Assembly (NCBI RefSeq): GCF_900302475.1
Contig: NZ_OMOQ01000001.1
Span: 248,001 to 312,000 of the forward strand
Origin: Defluviimonas aquaemixtae
Lineage (GTDB): Bacteria > Pseudomonadota > Alphaproteobacteria > Rhodobacterales > Rhodobacteraceae
DNA length: 64,000 bases
Direction of reading: 5' to 3'
In this document: positions 1 to 64,000 of the stretch, in pieces
Position numbering within the stretch: the stretch's first letter is position 1
How the letters are laid out: each line of letters begins with the position of its first letter
Position numbers and translations under genes: made by a program
The notes under the pieces: generated by a model
The model's input: only the letters and a program-made list of their open reading frames with translations
Databases searched by the model: none
What the model was told of the DNA's origin: nothing

Positions 1-60
1 TCGTCGGACTTGCGACCGCATTCTCTGCCTGACCCTTCCCTCAGGGCCGCTTATTGACTA

Positions 61-80
61 GGTGAGAGACGGGACTCACC
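61..80 (+). promoter_or_regulatory. Perfect 6-bp inverted repeat upstream of ftsY
   Basis: GGTGAG and CTCACC face each other across an 8-base spacer, ending 13 bases before the ftsY start and just ahead of its G-rich ribosome binding site. It could fold in the leader or be a protein site. No function can be assigned. Bases 1-60 hold no gene I can support; a shorter hairpin (CCTGA/TCAGG, about 28-45) may belong to the end of a gene upstream of the window. Confidence 0.25.
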
Positions 81-93
81 AGCCGGGGGCGGT

Positions 94-1440
94 ATGTCGT
101 TTTTTGGCAAGCTCAAGGACAAGCTGTTCAAGTCATCCTCGAAGCTCGAGGCGGGGCTTGAAGCCATCGTCGCTGAAGGCGCGGAGCCTGAAACCGAGCC
201 TTCACAGCCGACGCCTGAACCGGAACCCGTCCCCGCACCCAAGCCCGAACCTGCACCGGAGCCGGAACCCGCACCGGAACCGGAACCAGAGCCGGTCCCA
301 GAGCCCGAGCATGAGCCCACGCCCGAGCCCGGCCCCGAGATCGTGCCGGAACCCGCGCCCGAGCCCGGGCCGACCCCGACGCCGACCGAGATTCCCCGGC
401 CGGTTCCGGAAGCGCCGCCTTCCACGCCCCAGGAAACGCCCGTCGCGCCCAGCGAACTGCCCGAGCCTGCGCCCGCGGAGATTCCCTTTCCGGGGCCGCT
501 GGAGATTCCGCTCGACGACATGGACGACACGGATGTGGCGGCGGCCACCCGCCCCGGCTTGCTCGACCGGCTATTCAGGCGCCCGGGAGCGCCTGCCGCG
601 CCCCGCCGGGTGCTCGACGACGCGATGCTCGAAAGCCTGGAAGAGCTTTTGATCCAGTCGGATATGGGCGTCGAAACGGCACTTCGTGTGGCCGCGAACC
701 TTGCGGAGGGTCGCATGGGGCGCAAGCTGTCGGTGCCAGAAATCAAGGCGCTTCTGGCGGGCGAGGTCTCCCGGATCATGGAGCCGGTGGCAAAGCCAAT
801 GCCGCTTTATCCGTCGAAGCCGCAGGTCGTGCTCGTCGTCGGTGTGAATGGCTCTGGCAAGACCACGACGATCGGCAAGCTCGCCAGCCAGTTCCGTGCC
901 GCCGGAAAAAAGGTGGTGATCGCGGCGGGCGACACGTTCCGTGCCGCCGCCGTCGAACAGCTTCAGGTCTGGGGTGACCGCGCGGGTGTGCCGGTGATGA
1001 CCGCGCCGGAGGGGTCCGATCCGGCCTCGCTCGCCTTCGACGCGATGACGAAGGCGCAGGAAGATGGCGCCGATCTTCTGATGATCGACACCGCCGGGCG
1101 CCTTCAGAACCGCCAGGACCTGATGGAGGAACTCGCGAAGATCGTCCGCGTGATCCGCAAGAAAGACCCGAATGCGCCGCACAACACGCTTCTCGTGCTC
1201 GACGCGACAACGGGTCAGAATGCGCTCTCTCAGGTCGAGACCTTCCAGAAACTTGCCGACGTCTCGGGCCTCGTCATGACCAAGCTCGACGGCACTGCGA
1301 AGGGAGGCGTTCTCGTCGCGTTGGCCGACAAGTTCGGCCTTCCGATCCACGCCGTCGGCGTCGGCGAGAAGATCGACGACCTCTCACCATTCGACCCGGA
1401 AGATTTCGCCCGCGCGCTGGTGGGAGTCGAGGCCGCGTGA
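94..1440 (+). CDS. ftsY: Signal recognition particle receptor FtsY
   Basis: FtsY is the GTPase receptor that docks SRP-ribosome complexes at the inner membrane for co-translational insertion. The 448-residue product has the full SRP-GTPase NG domain: P-loop [10 protein letters not shown] at residues 250-259, a DTFRAAA element, DTAGR at 332-336 and TKLDG at 396-400. Ahead of it lies an acidic, membrane-associating A domain, which here is extreme: residues about 32-150 are almost entirely Pro-Glu/Pro-X repeats, with only the first about 25 residues (basic/amphipathic, [15 protein letters not shown]) looking like a membrane-targeting helix. The start has a G-rich Shine-Dalgarno. It precedes, after a convergent mgtC-like gene, an EamA transporter and an IspZ-type protein, an order I associate with Rhodobacterales. 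Confidence 0.97.
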
Positions 1441-1466
1441 CATGGTCACTTTCGGCGAAAGCGACG

Positions 1467-1970
1467 TCAGTCGGACTTGGCCGATTCCCCGTCATCGCCG
1501 ACGGCGCGTGAGATCACCCTCATGACCCAAAGGACGAGTAAGGCGATCATGGTCGCCAGACCGGCGAGCCGTAGGTTGCCGATCCCGCAAGCAAGGCCGA
1601 TAGCGCCGGCCATCCACATGCCAGCTCCGGTCGTTAGACCGCGTACTTGCGTGCCCCGCGTGATGATCGTACCCGCCGCCAGAAACGCGACACCGGTGGT
1701 AACGGCCTCTACAAGTCGCAGGGGGTCGACGTGCAAGTCCGCCTCGCCCGGCGCGGGCAGGAGGACGAGATCGAAGGCAACAAGCGTGAACAGGCAGGCG
1801 GCGAGCGAGATAAGTATGTGCGTCCGGAGCCCGGCTTCTTTCGAATGCGTCTCTCGTTCGAACCCGATCATGCCGCCGAGAATCATTGCGGCAAGCATCC
1901 GCAGCACGCCTGTTTCCGTGGAAATATTCGTGTATGGGGCGCCCGCGATTTGCGCCAGTTGCTCAAGCAT
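1467..1970 (-). CDS. MgtC/SapB family membrane protein
   Basis: A 167-residue protein with about five hydrophobic segments. It contains the MgtC-family motif GGMIGFERE near residue 32, the loop SKEAGLRTHILISL, and the conserved FLAAGTIITRG and GLTTGAGMWMAGAIG segments. Family members occur in the inner membrane and, in pathogens, modulate the F1Fo ATP synthase and Mg2+-limited growth; in free-living bacteria the role is unclear. The reading frame stays open far upstream, but the start chosen (residue MLEQ) has a GAAGGA Shine-Dalgarno about 10 bases ahead, and the upstream extension is only the antisense of the divergent transporter. It converges on ftsY with a 26-base gap. Confidence 0.85.
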   Translation of the reverse strand: MLEQLAQIAGAPYTNISTETGVLRMLAAMILGGMIGFERETHSKEAGLRTHILISLAACLFTLVAFDLVLLPAPGEADLHVDPLRLVEAVTTGVAFLAAGTIITRGTQVRGLTTGAGMWMAGAIGLACGIGNLRLAGLATMIALLVLWVMRVISRAVGDDGESAKSD

Positions 1971-2045
1971 CGCCGATATTCCTTCAGTGCCCGCCACAAC
2001 GCGTCGGTGCGCCGCCTTGTTCCGCGCGGCACGGTGGGACGGCCG

Positions 2046-2945
2046 ATGAGCGACTGGCTCGTCTCGATCGAAGGCACAGATCTGGGGCGTCGCATGGCGC
2101 TTGCACTCGCGCTCATGGCCGCCTTTCTCCACGCGCTGTTCGGCGCTCTCCAGAAGGGGCGGCACGATCCCTGGCTGTCGCGCGCCGCAATCGACGCGAG
2201 CTACGGGATCATCGCCGCGCCCCTCGCGCTTTTCGTCGTGCCATGGCCCGAGCCGCACATGTGGCCGATCTTCGCCGGCGCCTTCGTCATTCATGTCGGC
2301 TACAAGATCGCGCAGGCGATGACCTACCAGCGGGGGGCCTACGCGGTTGTCTATCCGGTCGTGCGCGGCACCGGCCCGTTCTTCGCCGTCATCGGTGCGG
2401 GCATCCTCTTTGGCGAGCATTTCACGTCCGGCCAGTGGCTTGGCGTCGGCATTCTCATGGCCGGGATTTTCGGGCTTGCCATCTACAATCTCCGCACGAT
2501 CACGGTGGACCGCGAAACGATGGTGCCAGCGCTGATCTGGGCGGTCGTCACGGGTTGCTTCGTTGCCCTTTATACGACCTACGACGCCTACGGCATTCGG
2601 GCGACGGCCGATCCTTTCACGTTCCTCGCCTGGTTCTTCTTCATCGACGGCATCTTCATGCCGGTCTATACGTGGCGCCGCTGGCGGAGCCTGCCGTCGT
2701 CGGAATTCGTGCCACTCCTGCAACGGGGTGTTATCGGCGCATTCGTTGCCTATTTCAGCTTCGGAGCGGTGATGCTCGCCACGCGGCTGGGCAAGGTCGG
2801 AGAGGCGGCGGTCGTACGCGAGACATCGACCGTCTTCGCGGCCCTGATCGCCTGGCTCGTGCTCGGCGACCGGGTCGGGCCGCGGCGGCTGACATTGATG
2901 GCGTTGATCGCGCTTGGCGCGGTGATCGTGAAACTGACGGGGTGA
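2046..2945 (+). CDS. EamA-type drug/metabolite transporter
   Basis: A 299-residue inner-membrane protein with about ten predicted transmembrane helices in two five-helix halves, typical of the DMT superfamily (EamA repeats). Recognisable features are the first helix with FLHALFGALQKG, the conserved RGTGPFFAVIGAG segment ending the first EamA repeat, and VRETSTVFAALIAWLVLGD ending the second. The substrate cannot be read from sequence; relatives export amino acids or metabolites. The start at MSDWL is chosen because upstream codons lie over the divergent mgtC-like gene, leaving a 75-base shared promoter region. It is five bases ahead of the septation protein gene, so the two are probably co-transcribed. 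Confidence 0.85.
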   Translation: MSDWLVSIEGTDLGRRMALALALMAAFLHALFGALQKGRHDPWLSRAAIDASYGIIAAPLALFVVPWPEPHMWPIFAGAFVIHVGYKIAQAMTYQRGAYAVVYPVVRGTGPFFAVIGAGILFGEHFTSGQWLGVGILMAGIFGLAIYNLRTITVDRETMVPALIWAVVTGCFVALYTTYDAYGIRATADPFTFLAWFFFIDGIFMPVYTWRRWRSLPSSEFVPLLQRGVIGAFVAYFSFGAVMLATRLGKVGEAAVVRETSTVFAALIAWLVLGDRVGPRRLTLMALIALGAVIVKLTG

Positions 2946-2950
2946 GGCGG

Positions 2951-3553
2951 ATGGCTGGAAAGAAGATCAATCCTTGGCTGAAACTGGGGCTGGAACTGGG
3001 CCCCATCATCGCCTTCTTCGTCGCCTTCACGCGGTTGAAGGACGCCACGGTGACAATCAATGGCGCCGAGTATGGCGGCTTCATCCTCGCCACGGCGGGC
3101 TTCGTTCCGCTACTTGCGGGCACGACGTTGATCCTCTGGCGGCTGACCGGGCGGCTTTCGCCCATGCAGATCGCGACGCTCGTTCTGGTGATCGTCTTCG
3201 GCGGACTTTCAGTCTGGCTGAACGACGAGCGTTTCTTCAAGATGAAGCCCACGATCATTTACCTTCTCTTCGCCGGGATCCTCGGCGCAGGGCTTTTGCA
3301 AGGACGCTCCTACCTTGCACTCGCGATGGACGAGGTCATGCCATTGAAGCATGAAGGCTGGATGATCCTGACCCGGAGACTGGCGGCGTTCTTTGCGGGT
3401 TTGGCGGTTTTAAACGAAGTGATCTGGCGCACGATGTCGGACCAGGCCTGGGTTAACTTCAAGACCTTTGGTCTGACCGCCGCGATCTTCCTTTTCTTCA
3501 TGTCTCAGAACCGGCTCTTTCAGCAATACGAGGTTGACGAGGGCGATCGCTGA
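2951..3553 (+). CDS. Inner-membrane septation protein (YciB/IspZ family)
   Basis: A 200-residue polytopic protein starting MAGKKINPWLKLGLELGP, the typical YciB/IspZ opening, where LELGP is followed by a transmembrane helix. It has about five helices, the internal sequence FKMKPTIIYLLFAGILG and a conserved WRTMSDQAWVNFKTFG segment near the C-terminus. Family members (IspZ in Shigella, YciB in E. coli) affect cell division and envelope integrity; the biochemical role is not settled. The start is preceded by GAGGCGG and lies five bases after the transporter stop, indicating translational coupling. Length matches the family. Confidence 0.93.
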   Translation: MAGKKINPWLKLGLELGPIIAFFVAFTRLKDATVTINGAEYGGFILATAGFVPLLAGTTLILWRLTGRLSPMQIATLVLVIVFGGLSVWLNDERFFKMKPTIIYLLFAGILGAGLLQGRSYLALAMDEVMPLKHEGWMILTRRLAAFFAGLAVLNEVIWRTMSDQAWVNFKTFGLTAAIFLFFMSQNRLFQQYEVDEGDR

Positions 3554-3569
3554 AGTGTCCTGCACCTCG

Positions 3570-4202
3570 TCACTTCACGCGGGCCAGAAGCCTTTCGACC
3601 TCGGGCCCCAGCGCCTCCACAACCAGCGCCACGCCTTTCGCGTTGGGATGCAATCCATCGGGCTGGACGTATTCGGTCATGGCCGCCTGCCGATCCGGCA
3701 GGACGAGGATAGGGGCGAGGAACGGCTCGGACAGCAGCGCGCCATGCTCCGCCGCCAGATCAATGTAGATCGCGTCGAAGGCGGCCTTGTACTCGGGCCC
3801 GTAATTGCCCGGCGCCGTGATCGGCACCAAGAGGACCGGAAGCCCGCGCGCGGCGATTCGCGACAGGATCGTGTCGAGATTGGCGCGCGCTTCCTCTGGA
3901 GGAAGTCCGCGCAGAAGGTCGTTGCCGCCGAGCGTGACGATGACCGCGTCCGCCTCCGGGGCGAGCGCCCAGTCGAGCCGTGCGAGTGCCCCCGCCGTCG
4001 TATCGCCGGACACGCCGGCATTCACGATATGCGCTTCCACGCCTTCCGCCACGAGCCACGCCTGCATCTGCGGCACGAAGCCGGCTTCGGCGGGCAGCCC
4101 GTAGCCCGCCGTCAGACTGTCGCCAAGCGCGATAATCTCGGCCGATTCCGCAATGACGGGGCCCGTCCAGAGCAGTCCAAGCACCAGGCAGAGAGCGGGC
4201 AC
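3570..4202 (-). CDS. tesA: Arylesterase / acyl-CoA thioesterase I-like SGNH hydrolase
   Basis: A secreted GDSL/SGNH hydrolase. The block I motif ALGDSLTAGYGL carries the nucleophilic Ser; block II is the Gly in NAGVSGDTTAG, block III is GGND in VTLGGNDLLRG, and block V is the Asp/His pair in QPDGLHPNAKG. The N-terminus is a hydrophobic signal peptide cleaved probably near VIAESA. No ATG is available near the signal; I chose GTG at 4202, giving 210 residues, but the start is uncertain because longer in-frame sequence would run over the divergent ABC gene. In E. coli tesA is also divergent from ybbA-ybbP, and the same arrangement here supports the identity. Confidence 0.88.
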   Translation of the reverse strand: MPALCLVLGLLWTGPVIAESAEIIALGDSLTAGYGLPAEAGFVPQMQAWLVAEGVEAHIVNAGVSGDTTAGALARLDWALAPEADAVIVTLGGNDLLRGLPPEEARANLDTILSRIAARGLPVLLVPITAPGNYGPEYKAAFDAIYIDLAAEHGALLSEPFLAPILVLPDRQAAMTEYVQPDGLHPNAKGVALVVEALGPEVERLLARVK

Positions 4203-4266
4203 ATGCTTGCCTCGAGCGCGTATTGCCCCATATGCCTTGGTAGAGGCAGACGGGCGGACACGGCGG

Positions 4267-4971
4267 ATGCGCGAAAAGATTCTTGAACTTAATGACGCCG
4301 GGCTGATCCTTGAAGGCAATGCGGGGCCGCTGGAAATCCTGAAGGACATCACGCTGACCGTCGGGCGCGGCGAAAGTCTCGGGCTCGTCGGTCCGTCGGG
4401 GTCTGGCAAGTCGTCGCTCCTCATGCTCATGGGCGGGCTCGAGCGCGCCACCTCGGGGCAAGTCCGGGCGCTTGACCAAGATCTGACCCGGATGAACGAG
4501 GATGCTCTGGCCCGGTTCCGCCGGGGCAATATGGGCATCGTGTTTCAGTCCTTCCACCTCATACCAACGATGACCGCCCTTGAAAATGTCGCGGTGCCTT
4601 TGGAGCTTGCCGGCGTTCGCGATGCGTTCGACCGTGCGGAGGCCGAGTTGCGAGCGATGGGGCTTGGATCGCGCATGGACCACTATCCCGCGCAGCTTTC
4701 GGGCGGCGAGCAGCAGCGCGTGGCGCTTGCCCGTGCGGCGGCGCCCCGGCCACAGATCTTTCTGGCTGACGAACCGACGGGCAATCTCGACGGCGCGACG
4801 GGCGAGGCGATCATGGAGCTTCTCTTCGGGCTTCGCGACCGGCACGGCGCGACGCTCGTCCTCGTTACGCATGCGCCGGAACTCGCCCGGCGTTGCGACC
4901 GCATCGTGCGGCTGCTCGACGGCCAGATCGAGGGCGAGGGGCTTTCCGCCGCGGCGAAGGTGGCCGAATGA
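4267..4971 (+). CDS. ybbA: ABC transporter ATP-binding protein, YbbA/LolD type
   Basis: A 234-residue ATPase subunit with Walker A at residues 42-49 (GPSGSGKS), signature LSGGEQQR at 144-151, Walker B (FLADEPTGNLD), and an H-loop in LVTHAPEL. The sequence belongs to the MacB/LolD/YbbA group that pairs with FtsX-like permeases and drives mechanotransmission rather than import. It lies divergent from tesA and its stop overlaps the permease start by ATGA. Together the pair is the YbbAP complex, proposed to extract hydrophobic molecules from the inner membrane for TesA. The start MREKILELND is preferred over an upstream in-frame ATG that would overlap the tesA signal peptide. Confidence 0.92.
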   Translation: MREKILELNDAGLILEGNAGPLEILKDITLTVGRGESLGLVGPSGSGKSSLLMLMGGLERATSGQVRALDQDLTRMNEDALARFRRGNMGIVFQSFHLIPTMTALENVAVPLELAGVRDAFDRAEAELRAMGLGSRMDHYPAQLSGGEQQRVALARAAAPRPQIFLADEPTGNLDGATGEAIMELLFGLRDRHGATLVLVTHAPELARRCDRIVRLLDGQIEGEGLSAAAKVAE

Positions 4972-7496
4972 ATCTTCAGCTCGCCGCCCGGTTCGCCCGG
5001 CGCGAGATGCGCGGCGGGATCGGCGGGTTCACCGTATTCCTGCTCTGCCTCATGCTCGGCGTCGCAGCGATCGCCGCCGTGGGCACGGTACGGAGCGCCA
5101 TCAGTGACGCGATCACCGCTCAGGGCGCGGTTCTGTTGGGTGGCGATGCGCAGATGTCCTTCACTTATCGGTTTGCCAGCGACGAAGAGCGCGCCTTCAT
5201 GGACGCCCACGCCGTCCGTGTCTCGGAGATCGTCGATTTCCGCTCGATGGCCGTCACGCGCGAGGGCGAGGCGGCCGAGCGCGCGCTCACGCAGGTCAAG
5301 GCGGTGGACGCGGCCTATCCGCTGATCGGAGAGGTCGCGCTCGACCCGCCGATGCCGCTCGCCGAGGCGCTGGCGTCGCGGGACGGAGTGCCGGGCGCCG
5401 TCGTCGACCCGGTCCTCGCCGACCGGCTGGGGCTTGTGCCCGGCGACCGGTTACGGCTCGGCGTGAAGGAATTCGCGATGACGGCCCGGATCGCGCTTGA
5501 ACCCGACGGCGCGACGATGGGCTTCACGCTCGGCCCGCGCACCATCGTCGGGACCGCCGATCTCGAAGGATCGGGCCTTTTGGAGCCGGGCAGCCTTTTT
5601 GACACGCATTACCGGCTTCTACTGCCCGAGGGGGCGCAGGTTGAAACCGTCCGCCGCGCGGCCTTGGCCGCTTTTCAGGATACGGGCCTGCGCTGGCGCG
5701 ACGCGCGGAGGGGCGCGCCGGGGATGCAGCGCTTCGTGGACCGGATGGGCTCGTTCCTCGTCCTGGTCGGATTGGCCGGGCTCGCCGTCGGAGGGGTCGG
5801 GATCGGGGCTGCGGTGCGCTCCTACCTCGAGGGCCGGGTCGAGACGATGGCGGCGCTCAGGGCGCTGGGTGCCGAAAGCGGCACGATCTTCGCGGTTTAC
5901 CTGATCCAGGTGGGAATGCTCGCGCTCGTCGGCGTAATCGCCGGGCTCATCCTCGGTGCGGGCCTGCCGCTGGTGGCAGCGCCACTCATCGCTGAGCGAA
6001 TGCCGATCCCGCTGGAGATCGTCATTGCGCCGCGCCCGCTGGCCGAAGCGGCGCTCTACGGGCTTCTCACCGCCGCTCTCTTTGCCCTTTGGCCGCTTGC
6101 CCGGACGCGCGAGGTGCGCGCGGCGGCGCTCTTCCGCGATCTCGGGCCGGGGCGGCGCGCGCTGCCGGGCGCGCGGCTCGGCGCCGTTCTTCTCGGCCTC
6201 GCCGGAGCGCTGGGCACCATCGCGGTTGTCCTGTCTGGCGTGCCCCGGCTCGCGCTCGGCACGCTCGGCGGTGTGGCTGCGGCGCTCGTTGTGCTGACCT
6301 TGGCGGCGCTTGCGCTGCGCTGGCTTGCGCGGCGTCTGTCTGGGCGCGCCCGCGGACGACCGGCGCTCAGGCTCGCGCTCGCCGCGATCGGCGGCCCACG
6401 CGAGGAGGCGACCGCGGTGGTCTTGTCGCTTGGGCTCGGTCTGTCAGTCCTCGCGGCGGTCGGCCAGATCGACGCGAATCTCAGGGACGCCATCGCGCGC
6501 GACCTGCCCGAGGTCGCCCCGGCCTATTTCTTCGTCGACATCCAGCCCGACCAGATCGAAGGTTTCCGGGCACGGCTTGAGGACGACCCGGCCGTCAGCA
6601 AGGTCGACAGCGCCCCCATGCTGCGTGGCGTGATCACGAAGATCAACGGCGGCGACGCGCGCGAAGTGGCGGGCGATCACTGGGTGTTGAGGGGCGACCG
6701 GGGCCTGACCTATTCGGCCGCGCCGCCGGCCGACACGCGGATCACGGAAGGCGCATGGTGGCCCGAGGATTACGCGGGCACACCCGTCATGAGCTTCTCG
6801 GCCGAAGAGGCCGAGGAGATGGGGCTGAAACTTGGCGACATGGTCACCGTCAACGTCCTTGGCCGCGATGTCGAGGCGAAGATCACCTCCCTCAGGGAAG
6901 TCGATTTTGGAACGGCCGGGATCGGCTTCGTGATGGCGATGAACCCGGCCGCGCTTCAGGGCGCACCGCACAGTTGGATCGCTACGGTCTATGCGGAGGA
7001 GGCCGCCGAGGCGGCGATCCTGCGCGACCTCGCGACGGCCTATCCGAACATCACCGCGATCCGGGTGCGCGATGTCGTTGACCGGGTGTCGGAGGCGCTG
7101 GCTGCGATCGCGCGGGCAACGGCGCTGGCGGCGGGCGTGACGCTCCTGACCGGCGTTGTCGTGCTGATCGGCGCCGCAGCGGCGGGCGAGCGGGCGCGCA
7201 TTTTCGAAGCTGCGGTGCTGAAGACCCTGGGCGCCACGCGGGCCACGGTGCTGCGGAGCTTTGCCCTTCGGTCGGCGCTGATGGGGGCCGCGGCGGGATT
7301 TGTCGCGGTGGTGTTCGGCGCGGGCGCGGGCTGGGCGGTGATGGTCTTCGTGATGGAGGGAGACTACCGGTTCGAACCGGCCTCGGCGCTCGCGATTGTC
7401 ACGGGCGGCGCGCTTTCGACGCTGATCACCGGGCTTCTCTTCGCCCTGCGCCCGCTCTCAGCGCGGCCTGCCGAGGTTCTGCGCGCGCGCGAGTGA
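4968..7496 (+). CDS. ybbP: ABC transporter permease, YbbP type (two FtsX domains)
   Basis: An 842-residue inner-membrane permease. The first transmembrane helix follows a basic amphipathic start (MNLQLAARFARREMRGG), then a large periplasmic domain of about 200 residues, three to four helices near residues 265-400, further helices near 405-470, a second periplasmic region and a final FtsX domain with ERARIFEAAVLKTLGATR just before the last helices. The repeated ALRALGAES/LKTLGATR coupling sequences mark the two FtsX units. It overlaps ybbA by four bases. E. coli YbbP is of similar size (about 800 residues) and the same tesA-ybbA-ybbP neighbourhood is present. Confidence 0.92.
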   Translation: MNLQLAARFARREMRGGIGGFTVFLLCLMLGVAAIAAVGTVRSAISDAITAQGAVLLGGDAQMSFTYRFASDEERAFMDAHAVRVSEIVDFRSMAVTREGEAAERALTQVKAVDAAYPLIGEVALDPPMPLAEALASRDGVPGAVVDPVLADRLGLVPGDRLRLGVKEFAMTARIALEPDGATMGFTLGPRTIVGTADLEGSGLLEPGSLFDTHYRLLLPEGAQVETVRRAALAAFQDTGLRWRDARRGAPGMQRFVDRMGSFLVLVGLAGLAVGGVGIGAAVRSYLEGRVETMAALRALGAESGTIFAVYLIQVGMLALVGVIAGLILGAGLPLVAAPLIAERMPIPLEIVIAPRPLAEAALYGLLTAALFALWPLARTREVRAAALFRDLGPGRRALPGARLGAVLLGLAGALGTIAVVLSGVPRLALGTLGGVAAALVVLTLAALALRWLARRLSGRARGRPALRLALAAIGGPREEATAVVLSLGLGLSVLAAVGQIDANLRDAIARDLPEVAPAYFFVDIQPDQIEGFRARLEDDPAVSKVDSAPMLRGVITKINGGDAREVAGDHWVLRGDRGLTYSAAPPADTRITEGAWWPEDYAGTPVMSFSAEEAEEMGLKLGDMVTVNVLGRDVEAKITSLREVDFGTAGIGFVMAMNPAALQGAPHSWIATVYAEEAAEAAILRDLATAYPNITAIRVRDVVDRVSEALAAIARATALAAGVTLLTGVVVLIGAAAAGERARIFEAAVLKTLGATRATVLRSFALRSALMGAAAGFVAVVFGAGAGWAVMVFVMEGDYRFEPASALAIVTGGALSTLITGLLFALRPLSARPAEVLRARE

Positions 7497-7542
7497 GGGA
7501 CGGCGGTTCAGCGAACGATAGCAGGATTGCAGGGGAGGGAAC

Positions 7543-9984
7543 CTAGACGGCTCGCCGCCACGGCCCCGCGCGGCGCAGCCGGAGCGCATTCGTGACGACG
7601 AACACCGACGAAAGCGCCATCGCGCCCGCGGCGAGCATGGGTGACAGCAGCATCCCATTGAGCGGATAGAGCGCACCGGCGGCGACCGGGATCAAGAGGA
7701 CATTGTAACCGAAGGCCCAGAAGAGGTTCTGCCGGATATTGCGCATCGTCGCGCGCGAGAGGCGGACGGCATCGGCGACCGCGCCCGGATCGCCGGTCAT
7801 CAGAACGACCTCCGCCGCCTCGATCGCGACGTCGGTGCCGGTGCCCATCGCGATGCCGATATCGGCGGCGGCGAGAGCGGGGGCGTCGTTGATCCCGTCG
7901 CCTACGAAGGCGGTCGTCCCCTTCTCGCCGAGCCCGGCGAGCGCCTCGACCTTGCCTTCGGGCAGGACCTCCGCCGCGACATGGTCAATGCCGAGGTCGC
8001 GCGCTATCGCCTCGGCCGTCGCGCGTGTGTCGCCGGAGATCATCGCGGTTTTCACACCCATGTCGTGCAGGGCCGCGATGGCCGCCCAGGCGCCCTTTTT
8101 TACCGGGTCGGAGACGGCGATCACCGCAGCGAGCGTACCGTCGATCGCGACGTAGATCGGCGTCTTGGCCTCAGCGGCGAGGCGGTCCGCCGTTCCTGCG
8201 AGGCCGCCGGGATCGATGCCCGTCTCGCGAAGCGCGTGGGCGTTGCCGATCAGCATGGCCTTGCCGTTCACACGCGCTTTCAGGCCGCGCCCCGCAAGCG
8301 CTTCGGCCTCCGATGCCGCGGGTATGGCGAGGTCGCGCGCCTCGACTTCGGCGACGATCGCGCGGGCAAGGGGGTGCTCCGAGCGCGCCTCCGCCGAGGC
8401 GGCGAGAGCGAGCACGCTCGCTTCGTCGAACCCATTCACGACCTCGATGTCAGTCAGTCGCGGCGCGCCCTCGGTCAGCGTGCCAGTCTTGTCGAAGGCG
8501 ACAATCCGGGCCCCGGACAGTCGCTGAAGCGCGTCGCCCCGCCGAAACAGCACGCCGAGTTCGGCGCCGCGCCCGGTGCCGACTAGGATCGACACCGGCG
8601 TGGCGAGCCCCATTGCGCAGGGGCAGGCGATGATCAGGACCGAGATCCCCACGACGAGCGCATAGGTGAGCGCGGGCGCGGGGCCGACGATCAGCCAAAC
8701 GGCAAAGGCCAGAACGGCGAGCGCCATGACCGCCGGGACGAACCAGAGCGTGATCCGGTCGACGAGCGCCTGGACAGGCAGCTTCGCGCCCTGTGCATCG
8801 GCGACCATCGCGATGATCCGCGCGAGCACGGTGTCGGCGCCCGTCGCGGTGACGCGATAGGTCAACGCGGACTGGCCGTTCACGGTGCCGCCAGTGACGG
8901 TTGTACCCGATTGCTTTTCGACCGGGGCGGGTTCGCCGGTCAGCATGGATTCGTCGATCCAGCCGTGACCTTCGGTGATTGCGCCATCGACGGCGACGCG
9001 CTCGCCGGGGGCGAGGCGGACGATGTCGCCGGGCCGAACCGCATCAACCGGGATGTCGACGGCCCTGCCATCCCGCACCACGCGCGCGGTCTCGGGGCGC
9101 AGCCCGATGAGCCGGCGGATCGCCTCGCCGGCCCGCCCCTTCGCGCCTGCTTCGAGGAGCCGACCGAGGAGGATCAGCGTCACGATCATCGCAGCGGCCT
9201 CGTAGTAAACGCCGCGCGCGGCTTCCGGCAGAAGTCCGGGCGCGAAGGTCGCGGTGGTGGAATAGGTGAACGCCGCGAGGCTGCCGAGCGCCACGAGCGA
9301 GTTCATCTCGGGCGCGCCGCGCAGAAGCGCTGGGAGGCCATGCCTGAAGAACAGGAAACCGGGACCGAGGAGAACGGCTGCGGTCAGCACGAACTGGATG
9401 CGCCACGAGTTCGCCTCACCCAGGGTCGCCGTGACCCAGTGGTGGAACGCGGGCACCATGTGCGTGCCCATAGCAAGTACGACGACGGGTGCGGCGAGCG
9501 CGGCGGAAAGTGCGAACGCGCGGCGCAGCCTGTGAACCTCGTCGACCTGGCGTTCGCCACGCGGCGTATCCGCTTCCGCAGGTCTGGCCTTATATCCCGC
9601 GGCCTTGACTGTGTCGGCGAGTGCCCCGGGCGACGACGCTCCGGATGAGTAACGAACATGAGCAGAGCCCGTGACCAGATTGACCTTCGCCTGTTTCACA
9701 CCAGGCACGGCCTCCAGCGCACGCTCCACCCGGCCTACGCAGGACGCACAGGTCATGCCGTCGATCTCCAGCGCGGCTTCGGTCTCGGCGACGGAATAGC
9801 CGGCCCTCTTCAGAGCTTCGGCGAGACGGATCGCATCGGTCTGGTCGGAATGGTCGACCTTTGCCGTACTCTCAAGCAGGTTCACGCTCGCATCCGCGAC
9901 TCCGGGGACGGCTTTCAGAGCGCGTTCGACCCTGCCGACGCAGGATGCGCAGCTCATGCCTTGGACGGTGAAAATTGCTTGCAT
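7543..9984 (-). CDS. copA: Cu(+)-exporting P-type ATPase
   Basis: An 813-residue P1B-1 ATPase that expels Cu(+) (or Ag(+)) across the inner membrane. It has two N-terminal heavy-metal-binding domains with GMSCASC (Cys12, Cys15) and GMTCASC (Cys79, Cys82), eight predicted helices, the intramembrane ACPCAMGL motif, the TGES-equivalent MLTGEPAPV, the phosphorylation site DKTGTLTEG, the SEHPLARAI motif and the hinge GDGINDAPAL. The last helix carries the Cu-specific M..SS pattern (AMALSSVFV). The start is placed at MQAIFTVQG with AAGGAG 11 bases upstream; the longer frame is non-coding in character. It follows the HlyD-type adaptor by 91 bases on the same strand. Confidence 0.95.
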   Translation of the reverse strand: MQAIFTVQGMSCASCVGRVERALKAVPGVADASVNLLESTAKVDHSDQTDAIRLAEALKRAGYSVAETEAALEIDGMTCASCVGRVERALEAVPGVKQAKVNLVTGSAHVRYSSGASSPGALADTVKAAGYKARPAEADTPRGERQVDEVHRLRRAFALSAALAAPVVVLAMGTHMVPAFHHWVTATLGEANSWRIQFVLTAAVLLGPGFLFFRHGLPALLRGAPEMNSLVALGSLAAFTYSTTATFAPGLLPEAARGVYYEAAAMIVTLILLGRLLEAGAKGRAGEAIRRLIGLRPETARVVRDGRAVDIPVDAVRPGDIVRLAPGERVAVDGAITEGHGWIDESMLTGEPAPVEKQSGTTVTGGTVNGQSALTYRVTATGADTVLARIIAMVADAQGAKLPVQALVDRITLWFVPAVMALAVLAFAVWLIVGPAPALTYALVVGISVLIIACPCAMGLATPVSILVGTGRGAELGVLFRRGDALQRLSGARIVAFDKTGTLTEGAPRLTDIEVVNGFDEASVLALAASAEARSEHPLARAIVAEVEARDLAIPAASEAEALAGRGLKARVNGKAMLIGNAHALRETGIDPGGLAGTADRLAAEAKTPIYVAIDGTLAAVIAVSDPVKKGAWAAIAALHDMGVKTAMISGDTRATAEAIARDLGIDHVAAEVLPEGKVEALAGLGEKGTTAFVGDGINDAPALAAADIGIAMGTGTDVAIEAAEVVLMTGDPGAVADAVRLSRATMRNIRQNLFWAFGYNVLLIPVAAGALYPLNGMLLSPMLAAGAMALSSVFVVTNALRLRRAGPWRRAV

Positions 9985-10075
9985 CGTGATGGTGACTCCT
10001 TCTTCCGGTCCTAAATGCAGATCGGAATAGGAGATTGTCAAAGGGCTTGCAGCCGTTGGTTCTAGGAACTCAGAA

Positions 10076-11287
10076 TCAATTCTTCGGGCGCTCGACAACC
10101 GGCACTTTGTCGGCGATTGCGTCGGAGGGATGCAGAATGACCCGGTCGCCGGGTGCGAGCCCATCGGTCACTTCCGCCGCTGTGCCGTTGCGGTGGCCGA
10201 TTGTGACAGGGGTCAGCGTCGCGATGCCGTCCTCATCGCGGAAGACGACCCAGCCACCGTCGCGGCGAAAGAGCGCCGAGAGCGGCACCTGCAGCACGTC
10301 CTCGCCCTGCCAGATCACGATGCGAAGGTAGACGGCGTAGTGATCGCCGAGCCCCTGCCGCGCCTCGGGCGGGCTCGAGATGTCGAAGATTGCGTCGACG
10401 CGCTGTTCCTCGATGCCAAGGGCCGAGACCTTGGTGCGCGCGGAGGGCTCGAGGCTGCGAAGTTCCGCCTCAAGCGGATCGGCCCCGCCCCAGCGCTCAA
10501 CGATGGCGCGGTCGCCGGGCTTCAACCCCACGGCGTCGACGGAAAGGAGATCGGCGACGATTTCAAGATCGTCGATCCGCCCGATCGAGACGAGCGGAGT
10601 GCCCGCCGTGACCGGCCCCTCGCTGACGATGTCGACCGACAGCACCGTGCCGGTGATCGGGGCACGAAGCGTGACGCAGCAGCGTTCGCCCGTACCGGCG
10701 GCCGCGCCGGGTTCGATCAGCGCCGCACGGGAACGCTGCAGCGCGCTGGTTGACATCGCGACATTCGATCGCGCCGCCTCGCGGGCGGCGAGGCGGATCG
10801 AGAGGATCTGGCTCGCATCCTCAAGCTGCGTCTGCGCGGTCACGCCCCGGTCTGCCAGCGTCCGGGCGCGGTTGTACTGGCTCTGCGCATAGGCGAGTTC
10901 CTCCTCGGTCTGGCGGAACTGCGCTTCCGCGAGCCGGAGCGCCGCCTCGGCTTCCCTGACCGCGGCCTGGGCCTGTTCGCGCGAGCGCGTGTCGAGAAGC
11001 GTGGGCGCCGCCGGCTCGACCACCGCGACCACTGTTTCGCCTTGGGTCACCGGGTCGCCCACCTCGACAGGTGCGCGCCGGGCGGTGCCGGAAATGGGTG
11101 CGGAAACCTCGAAGACGTCGCGGATCCGGGTTTCTCCATCCGCATTCACCGTCACCAGCATCGGGCCGCGGGCAAGTTCAGCGATGTCGACCGACACGGG
11201 CTCGGTCCGAAAGGCGAGCCAGCCAAGTCCGGCGATCGTGGCAGCGCCGACGACGCCGACGATGTAGTGTCGGGTTTGCAGGGACAT
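10076..11287 (-). CDS. HlyD-family periplasmic adaptor (membrane fusion protein)
   Basis: A 403-residue adaptor with an N-terminal membrane anchor (residues about 7-27, HYIVGVVGAATIAGLGWLAF), a biotinyl-lipoyl-like half (VSAPISGTARRAPVEVGDPV), a long alanine/glutamine-rich alpha-hairpin about residues 100-190, the second lipoyl half (VTLRAPITGTVLSVD) and a beta-barrel. Such proteins bridge an inner-membrane pump and an outer-membrane channel. It is four bases downstream of the FtsX-type permease and is the third gene of an ATPase-permease-adaptor operon resembling DevBCA or MacAB-type exporters. A Cys-Cys pair sits just before the second lipoyl half (GERCCVTLRAP). Confidence 0.88.
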   Translation of the reverse strand: MSLQTRHYIVGVVGAATIAGLGWLAFRTEPVSVDIAELARGPMLVTVNADGETRIRDVFEVSAPISGTARRAPVEVGDPVTQGETVVAVVEPAAPTLLDTRSREQAQAAVREAEAALRLAEAQFRQTEEELAYAQSQYNRARTLADRGVTAQTQLEDASQILSIRLAAREAARSNVAMSTSALQRSRAALIEPGAAAGTGERCCVTLRAPITGTVLSVDIVSEGPVTAGTPLVSIGRIDDLEIVADLLSVDAVGLKPGDRAIVERWGGADPLEAELRSLEPSARTKVSALGIEEQRVDAIFDISSPPEARQGLGDHYAVYLRIVIWQGEDVLQVPLSALFRRDGGWVVFRDEDGIATLTPVTIGHRNGTAAEVTDGLAPGDRVILHPSDAIADKVPVVERPKN

Positions 11288-11291
11288 GGTT

Positions 11292-13661
11292 TCACTCCCG
11301 TGTTTTCATAACGGCGACGAGGTCAAGCCGGTCGATGCGGCGGCGCACTACCAGCGCGGCGGCCAGGGCCGTGAGAAGTACGATGAGGCTCGCACGAGCG
11401 AATGTTGCAGGGCGGATCTCGAAGGGTATGGCGTAAAGATCGCTGTCGATCCCTTGTGTAAAGGCCCAGGCGATGCCCATTCCCGCAAGCCAGCCGAAGG
11501 GTTGGGCGAGGACCGCAAGCAGCATCGCCTCGCCGACGAGGATGAAGGACACTTCGCCTCTCGAAAAGCCGAGAATCCGCAGGCTTGCCAGTTCTCGGGC
11601 GCGTTCGGACAGCTGAATCCGCGCGCCGTTATAGGTCACGCCCACCGTGATCAGGACGGCGATCACGACATACACGGTTGCTGTGATGTTGATATTTTCC
11701 TGAATCGTGTTTTCGAACGACCGGCGCATGTCGGTCAGCATGGCTGTCCCCGCCAGGGCTGGCATGTCCTTCAGCGCCCGGTGGAACTCGGCGCGCCGGT
11801 TTTCATCGAGCGTCACGTTGGCAACCGAAACGCGTGGCGCTTGGCGGAGGGCGAGGTTCAGCGTTTCGAAATCCACATAGGCCCCTAGGCCGACATATTG
11901 TGAGATCGTGCCGTGCAGAGGCAAAGACAGCGTTTCGCGGCGGCCCGACAGGAAGTCGATCTCCACCGGATCGCCAATCGACAGGTCGAGATTCTCCGCC
12001 AGGCGGTCCGCGAGCACGAGCCCGCCGGGTGGCGCGGCCATGACGCGGCCCGCGCCGCCGACAACGCGGGAAAGGTCCGTGTCGGGCCGGCGCGCCTCGA
12101 GGCCCACATGCTTCGACAGGTGGCCATTACGCAGTACAACCGGTTCGTTCAACTGACCTTCGATCTGCATCGCCCCGGGAAGGGTGCGGAGTTCGTCGAT
12201 TGCAATCTCTGGCAGGTCATCGGTGAACATCAGAACGGCATCCTGCCGGTTGGCGAGGCTGAACGTCGTGTCGAGCATTTTGTTCAGCGCATCATCGAAG
12301 AAGTTCGCCGCGGCGAGAACGGCGACGGCCATTGCGATTCCAAGCGCGCTCGCCGCCGCGCGGATCGGCCAGCGCGCAATGGAGCGCATGATCATCATCA
12401 TGGGCTGGGAAAGCCTCAGGCTTTCCATGATCCGGTCGGTGAGGCCGCGCCGGAATCGCGCCGGAGCGGGCGGCTGCATAGCGACCGCGGGCGGCAGCCG
12501 CGCGGCGGTGAGCGCGACCCTGAGCGCCCCGAATGCCGCCGAGGCGAGCCCGATCAGGCCCGCGACGGCATAGACCGTCCATGTGCCGCGGAAAATCAGA
12601 TACGGAAACGAGAAGAAATCCGCGTAGATTCTCGCAAGCCCATGGGCGAGCCAGGCCCCTGCAGCCCAGCCGATCAGAATGCCGACGCTCGCGGTCAATC
12701 CAGCGAGCAGCAGGTAATGCATCGCGATCGCGGCGTTCGAATAGCCGAGTGCCTTCAGAAGCCCGATCTCCGCACGTTCCAGCGCGACGATCCGGCCAAG
12801 GACCATGTTCACGAGAAATGCCGCAACACCGAAGAAGATCGGCGGAAGCACGATGGTCATGGTCCAGAGCTGAGAGAGTTCGGAGGTCACAAAGCTGTCC
12901 GAGATCTGGCGGTCGCGCCCGTAGGCGCCGGTCCCGCCATAGGCTTCCAGAAGCGCGTCAATGCGATCGATCACCTCCGCCTCGTTCGCGCCGGCGTAGA
13001 GGCCAATGGTCGCGCTGTTGAACGCGCCCGACATGTCGAAGGCGGCCTGAACGGCGCGTTCGGGCATCCAGATGATCGCGAACCCTTCCTTGTCCGGCAT
13101 CAGCGCGCCCGGGCCGAGCGCGTAGATAAACTCGGGCGATAAGAGCGTTCCTGTGATCGTCAGCTCGCGCCGCGTGCCGTTCAGGTTGGCGAAGAACCGG
13201 TCGCCCGGCCGGTAGCCGTTCGACAGGGCGAAGGGTTCGTTCACCGCGACTTCGCCATTGGCATCGGGGTCGGGAAGGCGCCCGGCGCGCAGGATCGGCA
13301 CGTTCAGCAGCGGTTCGCCCGAGGCGGGCAGAGAAACGATCTGGCCGACAGCGGTGTCGTCACGGCCCGGCAGGTCAAGCGTCACGAGCCCTTCGGTCCG
13401 CGCTTCGGCCGCGCGGACACCGGGAACCGCCGCGATCTCGTGCAGAAGCGAACCGGGTGCGCGGCGGGCCGGTGCCCAAAGATCGGCGAAGCGGTTGCGT
13501 TCGTAATAGGCATCGCGGCTGTCCCCCAGCGCCTGATACATGCCGAACGACATCAGGAGCGCCGCCACTCCGCAGGCAAGCACGAGCGCGATCGCCAGTG
13601 CCTGCGCCCAGAGGCGGACGAAATCGCGCAGGAGTTTCCGGTCGAGCGCGCGCATCACCAT
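11292..13661 (-). CDS. ABC exporter permease with two FtsX domains
   Basis: A 789-residue permease. Helix 1 follows a short basic stretch ([15 protein letters not shown]), then comes a large periplasmic domain, three helices around residues 270-385 with [15 protein letters not shown], a central basic stretch, another helix near 435-455, a second periplasmic domain and a final FtsX unit with [17 protein letters not shown]. The fold places it with LolCE/MacB/DevC-type exporters. Its ATG overlaps the end of the ATPase gene by seven bases, with GGAG five bases ahead; a second in-frame ATG two codons later is possible. Substrate unknown. Confidence 0.87.
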
Positions 13662-14362
13662 TCGATCTCCGACGGCGCCAGAAGGGTCTCGTTCGTTTCG
13701 ACTGCGCCGATGCGGCCATCCTGAAAGCGCAGGACGCGGTGGGCCATCTTGCGGATCATCGCATTGTGCGTGATCACAACGGTGGCCGTGCCGAGCTGTT
13801 CGTTGACTGTCTTCAGCGCCTCCAGAACCTGCACTCCGGTCTTACTGTCGAGGGCGCCGGTGGGTTCGTCGCAGAGGAGCACGTCGGGCCGTTTGGCGAT
13901 GGCGCGTGCGATGGCCACGCGTTGTTGTTCCCCGCCTGAAAGCTCCGCCGGAAAGTGATCGAGCCGCGGCTCCAGCCCGACGAGCGCCAGCGCCTCGGCC
14001 GGCCGCATGGGATTTCGCGACACATCGGTGACGAGCTGCACATTCTCGCGCGCGGTGAGAGAGGCGACGAGGTTGTAGAACTGGAAGACGAACCCCACGT
14101 GATCGCGCCGATAGGCGGTGAGCGCGCGGTCCCCCATCCCCGTCAGCTCCGTGTCACGAAACCAGACATGGCCCGAGGATGCAGCGTCGAGCCCGCCGAG
14201 GATGTTCAGGAGCGTGGATTTGCCGGAACCGGACGGGCCGAGAAGCACCGTAAGCTCGCTCTCGTACAAATCGAGATCTACGCCGGCCAGGGCGTGAACC
14301 TTGACCTTCCCGGTATCGTAGACCTTGGTCAGGCCGACGGTTCTGAATACGATCTGTGGCAT
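13655..14362 (-). CDS. ABC exporter ATP-binding protein (MacB/LolD/DevA type)
   Basis: A 235-residue ATPase with Walker [10 protein letters not shown] at residues 42-50, a Q-loop in FVFQFYNLV, signature LSGGEQQR, Walker [12 protein letters not shown] and an H-loop VVITHNAMI. The GALD form after Walker B is typical of the MacB/DevA class. The start MPQIVF is preferred because AAGGAA lies seven bases upstream; 14 in-frame codons further upstream are open but less likely. First gene of the exporter operon, followed by its permease (7-base overlap) and adaptor. An FNR-like palindrome is centred about 55 bases upstream of the start. Confidence 0.9.
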
Positions 14363-14409
14363 GGCGCGTTCCTTGTGCGCGATCTGACGAAACCTGGCGC
14401 ACACTGTCC

Positions 14410-14423
14410 TTGATTTGGCTCAA
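14410..14423. promoter_or_regulatory. FNR/FnrL-like box
   Basis: TTGATTTGGCTCAA matches the FNR/FnrL consensus TTGAT-N4-ATCAA at nine of ten defined positions. It lies in the 216-base divergent region between the ABC exporter ATPase (48 bases from its start) and the L,D-transpeptidase (156 bases from its start). Position favours control of the exporter operon. A chance match to such a short motif is possible, so this is an inference. Confidence 0.4.
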
Positions 14424-14578
14424 CCGAGAGCCACACTGGTGGAAAAATGAACCGAACGGGGCGTATTTTCGTCAGGTCCGCGACATAATATTAAGGAATC
14501 ACGGACCGATGTCCGGTATGTTGACGGCTTCCCGGAAAGGTTCCGCTCGCACCGCGACAGTTAGCGATGGAGGAGGCG

Positions 14579-15193
14579 ATGCTCGACCGCCGTAGATTTG
14601 CGACCGCCGCGATCGCGACAGCAGCCCTTGGCCTTTCGGGCCGCAGGGCGGATGCGTTCTTGTTCGAGGAAGTGATCAAGCAAGAGCTGCAAATCCCCGA
14701 GGGGCCGATTGCGGGCGTGTCGATCGCGCCGGAACTTTACCCGACCGTGGTCCAGGTCAAGCGCAGCTTCGTGCCGGGCTCGATCCATGTGCTGTCCTCG
14801 CAGCATTACCTCTATTACATCGCGAGGAAGGGCATCGCGATCCGCTATGGCGTCGCCGTCGGCAGGGCCGAGCTTGTCTATCGCGGGCAGGCCGTTATCG
14901 GAAAGAAGGTCGAATGGCCAAGCTGGAAGCCCACGCCCGAAATGATCGAGCGCGATCCCGAGGCCTATGAGAAATACGCTGAAGGCGTGCCGGGCGGACC
15001 GGACAACCCCTTGGGCGCGCGTGCAATCTATCTCTACGAGAACGGCCGCGACACGGCGGTCCGGATCCACGGCACGACCGAGCCGAACTCCATCGGCCGC
15101 TCGATTTCGAACGGATGCTTGCGCATGGTCAACGACCACGTGATCGATCTTTTCGAACGGGTGGAACTCGGCGCGCCGGTCATGGTCTACTGA
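14579..15193 (+). CDS. L,D-transpeptidase (YkuD domain)
   Basis: A 204-residue exported enzyme that cross-links peptidoglycan (3-3 links) or attaches proteins to it. The N-terminus MLDRRRFATAAIATAALGL is a signal peptide with a twin-arginine-like start, cleaved probably after RRADA. The YkuD catalytic motif is complete: His164 in RIHGTTEP and Cys180 in SISNGCLRM, with the intervening GR..SNGC spacing. The second ATG is chosen as the start because a strong GGAGGAG lies four bases ahead of it; an ATG 12 bases upstream would overlap that Shine-Dalgarno. It is a single gene between an exporter operon and mnmH. Confidence 0.92.
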   Translation: MLDRRRFATAAIATAALGLSGRRADAFLFEEVIKQELQIPEGPIAGVSIAPELYPTVVQVKRSFVPGSIHVLSSQHYLYYIARKGIAIRYGVAVGRAELVYRGQAVIGKKVEWPSWKPTPEMIERDPEAYEKYAEGVPGGPDNPLGARAIYLYENGRDTAVRIHGTTEPNSIGRSISNGCLRMVNDHVIDLFERVELGAPVMVY

Positions 15194-15258
15194 GCACGGC
15201 CGGCCCGCTGTTGTGCCCGGACCTTCCGGCCCGCGCGCAGCCGGGTTAAGAGAAACGC

Positions 15259-16326
15259 ATGGCGCTTACGCTTACCTCTGTCCGGCAGATCGCCGCGTTG
15301 GAATTCGACGACGTGATCGACGTGCGCTCGCCTGCCGAGTTCGCCGAGGACCACCTGCCGGGCGCGATCAACCTGCCCGTGCTGGATGATGCCGAGCGGG
15401 CGCGCGTCGGGACCATTTACACGCAGCAGTCGTCCTTTCTTGCCCGGAAGATCGGCGCAGCACTCGTCGCCCGGAACGCGGCGCGCCATCTCGAGGGGCC
15501 TCTCGCGGACAAGCCGGGTGGCTGGCGCCCGCTTATCTATTGCTGGCGTGGCGGGCAGCGGTCGAGCTCCTTCGCGACCATTCTTGCGTCAGTTGGATGG
15601 CGCGTGGAGCTTTTGGAAGGCGGCTACAAATCATGGCGTCGGCTGGTGGTGGCGGCGCTTCAGAACGAGCCGGTGCCGTCGCCCGCCATCGTGCTCGACG
15701 GCAATACCGGCTCGGCCAAAACCGAGCTTCTGGCGCTTCTTGCCCGGCGCGGCGTGCAGACAGTCGACCTCGAAGGCCTCGCCAATCACCGCGGTTCGCT
15801 TTTCGGCGAACGGCCCGGCGGTCAGCCGCCCCAAAAGGCGTTCGAGTCCAGGCTGGCGCTTGCGTTCGCGAGTCTCGATCAAGGGCGTCCCGTCGTGGTT
15901 GAGGCAGAAAGTTCGCGCGTGGGCGACATCGCACTGCCCAAGCAGCTCTGGGTGGCGATGCGCGCTGCGCCGCGCATCCGTATCGCCGCACCCCGCCCGG
16001 AGCGCGCCCGCTACCTTGCGCGGGCCTATGCCGATTTGACCTGCGACAAGTCCCGGCTCGCCGAGATCGTGTCCTGCCTTCGATCTCAGCACTCCGCCGA
16101 ACGGATCGAGACCTGGCTCGCTGCCGCCGAGGCCGGTGATTTCGTGCGCCTTGCCGATGGGCTGATGGAGGCGCACTACGATCCGCGCTACGATAAGCAC
16201 CGCGCCCGCGCGACGCCTGCGACCGAGCGGGTGGTGACGACAGACAGCCTCACGCCGGAGGGGCTAGACCGACTGGCCGCGCAGATCGAGGCGGAAATCG
16301 GCACACTCAAGCCTGCGGCGGTCTAA
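15259..16326 (+). CDS. mnmH: tRNA 2-selenouridine synthase MnmH (SelU)
   Basis: Converts 2-thiouridine at the wobble base of tRNA-Lys/Glu/Gln to 2-selenouridine through a geranylated intermediate, using selenophosphate. The 355-residue protein has an N-terminal rhodanese domain with the active-site Cys95 in LIYCWRGGQRS and a C-terminal P-loop domain. The loop reads GNTGSAKT (residues 148-155), so the Gly before the Walker Lys is Ala. The motif LEGGYKSWRR linking the domains is typical. It converges on selD, the enzyme supplying its selenium donor, with 31 bases between the stops. Confidence 0.95.
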   Translation: MALTLTSVRQIAALEFDDVIDVRSPAEFAEDHLPGAINLPVLDDAERARVGTIYTQQSSFLARKIGAALVARNAARHLEGPLADKPGGWRPLIYCWRGGQRSSSFATILASVGWRVELLEGGYKSWRRLVVAALQNEPVPSPAIVLDGNTGSAKTELLALLARRGVQTVDLEGLANHRGSLFGERPGGQPPQKAFESRLALAFASLDQGRPVVVEAESSRVGDIALPKQLWVAMRAAPRIRIAAPRPERARYLARAYADLTCDKSRLAEIVSCLRSQHSAERIETWLAAAEAGDFVRLADGLMEAHYDPRYDKHRARATPATERVVTTDSLTPEGLDRLAAQIEAEIGTLKPAAV

Positions 16327-16357
16327 TTCCTTCACCCGTCTGATGCCCGCTCGCGGA

Positions 16358-18538
16358 TCAGTCCTCGACGGTTACGTAGGGCGGTCCCTCCACTACCTCG
16401 CCGATTACGGCTGCAGTCTCGCCGATGTCGTGCAGCTGGCGGACGACATCGAGCGCGACCTCGGATGGCACCGCGGCGAGAAGGCCGCCTGCAGTCTGCG
16501 GATCGAAGAGGAGATCGGAGCGCGGCCCCTCAGCCGCGAACATCCGTTCCATCACCGCGCGGTTTGCTGGAAGAAGCGTCGAGTGATGCCCGTCCGCGGA
16601 GAGCGCCATCGCTCCAGGCAGAACCGGGATGTGCTGAAGCGAAAGGCGCGCGCCTGTGCCCGAGGCATCGAGAATCGGAAAAAGGTGGCCCGCCAGGCCG
16701 AACCCCGTGACGTCCGTCATCGCGTGCGCCTGAGGTGCAAGTAGCCGGGCCGCTGCGCCCTGCGGCCGCGCCATTGAGGCGAGCGCGCCAGTCACGACGC
16801 CGCCCGGCGCCGCGCGCGCCATCTCCGCGGCGAGGATCACGCCGGTTCCGAGGGGCTTTGTCAGGATCAGCCAGTCGCCGGGTCGGGCGCCCGACTGCGG
16901 GACCGGCTGCTGAGCGGCCAACCCCGTGACCGTGAAGCCCAGGTTGAGTTCTGCTCCGACGCTCGTATGGCCACCCACGATGTCGGCGCCCTCGGCCGTG
17001 AAGACGCGGGACGCGGCCTCCATGACCTCCGCCAGCGTGCGCGTCTGAAGCCGGGGTGACATCCGGGGCAGGATGACCTGCGCGAGCGCCGCTTGCGGCC
17101 GCGCACCCATCGACCAGACGTCCCCCATCGCGTGAACAGCCGCGATTGTGGCGAATAGCCAGGGATCTTCGGTGAACGCGCGCAGGTGATCAGTGGTGAT
17201 CACCTGATGACCCTTGCCGTGGGCGAGAATGGCCGCATCGTCGCCCGGGCCGGACAGGACATCTGGCCGCGCCGTCGGAGCAAGTTTGGCCAACGCCTCG
17301 CGAAGATCCGCTTGACCCACCTTGGAGCCGCAGCCGCCGCAGAGGGGCTTACCGCCCTGCAGCTCGCCGCGGACACCTGCTGCAATCCGAGCGGGAAGCT
17401 CAGGTCGCGTCATTGGAGGCAGGTCGCGGAGCTTCGCCATGAACTTCCGGTCGATCCGGTCCTTCCAGCGCCAGAGCCATGCGCCGTCGAGCGGAAGACC
17501 CCATTTGTCGGCGACCGCGCCCTTGAAACCCGTCGAGATGAGTTTCAGGTAGTCGCGTTGCGGGTGGTAACGTCGCATCCGACCGGTCTCCGTCAGCGCG
17601 ACCTCCAGATTGTGCAGGAGAACGGGGGCCTGCCGCACCGCGAAAACGCCTGCCTTCGGCCGCGGCGCGGCATCGAGATGGGCGATGTCACCCACCGCGA
17701 ATATCTCGGGGTCGGTGACGCTCTGAAGCGTTGGTCCGACCCGAACGAACCCGTCCTCGAGCGCGAGCCCCGTCCGCCCGAGCCAGCCCTGCGCCCGTGC
17801 CGCCGCAGCACCTAGCGTGAAGTCCGATGCAATCTTCCGCCCGTCGGCCAGCCACACGCCGTCCGCCTCCACTGACTCTGCAGGTGCGTTTTCCACCAGC
17901 CCGATCCCCGCGCGTTTGAGATGAGACAGAAGCGCCCGCCGCGCTCCCGTGCCGACGAGGGTCAGGGCGCGGCCTTCCTCGATCACCGTGATCTCGGCGC
18001 GCGCACCCAGCCGGTGACGCATGGCCAGTGCAAGTTCCACTCCCGCCACGCCGGCTCCGATCACGGCGATCGCGGCCCGCCCGCCCGACGCGGCGCGAGA
18101 CGCCGCGAAGGTGTCCCAGCGATCGGCGAAGGCGTCGAGCGGCTTGGCGGGCATCGCATGGTCCGCGAAGCCCGGCATGTACGGCATTGTCGAGGAGATT
18201 CCGATATCGATCGACGCGACGTCGTAGCCGATAGTCGCGCGCCCTGGCACCTGGACGTGCTTATCGGCGCGGTCGATCCCTGTCGCCCGGCCGAAGATCA
18301 GCCGCGCGCCCGCGAACCGCGCGAGCCTGACGAGGTCGATCTGCAACTCCTCGCGCGCATAGTGTCCGGCAACGAAGCCCGGCAGCATGCCCGAATAGGC
18401 CGCCGTCGGTTCGGGGTTGATCAGTGTCAGCCGGACGCCGGGCAGGGGCTGCATCCCCCACCTGCGCAGTATCAGCGCATGGGTATGCCCGCCGCCGATG
18501 AGTACGAGATCGCGGGTCAGGGGTATGTCCGTCTGCAT
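16358..18538 (-). CDS. selD: Selenide, water dikinase fused to an N-terminal FAD-dependent oxidoreductase
   Basis: A 726-residue two-domain protein. Residues about 1-375 are a pyridine-nucleotide-disulfide/NDH-2-like flavoprotein, with an FAD-binding loop VLIGGGHTHALIL, a second NAD(P) loop AVIGAGVAGVELALAM and a third FAD segment FAVGDIAHLD. From about residue 395 it is SelD, which makes selenophosphate from selenide and ATP: CGGCGSK carries the catalytic Cys403 and Lys406, then GPGDDAAIL, TTDHLRAFTEDPW, AVHAMGDVWSMGA and GHTSVGAEL. The catalytic residue is Cys, not selenocysteine, since no in-frame TGA occurs. Such fusions are known in some bacteria and algae; the N-terminal part may deliver reduced selenium, but that is inference. 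Convergent with mnmH. Confidence 0.95.
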   Translation of the reverse strand: MQTDIPLTRDLVLIGGGHTHALILRRWGMQPLPGVRLTLINPEPTAAYSGMLPGFVAGHYAREELQIDLVRLARFAGARLIFGRATGIDRADKHVQVPGRATIGYDVASIDIGISSTMPYMPGFADHAMPAKPLDAFADRWDTFAASRAASGGRAAIAVIGAGVAGVELALAMRHRLGARAEITVIEEGRALTLVGTGARRALLSHLKRAGIGLVENAPAESVEADGVWLADGRKIASDFTLGAAAARAQGWLGRTGLALEDGFVRVGPTLQSVTDPEIFAVGDIAHLDAAPRPKAGVFAVRQAPVLLHNLEVALTETGRMRRYHPQRDYLKLISTGFKGAVADKWGLPLDGAWLWRWKDRIDRKFMAKLRDLPPMTRPELPARIAAGVRGELQGGKPLCGGCGSKVGQADLREALAKLAPTARPDVLSGPGDDAAILAHGKGHQVITTDHLRAFTEDPWLFATIAAVHAMGDVWSMGARPQAALAQVILPRMSPRLQTRTLAEVMEAASRVFTAEGADIVGGHTSVGAELNLGFTVTGLAAQQPVPQSGARPGDWLILTKPLGTGVILAAEMARAAPGGVVTGALASMARPQGAAARLLAPQAHAMTDVTGFGLAGHLFPILDASGTGARLSLQHIPVLPGAMALSADGHHSTLLPANRAVMERMFAAEGPRSDLLFDPQTAGGLLAAVPSEVALDVVRQLHDIGETAAVIGEVVEGPPYVTVED

Positions 18539-18658
18539 CGGCGGGTCGCTCCTTTCGCCCCAATCCCTAGCCTGCCGAGCGCAGTTTGGCGATGCCGGGC
18601 TTGGCCCGGCGGGTCGGACGGGCTAAGCATCGCCCGGGCGCTCAGGCAGGGAGGGTAC

Positions 18659-19669
18659 ATGCGGGTCTACATCACTGGTGCGGCTGGTTTCATCGGCTTC
18701 CACCTTGCGCAGCTCCTGATCGAGGAAGGCATCGTCGTCCACGGCATGGACGGGATGACGGACTACTACGACGTTGCGCTGAAACGGGGTCGGCTTTCGG
18801 TTCTCAACCAGAAGCCAGGTTTCACCTTCACCGAATGCATGCTCGAGGATCACGACACCCTCCATGCGGACATCGCCCGCTTCCGGCCCGACGTGATCGT
18901 GCATCTCGCCGCGCAGGCCGGGGTGCGCTACAGTCTCGAGGCGCCGAGAAGCTACCTCTCCTCGAATATCGACGGCACGTTCAATGTTATGGAGACTGCG
19001 CGCGAGCTCGGGCTGAGGCACCTTCTTCTTGCCTCGACCTCATCGGTCTTCGGCGCGAACACCGAAATGCCCTATCGCGAGACCGACAAGGCCGACACCC
19101 AGGTTTCGCTTTACGCCGCGACGAAAAAGGCGACGGAGGCGCTCAGCCACGCTTACGCACATCTCTGGTCGATCCCCACGACCTGCTTCCGGTTCTTCAC
19201 GGTCTATGGCCCATGGGGCCGTCCCGACATGGCGCCCTTCAAGTTCACCAAGGCGATCCTCGCGGGCGAGACGATCGACGTCTACGGTCACGGCAACATG
19301 TACCGCGACTTTACCTACGTGACCGATCTCGTCCGCGCGATCCGGTTGCTGATCGACGCCGTGCCCGAACGGCCTTCGTTACAGGGTGACATCGCCGAGG
19401 GCGACAGCCTCTCGCCTGTCGCACCCTGGCGCGTGGTCAACATCGGCAACGGCGAGAAGGTCGCGCTGGGCGACTTCATCGCCGCAATCGAGGCCGCGAC
19501 CGGCAAAACCGCCAGGCGGAACCTGATGGGGATGCAGAAGGGCGACGTGCCCGCGACCTGGGCCGACAATGCGCTCCTCCGGCGGCTGACCGATTACAGC
19601 CCCGAGACCAGCATCCGCGACGGTATGGGCGCCTTTGTCGACTGGTATCGCGGCTATTACAGCCTGTAA
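18659..19669 (+). CDS. UDP-glucuronate 4-epimerase-like NAD-dependent epimerase
   Basis: A 336-residue short-chain dehydrogenase/epimerase with GAAGFIGFHLAQ at the N-terminus, the YGPWGRPDMAPFKFTKAIL segment characteristic of UDP-glucuronate 4-epimerases, and the catalytic Tyr/Lys pair in YAATKKATE with Ser in STSSVFG. It would interconvert UDP-glucuronate and UDP-galacturonate for surface polysaccharide. GGGAGGG sits just ahead of the ATG; the open frame extends far upstream but only as antisense of selD. It stands alone, about 30 kb from the polysaccharide locus at the right end, and ends 63 bases before tRNA-Met. Confidence 0.88.
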   Translation: MRVYITGAAGFIGFHLAQLLIEEGIVVHGMDGMTDYYDVALKRGRLSVLNQKPGFTFTECMLEDHDTLHADIARFRPDVIVHLAAQAGVRYSLEAPRSYLSSNIDGTFNVMETARELGLRHLLLASTSSVFGANTEMPYRETDKADTQVSLYAATKKATEALSHAYAHLWSIPTTCFRFFTVYGPWGRPDMAPFKFTKAILAGETIDVYGHGNMYRDFTYVTDLVRAIRLLIDAVPERPSLQGDIAEGDSLSPVAPWRVVNIGNGEKVALGDFIAAIEAATGKTARRNLMGMQKGDVPATWADNALLRRLTDYSPETSIRDGMGAFVDWYRGYYSL

Positions 19670-19691
19670 GCCCGCAGCCTGAGATTCTGCC

Positions 19692-19719
19692 TTGACGGGG
19701 GCTAGGCGCTGGCATACCT
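19692..19719 (+). promoter_or_regulatory. Candidate sigma-70 promoter of tRNA-Met
   Basis: TTGACG followed after 16 bases by ATACCT, ending 13 bases before the mature 5' end of tRNA-Met. Spacing and location fit a housekeeping promoter dedicated to the tRNA. The minus-10 match is imperfect. Confidence 0.45.
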
Positions 19720-19732
19720 ACGCGCCGCATGT

Positions 19733-19809
19733 GGCGAGGTAGCTCAGCTGGTTAGAGCGCGCGACTCATAATCGCGAGGTCGGGAGTTCAAGTCTCCCCC
19801 TCGCCACCA
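19733..19809 (+). tRNA. tRNA-Met (anticodon CAT, elongator type)
   Basis: A 77-base tRNA including an encoded CCA. The acceptor stem GGCGAGG pairs perfectly with CCTCGCC, the D-stem is AGCTC/GAGC, the anticodon stem CGCGA/TCGCG encloses CTCATAA with anticodon CAT, and the T-arm has GTTCAAGTC with a GGGAG/CTCCC stem. The perfect first pair G-C excludes an initiator tRNA. A tRNA-Ile(CAU) that is later modified to lysidine cannot be excluded from sequence alone, but overall it resembles alphaproteobacterial elongator tRNA-Met. Confidence 0.95.
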
Positions 19810-19895
19810 AACCCGCCCGTTGTCGCGACCGCACGATTCCATCGCATCTGTTGGCAGTTATGGACAGAGTCTGCGCGCTGGCGCAGTATGACCGC

Positions 19896-20321
19896 ATGTC
19901 CAATAAGACCGTTCCCACCGCCGTCCCGGTGACAGACTTCATCGGCGCATTGGAACCTCCGCGCCGCCGCGAGGAGGCCGCACGACTTGACGCCCTGTTC
20001 CGCGAGGTGACGGGATTCCGGCCGGTGATGTGGGGACCTTCGATGATCGGCTACGGGCGTTACCACTACCGGTACGAAAGCGGCAGGGAAGGCGATTTCC
20101 TCGCTACTGGCTTTTCGCCGAGGAAGGCGGCAATCAGCATCTACATCATGCCGGGCTACGCCGATTTTGGGCACATTCTGAAGGATTTGGGCAAACACCG
20201 GATCGGCAAGTCCTGCCTCTATGTCAATAAGCTGGCCGATATCGACGAAGCGGTATTGAATCGGCTGATCCGCGCCGGGCTCGACGATCTCGGGCGGCAC
20301 TGGGAGGTTGAGCCGACCTGA
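19896..20321 (+). CDS. DUF1801-like small protein
   Basis: A 141-residue soluble protein with the pattern of the DUF1801/YdhG-like family: an N-terminal helical part (VTDFIGALEPPRRREEAARL), then MWGPSMIGYGRYHYRYESGREGDFLATGFSPRKAAISIY, whose W/G-rich YGxxxY segment is the family hallmark, and a C-terminal LGKHRIGKSCLYVNKL with DLGR. Function unknown; relatives resemble frataxin-like folds. An in-frame ATG 45 bases upstream is possible. Neither candidate has a convincing Shine-Dalgarno, and MSNKTVP was chosen because conservation is expected to begin near VTDFI. It follows tRNA-Met by 86 bases. Confidence 0.72.
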   Translation: MSNKTVPTAVPVTDFIGALEPPRRREEAARLDALFREVTGFRPVMWGPSMIGYGRYHYRYESGREGDFLATGFSPRKAAISIYIMPGYADFGHILKDLGKHRIGKSCLYVNKLADIDEAVLNRLIRAGLDDLGRHWEVEPT

Positions 20322-20447
20322 AAAGCGGCATTGGCGTCTAGGACGATAGTGCCCTGTCCGAAGGCACGGACGTCACTGCGACGGGCGATGTTTTGTCCGG
20401 GCCGTCTGATTGATGGTGAGCATTTCGTCAAGTCTGCGGAGCGGCGG

Positions 20448-21392
20448 TCAGACCTGTGTGACCGTGCAGAACTCCACCAGCCGTTTTACGTCACCAGGGC
20501 GGCACAACTCCGTCGCTTCGGTCATGACGGCAGCGCTCGCCGCGGCCATGGCCTCCTGCAGCGCGCGGTCCAGCGGCCGGTCCAGCGCAAGCGCCAGCGT
20601 GAACGCGGCGACGAAGCTGTCGCCCGCGCCGACCTTGCTCGAGACGGGAACCTCCGCCGCACGGGCAAAGAGCCGCTTGCCGGCTGTCGCCAGCACCGAT
20701 CCGTCGGCGCCGCGCGCAACGATCACAATTCGCGCCGCGCCCTGTCGGACGAGGCTCTGCGCGAAGTCCGCGCTGTCCCTGCGTGACTTAAGCGGAGTGC
20801 CCGCCAGAACTTCGGCCTCTGCCTCGTCCATGCGCAACACATGGACCGGCGCTTCGGGTCGAGCGGCCTGATCGAGCGTGGGGCCCGACGTGTCGAGGAT
20901 AAGTCGTCCGCCGTTTGGCGCAAGCGCGCGCGACAATCGCGCGGGAGCATCGTGCGACAGGCCGGGCGGGAGACTGCCGGACATGACGACGAGCGAATCC
21001 GTCGACGCAGCGTCAACGACGGCGGAGATAGCCGCTGCGCCCTCAGCTTCGGACCAGGTCGAACCGGGGAGCACGAAGCGGTATTGTCCACCCGTCTCGC
21101 GGTCGGTGACCGACAGGCTTTCCCGCGTTTCACCGGGGGCGGCGTGGGTGCGGGTCCGGACGCCTTCGCGCGCAAGCGCATGCGCCAGCCGTTTGCCCGT
21201 CGCACCGCCGAGCGCCACGAAGGCGAGGCTGTCGCCGCCGAGGCGCGCGATGACGCGACTAACGTTGATCCCCCCGCCGCCCGGATCGATGCGCGGCACA
21301 TCGCAGCGCAGCTTCGGACCGGGACGGACGCGTTCGGTCGAAGTCGCAAGATCGAGCGCGGGGTTGAGCGTGACGGTTAGGATCGGGGTCAT
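20448..21392 (-). CDS. PfkB-family sugar-phosphate kinase (1-phosphofructokinase-like)
   Basis: A 314-residue ribokinase-fold kinase beginning TPILTVTLNPALDL, the opening typical of 1-phosphofructokinase, tagatose-6-phosphate kinase and 6-phosphofructokinase-2. The substrate motif DPGGGGINVSRVIARLGG and the ATP/catalytic motif KVGAGDSFVAAF (Asp258 catalytic base) are both present. The exact sugar phosphate cannot be read from sequence. No PTS gene is adjacent, so a fructose PTS role is not supported locally; a PfkB-like 6-phosphofructokinase is a reasonable alternative. It stands between two unrelated genes. Confidence 0.85.
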   Translation of the reverse strand: MTPILTVTLNPALDLATSTERVRPGPKLRCDVPRIDPGGGGINVSRVIARLGGDSLAFVALGGATGKRLAHALAREGVRTRTHAAPGETRESLSVTDRETGGQYRFVLPGSTWSEAEGAAAISAVVDAASTDSLVVMSGSLPPGLSHDAPARLSRALAPNGGRLILDTSGPTLDQAARPEAPVHVLRMDEAEAEVLAGTPLKSRRDSADFAQSLVRQGAARIVIVARGADGSVLATAGKRLFARAAEVPVSSKVGAGDSFVAAFTLALALDRPLDRALQEAMAAASAAVMTEATELCRPGDVKRLVEFCTVTQV

Positions 21393-21474
21393 GGCTTCTC
21401 CGGCGATGGCCCGACCCTGACCGGAAAGCCTAGCCCGGACAAGGGGCGGCAGGCGGCTTTGAGCCCTTGGGCCT

Positions 21475-21882
21475 TCACTCCCACCAGCGGTCGATCTCGG
21501 CGATTTGCTCGTCGGTCCAGCCGAAATGGTGGGCGAGTTCGTGGATAGTCACGTGTGCGACGAGCTGGCCGAGCGTGACTTCGCCGCGTTCCGCCCATTC
21601 GTCGAGGATCGGGCGGCGGAACAGCCAGATCGTATCCGGCCGGTCCGCGACATCCATCACCGATTTTTCGGTGAGCGGAATGCCGTCGTAGAGTCCGGTC
21701 AATTCGAAAGCGTTCTCGATGTTCATGTCATCGAGTACCTCCTCCGGCGCGAAGTCCTCGATGCGCAGCAGGACTGCGCGGGCCGCTGCCGCGAACTGGG
21801 GAGGCAGGTCTTCGATCGTTGCCCGCGCCATGCGTTCGATCGTTTCGAGATCGGGCGCGGCGCGCCCCAGCCAGTCGTTCAT
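21475..21882 (-). CDS. Small HExxH metallopeptidase family protein
   Basis: A 135-residue protein with an HELAHHFGW zinc motif (His114, Glu115, His118) near the C-terminus and a downstream acidic stretch TDEQIAEIDRW that may provide the third ligand, as in the minimal-metalloprotease (zincin-like, DUF1025) family. The middle has IWLFRRPILDEWAERGEVTLGQLVAHVTIHEL, matching the usual organisation. No signal peptide. The substrate is unknown; family members are widespread housekeeping-like proteins in actinobacteria and alphaproteobacteria. It is divergent from gltX with 74 bases between starts. Confidence 0.85.
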   Translation of the reverse strand: MNDWLGRAAPDLETIERMARATIEDLPPQFAAAARAVLLRIEDFAPEEVLDDMNIENAFELTGLYDGIPLTEKSVMDVADRPDTIWLFRRPILDEWAERGEVTLGQLVAHVTIHELAHHFGWTDEQIAEIDRWWE

Positions 21883-21956
21883 ACGGGTCTCCTTGCCACC
21901 CCCATATGGACAAAATGTGCGTCCTGTGAAAGAGGGGGCCCGACAGGAGATTTCCG

Positions 21957-23279
21957 ATGACCGTGACCCGTTTTGCCCCGTCGCCCACTGGCTACATCCA
22001 CGTGGGCAACCTGCGCACCGCGTTGATGAACTACCTGATCGCCCGCAAGGCCGGCGGCACGTTCATCCTGCGGCTCGACGACACTGACAAGGAACGCTCG
22101 AAGCAGGAATACGTCGACGGGATCAAGGAGGACCTCGACTGGCTCGGGCTCCATTGGGACCGGATCGAGCGGCAATCGGATCGGCTCGGCCGCTACGGCG
22201 AGGTCGCAGACAAGCTGCGCGGATCGGGGCATCTCTACGAGGTCTTCGAGACGCCAACGGAGCTGGACCTGAAGCGCAAGAAGCTTCTGAACATGGGTCG
22301 CCCGCCGGTCTATGATCGTGCCGGGCTTGCTTTGTCGGAGGCGGAGAAGGAGAAGCTGAGAGCCGGGCGCGATGGCTACTGGCGCTTTAAACTGGACCAG
22401 GAGCGCACCGAGTGGACAGACGGCATTCTGGGCGACGTATCGATCGACTCGGCCTCGGTATCGGACCCGGTCTTGATCCGTGCGGACGGGCAGGTGCTTT
22501 ACACTTTCGCCTCCTCGGTCGACGACATCGACATGGGGATCACGCATGTCGTTCGCGGATCGGACCATGTGACGAACACCGCGACCCAGATCCAGATCAT
22601 GAACGCCATCGGCGGCCCGCCGCCTGCATTCGCGCATCACTCGCTCTTGACCGGCCCGCAGGGCGAGGGGCTGTCGAAGCGGTTGGGCACGCTGTCTTTG
22701 CGCGACCTGCGCGCGAAAGGCGTTGCCAAGGAGGCGCTCTTGAGCCTAATGGCGCGCCTCGGCTCCTCGCAGCCGGTGGAGTTGAAGATGTCGCTCGACG
22801 AGATCGCCGAGGGTTTCGAGATCGGCCAGTTCGGCTCCGCCCCGACGAAGTTCGATGCCGAGGACCTTTGGCCGCTGACCCGCGCGCGCAATCAGGCGCT
22901 GCCGTTCGAGGCTGTGAGGGAGCGGGTCGCCGCGCTTGGAGTGCCGACTGAAATGGCCGAACGGTTCTGGCAGGTGGCCTCGCAGAACATAACGACGCTC
23001 GACGATCTCGGCCACTGGTGGGAAGTCTGCCGGGACGGTGCGGAGCCGGTCGTCGCTCCGGAAGATGCCGAGTTCGTGCGCGACGCGATGGCTCTCTTGT
23101 CAGAGCCGCCCTTTACCGATGCGACCTGGGGTGCCTGGACGCAGGCGGTGAAGGAAAAGACTGGGCGGAAGGGCAAGGGCCTCTTCATGCCGCTCCGGCT
23201 TGCGCTGACGGGACAGGCGCAAGGACCCGAGATGGCGGAACTGATGCCGTTGCTTCAGAAGGTGCGGGCGAACGGCTGA
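21957..23279 (+). CDS. gltX: Glutamate--tRNA ligase
   Basis: A class I aminoacyl-tRNA synthetase of 440 residues, the length usual for alphaproteobacterial GltX. The HIGH motif is present as PSPTGYIHVGN (residues 8-18), RLDDTD follows at about 39, and the KMSKS loop appears as GLSKR (residues 238-242) in GEGLSKRLGTLSLRDLR. Alphaproteobacteria often have two GltX paralogues, one charging tRNA-Glu and the other tRNA-Gln, and the LSKRLGxLSL form resembles one of them; which this is cannot be settled here. The initiator ATG follows a GGAGATTTCCG leader with GGAG eight bases ahead. Confidence 0.95.
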   Translation: MTVTRFAPSPTGYIHVGNLRTALMNYLIARKAGGTFILRLDDTDKERSKQEYVDGIKEDLDWLGLHWDRIERQSDRLGRYGEVADKLRGSGHLYEVFETPTELDLKRKKLLNMGRPPVYDRAGLALSEAEKEKLRAGRDGYWRFKLDQERTEWTDGILGDVSIDSASVSDPVLIRADGQVLYTFASSVDDIDMGITHVVRGSDHVTNTATQIQIMNAIGGPPPAFAHHSLLTGPQGEGLSKRLGTLSLRDLRAKGVAKEALLSLMARLGSSQPVELKMSLDEIAEGFEIGQFGSAPTKFDAEDLWPLTRARNQALPFEAVRERVAALGVPTEMAERFWQVASQNITTLDDLGHWWEVCRDGAEPVVAPEDAEFVRDAMALLSEPPFTDATWGAWTQAVKEKTGRKGKGLFMPLRLALTGQAQGPEMAELMPLLQKVRANG

Positions 23280-23294
23280 AGAGGCGGTCGCGGG

Positions 23295-24152
23295 CTACCG
23301 CCGATGCTCCGGCCTCTCGCTGGACATCAGGGCCCGGATGGTGGCGTCGGGCACTGCATCGGCCGCGTAGTCGAATGTTCCGTCCTCAAATACCTCGCGT
23401 GCGGCGCGGATGACCGCGCCAAGCGCCGCGCGGGCGAACGAGCCGCCGATGCTGATCCGTTTCACGCCCGCTTCCGACAGTTCCGCGACCGAGTAGCGCT
23501 TGCCCTGCAGCCCCATGAGGACGTTGACCGGCTTGTCGAGTTCCCGGCAGACGGTCCGGATCGCGTCGATATCCGGCAGACCGGGCGCATAGAGGACATC
23601 CGCGCCGGCCTCGGAGAAGGCTTGAAGCCGCTTTACCGTGTCCTTCAGATCGGGATTTCCGCAGATGAAGTTCTCGGCGCGCGCGGTCAGGACGAAACGC
23701 TGGTCCCGCGCCGCCTCGGCCGCCGCGGCGACGCATGCGACGGCGGCGCCGAACTCTCTGATCGGACGGTCGGCGTCGCCCGTGGCATCTTCGATCGAAC
23801 CGCCGACGAGCCCTCGCGCGACAGCTTGCCGGATCGTCACCGCACAGTCTTGGGGCCGCGCGCCGAATCCGTCCTCTAGATCGGCGGAAACGGGAAGGTC
23901 GGTGGCCTTGGCGATGGCTTCGGCGTTGTCGAGGATTTCGGCCCGGGTCAATCCGCCTTCGGAATCCCGGCGGCCGGTCGCGAACGCGTATCCCGCGCTT
24001 GTTGTGGCAATCGCGGAAAAGCCGATCGAGGCGAGAATGCGTGCCGTTCCTGCGTCCCAGGCGTTCGGCATGATGAACGCGACGTTCGAGTGGTGGAGCG
24101 CGCGGAACAGGTCGTGCTTCTTCTGCTGCATTGAGTGCATCGCTTGCGTCAT
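23295..24152 (-). CDS. Isocitrate lyase / phosphoenolpyruvate mutase family protein
   Basis: A 285-residue TIM-barrel enzyme of the PEP-mutase/isocitrate-lyase superfamily. Recognisable are the N-terminal MPNAWDAGTARILASIGFSA, the metal-binding SADLEDGFG, the SIEDATGD loop and TARAEN at the core, then ADVLYAPGLPDIDAI and KRISIGGSFARAAL. It lacks the KKCGH-type Cys signature of isocitrate lyase, so a 2-methylisocitrate-lyase-like or C-C/P-C bond enzyme of unknown substrate is most likely. It converges on gltX with a 15-base gap. Start uncertain by a few codons (ATG codons at 1, 5 and 8). Confidence 0.82.
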   Translation of the reverse strand: MTQAMHSMQQKKHDLFRALHHSNVAFIMPNAWDAGTARILASIGFSAIATTSAGYAFATGRRDSEGGLTRAEILDNAEAIAKATDLPVSADLEDGFGARPQDCAVTIRQAVARGLVGGSIEDATGDADRPIREFGAAVACVAAAAEAARDQRFVLTARAENFICGNPDLKDTVKRLQAFSEAGADVLYAPGLPDIDAIRTVCRELDKPVNVLMGLQGKRYSVAELSEAGVKRISIGGSFARAALGAVIRAAREVFEDGTFDYAADAVPDATIRALMSSERPEHRR

Positions 24153-24215
24153 TCGAGTCCGGTCAGATGCAGGCTATCGCAAGTCGGACGCGAAGGGCGA
24201 GAATTCCTGTGCGCT

Positions 24216-24785
24216 TCAGCCGCGGCGCCGCGCAAGACCCAGCGCCTCGGCATGGCCGTCCGTCAAGGCCCGCTCGCTCGCTGTCGCTCGCTGGTGCCGG
24301 GAATAGATCGGCTCTTCGCGGTCGTCGAGGAGCGCGGTCCAGCTTGTCGTCGTCGCGAAGAACCGGGCGACGCCGGCTTCGCCGAATTCCCGCAGGAAGC
24401 CTTGAACGACGGTGTCGAGATAGCTGAGCAGGATCGGATGCACGGCGGCTTTGGCCGCGTTGACTTCGTCCACCGCATAGATCTCGACCCGGTCGGCCCA
24501 GCCCGGCGAAGAGGTGATGTGTTCGTGCGCGAGCGTATGGCGGCGATAGGCCGCCTCGCGCTGGTCGAGCAGCGCCCAGTCGTCACCGGGCACTGCGGCG
24601 ACGAGGCCCTCGATTTCGCTTTCCGCGGGCTCTGCCGAAAGATAAGGCCAGGGGCGGAGCCTGGTATGCCGCCATGTGCGGCGCCAACCCCTGAGCAGCG
24701 CCGGTTCCCCCGGCGCGTAGTCATGGGTCGCCCGGTTCACGAGCGAGCCGTATCCGAAAAAAGCGGGATGCCGTGGATCGGCCAT
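24216..24785 (-). CDS. Gamma-glutamylcyclotransferase-like protein
   Basis: A 189-residue protein starting MADPRHPAFFGYGSLVNRAT. FGYGSLVN is the hallmark substrate loop of the gamma-glutamylcyclotransferase fold, followed by a GWRRTWRHT segment, GLVAAVPGDDWALLDQREAAYRR with the acidic pair typical of the family, and a C-terminal helical part. It may release 5-oxoproline from gamma-glutamyl peptides or glutathione-like compounds. An open frame extends 65 codons upstream, but that stretch covers the glycine riboswitch region and lacks family sequence, so the start is placed at MADPR. Divergent from the gcvTHP operon. Confidence 0.83.
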   Translation of the reverse strand: MADPRHPAFFGYGSLVNRATHDYAPGEPALLRGWRRTWRHTRLRPWPYLSAEPAESEIEGLVAAVPGDDWALLDQREAAYRRHTLAHEHITSSPGWADRVEIYAVDEVNAAKAAVHPILLSYLDTVVQGFLREFGEAGVARFFATTTSWTALLDDREEPIYSRHQRATASERALTDGHAEALGLARRRG

Positions 24786-24904
24786 GCGGCATGTGTGGCC
24801 GAGCTGGCGTCCCAGCGCAAGGGGACGGAAGCGGTGCAGGCTCCGTATCCCGTCGTATACCCTCTTGCCAGCGGAGGTCCCGATCGGGTAACCAAACCCG
24901 GTCA

Positions 24905-25108
24905 GGTCCGGGAGAATCCGGCGGGTCACAACCTCGCCGGTGCCGAAGGAGCAACCGCCCCGGTAAACTCTCAGGCGCAAGGACCGGCTTGGCAGTGGAA
25001 CTCTGGAGAGACCCCGAACTAGATCCGGGGCGCCGAAGGGATAGCGATCTCAGGCGGAAGGACAGAGGGGGCATCGGTTTGAGTGGTCTTGACCGCTCGG
25101 TGCGATGC
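24905..25108 (+). promoter_or_regulatory. Tandem glycine riboswitch controlling gcvTHP
   Basis: Two glycine-aptamer copies. Aptamer I runs from GGTCC (24905) to GGACC (24985): the P1 stem closes, GGGAGA pairs with CTCTC, and CCGAAGGAGCAA plus CTCAGGCGCAAGGAC are the conserved cores. Aptamer II runs from CTCTG (25001) to CAGAG (25067), with GGAGAG, CGCCGAAGGGATAGC and CTCAGGCGGAAGGACAGAG. A 15-base linker joins them. Directly after comes a strong hairpin, GCATCG (25071) pairing CGATGC (25103-25108) with an inner GAG-GGTC/GACC-CTC stem, likely the expression platform. It has no U-tract, so translational control is more likely than transcription termination. Confidence 0.93.
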
Positions 25109-25144
25109 CGGACAGCATGAACCGGCGTAATGATGGAGGACGGC

Positions 25145-26272
25145 ATGGCCGACCTGAAACGTACGGTTCTATACGATCTTCACGTCGAGCTGGGTGGCAA
25201 GATGGTGCCCTTCGCGGGATACGAGATGCCTGTGCAGTACCCAATGGGCGTAATGAAGGAGCATCTCTTCACGCGCAAACATGCCGGGCTATTCGACGTA
25301 AGCCATATGGGGCAAATTCTTCTGACTGCGCGGTCCGGACGTGTCGAGGACGCAGCGCTGGCACTCGAAAAGTTGGTGCCTGTCGATGTCCTGGGCCTTC
25401 ACGAAGGCCGCCAGCGCTACGCACTTTTCACGAACGAGCGGGGCGGCATTCTCGACGACCTGATGGTCGCCAATCGCGGAGATCACCTTTTGCTTGTCGT
25501 CAACGCCGCCCGCAAGGAGGCGGATCTCGTGCACCTTAAGGCGCAACTCGGCGATGAATGCGATATCGGCATGGTCGAAGACAGGGCGCTGGTCGCGCTG
25601 CAGGGGCCGGATGCCGAGAAAGCGCTCGCGCGGCTCGTGCCGGACGTGGTCGAGATGCGCTTCATGGACGCAGGTATCCGCCATTGGGATACTGCGGAGT
25701 TGTGGATTTCGCGGTCTGGCTACACCGGCGAGGATGGTTTCGAGATTTCGGTTCCCAACAGGTTCGCCGAAACTTTCGTCCGCACGCTCGTAGACATGAA
25801 CGAAGTCGCGCCAGTCGGGCTTGGCGCGCGCGACTCGCTGCGGCTTGAAGCCGGGATGTGCCTTTATGGCCATGACATCGACGAGACGACCTCGCCGGTG
25901 GAAGGCAACCTTGCCTGGGCGATCCAGAAGGCGCGGCGCGCAGGCGGCGCGCGGGAGGGCGGTTTTCCCGGCGCGGCGCGCATCCTGAAAGAAATGGCCG
26001 ATGGGCCGTCGCGCCGCCGCGTGGGGCTGCGCCCGGAGGGCCGCGCGCCGATGCGGGAGGGCACCGAAGTCTTTGCCGGCGCGGAGGGCGGCGAGCCCAT
26101 CGGCACGATCACATCGGGCGGCTACGGGCCAACGATCGAGGCACCGATGGCGATGGCCTATCTGCCGTCCGACATGACCGAAGACCGGACGGTCTACGGC
26201 GAAGTGCGCGGCAAGCGCCTGCCCGCAGTCATCGCGGCAATGCCTTTCCAGCTCAATCGTTACAAGCGCTAA
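25145..26272 (+). CDS. gcvT: Aminomethyltransferase (glycine cleavage system T protein)
   Basis: The T protein takes the aminomethyl group from lipoyl-GcvH and passes the one-carbon unit to tetrahydrofolate, releasing ammonia. The 375-residue product shows KMVPFAGYEMPVQYPMGVMKEH and LFDVSHMGQI, LLVVNAARKEAD, GYTGEDGFEISVP, GLGARDSLRLEAGMCLYGHD (conserved Arg in the substrate site) and a C-terminal VGLRPEG and YGEVRGKRLPAVI domain. The start MADLKRT is favoured by GGAGG eight bases ahead; an in-frame ATG five codons upstream would put the Shine-Dalgarno inside the gene. It heads gcvTHP (18 bases to gcvH) and lies directly behind the glycine riboswitch. Confidence 0.95.
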   Translation: MADLKRTVLYDLHVELGGKMVPFAGYEMPVQYPMGVMKEHLFTRKHAGLFDVSHMGQILLTARSGRVEDAALALEKLVPVDVLGLHEGRQRYALFTNERGGILDDLMVANRGDHLLLVVNAARKEADLVHLKAQLGDECDIGMVEDRALVALQGPDAEKALARLVPDVVEMRFMDAGIRHWDTAELWISRSGYTGEDGFEISVPNRFAETFVRTLVDMNEVAPVGLGARDSLRLEAGMCLYGHDIDETTSPVEGNLAWAIQKARRAGGAREGGFPGAARILKEMADGPSRRRVGLRPEGRAPMREGTEVFAGAEGGEPIGTITSGGYGPTIEAPMAMAYLPSDMTEDRTVYGEVRGKRLPAVIAAMPFQLNRYKR

Positions 26273-26290
26273 CCAACAGGGAAGAGACCG

Positions 26291-26650
26291 ATGAAATACA
26301 CTGAAGACCATGAATGGCTCCGCGTCGAAGGCGATCACGTCGTGGTGGGGATCACCGAGCACGCCTCCGAGCAGCTTGGCGACGTTGTCTTCGTCGAACT
26401 GCCCGATGCCGGCAGGGGCGTTTCCAAGGGTGAGGAAATTGTGGTGATCGAGAGCGTCAAGGCCGCCTCGGACATCCTTGCGCCGCTGGACGGCGAGATC
26501 GTCGAGGTGAATCAGGACATCGTCGACAATCCCGGAATGGTCAACGAGGATCCGACCGGCAAGGCGTGGTTCTTCAAGATGAAGTTGGCCGATATGTCCG
26601 CGCTCGACGGGCTGATGGACGAGGCGGCCTACAAGGAAATGATCGGATAA
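26291..26650 (+). CDS. gcvH: Glycine cleavage system H protein
   Basis: The lipoyl carrier of the glycine cleavage complex, 119 residues. It begins [21 protein letters not shown], contains [11 protein letters not shown], and carries the lipoylated Lys57 in [10 protein letters not shown], followed by [22 protein letters not shown] and WFFKMKLAD. It lies 18 bases after gcvT and 11 bases before gcvP, with a GGGAAGAG Shine-Dalgarno. Confidence 0.97.
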
Positions 26651-26661
26651 GGACGCGAAAG

Positions 26662-29511
26662 ATGCCCTTCACCCCCACTGGTTACCTGCCCTACGACTTC
26701 GCCAACCGCCGCCACATCGGCCCGTCTCCGGTAGAGATGGAGGAGATGTTCAAGGTGCTGGGGGTGAAGGACCTCGACGAGTTGATCGACCAGACCGTGC
26801 CTAAATCACTGAGGCAGGACAAGCCGCTGGACTTCGGCAAGGCCAAGTCAGAGCGCGAGCTTCTGTGGTTCATGCGCCAGGTCGCCAAGCAGAACAAGGT
26901 CTTCACTTCGATGATCGGGCAGGGCTTCTACGGCACGGTCTGCCCGCCCGCGATACAGCGCAATATCCTTGAGAATCCGGCGTGGTACACCGCCTACACG
27001 CCTTATCAGCCGGAAATCAGTCAAGGCCGACTAGAAGCGCTCTTGAACTACCAGACAATGGTTTGCGACCTCACGGGGCTCGAGATCGCCAACGCGTCGC
27101 TACTCGACGAGGCGACGGCGGCCGCCGAGGCCATGACCATGGCGCAGCGCGTGGCCAAGTCGAAAGCCAAAGCCTTCTTCATCGACGAAAACTGCCATCC
27201 GCAGAATATCGAGGTGATGAAGACACGCGCCGCTCCTCTGGGGATCGAGATCATCATCGGCGATCCGGATAAGCTCGAGGCCGACAATGTCTTCGGCGCG
27301 ATCTTCCAGTATCCCGGCACCTACGGCCATCTGATCGATTTCACGCCGCATATCGCGAAGCTGCACGAAGCCGATGCCGTTGGCATCATGATTGCTGACA
27401 TCATGGCTCTGACCTTGTTGAAGGAGCCGGGCGCGATGGGGGCCGATATCGCGGTCGGCTCCACCCAGCGTTTCGGGGTGCCGATGGGCTTTGGCGGGCC
27501 GTCGGCCGCCTACATGGCCTGCAAGGACGCGCATAAGCGCAACATGCCGGGCCGGATCGTCGGCGTGTCGATCGACGCACAGGGCGGGCAGGCGTATCGC
27601 CTGAGCCTGCAGACCCGCGAACAGCATATCCGCCGCGAAAAGGCGACGTCGAACGTCTGCACTGCGCAGGCGCTTCTGGCCAACATGGCCTCATTCTATG
27701 CTGTGTATCACGGGCCGGAGGGGCTGCGCGCCATCGGCCAGCGCATCCACCGCAAAACCGTGCGGGTCGCGCGGGGGCTGGAGGCCGCAGGCTACAAGGT
27801 CGAGCCCGAGAATTTCTTCGACACCATCACCGTCGATGTCGGCCCGATGCAGGGTGCGATCCTGAAGGCGGCGCAGGACGAACGCATCAACCTGCGCAAG
27901 ATCGGCAAGACCAGGGTCGGCATCTCGATTGACGAGACCACCCGGCGGCTGACCATCGAACGGCTCTGGCGCGCTTTCGGGATCGACCAGAAGGATGACG
28001 ATCTCAAGCACCATTTCAATGTCCCCGATGCGCTGGTGCGTAGCTCAGACTATCTCACCCACTCAATCTTCCACCTGAACCGGGCTGAGACCGAGATGAT
28101 GCGCTACATGCGCCGTCTCGCCGACCGCGACCTCGCTTTGGACCGCGCCATGATCCCGTTGGGCTCGTGCACGATGAAGCTGAACGCCGCAGCCGAGATG
28201 ATGCCGATCACCTGGCCCGAATTCGCCAACCTCCATCCCTTCGCGCCGGCCGACCAGACCGAAGGCTATGCCGAGATGTTCAAGGATCTGAGCGAAAAGC
28301 TCTGCACCATCACCGGCTATGATGCGATGAGCCTGCAGCCGAATTCCGGCGCGCAGGGCGAATATGCCGGCCTTCTGACCATTCAGGCCTATCACCGGGC
28401 CATGGGGCAGGGAGAGCGCGACGTCTGCCTCATCCCGGTCTCGGCGCATGGCACCAACCCGGCCTCGGCGCAGATGGTGGGGCTGAAAGTCGTCGTTGTG
28501 AAATCGGCGGAGAACGGCGATATCGACCTCGACGATTTTCGCGCCAAGGCGGAAGCTGCGGGCGACGCGCTCGCCGCCTGCATGATCACCTATCCCTCGA
28601 CCCACGGCGTCTTCGAGGAGACGGTGCGCGAGGTCTGCAAGATCACCCATGACCATGGCGGGCAGGTCTATATCGACGGCGCCAACATGAACGCGATGGT
28701 TGGCCTCGTGCGGCCGGGCGATCTCGGCGGCGACGTGAGCCACCTGAACCTGCACAAGACCTTCTGCATCCCGCATGGCGGAGGTGGGCCGGGCATGGGA
28801 CCGATCGGCGTGAAGGCGCATCTCGCGCCGCATCTGCCCGGCCATCCCGAGACCGGCGGAGAAGAGGGGCCGGTGTCGTCCGCGCCGTGGGGATCGGCGT
28901 CGATCCTACCGATCTCCTGGGCCTACATCCTGATGATGGGCGGGCCGGGACTGACGCAGGCGACGAAGGTCGCGATCCTCAACGCCAACTACATCGCGAA
29001 GCGCCTTGAAGGCGCCTACGGTATTCTGTTCAATGGCCGGAACGGGCGTGTGGCGCATGAATGCATCCTCGACACCCGACCCTTCGCCGAGAGCGCGGGC
29101 ATAACTGTCGACGACATCGCCAAGCGGCTGATCGACAACGGCTTCCACGCGCCCACGATGAGCTGGCCTGTGGCCGGAACGCTAATGGTGGAGCCAACCG
29201 AATCGGAGACCAAGGCTGAGCTCGACCGCTTTGTCACCGCGATGCTGTCGATCCGCGAAGAGATTGCGGCAATCGAGCGGGGCGAGATAGATCCAGAGAA
29301 CAACCCGCTGAAACACTCGCCCCATACGGTCAACGCATTGATCGGGGAGTGGGACCGACCCTATACGCGCGAGGAGGGCTGCTTCCCACCAGGCGCGTTC
29401 CGGGTGGATAAGTACTGGCCACCGGTCGGCCGGGTGGACAATGTCTATGGCGACAGACATCTCGTCTGCATCTGCCCACCGGTCGAGAGTTACGCCGACG
29501 CGGCGGAATGA
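26662..29511 (+). CDS. gcvP: Glycine dehydrogenase (decarboxylating), single-chain P protein
   Basis: The PLP-dependent P protein decarboxylates glycine and loads the aminomethyl group onto lipoyl-GcvH. The 949-residue size marks the fused homodimeric form (not the split GcvPA/GcvPB). N-terminal [15 protein letters not shown] and [20 protein letters not shown], central [23 protein letters not shown] Lys699 in [19 protein letters not shown] and C-terminal [23 protein letters not shown] are all intact. The open frame extends upstream through gcvH, but the start [13 protein letters not shown] follows the gcvH stop by 11 bases. It ends the riboswitch-controlled operon. Confidence 0.96.
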
Positions 29512-29514
29512 GTC

Positions 29515-29532
29515 GCGCGGAGGTGTCCGCGC
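29515..29532 (+). terminator. GC-rich hairpin after gcvP
   Basis: GCGCGGA pairs perfectly with TCCGCGC around a GGTG loop, three bases after the gcvP stop. There is no U-tract, so it is not a canonical intrinsic terminator; it could stabilise the 3' end or act with Rho. Confidence 0.35.
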
Positions 29533-29598
29533 ACCGTCCAGAACAGCAAGCGCCAGAGCGGCGCGCGGGCGGCTCGGAAGAGCGGTGAGGGAGTCAAC

Positions 29599-30375
29599 AT
29601 GACGACGCTGCGGGAAATGCGTGCCATCATGAACTGGCACCTGGGCAGTGCGCGCTGGCTTTTTATCCATATTCCGAAAAACGCCGGCGTCTCGATCCGA
29701 AAGGCGCCCGAACTGTCGAGCCGCATCGTTTCCGCCGATCCATACTTCTACCGGAGCCGCGCGCAGGTGCGGGCGGTTCGCGACTTGATGCAGGCACGCG
29801 GCGAGCATCACGGGTTGCAGCACGCCCGCTGGCGCGATCTTCACCCCAAGGTGACCGAAAGGCTTGCCTGTGTGGCCATCGTCAGGAACCCCTGGGCGCG
29901 CACCGTGTCACGCTGGCAGTTCGCGCGGCTTGTGGCCGAGCAGGGCAAGATGGACCCAGCTGATGCGCCCGAACGGTTCGAGGACTTCCTCGAACAGCGG
30001 CATGACTATGGGCAGGAGCCCTATTTCTGGCACCGCGCGATCAGGGGTTGGTATCTGCAGGCGGACTATGTAACGAATGAACGGGGGGCCGTCCGCGCCG
30101 ACATCTTGCGCTTTGAACATCTGCGCGACGACGCGACCCGCTATTTCGCCTTGAAGGCCCCGCCACGCCAACGCAACAGAACTGCTCGGACAACGTTGGA
30201 ATATCGCACGGTATACAATGCGCGCACGATTCAGATCGTTGCGGACTGGTATCAGCGCGATATCGAACTGTTCGGCTTCGACTACGACACGCCCGCTCGG
30301 CAGAATACGGTCTTCGGCGACGAGTCAACCGAGCGTCCGGGTGCGGTTCCGATGCGGCGCCGCGCACGCTCTTGA
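29599..30375 (+). CDS. Sulfotransferase family 2-like protein
   Basis: A 258-residue cytosolic protein with the PAPS-binding P-loop-like motif [13 protein letters not shown] at residues 20-32 (5'-phosphosulfate loop) and the 3'-phosphate-binding segment [17 protein letters not shown] near residue 95, the two hallmarks of family-2/carbohydrate sulfotransferases. The acceptor is unknown; a surface polysaccharide or lipid is a reasonable guess because the window holds a polysaccharide locus, but that lies 19 kb away. Start MTTLREM; the neighbouring gcvP (upstream) and tRNA-Ala (downstream) are unrelated, and it has 87 bases of leader. Confidence 0.8.
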
Positions 30376-30400
30376 CATTGTCCGGGCCGTAGTCCACATG
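30372..30400 (+). promoter_or_regulatory. Candidate sigma-70 promoter of tRNA-Ala
   Basis: A perfect TTGACA minus-35 is followed after 17 bases by CACATG, a weak minus-10, ending 12 bases before the mature tRNA. It overlaps the end of the sulfotransferase gene by a few bases. Confidence 0.45.
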
Positions 30401-30412
30401 AGCGCCCGGAGC

Positions 30413-30488
<76 letters not shown>

Positions 30489-30747
30489 TGATATCCGCCC
30501 AATTAGCTGAAAATAGCGTGAAACTTGGCCGTCCAATCTCGGGGCCAACATTTTTTCAACAGCTGGCTTTGGCGTCGCGGTCTTCGCGGGAAGGCAGTTC
30601 ATCCCACTAAGTCATTTGACTTGAATGTTTCTTTCAGGGGCTGGGTAACGTCCTCCACGCATTCCCCCCCAATGGATTTAAAAGGGTCATGGTCTCCTCC
30701 TCGTTGGTTAGTCTTTGTTATCGGGTGCCGGAAAGCCGGCATTGCGG
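30489..30747. other. Gene-free spacer after tRNA-Ala
   Basis: 259 bases between tRNA-Ala and the convergent HAD-phosphatase gene. It is lower in GC than its surroundings, contains short T and C runs, and no open frame here has a recognisable product or good ribosome binding site. I see no terminator with a clear stem and U-tract. Confidence 0.4.
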
Positions 30748-31440
30748 TCAGCGTGCTCCCGTCGCCGTGGGAGGGGCATGGGCCAGATCCGCGAAGCGCT
30801 CGGCCCGGAGATGGCAGAACTTGAAGGCCGGGCCAGTGCATCCGGGACCAACGGCGACGGTCAGCAGCCCGGCGGCATTGGCGGCGCGGGCGCCAGGCAG
30901 CGAATCCTCGACGGCGAATGCGTCGGGCGCAGTCAGGCCGAGCGCGCCGAGGGTGGTCGTGTAGGGCAGGGGGTCGGGCTTGCCTACGGGCAGTTCTGCG
31001 CCGGAGACCGACAGCTCCACAACATGCCGGAGGTCGAGCATCTCGATCGCCCCCTCGATATGCCGGCGCGGCGAGGAGGAGCATACGGCGATCCTTAGCC
31101 CCGCCTCCGCCAGCCCTATCAACCAGTCCCGCGCGTCGGGTATGGGTTCGCGCAGGCGGTCGAGCCACAGATCCGCTTCCGCCCCGATCTGGTCGCCGAT
31201 GGCGCGGCGCATCTCGGGTGTGAGCGGCATGCCGAAGAGTTCGTCGAGGAAGTCCTTGAGCCCCCGTCCGACATAGGCGTCGAGAAGCGCGCGCGAGGGC
31301 TTCTTGCCGTAGCGCGCGGTCACCTCGATCTTGGCCTTTTCCCAGACATGTTCGCTGTGGACGAGCGTGCCGTCGAGATCGAAGATCGCCGCACGGAAGC
31401 AGTGCGGGTCGAAGATCGTCTCTCGCGGTCGCCCAATCAT
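30748..31440 (-). CDS. HAD-superfamily phosphatase (subfamily IA)
   Basis: A 230-residue haloacid-dehalogenase-type phosphatase. Motif I is IFDLDGTLVHSE (nucleophile Asp21, acid/base Asp23), motif II is CSSSPRRHI, the Lys of motif III is in VGKPDPLPY and motif IV is VEDSLPGARAANAAG. The helical cap after residue 30 makes it subfamily IA, like phosphoglycolate or beta-phosphoglucomutase-type enzymes. The substrate cannot be assigned. It is divergent from an inositol-monophosphatase gene with 44 bases between starts. Confidence 0.87.
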   Translation of the reverse strand: MIGRPRETIFDPHCFRAAIFDLDGTLVHSEHVWEKAKIEVTARYGKKPSRALLDAYVGRGLKDFLDELFGMPLTPEMRRAIGDQIGAEADLWLDRLREPIPDARDWLIGLAEAGLRIAVCSSSPRRHIEGAIEMLDLRHVVELSVSGAELPVGKPDPLPYTTTLGALGLTAPDAFAVEDSLPGARAANAAGLLTVAVGPGCTGPAFKFCHLRAERFADLAHAPPTATGAR

Positions 31441-31484
31441 GCTGTTAGCGTCGCCGCGAAACGGATCGACGCGCTGGGGGTGGA

Positions 31485-32285
31485 ATGAACGCCGGGGACA
31501 TTGACAGACGATACGCCGAAGCGCGGCGCATTGCGCAAGGGGCCGGGGGCCTTGCGCTCGAATATTTCCGCCGCTTCGACGGGCTGAATGTCGAGGTGAA
31601 GAGTCATCAGGACTTTGTCTCGGAGGCCGACAGGAATGTCGAGGCCTTCGTCCGCGAGGCTCTGGTCGCGGCCTTTCCCGATGACGCTATCGTCGGCGAG
31701 GAGGACGCTCCGAAGGCGGGGACGAGCGGCTTCACTTGGGTGATCGACCCGATTGACGGGACGACGAATTTCATCCATGGCATTCCCGGCTGGACGGTAG
31801 TGCTGGCGGGCGTCGCGGGGACGCGGACCGAAGTCGGAGTGATCCACGACCCAAATCACGACGAGATGTTCCATTGCCGGCGCGGGCAGGGAGCCTTCTG
31901 CAACGACCGCCAGATCGGCGTCCTGAAGGGCCGCGACATCCATACCGGATCTGTCGGCGTTGGATTTTCCGGCCGCACGCGCGCGAGCGGCATCAAACGG
32001 CTTGTGCCTGAAATCATTGACGCGGGCGGCGTGTTCTACCGCAACGCTTCCGGTGCGCTGTCGCTGGCCTATGTCGCGAGCGGCAAACTCCTTGGCTATG
32101 TCGAGGAACACATGAACGCATGGGACTGTCTCGCCGGGCAGCTTCTGGTTGCCGAGGCGGGCGGTGTGGTCGAGGATCAGAACGCGGCCACGATGGTGGC
32201 ACAGGGTGGTCGCGTAATCGTCGGGGCGCCGGAGGTTTTTGACGGCCTTCTCGCGATCGCGGAGCGGGCGTTCGGCTCCGGCTAG
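31485..32285 (+). CDS. Inositol monophosphatase family protein
   Basis: A 266-residue Mg2+-dependent phosphatase. The metal-binding residues are all present: EE in VGEEDAP (Glu72/73), DPIDGTTNF (Asp88, Asp91) and WDCLAGQLLVAEAGG (third Asp). Members hydrolyse inositol-1-phosphate, sugar phosphates or PAP. Given the sulfotransferase 1.1 kb away, a PAP phosphatase role is possible but not shown. It converges on the ferric-type ABC transporter ATPase (16-base gap). Confidence 0.9.
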   Translation: MNAGDIDRRYAEARRIAQGAGGLALEYFRRFDGLNVEVKSHQDFVSEADRNVEAFVREALVAAFPDDAIVGEEDAPKAGTSGFTWVIDPIDGTTNFIHGIPGWTVVLAGVAGTRTEVGVIHDPNHDEMFHCRRGQGAFCNDRQIGVLKGRDIHTGSVGVGFSGRTRASGIKRLVPEIIDAGGVFYRNASGALSLAYVASGKLLGYVEEHMNAWDCLAGQLLVAEAGGVVEDQNAATMVAQGGRVIVGAPEVFDGLLAIAERAFGSG

Positions 32286-32301
32286 CGGGAGGCGGCAGGC
32301 C

Positions 32302-33369
32302 TCAGGCATCTGGCACCAGGACGGGACCTGAGGCGGCGAGGCCGATATTGACCGCATCTCCCATGCGGTAGGGATCATCGACATTGTCGCTGACTGCGAA
32401 GACACGACCGAAATCGCCGGCGAAGGTGTATTCCATCCGCGCACCGACGTAGGTGACCTTCTCGACCGTCGCAGGCAGGCCTTTGCCCTCGACGACACGG
32501 ACACGAGACGGGCGGATAGCGAGCGTCGCCTTGCCGGGTTTCAGACCGCGCGAGGGCAGGCTGTGGCGGGCGCTGCCAACTGCGATCTCGGCCATGTCGC
32601 CGTCGGTTGCGGTGATCTCGCAGCCAATGAGGTTTGCCTCGCCGATGAAGTCGGCGACGAATGTGTCGGCCGGCGCGTCGTAGAGCGCGCGCGGCGTGCC
32701 GATCTGGGCGATGGTCGCGTTCTTCATCACGACAATCTCGTCGGAAACTGCGAGCGCCTCCTCCTGGTCGTGCGTCACGTAGACAACGGTCAGGCCAAGC
32801 TTCTGCTGGATCTCGCGGATCTCCTCGCGCACCTGGCGGCGCAGCTTCGCATCAAGATTCGACAAGGGCTCGTCGAATAGAAGCACCTGAGGCTCCAGCA
32901 CCAGCGCGCGGGCAACGGCGACGCGCTGCTGCTGGCCGCCCGAAAGCTCGGAGGGCAGGCGGGCACCGTATCGGTCGAGACCGACAAGCGAGAGGCCGGC
33001 ATTGGCGCGCTCCAAGGTCTCGGATTTCGAGTAGCCCGAAAACCTGAGGCCGTAGCTTACATTCTCGATCACCGTCATGTGCGGAAAGAGCGCGTAGGAC
33101 TGGAAGACCATGGATACGTCGCGATCGGTCGCGGGAAGCTTCGTCACATCCTTGTCACCGATGAGGATGCGGCCCTTCGTTGCCATCTCGAGCCCCGCGA
33201 TCATGCGAAGCGTGGTCGTCTTGCCACAGCCAGAGGGGCCGAGCAGCGTCACGAGCTTGCCAGGCGCGATGTTCAGGTTGACCCGGTCCACTGCGAGCAC
33301 GTCGCGGCCATAGACCTTCGTGACACTATCGAATGCTACCGAGGCCGCCTTGGAACCTAATCCGGCCAT
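32302..33369 (-). CDS. ABC importer ATP-binding protein, ferric/polyamine type
   Basis: A 355-residue ATPase with Walker A GPSGCGKT at residues 44-51, Q-loop VFQSYALFPHM, signature LSGGQQQR, Walker B LLFDEPLSNLDAKLR and an H-loop VYVTHDQEEA. A C-terminal TOBE-like domain (about 280-355) is typical of the FbpC/PotA group. Its start overlaps the last base of the permease stop. Third gene of the SBP-permease-ATPase operon; ferric or a related substrate inferred from the permease type. Confidence 0.92.
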   Translation of the reverse strand: MAGLGSKAASVAFDSVTKVYGRDVLAVDRVNLNIAPGKLVTLLGPSGCGKTTTLRMIAGLEMATKGRILIGDKDVTKLPATDRDVSMVFQSYALFPHMTVIENVSYGLRFSGYSKSETLERANAGLSLVGLDRYGARLPSELSGGQQQRVAVARALVLEPQVLLFDEPLSNLDAKLRRQVREEIREIQQKLGLTVVYVTHDQEEALAVSDEIVVMKNATIAQIGTPRALYDAPADTFVADFIGEANLIGCEITATDGDMAEIAVGSARHSLPSRGLKPGKATLAIRPSRVRVVEGKGLPATVEKVTYVGARMEYTFAGDFGRVFAVSDNVDDPYRMGDAVNIGLAASGPVLVPDA

Positions 33370-35582
33370 CAGACACCTCCCTCATCATGGGCGAGCCGGC
33401 GCCCGATCTGCGTTCGGCCCACCAGAAGTTGCAAGAGGCCGACCGCCGCCAGCATCACGAATATCAGCGTCGTCGAATAGGCGATGGCTAGGCCGTAATC
33501 GTTGTTCTCCACCCGGCCGATGATATAGCTCGTCGCCATGTCGTAACGGGCGGAGACGAGGAAGATCACCGCCGAAATCGCAGTCATGGCACGGACGAAG
33601 CTGTAGACGAGGGCGGCGAGGATCGCGGGGCGCAGAAGCGGCAGGATCACCCGGCGGAAGGTCTGCCAGCTATTCGCGCCGAGGGTCAGCGAGCTTTCGT
33701 CGAGCGAGCGGTCGAGTTGGCTCATCGAGGCGATGCCGGCGCGGACGCCGACGGGCATGTTGCGGAAGATGAAGCTGATGACGAGGATGAGGCCGGTTCC
33801 CGTGATCTCGATCGGGGGCACGTTGAAGGCGAGGATGTAGCTCACGCCGATCACGGTGCCGGGAATTGCGAAGCTCAGCATTGTGCCGAATTCGAAGCTG
33901 CGTTTGCCCGCAAAGTTCTGGCGGGTGAGCAAATAGGCGGTAATCAGGCCCACGCCGGCGGTGAGGGGCGCCGCGACAGTCGCGATCAGCATTGTCGTCC
34001 AGAAGCTGTCCCAGGCCGAGCCGGTCCAGCGGATGCCGCCATCTTCGAGCCGGACCGAAAACGCGGTGATATAGTGCTTGAAGGTAAGCGTGTTGTCGAC
34101 GCCCCAGAGCTGCACGACCGAGCCGTAAAGGATCATCGCATAGATCACGAGCGTGAACGTCGCCCAGAGCGCGGCGACGATGTAGACCGGGATGGCGAGG
34201 CCCCTTGGCATCTCGGGGTGTACGCCCGCGTCTCCCTTTCCGGTGACGGTCGTGTAGCTCTTGCGGCCAAGCCAAACGCGTTGGAGGTAGAAGGCAGCGA
34301 GAGTGAAACCCAGAAGCACGATCGCCAGCACTGCTGCGCGGCCCTGATCGTACTGCGCTCCGACTATGGCGAAGAAGATCTCGGTCGACAGCACGTCATA
34401 GTTGCCGCCAAGGACGAGCGGATTGCCGAAATCGGCCATGCTTTCGATGAACCCCAGCAGGAACGCGTTCGCAAGGCCGGGCCGCATCAACGGCAACGAA
34501 ACGGTGCGGAAGGTCTGCCAGCGGTTAGCGCGCAAGGTCTGCGCGGCTTCCTCCATCGAAGGCGAGACGCCTTCGACGACACCGATGAGTACGAGGAAGG
34601 CGATGGGCGTGAATGCGAGAATCTGGGCGATGAGAATTCCGGGCAACCCATAAATCCAGCGCGTCGGGCGCACGTCCATCACGTCGGCGACCCAGGTGGT
34701 GACGGCGCCGGAGAGACCGAAGAGAAGAATGATCGCAAGGCCGATTACAAAAGGTGGTGTTATGATCGGGAGGACCGTCAGCGCTCTGAGGCTACGCTTC
34801 AGCCGGAAGTTTGAGCGGGTGAGGACGAGGGCGAAAACAAGTCCGAGCGCGGTGGTAATGATCCCGACGAGTACGGCGAGGAAGAACGAATTCCACGCCA
34901 CCCCGCAGCGACCGCCCGTCAGGCAGCCGAGGCCCCAGATCCGGTTGTCGAAGAACTTCGACAAGAAGACCAGCGCGGAATAGCCGCCTTCCTCGGTGAT
35001 GAAGGCCGCGATCAGCATCTTGGCAATGGGGAAAAAGACGAAGATGGTCACGACCGCGATCACGCCACCGATCGCGCCGGTGACGAACACATCGCCGTTG
35101 ATCGCGCCGCGCGCCGCGATGCCTTGCGTGAAGAGGAACAGAAAGGCTGAGGCGACGACCAATGCGCCGTAGCCCATGCCGAACTGCCGGTTCTCAAGCG
35201 GCCCGAACAGCGTCTGAAGCCAGTCCGCTGTCCAGCCGCGGATGCCGATGCCGAGACCTTGGGCGGTGAGCCAGGCGAAGCCGCACCCGCCCGCGGCAAG
35301 CAAGACCAGCGCGAACGAGGGATCGGTCTTGCGGTGGTTCAGGACCAGCAGCGGTGCGGCCAGTGCCAGAAGCATCGGCGCGAGCCACAGCTTCTCTCCT
35401 TGCGCCAAAAGCAAGGCGGCGGGCGCATAGTCGCGATCCGTCGGCCAGCCGTCGATAAGCCATTCAAAGCGCCAGAAATCCTCCACCCCATACCAAGGGA
35501 TGACACAGAAACCCGCCCATCCGGCAACGATCCAGAAGATCAGCACCGGATGGGTGGTTCGCTCCGACGTGACTTCGCGCAA
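33369..35582 (-). CDS. ABC importer permease, FbpB-type double-domain
   Basis: A 737-residue permease made of two fused binding-protein-dependent transport domains, each with an EAA loop: VEGVSPSMEEAAQTLRANRW in the first half and QLDRSLDESSLTLGANSW in the second. About 12-14 helices are visible, with extra N-terminal helices compared with typical 500-600-residue FbpB/AfuB proteins. The double-domain design is usual for ferric-iron importers and some related systems. It follows the binding protein by five bases and the ATPase overlaps its stop by one base. Confidence 0.9.
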   Translation of the reverse strand: MREVTSERTTHPVLIFWIVAGWAGFCVIPWYGVEDFWRFEWLIDGWPTDRDYAPAALLLAQGEKLWLAPMLLALAAPLLVLNHRKTDPSFALVLLAAGGCGFAWLTAQGLGIGIRGWTADWLQTLFGPLENRQFGMGYGALVVASAFLFLFTQGIAARGAINGDVFVTGAIGGVIAVVTIFVFFPIAKMLIAAFITEEGGYSALVFLSKFFDNRIWGLGCLTGGRCGVAWNSFFLAVLVGIITTALGLVFALVLTRSNFRLKRSLRALTVLPIITPPFVIGLAIILLFGLSGAVTTWVADVMDVRPTRWIYGLPGILIAQILAFTPIAFLVLIGVVEGVSPSMEEAAQTLRANRWQTFRTVSLPLMRPGLANAFLLGFIESMADFGNPLVLGGNYDVLSTEIFFAIVGAQYDQGRAAVLAIVLLGFTLAAFYLQRVWLGRKSYTTVTGKGDAGVHPEMPRGLAIPVYIVAALWATFTLVIYAMILYGSVVQLWGVDNTLTFKHYITAFSVRLEDGGIRWTGSAWDSFWTTMLIATVAAPLTAGVGLITAYLLTRQNFAGKRSFEFGTMLSFAIPGTVIGVSYILAFNVPPIEITGTGLILVISFIFRNMPVGVRAGIASMSQLDRSLDESSLTLGANSWQTFRRVILPLLRPAILAALVYSFVRAMTAISAVIFLVSARYDMATSYIIGRVENNDYGLAIAYSTTLIFVMLAAVGLLQLLVGRTQIGRRLAHDEGGV

Positions 35583-35587
35583 GACGC

Positions 35588-36604
35588 TTACTGCGGCAGG
35601 GTGGAGACGTCGCTATCCCACTTGGACAGAAGCCGCTTGCGCTCGTCGCTCGACCCGTACTTCTTGAAGTCGTAGTCGATGAGCTTGATCGAGGCGAGAT
35701 CTGGCGCCTTGTCCGAGGTCTGGGCACCCTTGTTCGACGGAACCTGGAAAGCGTTGACCTCAAGCGCGAGGTTCTGCGCCTCGGCCGTCAGCGCCCAGTC
35801 GTAGAACTGCTTGGCCTCGTCGAGGTTGCGCGCGCCCGCGATGATCGACATCGAGCCGATCTCGTAGCCGGTGCCCTCGCAAGGTGCGACCGTCACGACC
35901 GGAAATCCCGCCACAGTCTGCGCGACTGCGTCATGCATGAAGACGATGCCGACCGTCGTCTCTCCGCGCCCCGCCGCCTTGATCGGCGCGGAGCCCGATT
36001 TCGTGTACTGGTTCACGTTGGCGTGTAGCCGCTTCATGTAGTCGAAGCCGCCATCCTCGCCAAAAAGCTGCATCATCGTGGCGAGCGTCGTGTAAGCCGT
36101 GCCCGAGGAGTTAGGGTTGGCGATCTGGACGTGGCCCTTGAATTCCGGCTTGGTCAGGTCCTCCCAACAGGCCGGTTCGGGCAATCCCTCAGCCGCCAGG
36201 AGATCTGAGTTGTAACCGAAGCCGAGCGCACCGGAATAGATGCCGATCGTGCGGTCGCCCGCACTTTCCGCCTGCGAGATCGCCCACTCATGCAGTTCCT
36301 CGCGCAGGGGAGAGACGTAGGGCTCCGTCAACCCTTCTTCGGCGGCCTGAAGGTGCGGATCGCCGGTGCCGCCCCACCAGACGTCGCCTTTGGGGTTGGA
36401 CGCCTCGGCCTTGACCTGGGCGAAGGTCTCGCCCGATGATTTGCGCGTCATATCGACGTCAATGCCGGTCGCGTCCTCGAAGCCGCGCGCCATGACCTGG
36501 CACCATTCCTCTTGCGCCGAACAATACAGGCTGAGCTTGCCCGCGGCTTCCGCTGCACTTCCCGCCGATATTGCAATCAACGACGCTCCGACCAGGTATC
36601 TCAT
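35588..36604 (-). CDS. ABC importer periplasmic substrate-binding protein (COG1840-like)
   Basis: A 338-residue periplasmic protein. Signal peptide MRYLVGASLIAISAGSAAEA is cleaved near residue 20; the mature start KLSLYCSAQEEWCQVMARGF has two Cys (28 and 35) that could form a disulfide. The fold follows the iron-binding-protein family (FbpA/AfuA/FutA): VKAEASNPKGDVWWGGTGDPHLQAA, YNSDLL and SMSIIAGARNLDEAKQFYDWAL. Substrate (ferric iron, another oxyanion, phosphonate or thiamine) cannot be fixed from sequence. The start ATG has a strong GGAGGAA eight bases ahead; the longer open frame is rejected. First gene of the importer operon. Confidence 0.88.
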   Translation of the reverse strand: MRYLVGASLIAISAGSAAEAAGKLSLYCSAQEEWCQVMARGFEDATGIDVDMTRKSSGETFAQVKAEASNPKGDVWWGGTGDPHLQAAEEGLTEPYVSPLREELHEWAISQAESAGDRTIGIYSGALGFGYNSDLLAAEGLPEPACWEDLTKPEFKGHVQIANPNSSGTAYTTLATMMQLFGEDGGFDYMKRLHANVNQYTKSGSAPIKAAGRGETTVGIVFMHDAVAQTVAGFPVVTVAPCEGTGYEIGSMSIIAGARNLDEAKQFYDWALTAEAQNLALEVNAFQVPSNKGAQTSDKAPDLASIKLIDYDFKKYGSSDERKRLLSKWDSDVSTLPQ

Positions 36605-37331
36605 CAGTAGTTCCTCCCATTGCAGATCTTTTTTGTAACAGTTTTTTGTCAGGCTATGCGCGCGGCGGAGACGTAGCAAGATCATTCGTGGCCGGGGTTT
36701 TTTCACCGATGTGCCTTTGGTCCCTCGTCAGTGCCTCCGGAACATCCAAGCTGGATTCTATGGAAAGGAATCTGTCGGTACTCATCATCCAGACCAACGC
36801 CGTTCGTACTATCCGGTGAATGGCACCCTGCTGCCCGCTTCCACCGGTACCGGACTTTCGCGCCAATTCAGGGGCCGTGTCTGCCTCAAGCGAAGATTGC
36901 GTCGGCCGACCTTTGTCGTGCGAGCGGACTAACAGCCGGTCCAGATACTGCGCAGCGCGCGAAAGGCCGTGCTGGTAAAGCCTCACTGCAGCGACGCTGA
37001 CTTGGGCCGATGGCCGGATTGGTTAGTCGACTGCCAGGTGTCCGCGCCCGCTTTCTGTTCAAGGAACTCTTGACAGCGCCGCTCCGAAGCCTCATGTCCG
37101 ATGCAATGCTGCGCTGCCGCGTGAGGCAGCCGCGCTCGGAAATTTATGCGCATCAGCGAAAATCAACCTCCCAGTTCCCCATCACGCAGGGTTCTAGACG
37201 CGAAGCCGGGCAGAGCGAGAGCCACTCGCCAGTCACCAGGCCTTGCAGCACCCTCGTGCGCCGCACTTCGCGCGGCCATGCATCAATTCCGCGCGGCCAA
37301 TGGGCCCAATGCGCGGGCGAAAGGATACCGT
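36605..37331. other. 727-base intergenic region, no supported gene
   Basis: It separates the minus-strand importer operon from the plus-strand helicase. Several open frames exist on both strands but none has a convincing start, codon pattern or recognisable product. On the minus strand, directly upstream of the importer start, the sequence contains two ACAAAAAA repeats spaced 14 bases apart, a plausible promoter or regulator region. TTGACA at 37070 might be a minus-35 for the helicase, without a clear minus-10. This is unusually long for a window with such short gaps. Confidence 0.4.
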
Positions 37332-38597
37332 TTGTTCGATTTCGACATGCTTGGCCTCGCGCCGGCTCTGACCGAGGCGCTCGCGCACGCCGGTCTTTCC
37401 CAACCGACTCCGATCCAGAACCAGGCCATTCCGCTGGCGCTGGAAGGTCACGACATTCTTGGCCTTGCGCAGACCGGCACCGGAAAGACGCTGGCATTCG
37501 GGCTTCCGCTCATCGACCACCTGCTCGCGATGCCAGGCAAGCCTGCACCGAAAACCGCCAAGGCACTAGTTCTGGCGCCGACGCGGGAGCTTGCGAACCA
37601 GATCGCCGAGAACCTGCGCGGCCTCACCGTAAAGACGAAGATCAGGGTTGCTATCGTGGTTGGCGGGCAATCCATCGGCAGGCAGATCGAGCTGCTTCGG
37701 CGCGGCACGGACATCCTCGTGGCAACGCCCGGGCGGCTAATCGACCTGATGGAACGCGATGCGGTTGACCTCGGCACGGTCCGGCACCTGGTGCTGGACG
37801 AGGCCGACCAGATGCTGGATCTCGGTTTCATCCATGCGCTCAGGAAGATCGCGCCGCGGCTGGGGACGCCACGGCAGACGATGCTGTTCTCGGCCACCAT
37901 GCCGAAACAGATGGAGGAGCTGAGCCGCGCCTATCTGACCGATCCGCGACGGGTGCAGGTCGCGCCTCCGGGCAAGGCGGCAGACAAGATCACGCAGTCC
38001 ATCCATTTCTTAGAGAAACCACGCAAGCCCGCCAAACTGCGCGAGATTCTGTCGCGCGACCTTGACGCGCTGACGCTGGTCTTCGCGCGCACCAAACATG
38101 GCGCTGAGAAACTGATGAAGGGTCTCGTCGCCGATGGATACAATGCCGCCTCGATCCATGGCAATAAAAGCCAGGGCCAGCGCGACCGGGCGATCAAGGC
38201 GTTTCGCGACCGCACCGTGACAGTGCTCGTGGCGACCGACGTTGCGGCGCGGGGCATCGACATTCCGGATGTGGGCTATGTCGTCAACTACGAGTTGCCG
38301 GAGGTGCCTGACAACTACGTGCACCGCATCGGCCGCACAGCGCGGGCCGGGCGCGAAGGAGAGGCGATCTCGTTCTGCGCGCCGGAAGAGGGCGATCTGC
38401 TGCGCCAAATCCAGAAGCTGATGAAGGTCGAGATTCCAGTGGCAAGCGGAAAGATGTCCGCAATGGCCAGTTTGGAAAAGGTCGGGCGACGCAAAGGGCC
38501 CGCGCGGCGCAGTGGTCGGAAATCGGGTGCGGTAGCAGAGGTCGAGAAAGCTGGTACAGCCAAGCGGCGCCGTCCCCGCCGCCGCCGCGCTGCCTGA
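37332..38597 (+). CDS. DEAD-box RNA helicase
   Basis: A 421-residue ATP-dependent RNA helicase of the RhlE/SrmB type. Motifs in order: Q motif QPTPIQNQAI, Walker A AQTGTGKT, Ib TPGR, II VLDEADQML, III FSATMPKQM, V RGIDIPDVGYV and VI HRIGRTARAGR, followed by a highly basic C-terminal tail (RRRPRRRRAA at the end) that likely binds RNA. I placed the start at a TTG at 37332: AAGGA lies six bases upstream and it gives the standard LFDFDMLGLAPALTEAL opening; an upstream ATG at 37278 adds 18 unconserved residues. Sits alone. Confidence 0.88.
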   Translation: MFDFDMLGLAPALTEALAHAGLSQPTPIQNQAIPLALEGHDILGLAQTGTGKTLAFGLPLIDHLLAMPGKPAPKTAKALVLAPTRELANQIAENLRGLTVKTKIRVAIVVGGQSIGRQIELLRRGTDILVATPGRLIDLMERDAVDLGTVRHLVLDEADQMLDLGFIHALRKIAPRLGTPRQTMLFSATMPKQMEELSRAYLTDPRRVQVAPPGKAADKITQSIHFLEKPRKPAKLREILSRDLDALTLVFARTKHGAEKLMKGLVADGYNAASIHGNKSQGQRDRAIKAFRDRTVTVLVATDVAARGIDIPDVGYVVNYELPEVPDNYVHRIGRTARAGREGEAISFCAPEEGDLLRQIQKLMKVEIPVASGKMSAMASLEKVGRRKGPARRSGRKSGAVAEVEKAGTAKRRRPRRRRAA

Positions 38598-38892
38598 TTT
38601 GCGTTGATGCAGCATTGGGCGCGGCGTCATTCCGGCATCGCCCGGGCTGGGCACTTGGCGATCGGCCATTGGGTCGCATTCGACAGACCGGATCGGTTGC
38701 ATGCCAAGTTTTGCGCCAAAGGTACTGGGAGTTATCCCTGCAACTGAGCCATCTCAGCTGGCGTAGCAGCGCTTTTCTTCGACCAACCCTCTTCTCGGGC
38801 TTTCAGTGGTTGGTGTCGAAAAGACAGGTTTCCGAATCGCGAGACTTGGCGCAATACGCGCTTGATAACAGACTGTAATTAAAAGGCTTTCT
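38598..38892. other. Spacer downstream of the helicase gene
   Basis: 295 bases with no supported gene. A short inverted repeat (CTGAG/CTCAG, 38744-38757) is visible but too weak to call a terminator. The last part is AT-richer and may carry a promoter for the small frame that follows. Confidence 0.35.
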
Positions 38893-39135
38893 GTGGAAAG
38901 TAGACCCGATAGCGCGTCTTTGTTTCCGCGCATCGTACCGATCGCGCGGCGAGCCCTGCCTGACGAGATGCGCCGCTCGTCCAGGGCGGCCGTTCGGGGG
39001 ATCGGTCCGTGGCTCGTGCGCTTTGCCTGGCGGACCGCTCTGGCCGTCCTCCGGGGCGTCTGGCACAGCCTGTCGGTTCTTCCGGTTCTTGAGCTGATGG
39101 GACTCGCGGCGCTATTCATTTTCTTCAGCCTGTAG
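38893..39135 (+). CDS. Candidate small membrane protein (80 aa)
   Basis: Starts at GTG with AAAAGG six bases ahead, which is a good Shine-Dalgarno in a region otherwise empty. The product has an Arg-rich N-terminal half (RIVPIARRALPDEMRRSS), an amphipathic Trp-containing middle, and ends in a hydrophobic stretch (PVLELMGLAALFIFFSL) with no charged tail, compatible with a tail-anchored membrane segment. I do not recognise a family. It converges on the RND permease gene. Non-coding remains possible. Confidence 0.35.
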   Translation: MESRPDSASLFPRIVPIARRALPDEMRRSSRAAVRGIGPWLVRFAWRTALAVLRGVWHSLSVLPVLELMGLAALFIFFSL

Positions 39136-39183
39136 CACTGGCGTGCAGGCCCGCAATCGAGATGCCAGCAAAGCGGCCAAGCC

Positions 39184-42100
39184 CTATTCGGCCGGGCTCG
39201 CCGTGCTTTTCCCGCGCCAGCCAAACCAGCGCCGCTTCTTTGACTTGTCGACGCCCGGCCGACCCATGCCGCGTGAGGTCAGCATCAAGAGCGACGGCGT
39301 GACGACGAGCGTGAGGACAGTCGCGAAAGCAAGTCCGAAGACGATGGCGGAACTGAGCGAGATCCACCACTGGGTCGAAGGCGCGCCCAAGGTGGTCTCA
39401 TGGCTCATAAGTTCGAGGTTGAAGCCGAAGGCGATGGGCAGGACGCCGAGAATGGCCGTTACGGCGGTCAGCACCACGGGCCGGGCGCGTTCATGGCAGG
39501 TCTCGAGAATCGCTTCGACCTTCTCCATGCCCTCGCGGCGGAGATTGTCGTAGGTGTCGATCAGAACGATGTTGTTGTTCACGACAACGCCTGCGAGCGC
39601 AATGATCCCGATCCCGGTCATCACGATGCCGAAGGGCTGACCCATGATCATGAGACCGAGGAAGACGCCGATCGTCGACATGATGACGGCCGAGAAGATC
39701 AACCCGACCGAGATGAAGCGGTTGAACTGCGCGAGCAGCACCGCGAAGATGAGCGCGAGCGCGGCCAGGAACGCCTTGCCCAAGAAGGCGCTGGCTTCCG
39801 CCTGTTCCTCGTCCTCGCCCGCCAGTTGCCAGCGGATGCCGTTCGCCTCGAGATCGGATTCGGCGAGCCGCGCGGCGATGGCCTGCCGAATCGGGTCGGC
39901 CTGTATGCCTTCGCGGATGTTGGCCTGAACCGTCACCGTCCGGCGCCCGTCGATCCGGGTCAGCGTGCCCACCGTCGGAACCGGTTCGCGGGTCACGAAG
40001 TTGGCGATTGGAACGGGCCCCTCGGTGGTTTCGACGCGCAGCTGGTCGAGATGGGAGATCGTGCGCTGGTCGGGCGGCAGGCGCAGGACGATGTCCACAG
40101 CGTCGTCGGACCCGGCCGGACGGAAATCCGAGAGCTTGAGCCCGTCGGTGACGAGCTGCACCACCGATCCCACCGCGCCCGGCGAGATGCCATAGCGCGC
40201 GGCGGCGGCGCGATCGACCCGGATTTCCCAGTCGATGCCGGGCGGCGGCAGGCCGTTGTCAACGTCGATCACGTCGGGTGTTTCGTCCAACTCGTCCGCG
40301 ACTCGGGTCGCCGCTTCCTTCAGCCCCCTTGGATCGGCGGCTGACAGACGGATCTGGATCGCCTTGCCCGTCGGGGGCCCCGCGTCCGGCACCGAGACTT
40401 CGATCTCGACACCGGGGATGCCCTGCATCTCGTCGCGCAGGTCGGCGAGGATGGCGTTCGCGTTCTTGCGTTCGCGCCAGTCGATGAATTCGTACTGGAT
40501 GACGCCGACCACGTCCTCGGCGACCTCGTTGCCCGGCCCCCCGCCCGCGCCAGAGCGCGTATAGACTGTCTTGATCCCCGGCCAGCCGAGAATCCGCTCC
40601 TCGGCCTGGGCGACGAGCTCGTCTTTCTCGTCGATCGACAGGTTGCCGCGGGCGTGGACGTATAGAAGCCCGTAATCCGGCTCGACATTGGGGAAGAATT
40701 CAACACCTTTGCCGTAAGTTCCGTAAGCATAGGGCACGGCTACGAGCGTCGCGACGGCGGTCAGGGTCACGAGCCAGGGATGCCGGATCGCGCGTGCGAC
40801 GAAGCGCATGTAGAGGTTGTTGCGGCTCCGGTCCTTCTCGACGACGGGCTTGGCGATGATCGCCCCGATCGTGGGCGCGAAATAGAGCGCGTAGACGAGC
40901 GACGCCGACAGCGTCGCGATCAGCGTGATCGGCATGTATTTCATGAACTCGCCGACAATACCGGGCCAGAACAAAAGGGGCGAGAACGCCGCGACGCGCG
41001 TCGCGGTGGCCGCGATCACCGGGCCGGTCATCCGATGCGAGGCGAGCGCGAATGCCTCGCGCTTTCCCATGCCTTCGGACATCCGGCGTTCGGCATATTC
41101 GGTCACGATGATCGCATCGTCGACGAGCATGCCAACCGCAAGGATCAGGCTGAACAGGACGACGATGTTCACCGTGAGCCCCGCAAGCTGAAGCCCGAGA
41201 ATCCCGATAAGGAACGACGCCGGAATGGCGAGCCCGATCAAAAGCGACGCTCGGCCCGAAAGCGCGTAGAGAATGACGATGAAGACGAGGATCACCGCCG
41301 TCAGGACGGAGTTCTGAAGATCAGTAAGCAGCTGGCGGATCGTCGTCGACTTGTCCTGACTGAACGACACGACGGCACCTTCGGGCAGGAGCTTCTTGAA
41401 CTCCTCGGTCACCGCCTTCACACGGTCCACCGTCTCGACGAGGTTGGCGCCCGTGCGCTTGGACACCTCGATCGCGATAGCGGGCTTGCCATCGAGCCGG
41501 GTGATGGATTCGGGGTCCTTGTGGGTCGACCGGATCGCCGCCAGATCGCGTGCCCGCACGATCGCGGTGCCGTTCGAGATGACTGGCAGATTGGCGACAT
41601 CCTCGACTGTTTCGATGAGCGACGGCACTTTGATTGCGAAGCGCCCCTTATCGCCCTCGAGCGCACCGGCAGCAATCAATTGGTTGTTGGCGTTGACACC
41701 CGCGATGAGTTGATCGGCGCGCAGCCCGTAGGACGACAGCTTGGCCGGGTCGATGATGATTTCCACAAGATCGTCGCGCACGCCCTGAAGTGCAGCGTCC
41801 AGAACGCCTTCGACCTCTTCGATCCGGTCGCGCAACTCCCGGGCCTGGCGCGACAGAACGCGTTCGGGAACGTCGCCTGCGAGCGTCACGACAAGGACCG
41901 GAAACTCCGAGATGTTGACCTCGTGCACGCTCGGCTCATCGGCGCCCGACGGCAGGTCGCGCTTCGCCTCCGAGACTTTTGAGCGCACGTCATCGAGCGC
42001 CTTTTCGAGGTTGGCGCCAGCCTGAAACTCCAACAGCACGTTGCCGCCGCCCTGATACGCGGTCGCCGTCATCTCCTTGATGCCGGCGATCGTTTTCATC

Positions 42101-42309
42101 GACGTTTCCATTGGGCGCAGGAGGAGCCGTTCGCTATCTTCGGGCGAAATGCCCTGATAGCCAAGGCTGACATAGATGATCGGAATCTGGATGTCCGGCT
42201 CGGCTTCCTTTGGAATCGTTATGTATGCCTGCGCGCCGGCCAGCATCAGGAAGACGAGAACCGAAATCGTCAATCGCGCGTTACGGATCGTCCGTTCGAC
42301 AAGGCCCAT
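39184..42309 (-). CDS. RND-family efflux transporter permease (AcrB/HAE-like)
   Basis: A 1041-residue proton-driven efflux pump. N-terminal helix at residues 10-30, large periplasmic domains (about 35-330 and 560-870), and twelve helices. Helix 4 has the proton-relay motif ILAVGMLVDDAIIVTEYAERR (two adjacent Asp), and the C-terminal half has GIIALAGVVVNNNIVLIDTYD. The IPKEAEPDIQIPIIYVS start matches HAE1/CusA-related pumps lacking the long heavy-metal signature, so the substrate class is unassigned. It follows its adaptor by three bases; no TolC-like gene is adjacent. Confidence 0.94.
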   Translation of the reverse strand: MGLVERTIRNARLTISVLVFLMLAGAQAYITIPKEAEPDIQIPIIYVSLGYQGISPEDSERLLLRPMETSMKTIAGIKEMTATAYQGGGNVLLEFQAGANLEKALDDVRSKVSEAKRDLPSGADEPSVHEVNISEFPVLVVTLAGDVPERVLSRQARELRDRIEEVEGVLDAALQGVRDDLVEIIIDPAKLSSYGLRADQLIAGVNANNQLIAAGALEGDKGRFAIKVPSLIETVEDVANLPVISNGTAIVRARDLAAIRSTHKDPESITRLDGKPAIAIEVSKRTGANLVETVDRVKAVTEEFKKLLPEGAVVSFSQDKSTTIRQLLTDLQNSVLTAVILVFIVILYALSGRASLLIGLAIPASFLIGILGLQLAGLTVNIVVLFSLILAVGMLVDDAIIVTEYAERRMSEGMGKREAFALASHRMTGPVIAATATRVAAFSPLLFWPGIVGEFMKYMPITLIATLSASLVYALYFAPTIGAIIAKPVVEKDRSRNNLYMRFVARAIRHPWLVTLTAVATLVAVPYAYGTYGKGVEFFPNVEPDYGLLYVHARGNLSIDEKDELVAQAEERILGWPGIKTVYTRSGAGGGPGNEVAEDVVGVIQYEFIDWRERKNANAILADLRDEMQGIPGVEIEVSVPDAGPPTGKAIQIRLSAADPRGLKEAATRVADELDETPDVIDVDNGLPPPGIDWEIRVDRAAAARYGISPGAVGSVVQLVTDGLKLSDFRPAGSDDAVDIVLRLPPDQRTISHLDQLRVETTEGPVPIANFVTREPVPTVGTLTRIDGRRTVTVQANIREGIQADPIRQAIAARLAESDLEANGIRWQLAGEDEEQAEASAFLGKAFLAALALIFAVLLAQFNRFISVGLIFSAVIMSTIGVFLGLMIMGQPFGIVMTGIGIIALAGVVVNNNIVLIDTYDNLRREGMEKVEAILETCHERARPVVLTAVTAILGVLPIAFGFNLELMSHETTLGAPSTQWWISLSSAIVFGLAFATVLTLVVTPSLLMLTSRGMGRPGVDKSKKRRWFGWRGKSTASPAE

Positions 42310-42312
42310 GGG

Positions 42313-43437
42313 TCAGTTCCCGCGAGCGCTGGCTTGCGCGTCCTTCACAATCACCTTTTCGCCGTCACGGACGAGATCCTGGCCGGACACGATGATGCGC
42401 GCATCCTCCGGCACGCCAGTCAGAACTAGCCCCTCCGGTGTGTCGTCGATGAGTTCTACCGACGCGAAGTTCGCGATGTCATCATGGCCCACAACGCGCA
42501 GCCCCAGTTCGCCCTCTACCGAGAGCGTGATGACCGAGCGGGGCACCGTCACGGCGCGTTCCGGACTCGTGAAAAGGCTGACCTCTGCGGTCATGCCAGA
42601 CGGTATGGTGCGGTCGGGGTTGGGCAGCGCGATCTCAACAGGGTAGGTGCGTGTGGTGGGCGAGGCATCGCGAGCGACGTGGCGGACGTGACCGTCGATG
42701 TGCGTTCCATGGACGAGTCGTACCGATGCCGGGTCGCCCTTCGCGACGAAGCCGATGTCGATCTCGCTCACCTCGGCGCGCACGACGATCGGGTCGAGCG
42801 CGAGAAGAGTCGCGATCGGCGTGCCGACCTGAACCCACTCGCCAAGCTCGACATCGACTGTATCGATGACGCCGGCGAAGGGCGCGCGCAGATTCAGCCG
42901 GTCTGCCGCCGCTTCGGCCTGGCGAAGCGCCGCCTCGGCAGCAGCCTTGTCCGCACGGACGCGGATGAGTTGCAGTTCGGCGGTGTTGCCACTCTGGAAG
43001 AGCTTCTCGGCAACTTCGAGTTCCTGCTGGCGCTGGGCTAGCGTGGCCTGCGCGGTCATCACCGCGGCGGTGATATCGTCGCCCTCGACCGACGTCACGA
43101 TCTGATCCGCCTCAACATAGTCGCCCTGAGATATGTCAAGCGCCGCGATCACTCCTCCCGCCCGAGCGGCGAGTACGGCGTGCTTGTCCGCGCCTGTAAC
43201 GCCGGAGACTCGAATCTCGCGCGCATGCTCGATGAACTTCGGGGTGATCGCCGCCACCGTGCGCAGCGATTCATCAGTGCCGGCAGTATCGCCGGCCTGC
43301 TCGGTTTCAGGGGCAGGCTGGGCTGCACGCGCCTCTTCGCTGCCGACCGAGGTAAACTTACCGGTTCCGACCCAAAGGCCGGCTGCGATAAGCACGATGA
43401 TGGCCGCAATCTTGTGGCCTTTTATGCGCGAAGCCAT
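42313..43437 (-). CDS. RND efflux periplasmic adaptor (membrane fusion protein)
   Basis: A 374-residue adaptor with an N-terminal hydrophobic anchor (IAAIIVLIAAGLWVGTGKF), a lipoyl half VLAARAGGVIAALDISQGDYV, an alanine/glutamate-rich coiled-coil hairpin at about 135-190 (AAVMTAQATLAQRQQELEVAEKLF is part), the second lipoyl half LRAPFAGVIDTVDVELGEWVQ and beta-barrel. It carries the Gly/Ala-type linker found in AcrA/MexA-like proteins. It precedes the RND permease on the same operon with a three-base gap. Confidence 0.91.
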   Translation of the reverse strand: MASRIKGHKIAAIIVLIAAGLWVGTGKFTSVGSEEARAAQPAPETEQAGDTAGTDESLRTVAAITPKFIEHAREIRVSGVTGADKHAVLAARAGGVIAALDISQGDYVEADQIVTSVEGDDITAAVMTAQATLAQRQQELEVAEKLFQSGNTAELQLIRVRADKAAAEAALRQAEAAADRLNLRAPFAGVIDTVDVELGEWVQVGTPIATLLALDPIVVRAEVSEIDIGFVAKGDPASVRLVHGTHIDGHVRHVARDASPTTRTYPVEIALPNPDRTIPSGMTAEVSLFTSPERAVTVPRSVITLSVEGELGLRVVGHDDIANFASVELIDDTPEGLVLTGVPEDARIIVSGQDLVRDGEKVIVKDAQASARGN

Positions 43438-43550
43438 GGAAATGAAGTCCCAGTATCGAACACGAAAGAATCAGCCATACCATTATTGTCAGGCCAATTC
43501 TCCTGCCCCCATTCGTCGCGTACTATTATCTGGCAAGTGAACGGTAAAGT

Positions 43551-44468
43551 TCAATATGGCCCCGCGAATTTTCGCCGAAATGCGCGGTCTTCGTCCTCGG
43601 ATAGTGCGCGCAGGGCATCTATGAAGGCTGCACTCGCAGGGCTGGGTGGCCGGTCGCGATGGGTCAAAACCAGCAGGCTGCGCTCTGCGGCCGGGTCGCT
43701 CGGTGCGACGAATGAAATCTCGCGCGAGCGGTCTGCAAGCACCCGGCGGGGCAGCACCGTAGCGCCCAGGCCGCTTCGAACGAAGGACAAGAGCGTCATT
43801 GTATTGCGCGCAGTGAGGGTGCTTCCGCGGATCATTGTGCGTGCCGTCGGGTGATCGATCAGGTCGCAGAGCGGGTTCACGATGAGTGGCTCGTCGGCGA
43901 GCCGCGACCAACTCAATGCTCCGGTAAGGATGGGGCTGTCCGCGCGGCAGACAATTCCAAGCCGGTCCGCAAACAGCGTCTCCGCAACTAGCTCTGTCCT
44001 TAGGGGCTGGTCTGGGGCGCCGGCCGAGGCGATTCCGATATCCGCTTCGTCGAAGCGTAGCCTGCGCAGGACGGCCGCGCTGTCCACGTCCGCGATTTCC
44101 AGCCGTACATCAGGCCGCGAACCACGGAACCCCGCGATTGCTGACGGCAGGACCGTCATCGCGGCCGAGGGCACGGCTGCGATCCGCACGGTGCCTGCCG
44201 TAGAGCGCGCATGCCGGGTAATAGCCTCGGTGCTGCGGTCGATCGCGTCGAGCGCGCGTTCGCATTCTTCGAGAACGCGCAGGCCGAGCGGTGTAAGCCG
44301 GTTCTTGCGCTCGCCCGCGAAGAGCGGCGCGCCGACTTCCGTTTCGAATTGCGAAAGCGTCATCGAGATCGCTGACGGGGTACGCCCAAGTGTCGCCGCT
44401 GCTGCCGCAAGGGTTCCCTCTCTCGCAACGGCACGAAAACTGCGCATCATGTCGGGTTTCAACAGCAT
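43551..44468 (-). CDS. LysR-family transcriptional regulator
   Basis: A 305-residue regulator: winged helix-turn-helix at residues 6-66 (FRAVAREGTLAAAAATLGRT, then PSAISMTLSQFETEVGAPLF), and a substrate-binding-like domain with GTVRIAAVPSAAM, EADIGIA and GLGATVLP. Divergent from the aldehyde-dehydrogenase operon with an 89-base intergenic region holding two palindromes, the usual layout for a LysR protein regulating its neighbour and itself. The inducer is unknown but is probably a substrate of the flanking pathway. Confidence 0.9.
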   Translation of the reverse strand: MLLKPDMMRSFRAVAREGTLAAAAATLGRTPSAISMTLSQFETEVGAPLFAGERKNRLTPLGLRVLEECERALDAIDRSTEAITRHARSTAGTVRIAAVPSAAMTVLPSAIAGFRGSRPDVRLEIADVDSAAVLRRLRFDEADIGIASAGAPDQPLRTELVAETLFADRLGIVCRADSPILTGALSWSRLADEPLIVNPLCDLIDHPTARTMIRGSTLTARNTMTLLSFVRSGLGATVLPRRVLADRSREISFVAPSDPAAERSLLVLTHRDRPPSPASAAFIDALRALSEDEDRAFRRKFAGPY

Positions 44469-44469
44469 G

Positions 44470-44484
44470 TTCAGATAGTCTGAA
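44470..44484. promoter_or_regulatory. Candidate LysR operator 1
   Basis: TTCAGATAGTCTGAA is a perfect 6-bp palindrome with a 3-base centre and contains the LysR T-N11-A pattern (TCAGATAGTCTGA). It lies one base before the LysR start codon and 73 bases before the aldehyde dehydrogenase, suggesting autoregulation. Confidence 0.5.
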
Positions 44485-44498
44485 AGAAAGTAAAGAAA

Positions 44499-44514
44499 TT
44501 CAAGATTGATTGAA
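44499..44514. promoter_or_regulatory. Candidate LysR operator 2
   Basis: TTCAAGATTGATTGAA is a perfect 5-bp palindrome with a 6-base centre, 14 bases from operator 1 and 43 bases before the aldehyde-dehydrogenase start. Both sites share the TTCA/TGAA arms, which supports a common binding protein. Confidence 0.4.
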
Positions 44515-44557
44515 GTCGCGGCGCTGACTTATCAACCCTTGGCACAGGAGGATCAGG

Positions 44558-46009
44558 ATGAGCGAAAAGACGGGGCTGTTCATTGCGGGTCGTTGGCAGG
44601 ACGGCGCGAGCGAAATCGAAAACCGGAACCCATCGGATGTCTCCGACCTGATCGGACGCTACGCACAGGCGAATACGGCGCAGTTAGAGGAGGCGCTTGT
44701 CGCGGCGAGGACGGCGCAGCCGCTTTGGTGGTCCGCCGGAATCCAAAAACGCCACGACGTACTCATGGCGATCGGAACCGAGCTCATGTCCCGCGCGGCC
44801 GAAATCGGCGCAATGGTGTCGCGTGAGGAGGGCAAGCCGCTGGCCGAGGGCAAGGGCGAGGTCTACCGCGCCGGACAGTTCTTCACCTACTTCGCGGCCG
44901 AGGTACTCCGCAATCAGGGCGACCTTGCCGAAAGCGTGCGGCCCGGGGTCGAGATCGACGTGCGCCGCGACCCGGTGGGTGTCGTCGCCATCGTCAGTCC
45001 GTGGAACTTCCCGATCGCGACCCCGGCCTGGAAGATCGCGCCGGCGCTGGCCTTCGCTAACGCGGTCGTCTGGAAGCCGGCGAATCTGACTCCGGGCTCG
45101 GCGGTGATGCTGACCGAAATCATCGCGCGTCAGGACATCCCCTCGGGTCTCTTCAACCTCGTCATGGGGTCGGGCCGCGAGGTAGGGCAGCGGCTCGTGG
45201 AAAGCCCAGGCGTGGATGCGATCAGCTTCACGGGCTCGGTGCCCGTCGGACGAGGTATCGCGGCGGCGGCGGTCGCGAACATGACCAAGGTGCAGATGGA
45301 GATGGGGTCCAAGAACCCGATGCTGATCTTGGAGGACTGCGATCTCGATTTGGCGGTCGCGCATGCCGCAATTGCGGCCTTCGGCGGCACAGGGCAGAAA
45401 TGCACCGCGGCCTCGCGGCTCATCGTGCACGAGAAGGTGCACGACGCATTCGTCGAACGGCTCGTGAAGGCTGCCGAGGCGCTGAAGGTTGGCCACGCGC
45501 TGGACGAGGGCACCCAGATCGGTCCAGTGGTCAGCGCGGGCCAGCTCGCACAGAATCTCGACTATATCGGGATCGGCAAGTCCGAAGACGCGGAGCTTCT
45601 AACCGGCGGCTGCCGGCTCGATCGCAAGACCGAGGGGCACTACATGGCGCCCGCTGTCTTCGCAGGCACAAGAAACGACATGCGCGTCAATCGAGAGGAG
45701 ATGTTCGCTCCGATCACCTGCGTGATGAATGCGGGCAGCTACGACGAAGCCCTTGCCATCGCGAACGACAGCGAGTTCGGCCTGACGGCCGGGATCATGA
45801 CCCGTTCTCTCGCCCGCGCGAGCCACTTCCGCGCCAACATGCGCGCAGGCTGCGTGATGGTAAATCTGCCGACGGCGGGGACCGACTATCATGTGCCGTT
45901 CGGCGGTCGGGGTGCATCCTCGTTCGGACCGCGCGAACAGGGACGCTATGCGGCGGAGTTCTACACGACGGTGAAAACCGCCTATGTCGCCGCCGGGACG
46001 CCGGAATGA
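44558..46009 (+). CDS. NAD(P)-dependent aldehyde dehydrogenase (semialdehyde type)
   Basis: A 483-residue ALDH-superfamily enzyme. The cofactor/catalytic residues are present: SPWNFP (N residue), Glu248 in VQMEMGSKNP and nucleophile Cys282 in GQKCTAASR, 34 residues apart as in the family, plus EEMFAPITCV and PFGGRGASSFGPREQ. The MEMGSKNPMLIL loop resembles the alpha-ketoglutarate or succinate semialdehyde dehydrogenases. It is the first gene of a four-gene operon and overlaps the next by ATGA. Its aldehyde substrate is unknown. Confidence 0.9.
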   Translation: MSEKTGLFIAGRWQDGASEIENRNPSDVSDLIGRYAQANTAQLEEALVAARTAQPLWWSAGIQKRHDVLMAIGTELMSRAAEIGAMVSREEGKPLAEGKGEVYRAGQFFTYFAAEVLRNQGDLAESVRPGVEIDVRRDPVGVVAIVSPWNFPIATPAWKIAPALAFANAVVWKPANLTPGSAVMLTEIIARQDIPSGLFNLVMGSGREVGQRLVESPGVDAISFTGSVPVGRGIAAAAVANMTKVQMEMGSKNPMLILEDCDLDLAVAHAAIAAFGGTGQKCTAASRLIVHEKVHDAFVERLVKAAEALKVGHALDEGTQIGPVVSAGQLAQNLDYIGIGKSEDAELLTGGCRLDRKTEGHYMAPAVFAGTRNDMRVNREEMFAPITCVMNAGSYDEALAIANDSEFGLTAGIMTRSLARASHFRANMRAGCVMVNLPTAGTDYHVPFGGRGASSFGPREQGRYAAEFYTTVKTAYVAAGTPE

Positions 46010-46992
46010 ATCCGCTGATTGACGGCCTGCAATACGCCAACTGGTCGGAGAAGATCTTCCGGCAGATGCGCGAAGGCTGCGTCGACGGGATCCACGTCAC
46101 TATCACCTACCACGAGAGCTTTCGCGAGACGGTCCTGCAGATCGAGCGCTGGAACCGCTGGTTCGAGCGTTTCCCCGACCTGATCTTTCAGGGCTTCACA
46201 GCCGAGGATGTCGCGAAAGCGCGCGACACCGGCCGAACCGCGATCTTCTTCGGCTCTCAGAACCCGTCCTGCATCGAGGACGATATTGGGCTGGTCGAAG
46301 TGCTGCACCGGCTGGGCCTCAGGTTCATGCAGCTCACCTACAACAACCAGTCGCTTCTCGCGACGGGCTGCTACGAGGCCGAGGACATGGGCCTGACACG
46401 GATGGGCCGCGAGGTTGTGGCCGAAATGAACCGGGTCGGGCTCGTCGTCGACATGAGTCATTCCGGCGAACGCTCGACGCTGGATGCGATCGAGCATTCG
46501 ACGCGCCCCATCGCGATCACCCATGCCAACCCGCATTCCTGGCACCCCGCACTTCGCAACAAGTCCGAGACGGTGCTGCGCGCCTTGGCCGAAAGCGGCG
46601 GGATGCTCGGCTTCTCGGTCTATCCGCATCACCTGAAGGGCGGCAGCGGTTGCCCGCTGGAGAGTTTCTGCGCGATGATCGCGCGGACCGCCGAACTGAT
46701 GGGTGTGGAGCGGATCGGCATCGGCACGGATCTGTGTCAGGATCAGCCCGACAGCGTGGTCGAGTGGATGCGCGTCGGGCGGTGGACCAAGAAGGTGGAC
46801 TACGGCGAGGGCAGCGCCGCAGCGCCGGGCTTTCCGCCGATGCCGGACTGGTTCCGCGACAACCGCGATTTCGGACGGATCGCAGAGGGCCTGCGCAAGG
46901 TGGGCATGTCCGAGGCGGAGGTCGCCGCCGTGATGGGCGACAACTGGCTGCGGTTCATGGCCGAGAGCTTCGGCCCGATGGCGAACGGTTGA
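46006..46992 (+). CDS. M19 (renal dipeptidase)-like protein with altered metal site
   Basis: A 328-residue amidohydrolase-fold protein resembling membrane dipeptidases in LGLRFMQLTYNNQSLLATGC, VDMSHSGERSTLDAIEHS, THANPHSWHPALRNKSE, GFSVYPHHLKGG and GIGTDLCQD. Conserved ligand positions His152, His173 and Asp242 remain. The N-terminal zinc motif HxD is replaced by LxY (residues 8-10, DGLQYANW), and the bridging Glu of the family seems replaced by Gln85 (FFGSQNPS). If the alignment is right, the binuclear zinc centre is partly lost and it may not be a peptidase. Coupled to the ALDH by a four-base overlap; no signal peptide. Confidence 0.78.
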   Translation: MNPLIDGLQYANWSEKIFRQMREGCVDGIHVTITYHESFRETVLQIERWNRWFERFPDLIFQGFTAEDVAKARDTGRTAIFFGSQNPSCIEDDIGLVEVLHRLGLRFMQLTYNNQSLLATGCYEAEDMGLTRMGREVVAEMNRVGLVVDMSHSGERSTLDAIEHSTRPIAITHANPHSWHPALRNKSETVLRALAESGGMLGFSVYPHHLKGGSGCPLESFCAMIARTAELMGVERIGIGTDLCQDQPDSVVEWMRVGRWTKKVDYGEGSAAAPGFPPMPDWFRDNRDFGRIAEGLRKVGMSEAEVAAVMGDNWLRFMAESFGPMANG

Positions 46993-46996
46993 CGGC

Positions 46997-48670
46997 ATGA
47001 AGAAAGACGCTCGCACGCATGACGATCTCGCCCCGTTCCGCCGGCCGCCCGAGGTCGTGATGCGGCTTGCCCGGATGGGAAGCGCGCACCCGACGCGGCT
47101 TTCGTTCCTGCGCGTCCTCTTGCGTCGGATGCGCGACGAACGCTGGCGCTTCGACCGGCCGCTTTGGGAGATCGACGCGAAGGGCGTGGGCCGGGCGGTC
47201 TATCGCGCCACGGGGCCTGAGCGGACGTATTCGCTCGTCGCCTTCGCCCACGATCTGCCCGACCACATGCGCTCGGACCGTGTGATCGCCACCGCCTGGG
47301 ATGCGACCTTCACGCTTTTCGACGGCATGCCGACAGTGGTCGATCTTGACCGGCTTCAGGCCAACGTCCCGTTGCAGGAGGCAGGACGAATCAGCGGGTC
47401 GGAGCTGTCGCTCAGCCGGGCGAACCGATCCGTGCGGCTGTTCGAGCACGTGGTCGCCAGTCTGGCCGAGGGACGCCAGCCCGACGCCGAAGAGATTGAC
47501 CGCGTCGGCTATCTGATGCGCACGACGGCGGTCTACGGATCGGGTAAGTTCGGCGCGGCGGATCGGTCTGTGCTGACCGGGCGGCCCGAGATGAAGGGGC
47601 CGTTTCAGGCCGAGATGCTGTCGGTCTGGCTGACCCGGGCATTCACGGTCGATCTGGCGGAACACCTCGCGCGAATGCGGGGAGGCGACAGGGCCGTCGC
47701 CATGGCGCCCGATCTTAGGCGGCGGCTCGGCGTCGGCAATTCGACCGGCCTCGGGATGGCGCCGTTTCTCATCCGGCACCCGGCGCTTTTGAACAACTGG
47801 ATGTTGGCGCGAGAAGAGGCGCTCGCGCGGGTCCGCGCGCAAGTCGGCGCCATGCCTGACGCGGTTGCCGCGCTGGGCGAAGCGCTACGCGCGGCGGAGG
47901 CCAATCACAAGCACTGGCGGTCCGAGCATCCCATCCAGATCGCCAAGCTCGCCGATCTGGGGCGGGACCTTGAGCGGATCGGGGCATATCTCGAAAACTG
48001 GCCGGGCGGCGAGGAGCGGCCGTGGGACGCGCTCTGGCGTTGGGGCGAGGAGGTGCTAAGCCTCGAAGGGCAGGAGGCGCTTCTAGCGATGATGCTCGAG
48101 CCGCATGGGGCACTCGTCGACGACCTCGCCGCCACGATGGACGCCGACGAGGGATCGGAGTTCCGCATCGATGGCACCGTTCCGGTCGCGGCGATCAGGG
48201 ATGCGCTGGCGCGGCACTACGGCTGGGCGCTCGACGTCAACTACGGCGACAGGGAGGCGGTGGCGCGGTTCTGGTATGTGTCCGAGGAGAAACTGGAGCC
48301 GCGCCTCGGCGAGCGGTTCAGCGAACTCGGGGCGGCGCGGGAACTGCCGCTCGGCACCGGCCGGATGGCTGCCGAGATGGACCGGGCGCTTGCCGTCTGG
48401 GAAGGGGAGGGACCGCTGGCCGCTTTCCTTCTCGCTCATCCTGAACACCGCTTCATGGCGCGCCGGCTCCAGATCGCGAGGGGCCACCCCTATGCCGAAA
48501 TCCGCGACAACCTGCTGGCAGCCGACATGCTGCCGATCGATCTTCTGCGCTGCAAGCTCGCGTTTTTTGGCGCGACGCATTTCGATCCGCGATCGGACCG
48601 CTGGGTAAGGATTTCGCTGTTCCAGAACGCGCCCTACCCATACGAGATGGCGGAAGGCTCGGTGGCATGA
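46997..48670 (+). CDS. Uncharacterised 557-residue protein
   Basis: I do not recognise this family. It is a soluble, mostly helical protein, rich in Arg, Leu and acidic residues, without signal peptide or transmembrane helices. It starts four bases after the M19-like gene and overlaps the next gene by ATGA, so it belongs to the same pathway operon. Visible conserved-looking pieces are RLARMGSAHPTRLSFLRVLL near residue 20, the Gly-rich YGSGKFGAADR, NSTGLGMAPFLIRHPALLNNW in the middle, and FRIDGTVPVAAIRDALARHYGW. The HPALLNNWMLAREEAL helix may bind a cofactor or partner; that is speculation. The C-terminal part contains PYAEIRDNLLAADMLPIDLL. Confidence 0.85.
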   Translation: MKKDARTHDDLAPFRRPPEVVMRLARMGSAHPTRLSFLRVLLRRMRDERWRFDRPLWEIDAKGVGRAVYRATGPERTYSLVAFAHDLPDHMRSDRVIATAWDATFTLFDGMPTVVDLDRLQANVPLQEAGRISGSELSLSRANRSVRLFEHVVASLAEGRQPDAEEIDRVGYLMRTTAVYGSGKFGAADRSVLTGRPEMKGPFQAEMLSVWLTRAFTVDLAEHLARMRGGDRAVAMAPDLRRRLGVGNSTGLGMAPFLIRHPALLNNWMLAREEALARVRAQVGAMPDAVAALGEALRAAEANHKHWRSEHPIQIAKLADLGRDLERIGAYLENWPGGEERPWDALWRWGEEVLSLEGQEALLAMMLEPHGALVDDLAATMDADEGSEFRIDGTVPVAAIRDALARHYGWALDVNYGDREAVARFWYVSEEKLEPRLGERFSELGAARELPLGTGRMAAEMDRALAVWEGEGPLAAFLLAHPEHRFMARRLQIARGHPYAEIRDNLLAADMLPIDLLRCKLAFFGATHFDPRSDRWVRISLFQNAPYPYEMAEGSVA

Positions 48671-49356
48671 GCGCTCTGCCGAACGATCCCACGCGAGCGG
48701 GCGCACCGGTTGCCGGTGCCGCGGTTCTGTCGCTGCCGGAGGTCGAGGCCTTGTGCCTCAAGGCCGCTCGGGGCGCGGGTATGAGCTGGGGCCTTGCAGA
48801 GGAGGCGGGTCATGCAGCCGCCTGGCTCGCCGCGCAGGGTCTGCCGGGACCGGAATTGATGCTGCGTCTTCTCGAGGCATCAAGGGGCCGGGAGTGGTCG
48901 GATCGTAGCCCCGCTCTCGGGGCGTTGCGGTGGCGCGCGCAGAATGGGTTGGCGTTACTCCCGGTTGCGACCGGCGCGGCATTCGCCGATCTCGCGGGAC
49001 CGCTTCCGCTCAGGATCGAGAGGCTCGCTTATCCGGGGCTTGTTCTACCGTCGATTGCTATTGCCGCCGGAGTGCGGGGGCACGCAATCCGACTCGAGTG
49101 GTCCAGCGGGTCGGTCGCAGTCACTGCCGAGGCGCTCGATGATGCAGAAGCAGCGCAAGGATTGTGCGATACCGCTGAAGCGAACGTTTCGCTGCAAGCC
49201 GCTGAGACGCTGGTGGACCCCGCTGAGCGGCGCCCCGGGCATTCGATTTCCCGCGCAGTGTGGCAGGCGCTCGACCACTTCGCGCTTCTCACCACGGTTC
49301 CGGCGACCGAGACATCGCGCGCCGATGCGGGTGCGGGCAGCAGCGACAACGATTGA
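48667..49356 (+). CDS. DUF3726-like protein
   Basis: A 229-residue soluble protein resembling the DUF3726 family: LSLPEVEALCLKAARGAGMSWGLAEEAGHAAAWLAAQGLPGPEL is the family-like N-terminal half, followed by a Cys/Gly-poor middle and an Ala-rich end. Function unknown. It is the last gene of the LysR-controlled operon, overlapping the 557-residue gene by four bases. The rfbA gene converges with it (eight-base gap). My family name is from sequence memory and could not be verified by search. Confidence 0.75.
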   Translation: MSALPNDPTRAGAPVAGAAVLSLPEVEALCLKAARGAGMSWGLAEEAGHAAAWLAAQGLPGPELMLRLLEASRGREWSDRSPALGALRWRAQNGLALLPVATGAAFADLAGPLPLRIERLAYPGLVLPSIAIAAGVRGHAIRLEWSSGSVAVTAEALDDAEAAQGLCDTAEANVSLQAAETLVDPAERRPGHSISRAVWQALDHFALLTTVPATETSRADAGAGSSDND

Positions 49357-49364
49357 CCGCGCGT

Positions 49365-50267
49365 TCAGTCCGCCGAGGCCAGCGACGGATCGGACGCGAT
49401 CCGAGCCAGGTACCGGCCGTACTGGGTTTTCAGATACGGCCCCGCGAGCGCGTTGAGATGAGCCGCGTCGATCCAGCCATTGAGGAACGCGATCTCCTCG
49501 GGGCAGCCGACCTTGAGATTCTGCCGCTCTTCGATCGTGCGGATGAAGTCGGCGGCGTCGAGAAGGCTCTCATGCGTGCCGGTGTCGAGCCAGGCGAAGC
49601 CTCGGCCAAGCGTTTCGACGCTGAGCCGCTCGTCGCGGTGATAGAGGTTGAGAAGATCGGTGATCTCAAGCTCGCCACGCGCGGAAGGCTTGATGGTCCT
49701 CGCCCGCGCGGGCGCGTCGCCATCGAGGAAATAGATTCCGGTAACCGCGTAGGTGCTTTTCGGCTTTTCCGGCTTTTCCACGATGGACAGAACCTTGCCG
49801 TCGCGGTCGAATTCCACCACGCCGTAGCGTTCAGGGTCCGACACGCGGTAGCCGAAGACCGTGCCGCCCTCGCTCCGCGCGTCCGCGGCGCGAAGCTTCG
49901 CGGACAGCCCTTCGCCGAAGAAGACGTTGTCGCCGAGGACCATCGCAGACGGCGCCCCGGCGAGGAACTCCTCGGCCAGGATATAGGCCTGGGCGAGACC
50001 GTCGGGCGAAGGCTGCACGACATAGTCGAAGCGCATGCCCCAGGCCGACCCGTCGCCCAGAAGCGCCTTGAACTGGGGCAGATCGCGCGGCGTGGAGATC
50101 ACCACGACCTCGCGGATGCGGGCGAGCATCAATGCCGACAGGGGATAGTAGATCATCGGCTTGTCGTAGAGCGGCAGCATCTGCTTCGACACCGCATGGG
50201 TGATCGGATAGAGCCGGGTGCCCGATCCGCCGGCCAGGATGATGCCCTTGCGTCCGGTGTCGCTCAT
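49365..50267 (-). CDS. rfbA: Glucose-1-phosphate thymidylyltransferase
   Basis: Makes dTDP-glucose from glucose-1-phosphate and dTTP, first step of dTDP-L-rhamnose synthesis. The 300-residue enzyme has the nucleotide-binding GIILAGGSGTRLYPITHAVSKQ at residues 8-27, LPLYDKPMIYYPLSALMLA, FVYG-type LGDNVFFGEG, and ENPS-type IVEKPEKPKS. Its start overlaps the rfbD stop by ATGA. It is the last gene of the operon. Confidence 0.96.
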   Translation of the reverse strand: MSDTGRKGIILAGGSGTRLYPITHAVSKQMLPLYDKPMIYYPLSALMLARIREVVVISTPRDLPQFKALLGDGSAWGMRFDYVVQPSPDGLAQAYILAEEFLAGAPSAMVLGDNVFFGEGLSAKLRAADARSEGGTVFGYRVSDPERYGVVEFDRDGKVLSIVEKPEKPKSTYAVTGIYFLDGDAPARARTIKPSARGELEITDLLNLYHRDERLSVETLGRGFAWLDTGTHESLLDAADFIRTIEERQNLKVGCPEEIAFLNGWIDAAHLNALAGPYLKTQYGRYLARIASDPSLASAD

Positions 50268-51154
50268 CTCCCTTCCTCCAGTTCGCTGATCACTTGCGCA
50301 AGGCCAGCGCGCCAGTCAGGCTGTTCTATTCCGTAGGCAGCACGGATGCGGCTGCAATCGAGTGCGGAATTCGAGGGTCGCCGGGCGGGCGTCGGGAACT
50401 CCGAAGTCGGGATGCGGCGGACATGCGGCCGGCGCGGCAGACGGGCTTCGGCAAAGATCGCGTCGGCGAAGTCGGCCCAACTGACCGTCGGAGCGCCGGC
50501 AAAGTGATAGATGCCGGACTGTCCGCCGCCGCCATGAAGCGCCTGAGCGACCGTCCAAAGCGCGTGCGCTATGTCGGCTGCCGGCGTTGGTCCGCCCCGC
50601 TGATCATCGACGATGGACAGAACGTCGCGCTCGGCGCCAAGCCGCAACATCGACTTTACGAAGTTCCGCCCATGCGCCGAGAAGACCCAGGCGGTGCGCA
50701 GGATGACATGCTCGCCGCTTGCCTCCATGACGACGCGTTCGCCGGCGAGCTTGGTTTCGCCATATGCGCCGAGGGGAGCGACGGGGTCGTCTTCGCGCCA
50801 CGGCCGGGAGCCGGCACCGTCGAAGACGTAGTCGGTTGAGACATGGAGGAACGGCACGCGGCGCGCGGCCGCGGCGCGCGCCATTGCGCCCGGCGCCTCG
50901 GCGTTGACGGCATGGGCGGTCTCGCGGTCGTTCTCCGCCGCATCCACGGCGGTGTATGCGGCGGCATTGATCACGATATCGGCGTCGGCGGAGGCGATGA
51001 TGTCGGCACACGACGCGGGCTTCCTCAGATCCGCCGCATCTTTCCCGAGTGCGACGACCTCGACTCCGCGTGGCGCGCGGCGTGCAAGCTCGATCCCGAG
51101 TTGGCCGGTTGTTCCGAATACGAGTGCTTTCGCTGGTCTCGAGAAGGTGATCAT
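50264..51154 (-). CDS. rfbD: dTDP-4-dehydrorhamnose reductase
   Basis: The last step to dTDP-L-rhamnose: reduces the 4-keto group with NADPH. The 296-residue protein has GTTGQLGIELAR, the active-site pair YGETKLAGE, STDYVFDG and GAPTVSWADFADAIF. A longer in-frame start (372 residues) would overlap the acyltransferase coding sequence; the ATG used overlaps the acyltransferase stop by ATGA. Fourth gene of the rfb operon. Confidence 0.94.
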   Translation of the reverse strand: MITFSRPAKALVFGTTGQLGIELARRAPRGVEVVALGKDAADLRKPASCADIIASADADIVINAAAYTAVDAAENDRETAHAVNAEAPGAMARAAAARRVPFLHVSTDYVFDGAGSRPWREDDPVAPLGAYGETKLAGERVVMEASGEHVILRTAWVFSAHGRNFVKSMLRLGAERDVLSIVDDQRGGPTPAADIAHALWTVAQALHGGGGQSGIYHFAGAPTVSWADFADAIFAEARLPRRPHVRRIPTSEFPTPARRPSNSALDCSRIRAAYGIEQPDWRAGLAQVISELEEGR

Positions 51155-52185
51155 GCCGTATGCCTCACACGCGCAAGTGCGGGCGCCTCGACAAGATGCC
51201 AAGATAGGACGGCGCAGAGGCAGGTCGCCGGCAATGCAAGTGTCATGTTTAGGACCGGCGACGTCACGCCCGATGCTGCGACGAGCTGCTGGATCGGGAA
51301 GGCGAAGATATATGTGCCGTAGGAGTAGTCTCCGAGCCGGTTGTAGACAAGCGCCGGGCCCCGGTGGGCGAAGCCGATCCAAAGTACGGTATACGTAATC
51401 GCGAGGCTAAGCAGCATTGGAAACATGACCGTTCCCAGAGAAAACAATGCGGCCAGGGCTAAGCTTACGGCGATGAGAGGACCAAACGGAATTCTGTCCC
51501 GCATCATGTATATCGTGCCCCCGAAGGCGAAGGGTAACGCGAGGTCGGCAAAGTTCGACAGCCGCCCTGGAAGCGACGCGACTTCGTCGGCGATCGACAG
51601 GCCGATCAGAGCAGCAAGAAACAACATGATCATGTGGCCGCGTCGCAGGAAGCCGGCTACCCCGAGAGCGAAGACGCCAAGGTAGCAAGCCACCTCGTAA
51701 AACAGCGTCCAGAGCGAACCGTTGATCGCTGGTCCGTAAGGATTGTCTGTAAAGACGCCCGGCAAATCGTAGATCGGAAAAGCAAGCGAGACGTTTCGGA
51801 TCAAGTAGGTTGGCGTCACTTGCCAGAACAGCCCGGGATCGGCGGTCGTCACGAACGTGCCGGCGACAAGGATGGTCAGGCAAAGTACCAGGACGAGCGC
51901 CGGAAACAGCCGGTAGGCGCGAGCCTTGATAAACCGTCGCCAGTCAGCTCCACGGTCAAAGCTCTTCGTGATAAAGAAGCCCGAAATCGCAAAGAAGCTA
52001 ATGACGCAGACCGCACCAAGCGTTGTGCCTCCGAGCCACTTCTGAAGCGGCTGGGTCGCGTCTGGGCCAAGCGAGATCGGATAGGCATGTGACACCAGAA
52101 CACCCGTGGCCGCGATCATGCGGATCAGGTTGAAATTGTTCTCGCGCCCCTGCGCTACAGAAGAAAAGGTTTCGGTCGGTCTCAT
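51151..52185 (-). CDS. Acyltransferase family 3 (OafA/YrhL-like)
   Basis: A 344-residue inner-membrane protein with about ten helices that acetylates or acylates sugar residues. It starts near [22 protein letters not shown], the typical Arg..His helix-1 motif (RMIA...SHAYPIS), with [24 protein letters not shown] and [14 protein letters not shown]. It sits inside the dTDP-rhamnose operon with ATGA overlaps on both sides, so it likely decorates the rhamnose-containing polysaccharide. Start MRPTETF chosen because it overlaps the rfbB stop. Confidence 0.9.
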
Positions 52186-53219
52186 CCTGTTCCGAGCCTT
52201 TTGCCAACGCCGTCGCGGTCCTGAAGTGCGCGCCACCAGTCTTCGTTGTCGAGAAACCACTGAACGGACATTTCGAGCCCCTCGTCGAGCGTGACCGAAG
52301 GCCGCCAGCCAAGTTCCTCGCGGATGCGGCTGGGGTCGATGGCGTAGCGCCGATCATGACCTGGCCGGTCCGCAACGAAGGTAATCTGATCGGCGTAAGG
52401 TTTGTTGCCGGGGCGCTTTTCGTCGAGGATCGCACAGATCTTCCGCACCAGTTCGAGATTGGTCGCCTCGTTCTCTCCGCCGATATTGTAGCTGCGGCCA
52501 AGAGCGCCCTTCTGCACGACGAGAAGGAGCGCTTCGGCATGATCCTCGACGTAGAGCCAGTCGCGAACGTTGTCGCCCTTGCCGTAGATCGGGATCGGCG
52601 CGCCAGCGAGCGCCTTCAGAATAACGACGGGGATCAGCTTTTCAGGGAAGTGGTAGGGTCCGTAATTGTTCGAGCAATTGGTCAGTACGACGGGAAGACC
52701 GTAGGTTTCGTGCCAGGCTCGGACGAGATGGTCTGATGAGGCCTTCGAGGCAGAATAGGGTGAGCGCGGATCGTAGGGCGTGTCCTCGGTGAACCTGCCC
52801 TCGGAGCCCAGGGAGCCGTAGACCTCATCGGTCGAGATGTGGTGGAAGCGGAAGCCGGGCGGCTTGCCGCGCTCCGCCCAGTAAGCGCGTGCGGCCTCGA
52901 GCAATGTGTAGGTGCCGGCTATGTTTGTCTTGATGAAGGAATCGGGGCCGTCGATCGAGCGGTCGACATGGCTTTCGGCTGCGAGATGCATAATCGCGTC
53001 CGGCCGGTGCCGGTCGAGGATCGCGTCCACTGCGGTGCGGTCGCAGATATCCGCCTGCTCGAAAGCGTAGAGAGGGTTCTCCGACACCTCGGCCACGTTC
53101 GAGAGGCTTCCGGCATAGGTCAGCCTGTCGAGATTGACGACGGCATGCCCGGAGCGAACCGCATGACGTACGACTGCGGACCCGATGAAGCCCGCCCCAC
53201 CTGTCACCAGAAGTTTCAT
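52182..53219 (-). CDS. rfbB: dTDP-glucose 4,6-dehydratase
   Basis: Converts dTDP-glucose to dTDP-4-keto-6-deoxyglucose. The 345-residue SDR has [15 protein letters not shown] at residues 7-21, [26 protein letters not shown], catalytic [11 protein letters not shown] and [14 protein letters not shown]. Start and stop overlap neighbours by ATGA; the longer upstream frame runs through rfbC and is rejected. Second gene of the operon. Confidence 0.96.
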
Positions 53220-53785
53220 GGTGAGGGCTCGTAGACGAACGGTGTGGCAAAATTGCGGAAAAGCGGCGCGGCGCGGTCTTTGTCGGAAAGGATCGCCATC
53301 GCCGGATCGAGACCCCAGTCGATGCCGATTTCCGGGTCGTCGAAGCGCACCGCCCCGTCGCAATCCGGCGCATAGACGTCGGAGCACTTGTAAAGAAGCT
53401 CGCAATCCGGTTCGCGCGTGACGAAGCCGTGGAGGAAACCGGCGGGGATCAGAAGCTGCCTGCCGTTTTCGGCCGACAGCTCCACGCCTGTCCATTTGCC
53501 GAAGTGTTGCGAGCCTTTGCGGATATCCACCGCCACATCGAAGACTGAGCCTCGCGCGCATCGTACGAGCTTGGCCTGTGCGTGGGGAGGCGACTGGAAA
53601 TGCAGTCCCCGGACTGTGCCTGCATCGCTTGAATAGGAATGATTGTCCTGGACGAAGTCGAGCATGATTCCATGCTCGGCCAGGGTGGCCCTGTTCCAGA
53701 CTTCGGAAAACCAGCCGCGCGCGTCGCCGAAGCGGCGCGGCGTGAGGATCAGGACGCCGGGCAGCTTAGTCTGTTCTATTTTCAT
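53216..53785 (-). CDS. rfbC: dTDP-4-dehydrorhamnose 3,5-epimerase
   Basis: Epimerises C3 and C5 of the 4-keto sugar. The 189-residue cupin has the catalytic His in [18 protein letters not shown], the Asp-containing [22 protein letters not shown] and [18 protein letters not shown] segments. First gene of the operon (minus strand). Start [10 protein letters not shown] is supported by TAAAATTC context with GATTCC upstream; an in-frame extension of 72 codons looks non-coding. Confidence 0.95.
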
Positions 53786-54489
53786 GGAATCCTGACAGTC
53801 GTCGCGTTTCACGGGATCATATCGCCGGGACCGGCGCTGCGGAAGAGGCGGGCACGAACTGCCAGCCCCGCCCGACTGCGCGTTGCTGAAATGCGCCAAG
53901 CTCGGGGAACCGGTTGGAATGGCGCCCCGCCTGTTCGATCCGAGCAGGAACCGCACCGGTTTGTTTCGATCTCGGCAAAGATTAGGCGCACAAGGCGGCA
54001 CGATGTACCGTCCGGAAACTCACCAGTCGTGGATATTGCGAGTTCGTGCTAACACCTCCTCGGAGTGGTAGTGTCGCACGGTCGCATTGAGGCGATTGGC
54101 GAGGCAGGGAGGGATGTAGCGGAAGGACCAGCGGTTTGCTGGACGAAGCTTCGACAAGCAGGTCACAGAATGGCCGTTTTACGGGGCATCTGTCGCGCGG
54201 TGTTGCGGCGGGGCGAACATTGGGCTTGGATTACGACCTGACAGGATAAATGCCTCAAGCACGAATGGATTTTGATGAGCAATTTACTCAAGCGAATCGA
54301 TGAGTTGGTCAGAGACACGCTCGTCCGGGTCGCGATTGCGGTCGCACCGAAACACGACGAAACTTCTCGCCCGGCAGTGCGGCATGCCGTAATCCTGTGC
54401 CGTACGGATGAGCGCGTACCGCGCGGAGCGTGCCGATCGCAAGCCGACAGTCTCGGCCCCGGTCGCGGCTGCAGAAGGGGCTACTGAGC
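53786..54489. other. 704-base divergent intergenic region
   Basis: It separates two oppositely transcribed polysaccharide operons (rfbC and the UDP-xylose synthase gene) and should hold both promoters. I cannot point to a clear minus-10/minus-35 pair. An AT-richer part sits at about 54235-54310, and a small open frame starting at about 54275 with MSNLLKRIDELVRDTL is too short and unsupported to annotate as a gene. Confidence 0.45.
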
Positions 54490-55464
54490 ATGAGCGTCAT
54501 TTCAAGACGCATCTTGGTGACCGGCGGCGCAGGCTTTCTCGGTTCGCACCTCTGCGAGCGGCTTCTCGATGCCGGGCACGACGTGCTTTGCCTCGACAAC
54601 TACTTCACCGGAAGGCGCGCCAATGTCGCCCATCTCTTGGACAATGCTCGATTCGAGGTCATGCGCCACGACGTGACCTTTCCGCTGTACGTCGAGGTGG
54701 ACGAGATTTACAACCTCGCTTGCCCGGCAAGTCCCGTTCACTACCAGCACGATCCGGTCCAGACCACGAAGACCAGCGTGCACGGTGCGATCAACATGCT
54801 GGGCCTCGCCAAGCGGCTGCGCGCCAAGATTCTTCAGGCTTCGACGTCCGAGGTTTATGGTGATCCGACGATCCATCCGCAGACCGAGGCTTATTGGGGC
54901 AACGTCAATCCGATCGGTTTCCGTTCGTGCTATGATGAAGGCAAGCGTTGTGCAGAGACGCTTTTCTTCGATTACTACAGGCAGCACCGGCTGCGAATAA
55001 AAGTAGCAAGAATTTTCAACACTTACGGACCTCGAATGCACCCGCAGGACGGACGCGTCGTGTCCAATTTCATTATGCAGGCGCTGGCGGGAGAGCCGAT
55101 AACGATCTACGGCGATGGCAGCCAGACCCGGTCGTTCTGCTTCATGTCGGACCTGATCGAAGGATTGATTGGCCTGATGGATACCGACGACGAAGTAACG
55201 GGTCCGATGAATCTCGGCAATCCTGTCGAAATGTCGATCCGCGAGTTGGCCGAGGCGGTGATCGAACTGACAGAGTCACGCTCGGAGTTGATCTTTCAAC
55301 CGCTGCCGCATGACGATCCGGTGCAGCGCCAACCCGATATCGGACTTGCGCGAAAGACGATCGGCTGGGAGCCTAGGGTACAGCTGCGCGAGGGGCTGAC
55401 GCAGACAATTGCGTATTTCTCCGCGCTCCGCGAGGAAATGCGCCTGTCCGGGAGGGTAAGCTGA
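54490..55464 (+). CDS. UDP-glucuronic acid decarboxylase (UDP-xylose synthase)
   Basis: A 324-residue SDR that converts UDP-glucuronate to UDP-xylose. [18 protein letters not shown] at residues 12-29, [20 protein letters not shown], catalytic STSEVYGDP and YDEGKRCAE, and the [19 protein letters not shown] segment are the hallmark sequence of UXS enzymes. AGAAGGGG precedes the ATG; a 20-codon longer frame is unsupported. First gene of the right-hand plus-strand operon. The next gene starts at the stop (TGATG overlap). Confidence 0.94.
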
Positions 55465-57011
55465 TGGCGATGGCGGCTAGCAATGGCGGGATCGTGGGCC
55501 AAGCGAGCGTCGGGCGCAGCGTGCTTTGGCTGGCGCTCGCGGTGCTTGCCTGTCTGAGCGTGCTCTTCGTGAACGGCAAGCCGCTCTTCTACTTCGATAC
55601 TGTCGGTTACGTCTCGCAGGGGCATACAGCGCTGCGCCAGCTTGGCTGGCGAGGGGAATCTCCCCTGGCGGGCCGGCGCGAAATGCTGCGCGAAACCGAC
55701 GGTCAGGCCGCTCAGGGGTCTTCGCCAGGTACAGCCGAGATCGAGGGTGAGCATACGGTTGACGGTTCACGATCGGCATTCTTTGCACTCATGTCAGGCG
55801 CTCTCGCGCGTCTCGGGGCGCTGGAGGGGCTGGTCGCGCTGAACGTCGTGTCCGTTTTCGTGGCGGTATGGCTGCCGATGCGGGTGGCCGCGCGCCGATG
55901 GGGGCTGCATGTGCCCGTCGCGCGCGCCGTCGCGTTGCCGATCATCGTGGCCTGTCTCGGGTCGTTGCCGTTCTTCATCGCGTTCCTCATGCCCGACACT
56001 TTCGCGCCAGTGCTTCTGCTGGTGATCGCGACACTGACGGTTTTTGCGCGGCACATGCGAACCTGGGAAATCCTCTTGGCCCTGGCGCTTGGCTCGCTCG
56101 CCATCGTCTCGCATCTGTCGCATCTTGCCATCGCGGCGCTGATGGTGCCGGGCTCGGCGCTGATCTCGGTCATTCTTGCGCGGCGGCGCTGGTGGGTGGC
56201 GCCCGCGCTCGTGGCGGTAATCGTCGGACTAGGGTTTACCGAGCAGAGCATGCTGCGGTCGGCGGCGAAGGCCGTGTCAGACTCCGATGTCGTCATCAAG
56301 CCCTACATCACCGCACGCCTCATTCAGGACGGTCCGGGCCTCGCCTATCTGGAAAAGCACTGCCCCGACCAGGCGATCCCGACTTGCAAGCTTCATACCG
56401 CACTTCAATGGTCCGACGATCCCTACAGGATCACCGCGAGCCACATCGTCTTTGAAACCAGCGAGCGGCTGGGATCTTTCCGGCTCATGGATCCGGCGGA
56501 TCAGAAGGCCGTCGCCGACGACCAGATCGGCTTCTTCTTCGACGTTTTGGCTGATCAGCCGGTCGCGACCTTCCTCGCCTTCCTGAAGAACACCTTCATC
56601 CAGTCGGGTTGGGTCAGTGTCGAGATGACGCTGCCCACGGACAAGATCATCGCCCAGAACGCGGGCGTCTCGGGGCTTGTGATGGGCGAATTCGAGGCCG
56701 GTAGGATCACGGACGACATCGGTTGGCTGACCGTCGTGACACCGATGCAGGAAATCCTCTATCTCCTGTCGCTCGCCGCAATCCTCGTTCTTGTCCTCCT
56801 GCCGCGCCGCGTGCCGGGAGAGGTGAAGGCGCTGGCAGTGATGGTTCTGCTCGGCATTCTGGCCAATGCGCTCGTTTGCGGCGGGATCTCGCAGCCTGCG
56901 ACGCGCTACGGCGCGCGAGTCATCTGGCTCTTGCCACTTACCGCGACCATCTTGTTGATCTTCGCACGCCGTGCCCGACAGTTCGACATACCGGCCGAGG
57001 GGCGCGGATGA
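55464..57011 (+). CDS. Polytopic membrane protein, possible GT-C-like glycosyltransferase
   Basis: A 515-residue integral membrane protein with about ten helices. After the first helix is the segment KPLFYFDTVGYVSQG, whose acidic residue on the first periplasmic loop resembles the catalytic Asp of GT-C-fold enzymes. A soluble part rich in Arg/Glu (about 70-100) and a periplasmic part (about 275-395, with LEKHCPDQAIPTCKLH having two Cys) follow. Family not recognised; no homologue named. It overlaps the UXS stop and the next GT2 start, so it belongs to the same polysaccharide operon and could transfer lipid-linked sugar. Confidence 0.7.
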   Translation: MAMAASNGGIVGQASVGRSVLWLALAVLACLSVLFVNGKPLFYFDTVGYVSQGHTALRQLGWRGESPLAGRREMLRETDGQAAQGSSPGTAEIEGEHTVDGSRSAFFALMSGALARLGALEGLVALNVVSVFVAVWLPMRVAARRWGLHVPVARAVALPIIVACLGSLPFFIAFLMPDTFAPVLLLVIATLTVFARHMRTWEILLALALGSLAIVSHLSHLAIAALMVPGSALISVILARRRWWVAPALVAVIVGLGFTEQSMLRSAAKAVSDSDVVIKPYITARLIQDGPGLAYLEKHCPDQAIPTCKLHTALQWSDDPYRITASHIVFETSERLGSFRLMDPADQKAVADDQIGFFFDVLADQPVATFLAFLKNTFIQSGWVSVEMTLPTDKIIAQNAGVSGLVMGEFEAGRITDDIGWLTVVTPMQEILYLLSLAAILVLVLLPRRVPGEVKALAVMVLLGILANALVCGGISQPATRYGARVIWLLPLTATILLIFARRARQFDIPAEGRG

Positions 57012-58027
57012 GCGGGGCGGGTCAGGCGACGATATCAGTCGTGATGCCTGCGTACAGCGCGGCCGGCCTTCTGCCGCGCGTCCTCGCACCGCTCATCGAG
57101 ATGCAGGCGCGCGGTGAGGTCGCCGAGGTCATCGTGGTCGACGATCGCTCACCCGACAATACTGCGCAGGTCGCGCGGGACATGGGCGCGCGGGTTCTCG
57201 TCACGCCGCAGAACGGTGGGCCCGGTGCCGCGCGCAACCTGGCCGCCGAACATGCAGTAGGCGACGTACTGTGGTTCGTCGACAGTGACGTCATCGCTTG
57301 GGACGACGGCGCCGGAAAGGTCCGCGTTGCCTTCGCGGATCCCGATGTCGCGGCTGTTTTCGGGTCGTACGATTCCGCGCCCGACGGCCAGCACTGGTTT
57401 TCGCGCTACAAGAACCTGATGCACCGCTACTATCACCAGAAGGCAGAGCGCGACGCACGGACCTTCTGGGCGGGCTGCGGCGCAGTTCGCAAGGATCTGT
57501 TCCGTCAGGTCGGCGGGTTCGACGTGGACACCTACCGGGTGCCTTCCATCGAGGATATCGAGCTTGGCTACCGCATCCGCCGAGCCGGGGGGCGGATCGT
57601 CGTGGACCCGACACTTCTGGGCAAGCACCTAAAAGTCTGGACGCCGAAAAGCGCCATTCACACCGACATCTTCCGGCGCGCGCTGCCGTGGTCGCGGCTG
57701 ATGATCGCCCGAGAGGGAGTGCACAACGATCTCAACACTTCGCATGCCGAAAAGGCGCGTGCCCTGATTGCGGGCATTTTCCTGCTGTTGCTCGTCGCGC
57801 TGCCATTCACGCTGTCGATCTGGCCCGCGACGCTTGCGCTTTTGCTGCTCGCGCTATTCGTGAATCGACGCTTCGTGCGTTTCATGTACGACAACGGCGG
57901 CGCCGGATTCGCGATTTCGACATTCCTCTATCACCAGGTCTATTACGTCTATTCGGCGGCCGCCTTTGCCTGGTGCCTATTTGAGTATCACGTCCTTGGC
58001 GTGAAAAACCGCCTGCATGTGCCGTGA
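57008..58027 (+). CDS. Family 2 glycosyltransferase with C-terminal membrane segments
   Basis: A 339-residue inverting glycosyltransferase: GT-A domain with ISVVMPAYSAAGLLPRVLAPL, VIVVDDRSPDNT, VLWFVDSD (DxD equivalent) and GGFDVDTYRVPSIEDIELGYR, the ED-type acceptor motif. The C-terminal about 70 residues carry two hydrophobic stretches (FLLLLVALPFTLSIW region). The ATG overlaps the previous stop. Sugar and acceptor unknown. Confidence 0.87.
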   Translation: MSGAGQATISVVMPAYSAAGLLPRVLAPLIEMQARGEVAEVIVVDDRSPDNTAQVARDMGARVLVTPQNGGPGAARNLAAEHAVGDVLWFVDSDVIAWDDGAGKVRVAFADPDVAAVFGSYDSAPDGQHWFSRYKNLMHRYYHQKAERDARTFWAGCGAVRKDLFRQVGGFDVDTYRVPSIEDIELGYRIRRAGGRIVVDPTLLGKHLKVWTPKSAIHTDIFRRALPWSRLMIAREGVHNDLNTSHAEKARALIAGIFLLLLVALPFTLSIWPATLALLLLALFVNRRFVRFMYDNGGAGFAISTFLYHQVYYVYSAAAFAWCLFEYHVLGVKNRLHVP

Positions 58028-58083
58028 AGCGTACAGGCCCAATTGATTGAACCGGACCGGATACGGTGAAGGGAATGAGAGAT

Positions 58084-58995
58084 ATGGAAGACAGGTTGGC
58101 CGATACGGACGCGATGGGTGCGCCGGTCTCGGATGTCGAAGGCATGTCGCTGAGCGTCGTGATCCCCGCCTACAACGAGGAAGGCGCGGTGCGCGAAACG
58201 ATCGAGGATGTGCGCGGCGCGATGGGGCCCTTGGGGATTCCGTACGAGATTATCGTCGTCGACGACGGGTCAGAGGACCGGACCCTGGAAATCGCGCGCG
58301 AAACCGGGGTCATTGTTGATAGTAATCAGGTCAACGCCGGCTATGGCGCCTCGCTGAAGCGCGGGATCAGGAAGGCCCAGCACGAATACGTGGCGATTAT
58401 CGACGCCGACGGGACCTATCCGCCGCACTACCTGCCCGAAATGCTGGCGCTCTGCCGCGATCAGGACATGGTCGTTGGCGACCGAGGTGCGGCGATGAAG
58501 AACGTGCCGTGGATACGTAAGCCGGCAAAATGGGTGCTGAACACCTTCGCCTCCTTCCTGGCCGAGCGGAAGCTGAACGATCTCAATTCGGGCCTACGCG
58601 TGTTCCGCAAGTCGGAGCTTGTGCCTTTCATCCCGCTTCTGCCGCAGAAGTTTTCGTTCACCACGACCATCACGCTGTGCATGTCTTGCAATGGCAAGCG
58701 GATGATCTACACGCCGATCGAGTACGGCAAACGGGTCGGAAAATCGAAGATCCGGCCTGTGGACTTCATCAACTTCCTGATTCTCGTCCTGCGGATGACA
58801 GTTCTCTTCAACCCGCTCAGGGTCTTCATCCCGATGGGGCTGGCTCTGATGGCGCTCGGGGCGGTGAAGTTCGTATATGACATCTGGATGGACAACCTGT
58901 CCGAGACCACGATCTTTGCTTTCCTGTCAGCCCTGATCATCTGGTCGCTCGGGCTGATCGCTGACATGATCTCTCGTCTGCATCTGAGGCCTTGA
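58084..58995 (+). CDS. Family 2 glycosyltransferase, dolichol-phosphate-mannose-synthase-like
   Basis: A 303-residue enzyme with LSVVIPAYNEEGAVRETI, IVVDDGSEDRTLEIAR, AIIDADGTYPPHYLPEM, and the RKSELVPFIPLLPQKFSF segment typical of polyprenyl-phosphate glycosyltransferases, ending in two hydrophobic helices. It would transfer a sugar from a nucleotide to undecaprenyl phosphate. AAGGGA sits nine bases ahead of the ATG at 58084; earlier in-frame GTG/ATG codons exist 18 and 9 bases upstream. Lies 38-56 bases after the previous stop and just before the LPG-synthase-like gene. Confidence 0.88.
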   Translation: MEDRLADTDAMGAPVSDVEGMSLSVVIPAYNEEGAVRETIEDVRGAMGPLGIPYEIIVVDDGSEDRTLEIARETGVIVDSNQVNAGYGASLKRGIRKAQHEYVAIIDADGTYPPHYLPEMLALCRDQDMVVGDRGAAMKNVPWIRKPAKWVLNTFASFLAERKLNDLNSGLRVFRKSELVPFIPLLPQKFSFTTTITLCMSCNGKRMIYTPIEYGKRVGKSKIRPVDFINFLILVLRMTVLFNPLRVFIPMGLALMALGAVKFVYDIWMDNLSETTIFAFLSALIIWSLGLIADMISRLHLRP

Positions 58996-58996
58996 C

Positions 58997-59965
58997 GTGG
59001 CGGTGAGCGGACAGGCGAAGCGCAAATGGGCGATCCGCGCAGGCGGATCGGTGCTGGCGCTTGCGCTCATCTTCTGGTTCCTGCCGCGCGAGGCGATCTT
59101 CCAAGGCATCGCGCGGCTCACATGGCCGCTCTTCCTTTCGGTCTTTGCGATGTTCCTTGGCTGTCACGTGGCGGCGGCGGCGAAGTGGTGGCTCTTGATG
59201 GACCGCGCCATTCCCTACCTCACGGCGCTTCGGGCGCACTTTGGGGGGCTTGCCGCCAATTTATGCCTGCCAGGCGCTGCGGGCGGCGACGCGGTGCGCG
59301 CCGCGCTTGCGCATGTCTCGCTCCGGGACGGGCCGCGCGTGGCCGCCGCGGCGGTTGGCGACCGCATGATCGACCTTGTTGCACTCGTCTGCCTGATGCT
59401 TACGGGCCTTGCGCTGCTGGGAGGGCAGAGCAGCGGATCGGCGCTCGCTTTCGTGGTCGCCGGGTTGATCTTCGCAAGCGCCGTCGCGGCGCTCTTTGTC
59501 TTTCCGCACGTGGCGCGCGCCGTCTGGACGCGCTGGCCTGGTCTTCCCGCGCAGGCGCTCGCCTTCCGGGTGGCCGATGCTTTTGCCGAGCTTGGCCGGC
59601 GTCCGGCGTGGCTTCTCGCCGCGCTCGTGCTTTCGGCGGCGATCCAATCTGTGCTGATCTGGTTGTCGATTCGGCTCGCGGTGGTCGTCGGGGTCGACGT
59701 GCCGGTCGCGGCCTGGTTCTTCGCCTGGCCGCTTGCAAAGATCATCGCGACACTGCCGATTTCTCTGGGCGGTCTCGGGGTGCGGGAAAGCTCGCTCGCG
59801 GCGCTTCTGGTGCCCTTTGGCGCGACCGCCGCGGAGGTGGTGGCCTCCGGGCTGGCTTGGCAGGGCGTTCTCTTCCTTGCCGGAGCGCTCGGCGCAATTG
59901 TGCTTGCGGTATCGGGCGGCAGCCTGCGTATCGGCAATGGAACGGCGAAGGAGATTTCAGAGTGA
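58997..59965 (+). CDS. LPG-synthase-like (UPF0104) membrane protein
   Basis: A 322-residue membrane protein with about eight helices of the lysylphosphatidylglycerol synthase transmembrane-domain family: ISLGGLGVRESSLAALL is the conserved signature, plus CLPGAAGGDAVRAALA and VGDRMIDLVALVCLM. The catalytic soluble domain of true LPG synthases is missing, so it probably transports or flips a lipid-linked compound or modifies one. Start is GTG directly after the previous stop; end overlaps the next start by GTGA. Confidence 0.87.
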   Translation: MAVSGQAKRKWAIRAGGSVLALALIFWFLPREAIFQGIARLTWPLFLSVFAMFLGCHVAAAAKWWLLMDRAIPYLTALRAHFGGLAANLCLPGAAGGDAVRAALAHVSLRDGPRVAAAAVGDRMIDLVALVCLMLTGLALLGGQSSGSALAFVVAGLIFASAVAALFVFPHVARAVWTRWPGLPAQALAFRVADAFAELGRRPAWLLAALVLSAAIQSVLIWLSIRLAVVVGVDVPVAAWFFAWPLAKIIATLPISLGGLGVRESSLAALLVPFGATAAEVVASGLAWQGVLFLAGALGAIVLAVSGGSLRIGNGTAKEISE

Positions 59966-61410
59966 CAGATGTCGATACCGGCGCGGGCGGCGACGTGCGT
60001 CCCCGTGTCGTCGTCCTCGGCGCGGGCCCGGCCGGAATCGCGGCGGCCCATGCGCTTACAAAGCGCGCGGCGGAGGTCGAGGTGCTGGAGCGCGCGCCGG
60101 TCGCGGGGGGCAACTCAACCTCGTTTCAGATAGACGGGATCTGGTGCGACTACGGTTCGCACCGGTTCCATCCGGTCGCCGATCCCCAAGTTATCGCCGA
60201 CGTAAAGCAGCTTCTGGGCGACGACCTTCTCTTGCAGCCGCGGCATGGCCGCATCCGCCTCGGCGGGCGCTGGATCCATTTCCCTCTGAAGCTCCAGGAC
60301 GCGCTTCTGAAGCTGCCGCCCGCCTTCGCGGCCTCGCTGATCGGCGACATGGTTCTGAAGAAGTTCCGCAAGAAGTCCGAGGGTCCGCGCAGCTTTTCTT
60401 CCGTCCTCTACGAAGGACTCGGCCCGACGATCTCGGAGAATTTCTACTTTCCCTACGTGAAAAAGCTCTGGGGCCTCGACCCTGACCAACTGGCCGTGAT
60501 GCTAGCCGAGCGGCGGGTGTCGGGCAGCTCTGTCGGCAAGATCCTTGGCAAGATGATGCGGATGATCCCCGGTCTTCGCGGCGAAACGACCGGCCGGTTC
60601 TATTACCCGAAGAAGGGCTTCGGCCAGATTTCGCAAGCGATGGTCGAGGCTGCCGAAGGACAGGGCGCTGTCTTCCGTTTCGGGGCGGACATCGTCCGGA
60701 TCGAGCGAGACGGGGCGCGGGTGACCAATGTTGTCACACGCAAAGGCGACAAGGACGTCCGGCACGCGGCCGACCAGGTCTTCTCGACGATCCCGCTGAC
60801 GGCGGCGGTGCGGCTCATGGATCCGCCGCCTCCGCCAGAAGTCGTTGAGGCTGCGCGGTCGATCCGGTTCCGGGGTATGATCCTCGTCTATCTCATCCTC
60901 GAAACCGACCAGTTCACCGAATATGACGCCCACTACTTTCCCGAGCTCTCGATTCCGATCAGCCGGATGTCGGAGCCGAAGAACTACTCGTCCGCCACCG
61001 AACCCAAGGGCCGGACCATCCTCTGCGCCGAGCTGCCCTGTGATCCGGGCGAGAAATGGTGGGACATGACCGACGAGGAACTGGGAAAGCACTATTGCGC
61101 CTGGCTGGGCGAACTTGGACTTCCGGTCACGATGCCCGTTATACGCTGCGAGACGCGCCGCATCGCGCATGCCTATCCGGTCTACGACCTTGACTATCAG
61201 CGCCATTTTGAAACGGTGGACAACTGGCTGTCCTCGCTTGACGGGTTCCTCAGCTTCGGAAGGCAGGGGCTTTTCGCCCATGACAACACGCACCACGCCT
61301 TCGCCATGGCCTATGCCGCCGCCGACAGCCTGACGGCGAAGGGCGGCATTGACCGGGCGCGCTGGGCGGTCCACCGCCGCGAATTCGAAAGCCACAGGGT
61401 CGAGGACTGA
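59962..61410 (+). CDS. FAD-dependent oxidoreductase (amine-oxidase/UGM-like)
   Basis: A 482-residue flavoprotein with an N-terminal Rossmann motif VVVLGAGPAGIAAAHALTKR, the second FAD contact GGNSTSFQIDGIWCDYGSHRF and a C-terminal AFAMAYAAADSL segment. The DYGSHRF/HFPLKLQD pattern resembles UDP-galactopyranose mutase and protoporphyrinogen-oxidase-type enzymes rather than classical amine oxidases. Substrate is probably a nucleotide- or lipid-linked sugar because it is coupled by a GTGA overlap to the LPG-synthase-like gene and lies before a deacetylase. Start GTG. Confidence 0.84.
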   Translation: MTDVDTGAGGDVRPRVVVLGAGPAGIAAAHALTKRAAEVEVLERAPVAGGNSTSFQIDGIWCDYGSHRFHPVADPQVIADVKQLLGDDLLLQPRHGRIRLGGRWIHFPLKLQDALLKLPPAFAASLIGDMVLKKFRKKSEGPRSFSSVLYEGLGPTISENFYFPYVKKLWGLDPDQLAVMLAERRVSGSSVGKILGKMMRMIPGLRGETTGRFYYPKKGFGQISQAMVEAAEGQGAVFRFGADIVRIERDGARVTNVVTRKGDKDVRHAADQVFSTIPLTAAVRLMDPPPPPEVVEAARSIRFRGMILVYLILETDQFTEYDAHYFPELSIPISRMSEPKNYSSATEPKGRTILCAELPCDPGEKWWDMTDEELGKHYCAWLGELGLPVTMPVIRCETRRIAHAYPVYDLDYQRHFETVDNWLSSLDGFLSFGRQGLFAHDNTHHAFAMAYAAADSLTAKGGIDRARWAVHRREFESHRVED

Positions 61411-61413
61411 GCC

Positions 61414-62181
61414 TTGGGCGCCGTCGTCGATATCCTGATGTACCACTCGATCTCGGATCGTGGCGGGGCGACGTCGATCGCGCCGAAGGTCTTCGCGGCG
61501 CAGATGGCTGCGATCGCCGAAGCTGACGTACCGGTGATCACGCTCGACGACTATCTCGCAGCCCGCGGCGGACGGCGCGAACTTGCGCCGCATTCGGTAA
61601 TCCTGACCTTCGACGACGGCTTTCAGGATTTCGCCGATGCCGCCTGGCCCGTGATGGCTGGCCACGGCTTCCGGCCGATCGTCTACCTGCCGACGAGCTA
61701 TGTCGGCGGTAGCGAGGCATGGCGCGGGATCGCCGATCCCCCTCGCGCGCTCATGGGTTGGGGGACTATCCGGGATCTCGCGCGTGAAGGCGTCGTTTTC
61801 GGCAGCCACACGGTGAGCCACGCTGAGCTCGATGCGCTCGGCCGCGACGCGCTTACGGCGGAACTCGACCGGTCCAGCGCCGCGATTGAGGACCGTCTCG
61901 GCGTCGCTCCCCGGCATTTCGCGCCGCCCTACGGCATCGCCGGCAGCACTGCCCGCGCGGAGATCGCAAAGCGCTACAAGACATCAGTGGGAACGCGGCT
62001 CGGCCGGGCGGGCGTTGCCTCTGACCCTTTTGCTCTGCCGCGTCTGGAGATGTTCTATTTCACCGATCCCGCGCGCTGGCGGGCGCACTTGGCGGGGCGA
62101 GGGCACGCCTATCTGGCGGCGCGGCGGGGGCTTCGCGCCGTCAAGGGTGCGATGATGAAGCCCTGGGCGGGCCTGTCATGA
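61414..62181 (+). CDS. Polysaccharide deacetylase (NodB-like)
   Basis: A 255-residue carbohydrate esterase 4 domain. It has [12 protein letters not shown], the metal/catalytic motif [16 protein letters not shown] (TFDDG), and [13 protein letters not shown] with the two His of the HxxxH motif, plus an APPYG segment. It removes N- or O-acetyl groups from polysaccharides. Starts with TTG three bases after the previous stop with AGGACTGA ahead. No signal peptide, so it may act on a cytoplasmic or membrane-linked intermediate. Confidence 0.88.
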
Positions 62182-62212
62182 GGACGGCGCGCAATGTTCG
62201 GGGCCGAGACGC

Positions 62213-63682
62213 ATGACGATCGGCAACAAGTTCATCAAGGGTGTGGCCTGGATGGCCGCAGGCGGCTGGACGGAGCAGGCGATCAACTTCGTCGTCTTTG
62301 TAACCATGGCGTCGCTGCTTGGTCCCGAGCTTTACGGCCTTCTGTCGATGGCGGCGGTTTTCATCGTGCTCGCCGAAGCCTTGGTGCGCGAAAGCGTCTC
62401 GGAATACCTCATCGCCGCGCGTGATCCCAAGGAAGAGGACTACAACGCCACATTCTGGTTGACGGCCGTGCTGGGGCTGCTGCTTGCGCTTGTCCTCTGG
62501 GCGGCCTCCGGGGGAATTGCCGCCATATACGGGCATGAGATCGTGGCGGGCCTTATCCGCGGGCTTTCGGTGACTGTACTCCTGATCGCATTCACCGCCG
62601 TGCCTGTTGCCATACTGCGTCGCGAATTCAACTTCCGCGTCCTGTCGCTCAGGGCAATTGCGGGCGTCGCCGTCGGCGGCGCAGTTGGAATCACCATGGC
62701 GCTGACCGGCTGGGGTGTCTGGAGTTTCGTCGGCCAGTGGATTGCGATGATTTCCACGAATGTCGTCTTGGCCTGGACGGCGGTGGAATGGCGGCCCGGC
62801 CTAAAGACTACGCGAGATCACATACGAAGGGCAGGCGCGTTTGGCGCACAAGTGCTCGGCCTGCGCATGGCCGAACTCGCCGTCGTTCAGATGCCGACGC
62901 TTCTGATCGGGGCGACGCTGGGGCCTTTGGCAACGGGGCTCTACTCCGTATCCTGGCGCTTGGTGGAGACGCTGACCTTTCTGATCTCCACACCCTTGCG
63001 CATGGTTTCGCAGCCAGCCTTCGCCGCCGTGACACGGGAAGGGGGACGGGCGGGGGACCTACTACTCGACATCGCGCGGCTGACGGGCGTCATCGCCTTC
63101 CCGTTCTTCATCGGGCTCGCGGTGGTGGCCGAACCGGTGCTACGGCTTTTCTTCGGCAGCGAATGGCTTGGCGCAGCGCCCGTTCTGTCCGTGATGGCGT
63201 TCCTCGGGCTCTATTTGTCGGTCGCGATGGTTCAGCAAAGCTTCTGTCTCGCGGCGGGGAAGGCGGGGGAGATTACGCTTCTGACCTGGGCGAACGTCGC
63301 GCTCGGCGCGGTCTTGATGCTGATCGCCGCGCGCTGGGGACTTGTCGCGATCACGGCGGCTTTCGTCGCGGCGCATTACATCCTGTGGATATTCCGGTAC
63401 CGGCTGGTGGCGCGGCTGGGTGAGATGGAGGTGGCGCCTCTCATCACCTGCAACCTGCTGCCCGCGATGGCCACGGCCACGATGGCGGCCGTCGTCATAT
63501 TGGTGCACCGGGCGCTTGCGGGCATGCCGTTGGTCATCGATGTCGTTCTGTCCATCCTTACCGGGGTGCTGGTTTTCGCTGCGATCACGCTGCTCCTCAT
63601 GCGCGACCGGCTTAAGCTCTTGCGGTCCTACATCGCGCCGGGCGGGGCGGCGTCAGTGGCGGATGAGGGCGGAGCCGTATGA
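62213..63682 (+). CDS. Lipopolysaccharide/oligosaccharide flippase (Wzx-like MOP superfamily)
   Basis: A 489-residue inner-membrane protein with about 12-14 helices, starting MTIGNKFIKGVAWMAAGGWTEQAI, the typical start of polysaccharide flippases. Charged residues in helices and the RVLSLRAIAGVAVGGAVGI and FCLAAGKAGEITLLTWAN segments match the PST family. It would flip the lipid-linked repeat unit. Its end overlaps the next glycosyltransferase start by ATGA. Confidence 0.9.
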   Translation: MTIGNKFIKGVAWMAAGGWTEQAINFVVFVTMASLLGPELYGLLSMAAVFIVLAEALVRESVSEYLIAARDPKEEDYNATFWLTAVLGLLLALVLWAASGGIAAIYGHEIVAGLIRGLSVTVLLIAFTAVPVAILRREFNFRVLSLRAIAGVAVGGAVGITMALTGWGVWSFVGQWIAMISTNVVLAWTAVEWRPGLKTTRDHIRRAGAFGAQVLGLRMAELAVVQMPTLLIGATLGPLATGLYSVSWRLVETLTFLISTPLRMVSQPAFAAVTREGGRAGDLLLDIARLTGVIAFPFFIGLAVVAEPVLRLFFGSEWLGAAPVLSVMAFLGLYLSVAMVQQSFCLAAGKAGEITLLTWANVALGAVLMLIAARWGLVAITAAFVAAHYILWIFRYRLVARLGEMEVAPLITCNLLPAMATATMAAVVILVHRALAGMPLVIDVVLSILTGVLVFAAITLLLMRDRLKLLRSYIAPGGAASVADEGGAV

Positions 63683-64000
63683 GATCGCTCAACATCGTCA
63701 TGTTCACGACATTTTACCCGCCCTATTCCTTCGGCGGCGACGCGATGGGCGTGCAGCGCATGGCGCGTGCCCTCGTCGCCCGAGGCCACGATGTGACGGT
63801 CGTGCACGACGAGGACAGTTATCTGATACTTGGCGGCAAGCCTGCCGCATCCGAGCCGATGCCCGACGGCGTCAGGCGCATTGGGCTGAGAAGTCGCCAT
63901 GGTCTTCTGTCGAATCTTCTCACTCAGCAGCTCGGCCGGCCGTTCGTGCATGCGCCGCGCATCCGAGAAATCCTCGGCGAGCGGAATCCCGACATCCTGT
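63679..64000 (+). CDS. Glycosyltransferase family 4-like, partial
   Basis: The N-terminal 107 residues of a glycosyltransferase cut off by the window end. LNIVMFTTFYPPYSFGGDAMGVQRMARALVARGHDVTVVHD is the classical GT4 N-terminal fold with the G-G loop and acceptor-binding region. The donor domain lies outside the window. The start overlaps the flippase stop by ATGA. Confidence 0.85.
   Translation, partial: MRSLNIVMFTTFYPPYSFGGDAMGVQRMARALVARGHDVTVVHDEDSYLILGGKPAASEPMPDGVRRIGLRSRHGLLSNLLTQQLGRPFVHAPRIREILGERNPDIL

Follow-up and report, generated by a model that had tools for sequence, protein, structure and literature searches.

Among described systems, the catabolism of homarine (N-methylpyridinium-2-carboxylate) is among those closest to the gene cluster considered here. 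Ferrer-Gonzalez et al. are said to have set out a conserved bacterial pathway for this compound in 2026 (Nat Microbiol 11:1531-1546), reportedly encoded by an operon, homABCDER, with N-methylglutamate and glutamate as products, and reportedly carried by members of the Rhodobacterales, SAR11 and SAR116. Marine phytoplankton use homarine as an osmolyte, and bacteria take it up rapidly (PMC9723723, PMC12817926); R. pomeroyi draws it down within hours (PMC12817926). In this same organism N-methylglutamate dehydrogenase (Mgd) has been reported as a participant in homarine catabolism, and tmaR, a gene of AraC type, adjoins mgdABCD (PMC13390433).

The locus described below lies in a 64,000-nucleotide stretch of Defluviimonas aquaemixtae DNA, referred to here as the window. 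The reading that best accommodates its genes, to which we assign a probability of about two in three, is that they are induced by, and serve to degrade, a small zwitterion bearing an N-methyl group, with homarine the likeliest candidate, by way of N-methylglutamate.

Gene content, control region and conservation

A divergent LysR-family gene is followed by four genes for an aldehyde dehydrogenase (ALDH), a protein of the peptidase M19 fold, a 557-residue protein (P557) and a DUF3726 protein (Table 1). All five are intact open reading frames with ATG starts and TGA stops, and the four operon genes are spaced by -4, +4 and -4 bases, bearing out the preliminary description of a plus-strand operon with gaps of no more than 4 bases. 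Position 44469 is the first base past the LysR gene, whereas the coding sequence of the operon begins at 44558. Pfam matches were obtained for Aldedh (4.4e-152; PF00171, 507.3 bits), Peptidase_M19 (1.5e-71; 241.6 bits, cut-off 26) and DUF3726 (3.8e-18; PF12525, 65.6 bits, cut-off 22.1), and the regulator carries both the HTH_1 and the LysR_substrate domain.

Table 1. Features of the operon and its control region (positions are those of the window)
Feature	Position	Strand	Remarks
LysR-family regulator, 305 aa	43551..44468	-	divergent; LysR_substrate (PF03466) 4.8e-35, HTH_1 (PF00126) 7.5e-14
Aldehyde dehydrogenase (ALDH), 483 aa	44558..46009	+	Aldedh profile
M19-fold protein, 328 aa	46006..46992	+	canonical metal site largely lost
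P557, 557 aa	46997..48670	+	without family; confident AF2 model
DUF3726 protein, 229 aa	48667..49356	+	predicted shortened Ldh_2-type reductase fold, no SHG motif
Candidate operator 1	44470..44484		dyad TTCAG-N5-CTGAA; pattern count and conservation
Candidate operator 2	44499..44514		dyad TTCA-N8-TGAA; pattern count and conservation

The LysR protein may act on the operon through the two conserved dyads in the control region. The pattern TTCAR-N5-YTGAA has 2 matches in 64 kb against 0.08 expected, and across 15 sequences the CTGA and three left-arm bases of operator 1 are invariant; operator 2 is the second conserved site in the same comparison, and its pattern, which was derived from the site itself, occurs once in 64 kb against 0.00 expected.

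Conservation was assessed in 80 loci from named genomes, which were taken as the best 80 of 579 and so lean towards near relatives, and neighbours were counted only where enough flank was present. In this set P557 is accompanied by the M19 protein in 73/74 loci, by the DUF3726 protein in 77/78 and by the ALDH in 58/71, the last being out of place in the other 13 and in 14/34 loci among the window's relatives. All three genes adjoin P557 in 55 of 69 named loci and in 20/34 of the relatives' loci, and a LysR gene, in either orientation, occupies the corresponding place in 50/65 of the named loci; in some genomes the DUF3726 protein is fused to P557. This recurrent linkage suggests more than a chance association, and the co-occurrence of the four families, chosen beforehand as a test that could refute the module, withstood it. 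Together these observations support a LysR-controlled catabolic module that includes an aldehyde step. Its carriers comprise many marine and soil bacteria, with Aminobacter and Paracoccus among the relatives, and the Rhodobacterales and SAR116 reportedly carrying the homarine pathway are represented by many Rhodobacteraceae and by two SAR116 loci (L120 and L133).

Core proteins and their predicted folds

The ALDH retains the catalytic Cys282 and Glu248 (motifs GQKC and MEMG). Its best NCBIfam scores are to alpha-ketoglutaric semialdehyde dehydrogenases (NF042993, 470.7 bits; NF052305, 469.5 bits), with which it shares the catalytic Cys and Glu, but both scores fall far short of the thresholds set by curation, 770 and 750 bits respectively.

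The M19-fold protein is similar over residues 4-323 to the amidohydrolase of PDB 2i5g (E 1.1e-58). Like peptidase family M19 (2i5g, 3id7, renal dipeptidase), it and its aligned counterparts retain H152, H173 and D242 (108/108), but other residues stand where HxD, the bridging Glu and the second His would be canonical: L in place of H8 in 106 of the 108 aligned proteins, Y in place of D10 in 105, Q85 in place of the Glu in all 108 and A182 in place of the second His in 101. If the di-zinc ligands of M19 are taken to be HxD, Glu, His and His, then H173 alone of the five positions is kept throughout (108/108) and the other four are lost in nearly all 108, among them the protein of the window. The altered hydrolase active site of the preliminary description is therefore real, and extends across the family.

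For the DUF3726 protein, the label first given was right, PF12525 scoring above cut-off in the window and matching 41 of 41 aligned homologues (E up to 1). Its predicted fold is that of Ldh_2 (PF02615), the type II malate/lactate dehydrogenases that include delta1-piperideine-2-carboxylate reductase and ureidoglycolate dehydrogenase, and we propose here, as a new relationship resting on structure prediction, that DUF3726 may be a shortened Ldh_2 fold that is nearly always without the SHG motif. The letters SHG occur in 15/15 linked Ldh_2 proteins versus 1/41 DUF3726 proteins, the aligned DUF3726 proteins measure 188-242 aa versus 325-339 aa for linked Ldh_2, and the PF02615 profile matched 0 of the 41. 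The counterpart in Variovorax scores 16.3 bits against the Ldh_2 profile (cut-off 38.8), which lends distant support to the fold relation.

P557 gave a single Pfam match, far below cut-off (Spectrin_4, E 0.044). Its AF2 model is confident (pLDDT 89.6, pTM 0.91) and returned no significant match in the PDB, and it has at least 8000 homologues. A match to a characterised enzyme had been named in advance as grounds for abandoning the module, and none was found in the libraries searched.

Partner genes and the proposed route

In the same best 80 of 579 loci, a transporter of the BCCT or OpuAC class was present in the examined flanks of 40, an Ldh_2 reductase gene in 27 and a RidA-type gene in 20, the last typically directly after DUF3726 (one member checked by Pfam). 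One linked Ldh_2 protein has as its best PDB match 1wtj, an entry that goes by the name of ureidoglycolate dehydrogenase or of delta1-piperideine-2-carboxylate reductase, and the second of these enzymes acts on a ring 2-carboxylate. On a Roseateles plasmid (record flagged UNVERIFIED_ORG) genes for sarcosine-oxidase beta/delta/alpha, a GlxA regulator, LysR, ALDH, M19, P557, DUF3726, Ldh, a glycine-betaine ABC transporter, purU and folD adjoin, and on two Phaeobacter plasmids sarcosine-oxidase-type genes and an HTH gene (the one tested encodes AraC plus DJ-1/PfpI domains) precede the operon. The linked sarcosine-oxidase-type enzyme may be Mgd or a sarcosine oxidase. An alpha subunit 65-75% identical to that of Phaeobacter occurs in the flanks of 3 of the best 80 loci and of 0/36 relatives' loci (against 0.37 expected over the two sets combined, p 0.007), and one relative carries it 11 kb from the operon on the same contig. 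Within the window's genus this class of subunit is present in 14/14 genomes with P557 versus 2/8 without (p 3.8e-4); outside the genus but within the family the co-distribution is not significant (6/18 versus 3/21, p 0.26).

In the route that we propose, homarine would be taken up by a betaine-class transporter, and P557 with its DUF3726 partner, joined in many species by a full Ldh_2 reductase, would reduce or hydrate the ring and open it. The semialdehyde so formed would be oxidised by the ALDH, and the M19-fold protein, which lacks the classical di-zinc site, may take off the one-carbon or amide fragment that remains. This would give N-methylglutamate, from which a sarcosine-oxidase-type Mgd could yield glutamate and methylene-tetrahydrofolate.

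What this locus shares with the homarine pathway (Ferrer-Gonzalez et al. 2026) is the possible involvement of Mgd, seen here only as linkage of sarcosine-oxidase-type genes, together with carriers among the marine alphaproteobacteria and conservation of the operon, both as reported for that pathway. The window copy differs in being without a linked transporter, Ldh_2 or Mgd; its genome has a single BCCT, with about 30% identity to the type linked to the operon, five OpuAC proteins, all away from the operon, and a single Ldh_2, also away from it and beside ABC-transporter-like genes. The claim that the system is undescribed is doubtful in view of the homarine pathway, conserved among bacteria, that appeared in print in 2026 and whose genes may or may not be those of this operon.

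Competing readings and a possible wider enzyme system

A less probable reading, though one that deserves weight, is that similar steps in this operon degrade a different betaine or N-methylated compound, be it trigonelline, proline betaine, a hydroxyproline betaine or some further osmolyte of algae. The sequence does not tie the operon to one particular ring, transporters of the BCCT and OpuAC families handle many betaines, the relatives include Aminobacter and Paracoccus, and on the two Phaeobacter plasmids a cluster of Rieske-type genes is found a few kb from the operon. No gene of Rieske type, however, belongs to the conserved core, whose recurrent neighbours are annotated in part, the nearest solved relative of the linked reductase includes a ring 2-carboxylate reductase, and linkage to sarcosine-oxidase-type genes is in keeping with degradation by way of an N-methyl amino acid. 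That the M19 protein is instead a working dipeptidase, and the operon a salvage route for a peptide or amino-acid derivative, is very improbable: the replacement of four of the five metal-ligand positions in nearly all 108 aligned proteins and the betaine class of the transporters identified nearby outweigh the Peptidase_M19 match (1.5e-71) and the 'membrane dipeptidase' annotation in database records. The preliminary description had also allowed for detoxification of a reactive aldehyde, and the position of the ALDH as first gene, with its catalytic residues present, would suit that function. The ALDH is nonetheless the most dispensable of the four (58/71 versus 73/74 and 77/78) and uptake systems are often in the cluster (40/80 of the best 80 of 579); because the relatives' partner genes indicate betaine-class uptake and, in one record, one-carbon disposal, detoxification is not favoured and has little to recommend it, and the catabolic module with an aldehyde step is the reading supported.

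It is conceivable, at somewhat less than even odds, that P557, DUF3726 and the metal-poor M19 protein constitute a new enzyme system for opening rings with an N-methylated nitrogen, its fold so far unseen among solved structures, and that a distant branch in rhizobia and Variovorax uses a similar core on another compound. In Sinorhizobium and Variovorax a 236-242-aa protein that has no DUF3726 match lies between a homologue of P557 (31-32% identity) and an M19 protein (34-40% identity), whereas gene order, the regulator (IclR) and the transporters differ, and in S. meliloti the context includes an aminotransferase and a semialdehyde dehydrogenase, unlike the window operon. Because these homologues occupy another context, the core is not necessarily restricted to homarine.

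The central protein of this operon is unlike any solved structure found, its partner resembles a reductase in reduced form, and little of the metal site is left in its hydrolase. If the homarine assignment holds, P557 would mark the bacteria that consume this compound.

Organization and conservation of the module

The tight, LysR-flanked operon of four genes set out in the preliminary description is borne out: all five genes are intact, with spacings of -4 bases between ALDH and M19, +4 between M19 and P557 (the 557-residue protein without an assigned family), and -4 between P557 and DUF3726. Two dyads in the stretch between the LysR and ALDH genes, both seen again across 15 aligned intergenic regions hand-picked from near relatives, fit as candidate LysR-type operators. 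The window also holds a further exact match to the TTCAR-N5-YTGAA form, and a gene downstream of the LysR gene with apparently no link to the operon (see table).

P557 is present in 36 of the 101 genomes compared, a count that includes the window's own, and a set of 36 relatives' loci was drawn from the 35 others, one of which contributed two. A scan of named genomes, one per species, confirmed at least 579 of 590 candidate stretches, and in the best 80 of the 579 matches were found to DUF3726 (78), M19 (75), ALDH (61) and LysR (55). The co-occurrence proposed earlier as a check is evident beside P557 in those 80 loci, which are the closest to the query and so biased toward high linkage: given sufficient flank, the right position is occupied by M19 in 73/74, DUF3726 in 77/78, ALDH in 58/71 and LysR in 50/65. 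The corresponding counts in the relatives' loci, whose genomes partly overlap with the named ones, are 31/34, 29/35, 20/34 and 17/32. Because of these position-corrected counts in both sets, M19, P557 and DUF3726 are regarded as the core and ALDH as the usual fourth member. P557 and DUF3726 share a single open frame in three of the 80 named loci (L071, L073 and L100), and four fusions, recognized by length and Pfam domain, occur among 120 homologues listed; such fusions suggest that the two proteins may form a complex.

A distant branch occurs in Variovorax and Sinorhizobium, in which a P557 protein with 31-32% identity to that of the window is followed by a protein of 236 or 242 residues and then M19, with an IclR gene adjoining. 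The small protein is the positional counterpart of DUF3726, and that of S. meliloti matched no Pfam family. Among 72,556 plasmid records, 168 carry a P557 homologue, including 64 from Sinorhizobium and 58 from Phaeobacter.

Coordinates of features in the window and in compared loci
Feature	Position	Location or content	Basis
Dyad 1, TTCAG-N5-CTGAA	window 44470-44484	between LysR and ALDH	pattern search and alignment
Dyad 2, TTCAAGATTG-N2-TGAA	window 44499-44514	between LysR and ALDH	pattern search and alignment
TTCAR-N5-YTGAA dyad	window 3208-3222		exact match
HlyD-type membrane-fusion protein	window 42313-43437 (-)	downstream of LysR gene	Pfam
Nucleotide-sugar pyrophosphorylase-like ORF	window 49365-50267 (-)	convergent with operon, 8 bases from DUF3726 stop codon	named by eye
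Distant P557, small protein and M19 set with IclR gene	L181 8956-12402, L179 7986-11482	S. meliloti and Variovorax	
Second cluster adjoining operon	L178 12482-19617, L185 15473-22968	Phaeobacter plasmids; Rieske-type dioxygenase, ALDH, FAD oxidoreductase, PDR/VanB-type reductase, LysR	
Sarcosine-oxidase-type region	L173 1344-16051	window's own genome; glutamine-synthetase-like and amidotransferase-like genes, AraC/GlxA-type regulator, sarcosine-oxidase-type genes, TRAP-like transporter genes	names mostly by eye

Genes added in related loci

Betaine-class transporters (two BCCT types and OpuAC-class ABC systems combined) accompany the module in 40 of the best 80 named loci, the first BCCT type in 26, an Ldh_2 reductase gene in 27 and a RidA-type gene in 20. 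The 1.4-Mb genome G089 carries in a single region Ldh_2 (named by Pfam), OpuAC, a ProW-type permease and a ProV-type ATPase (three names computed on locus L062 and transferred by clustering), ALDH, M19, P557 and DUF3726; its P557 is 83-98% identical to the 120 homologues of a separate listing, mostly from environmental sequence sets. Annotated records were inspected for Phaeobacter inhibens DSM 17395, P. piscinae, Aminobacter, Sulfitobacter and Roseateles, along with two from the distant branch; another two records lacked annotation at the locus. The fullest locus is that of a Roseateles plasmid (UNVERIFIED_ORG), with sarcosine-oxidase-type subunits, a GlxA-type regulator, LysR, ALDH, M19, P557, DUF3726, Ldh, a glycine-betaine ABC transporter, purU and folD. 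The S. meliloti set is followed by a four-gene ABC transporter, a class-III aminotransferase, a semialdehyde dehydrogenase and RidA.

Association with sarcosine-oxidase-type genes

According to PMC13390433, mgdABCD, encoding N-methylglutamate dehydrogenase (Mgd), adjoins tmaR in R. pomeroyi, and a 2026 report cited there describes participation of Mgd in homarine catabolism. The window's genome has three sarcosine-oxidase-type sets, of which that at G000:C1:1712118 is closest to the operon-linked sets of Phaeobacter and Roseateles. Its beta subunit is 75-77% identical to these, versus 67% for one of the two other sets; its alpha subunit is 65% identical to that of Phaeobacter (versus 56% and 45% for the other two) and 54% to that of Roseateles (versus 53% and 43%), and the neighboring AraC/GlxA-type regulator is 48% identical to the Roseateles one and 32% to the Phaeobacter one. 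Flank searches found an alpha subunit 65-75% identical to that of Phaeobacter in three of the 80 named loci (L085, L121 and L122) and in none of the 36 relatives' loci, against 0.37 expected over both sets by a rough model (p 0.007); one further named locus has a 44% match, and a few have weak partial matches.

Across genomes, the alpha-subunit class, cut at >=59% identity to the window genome's alpha subunit (a threshold set after the list was seen), is present in 20/36 genomes with P557 versus 5/65 without (p 2e-7, uncorrected for kinship). Within the genus the counts are 14/14 versus 2/8 (p 3.8e-4), or 13/13 versus 2/5 (p 0.012) for genomes at least 90% complete; the rest of the family gives no significant association (6/18 versus 3/21, p 0.26). 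Matches were listed only at E up to 1e-250, and therefore short or split copies may be missed. The window's genome also has mgs-like genes, recognized from sequence only, and a gmaS-like gene above the cut-off of TIGR03105, which we take to be the GmaS family.

A possible route from homarine to N-methylglutamate

The operon is proposed to catabolize an N-methylated zwitterion, most likely homarine, via N-methylglutamate. On chemical grounds, going from homarine (C7) to N-methylglutamate (C6) would require the loss of one ring carbon. Partial reduction of the ring followed by cleavage between C5 and C6 would yield an N-formyl semialdehyde; the candidates for opening or reducing the ring are P557 and DUF3726, acting as one unit. 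The ALDH, which retains catalytic Cys282 and Glu248 and scores best against models of five-carbon semialdehyde dehydrogenases, under their cut-offs, would oxidize this intermediate to the acid, which a hydrolase would then deformylate. The M19 protein is the candidate deformylase or lyase, even though its active site, described earlier as altered, is missing most canonical metal ligands across 108 aligned proteins (the window's, 75 from named loci and 32 from relatives' loci; 105 distinct). The 2026 homarine report is said to describe an operon, homABCDER, with N-methylglutamate and glutamate as products; our guess is that these five genes and a regulator would match ALDH, M19, P557, DUF3726, Ldh_2 and LysR.
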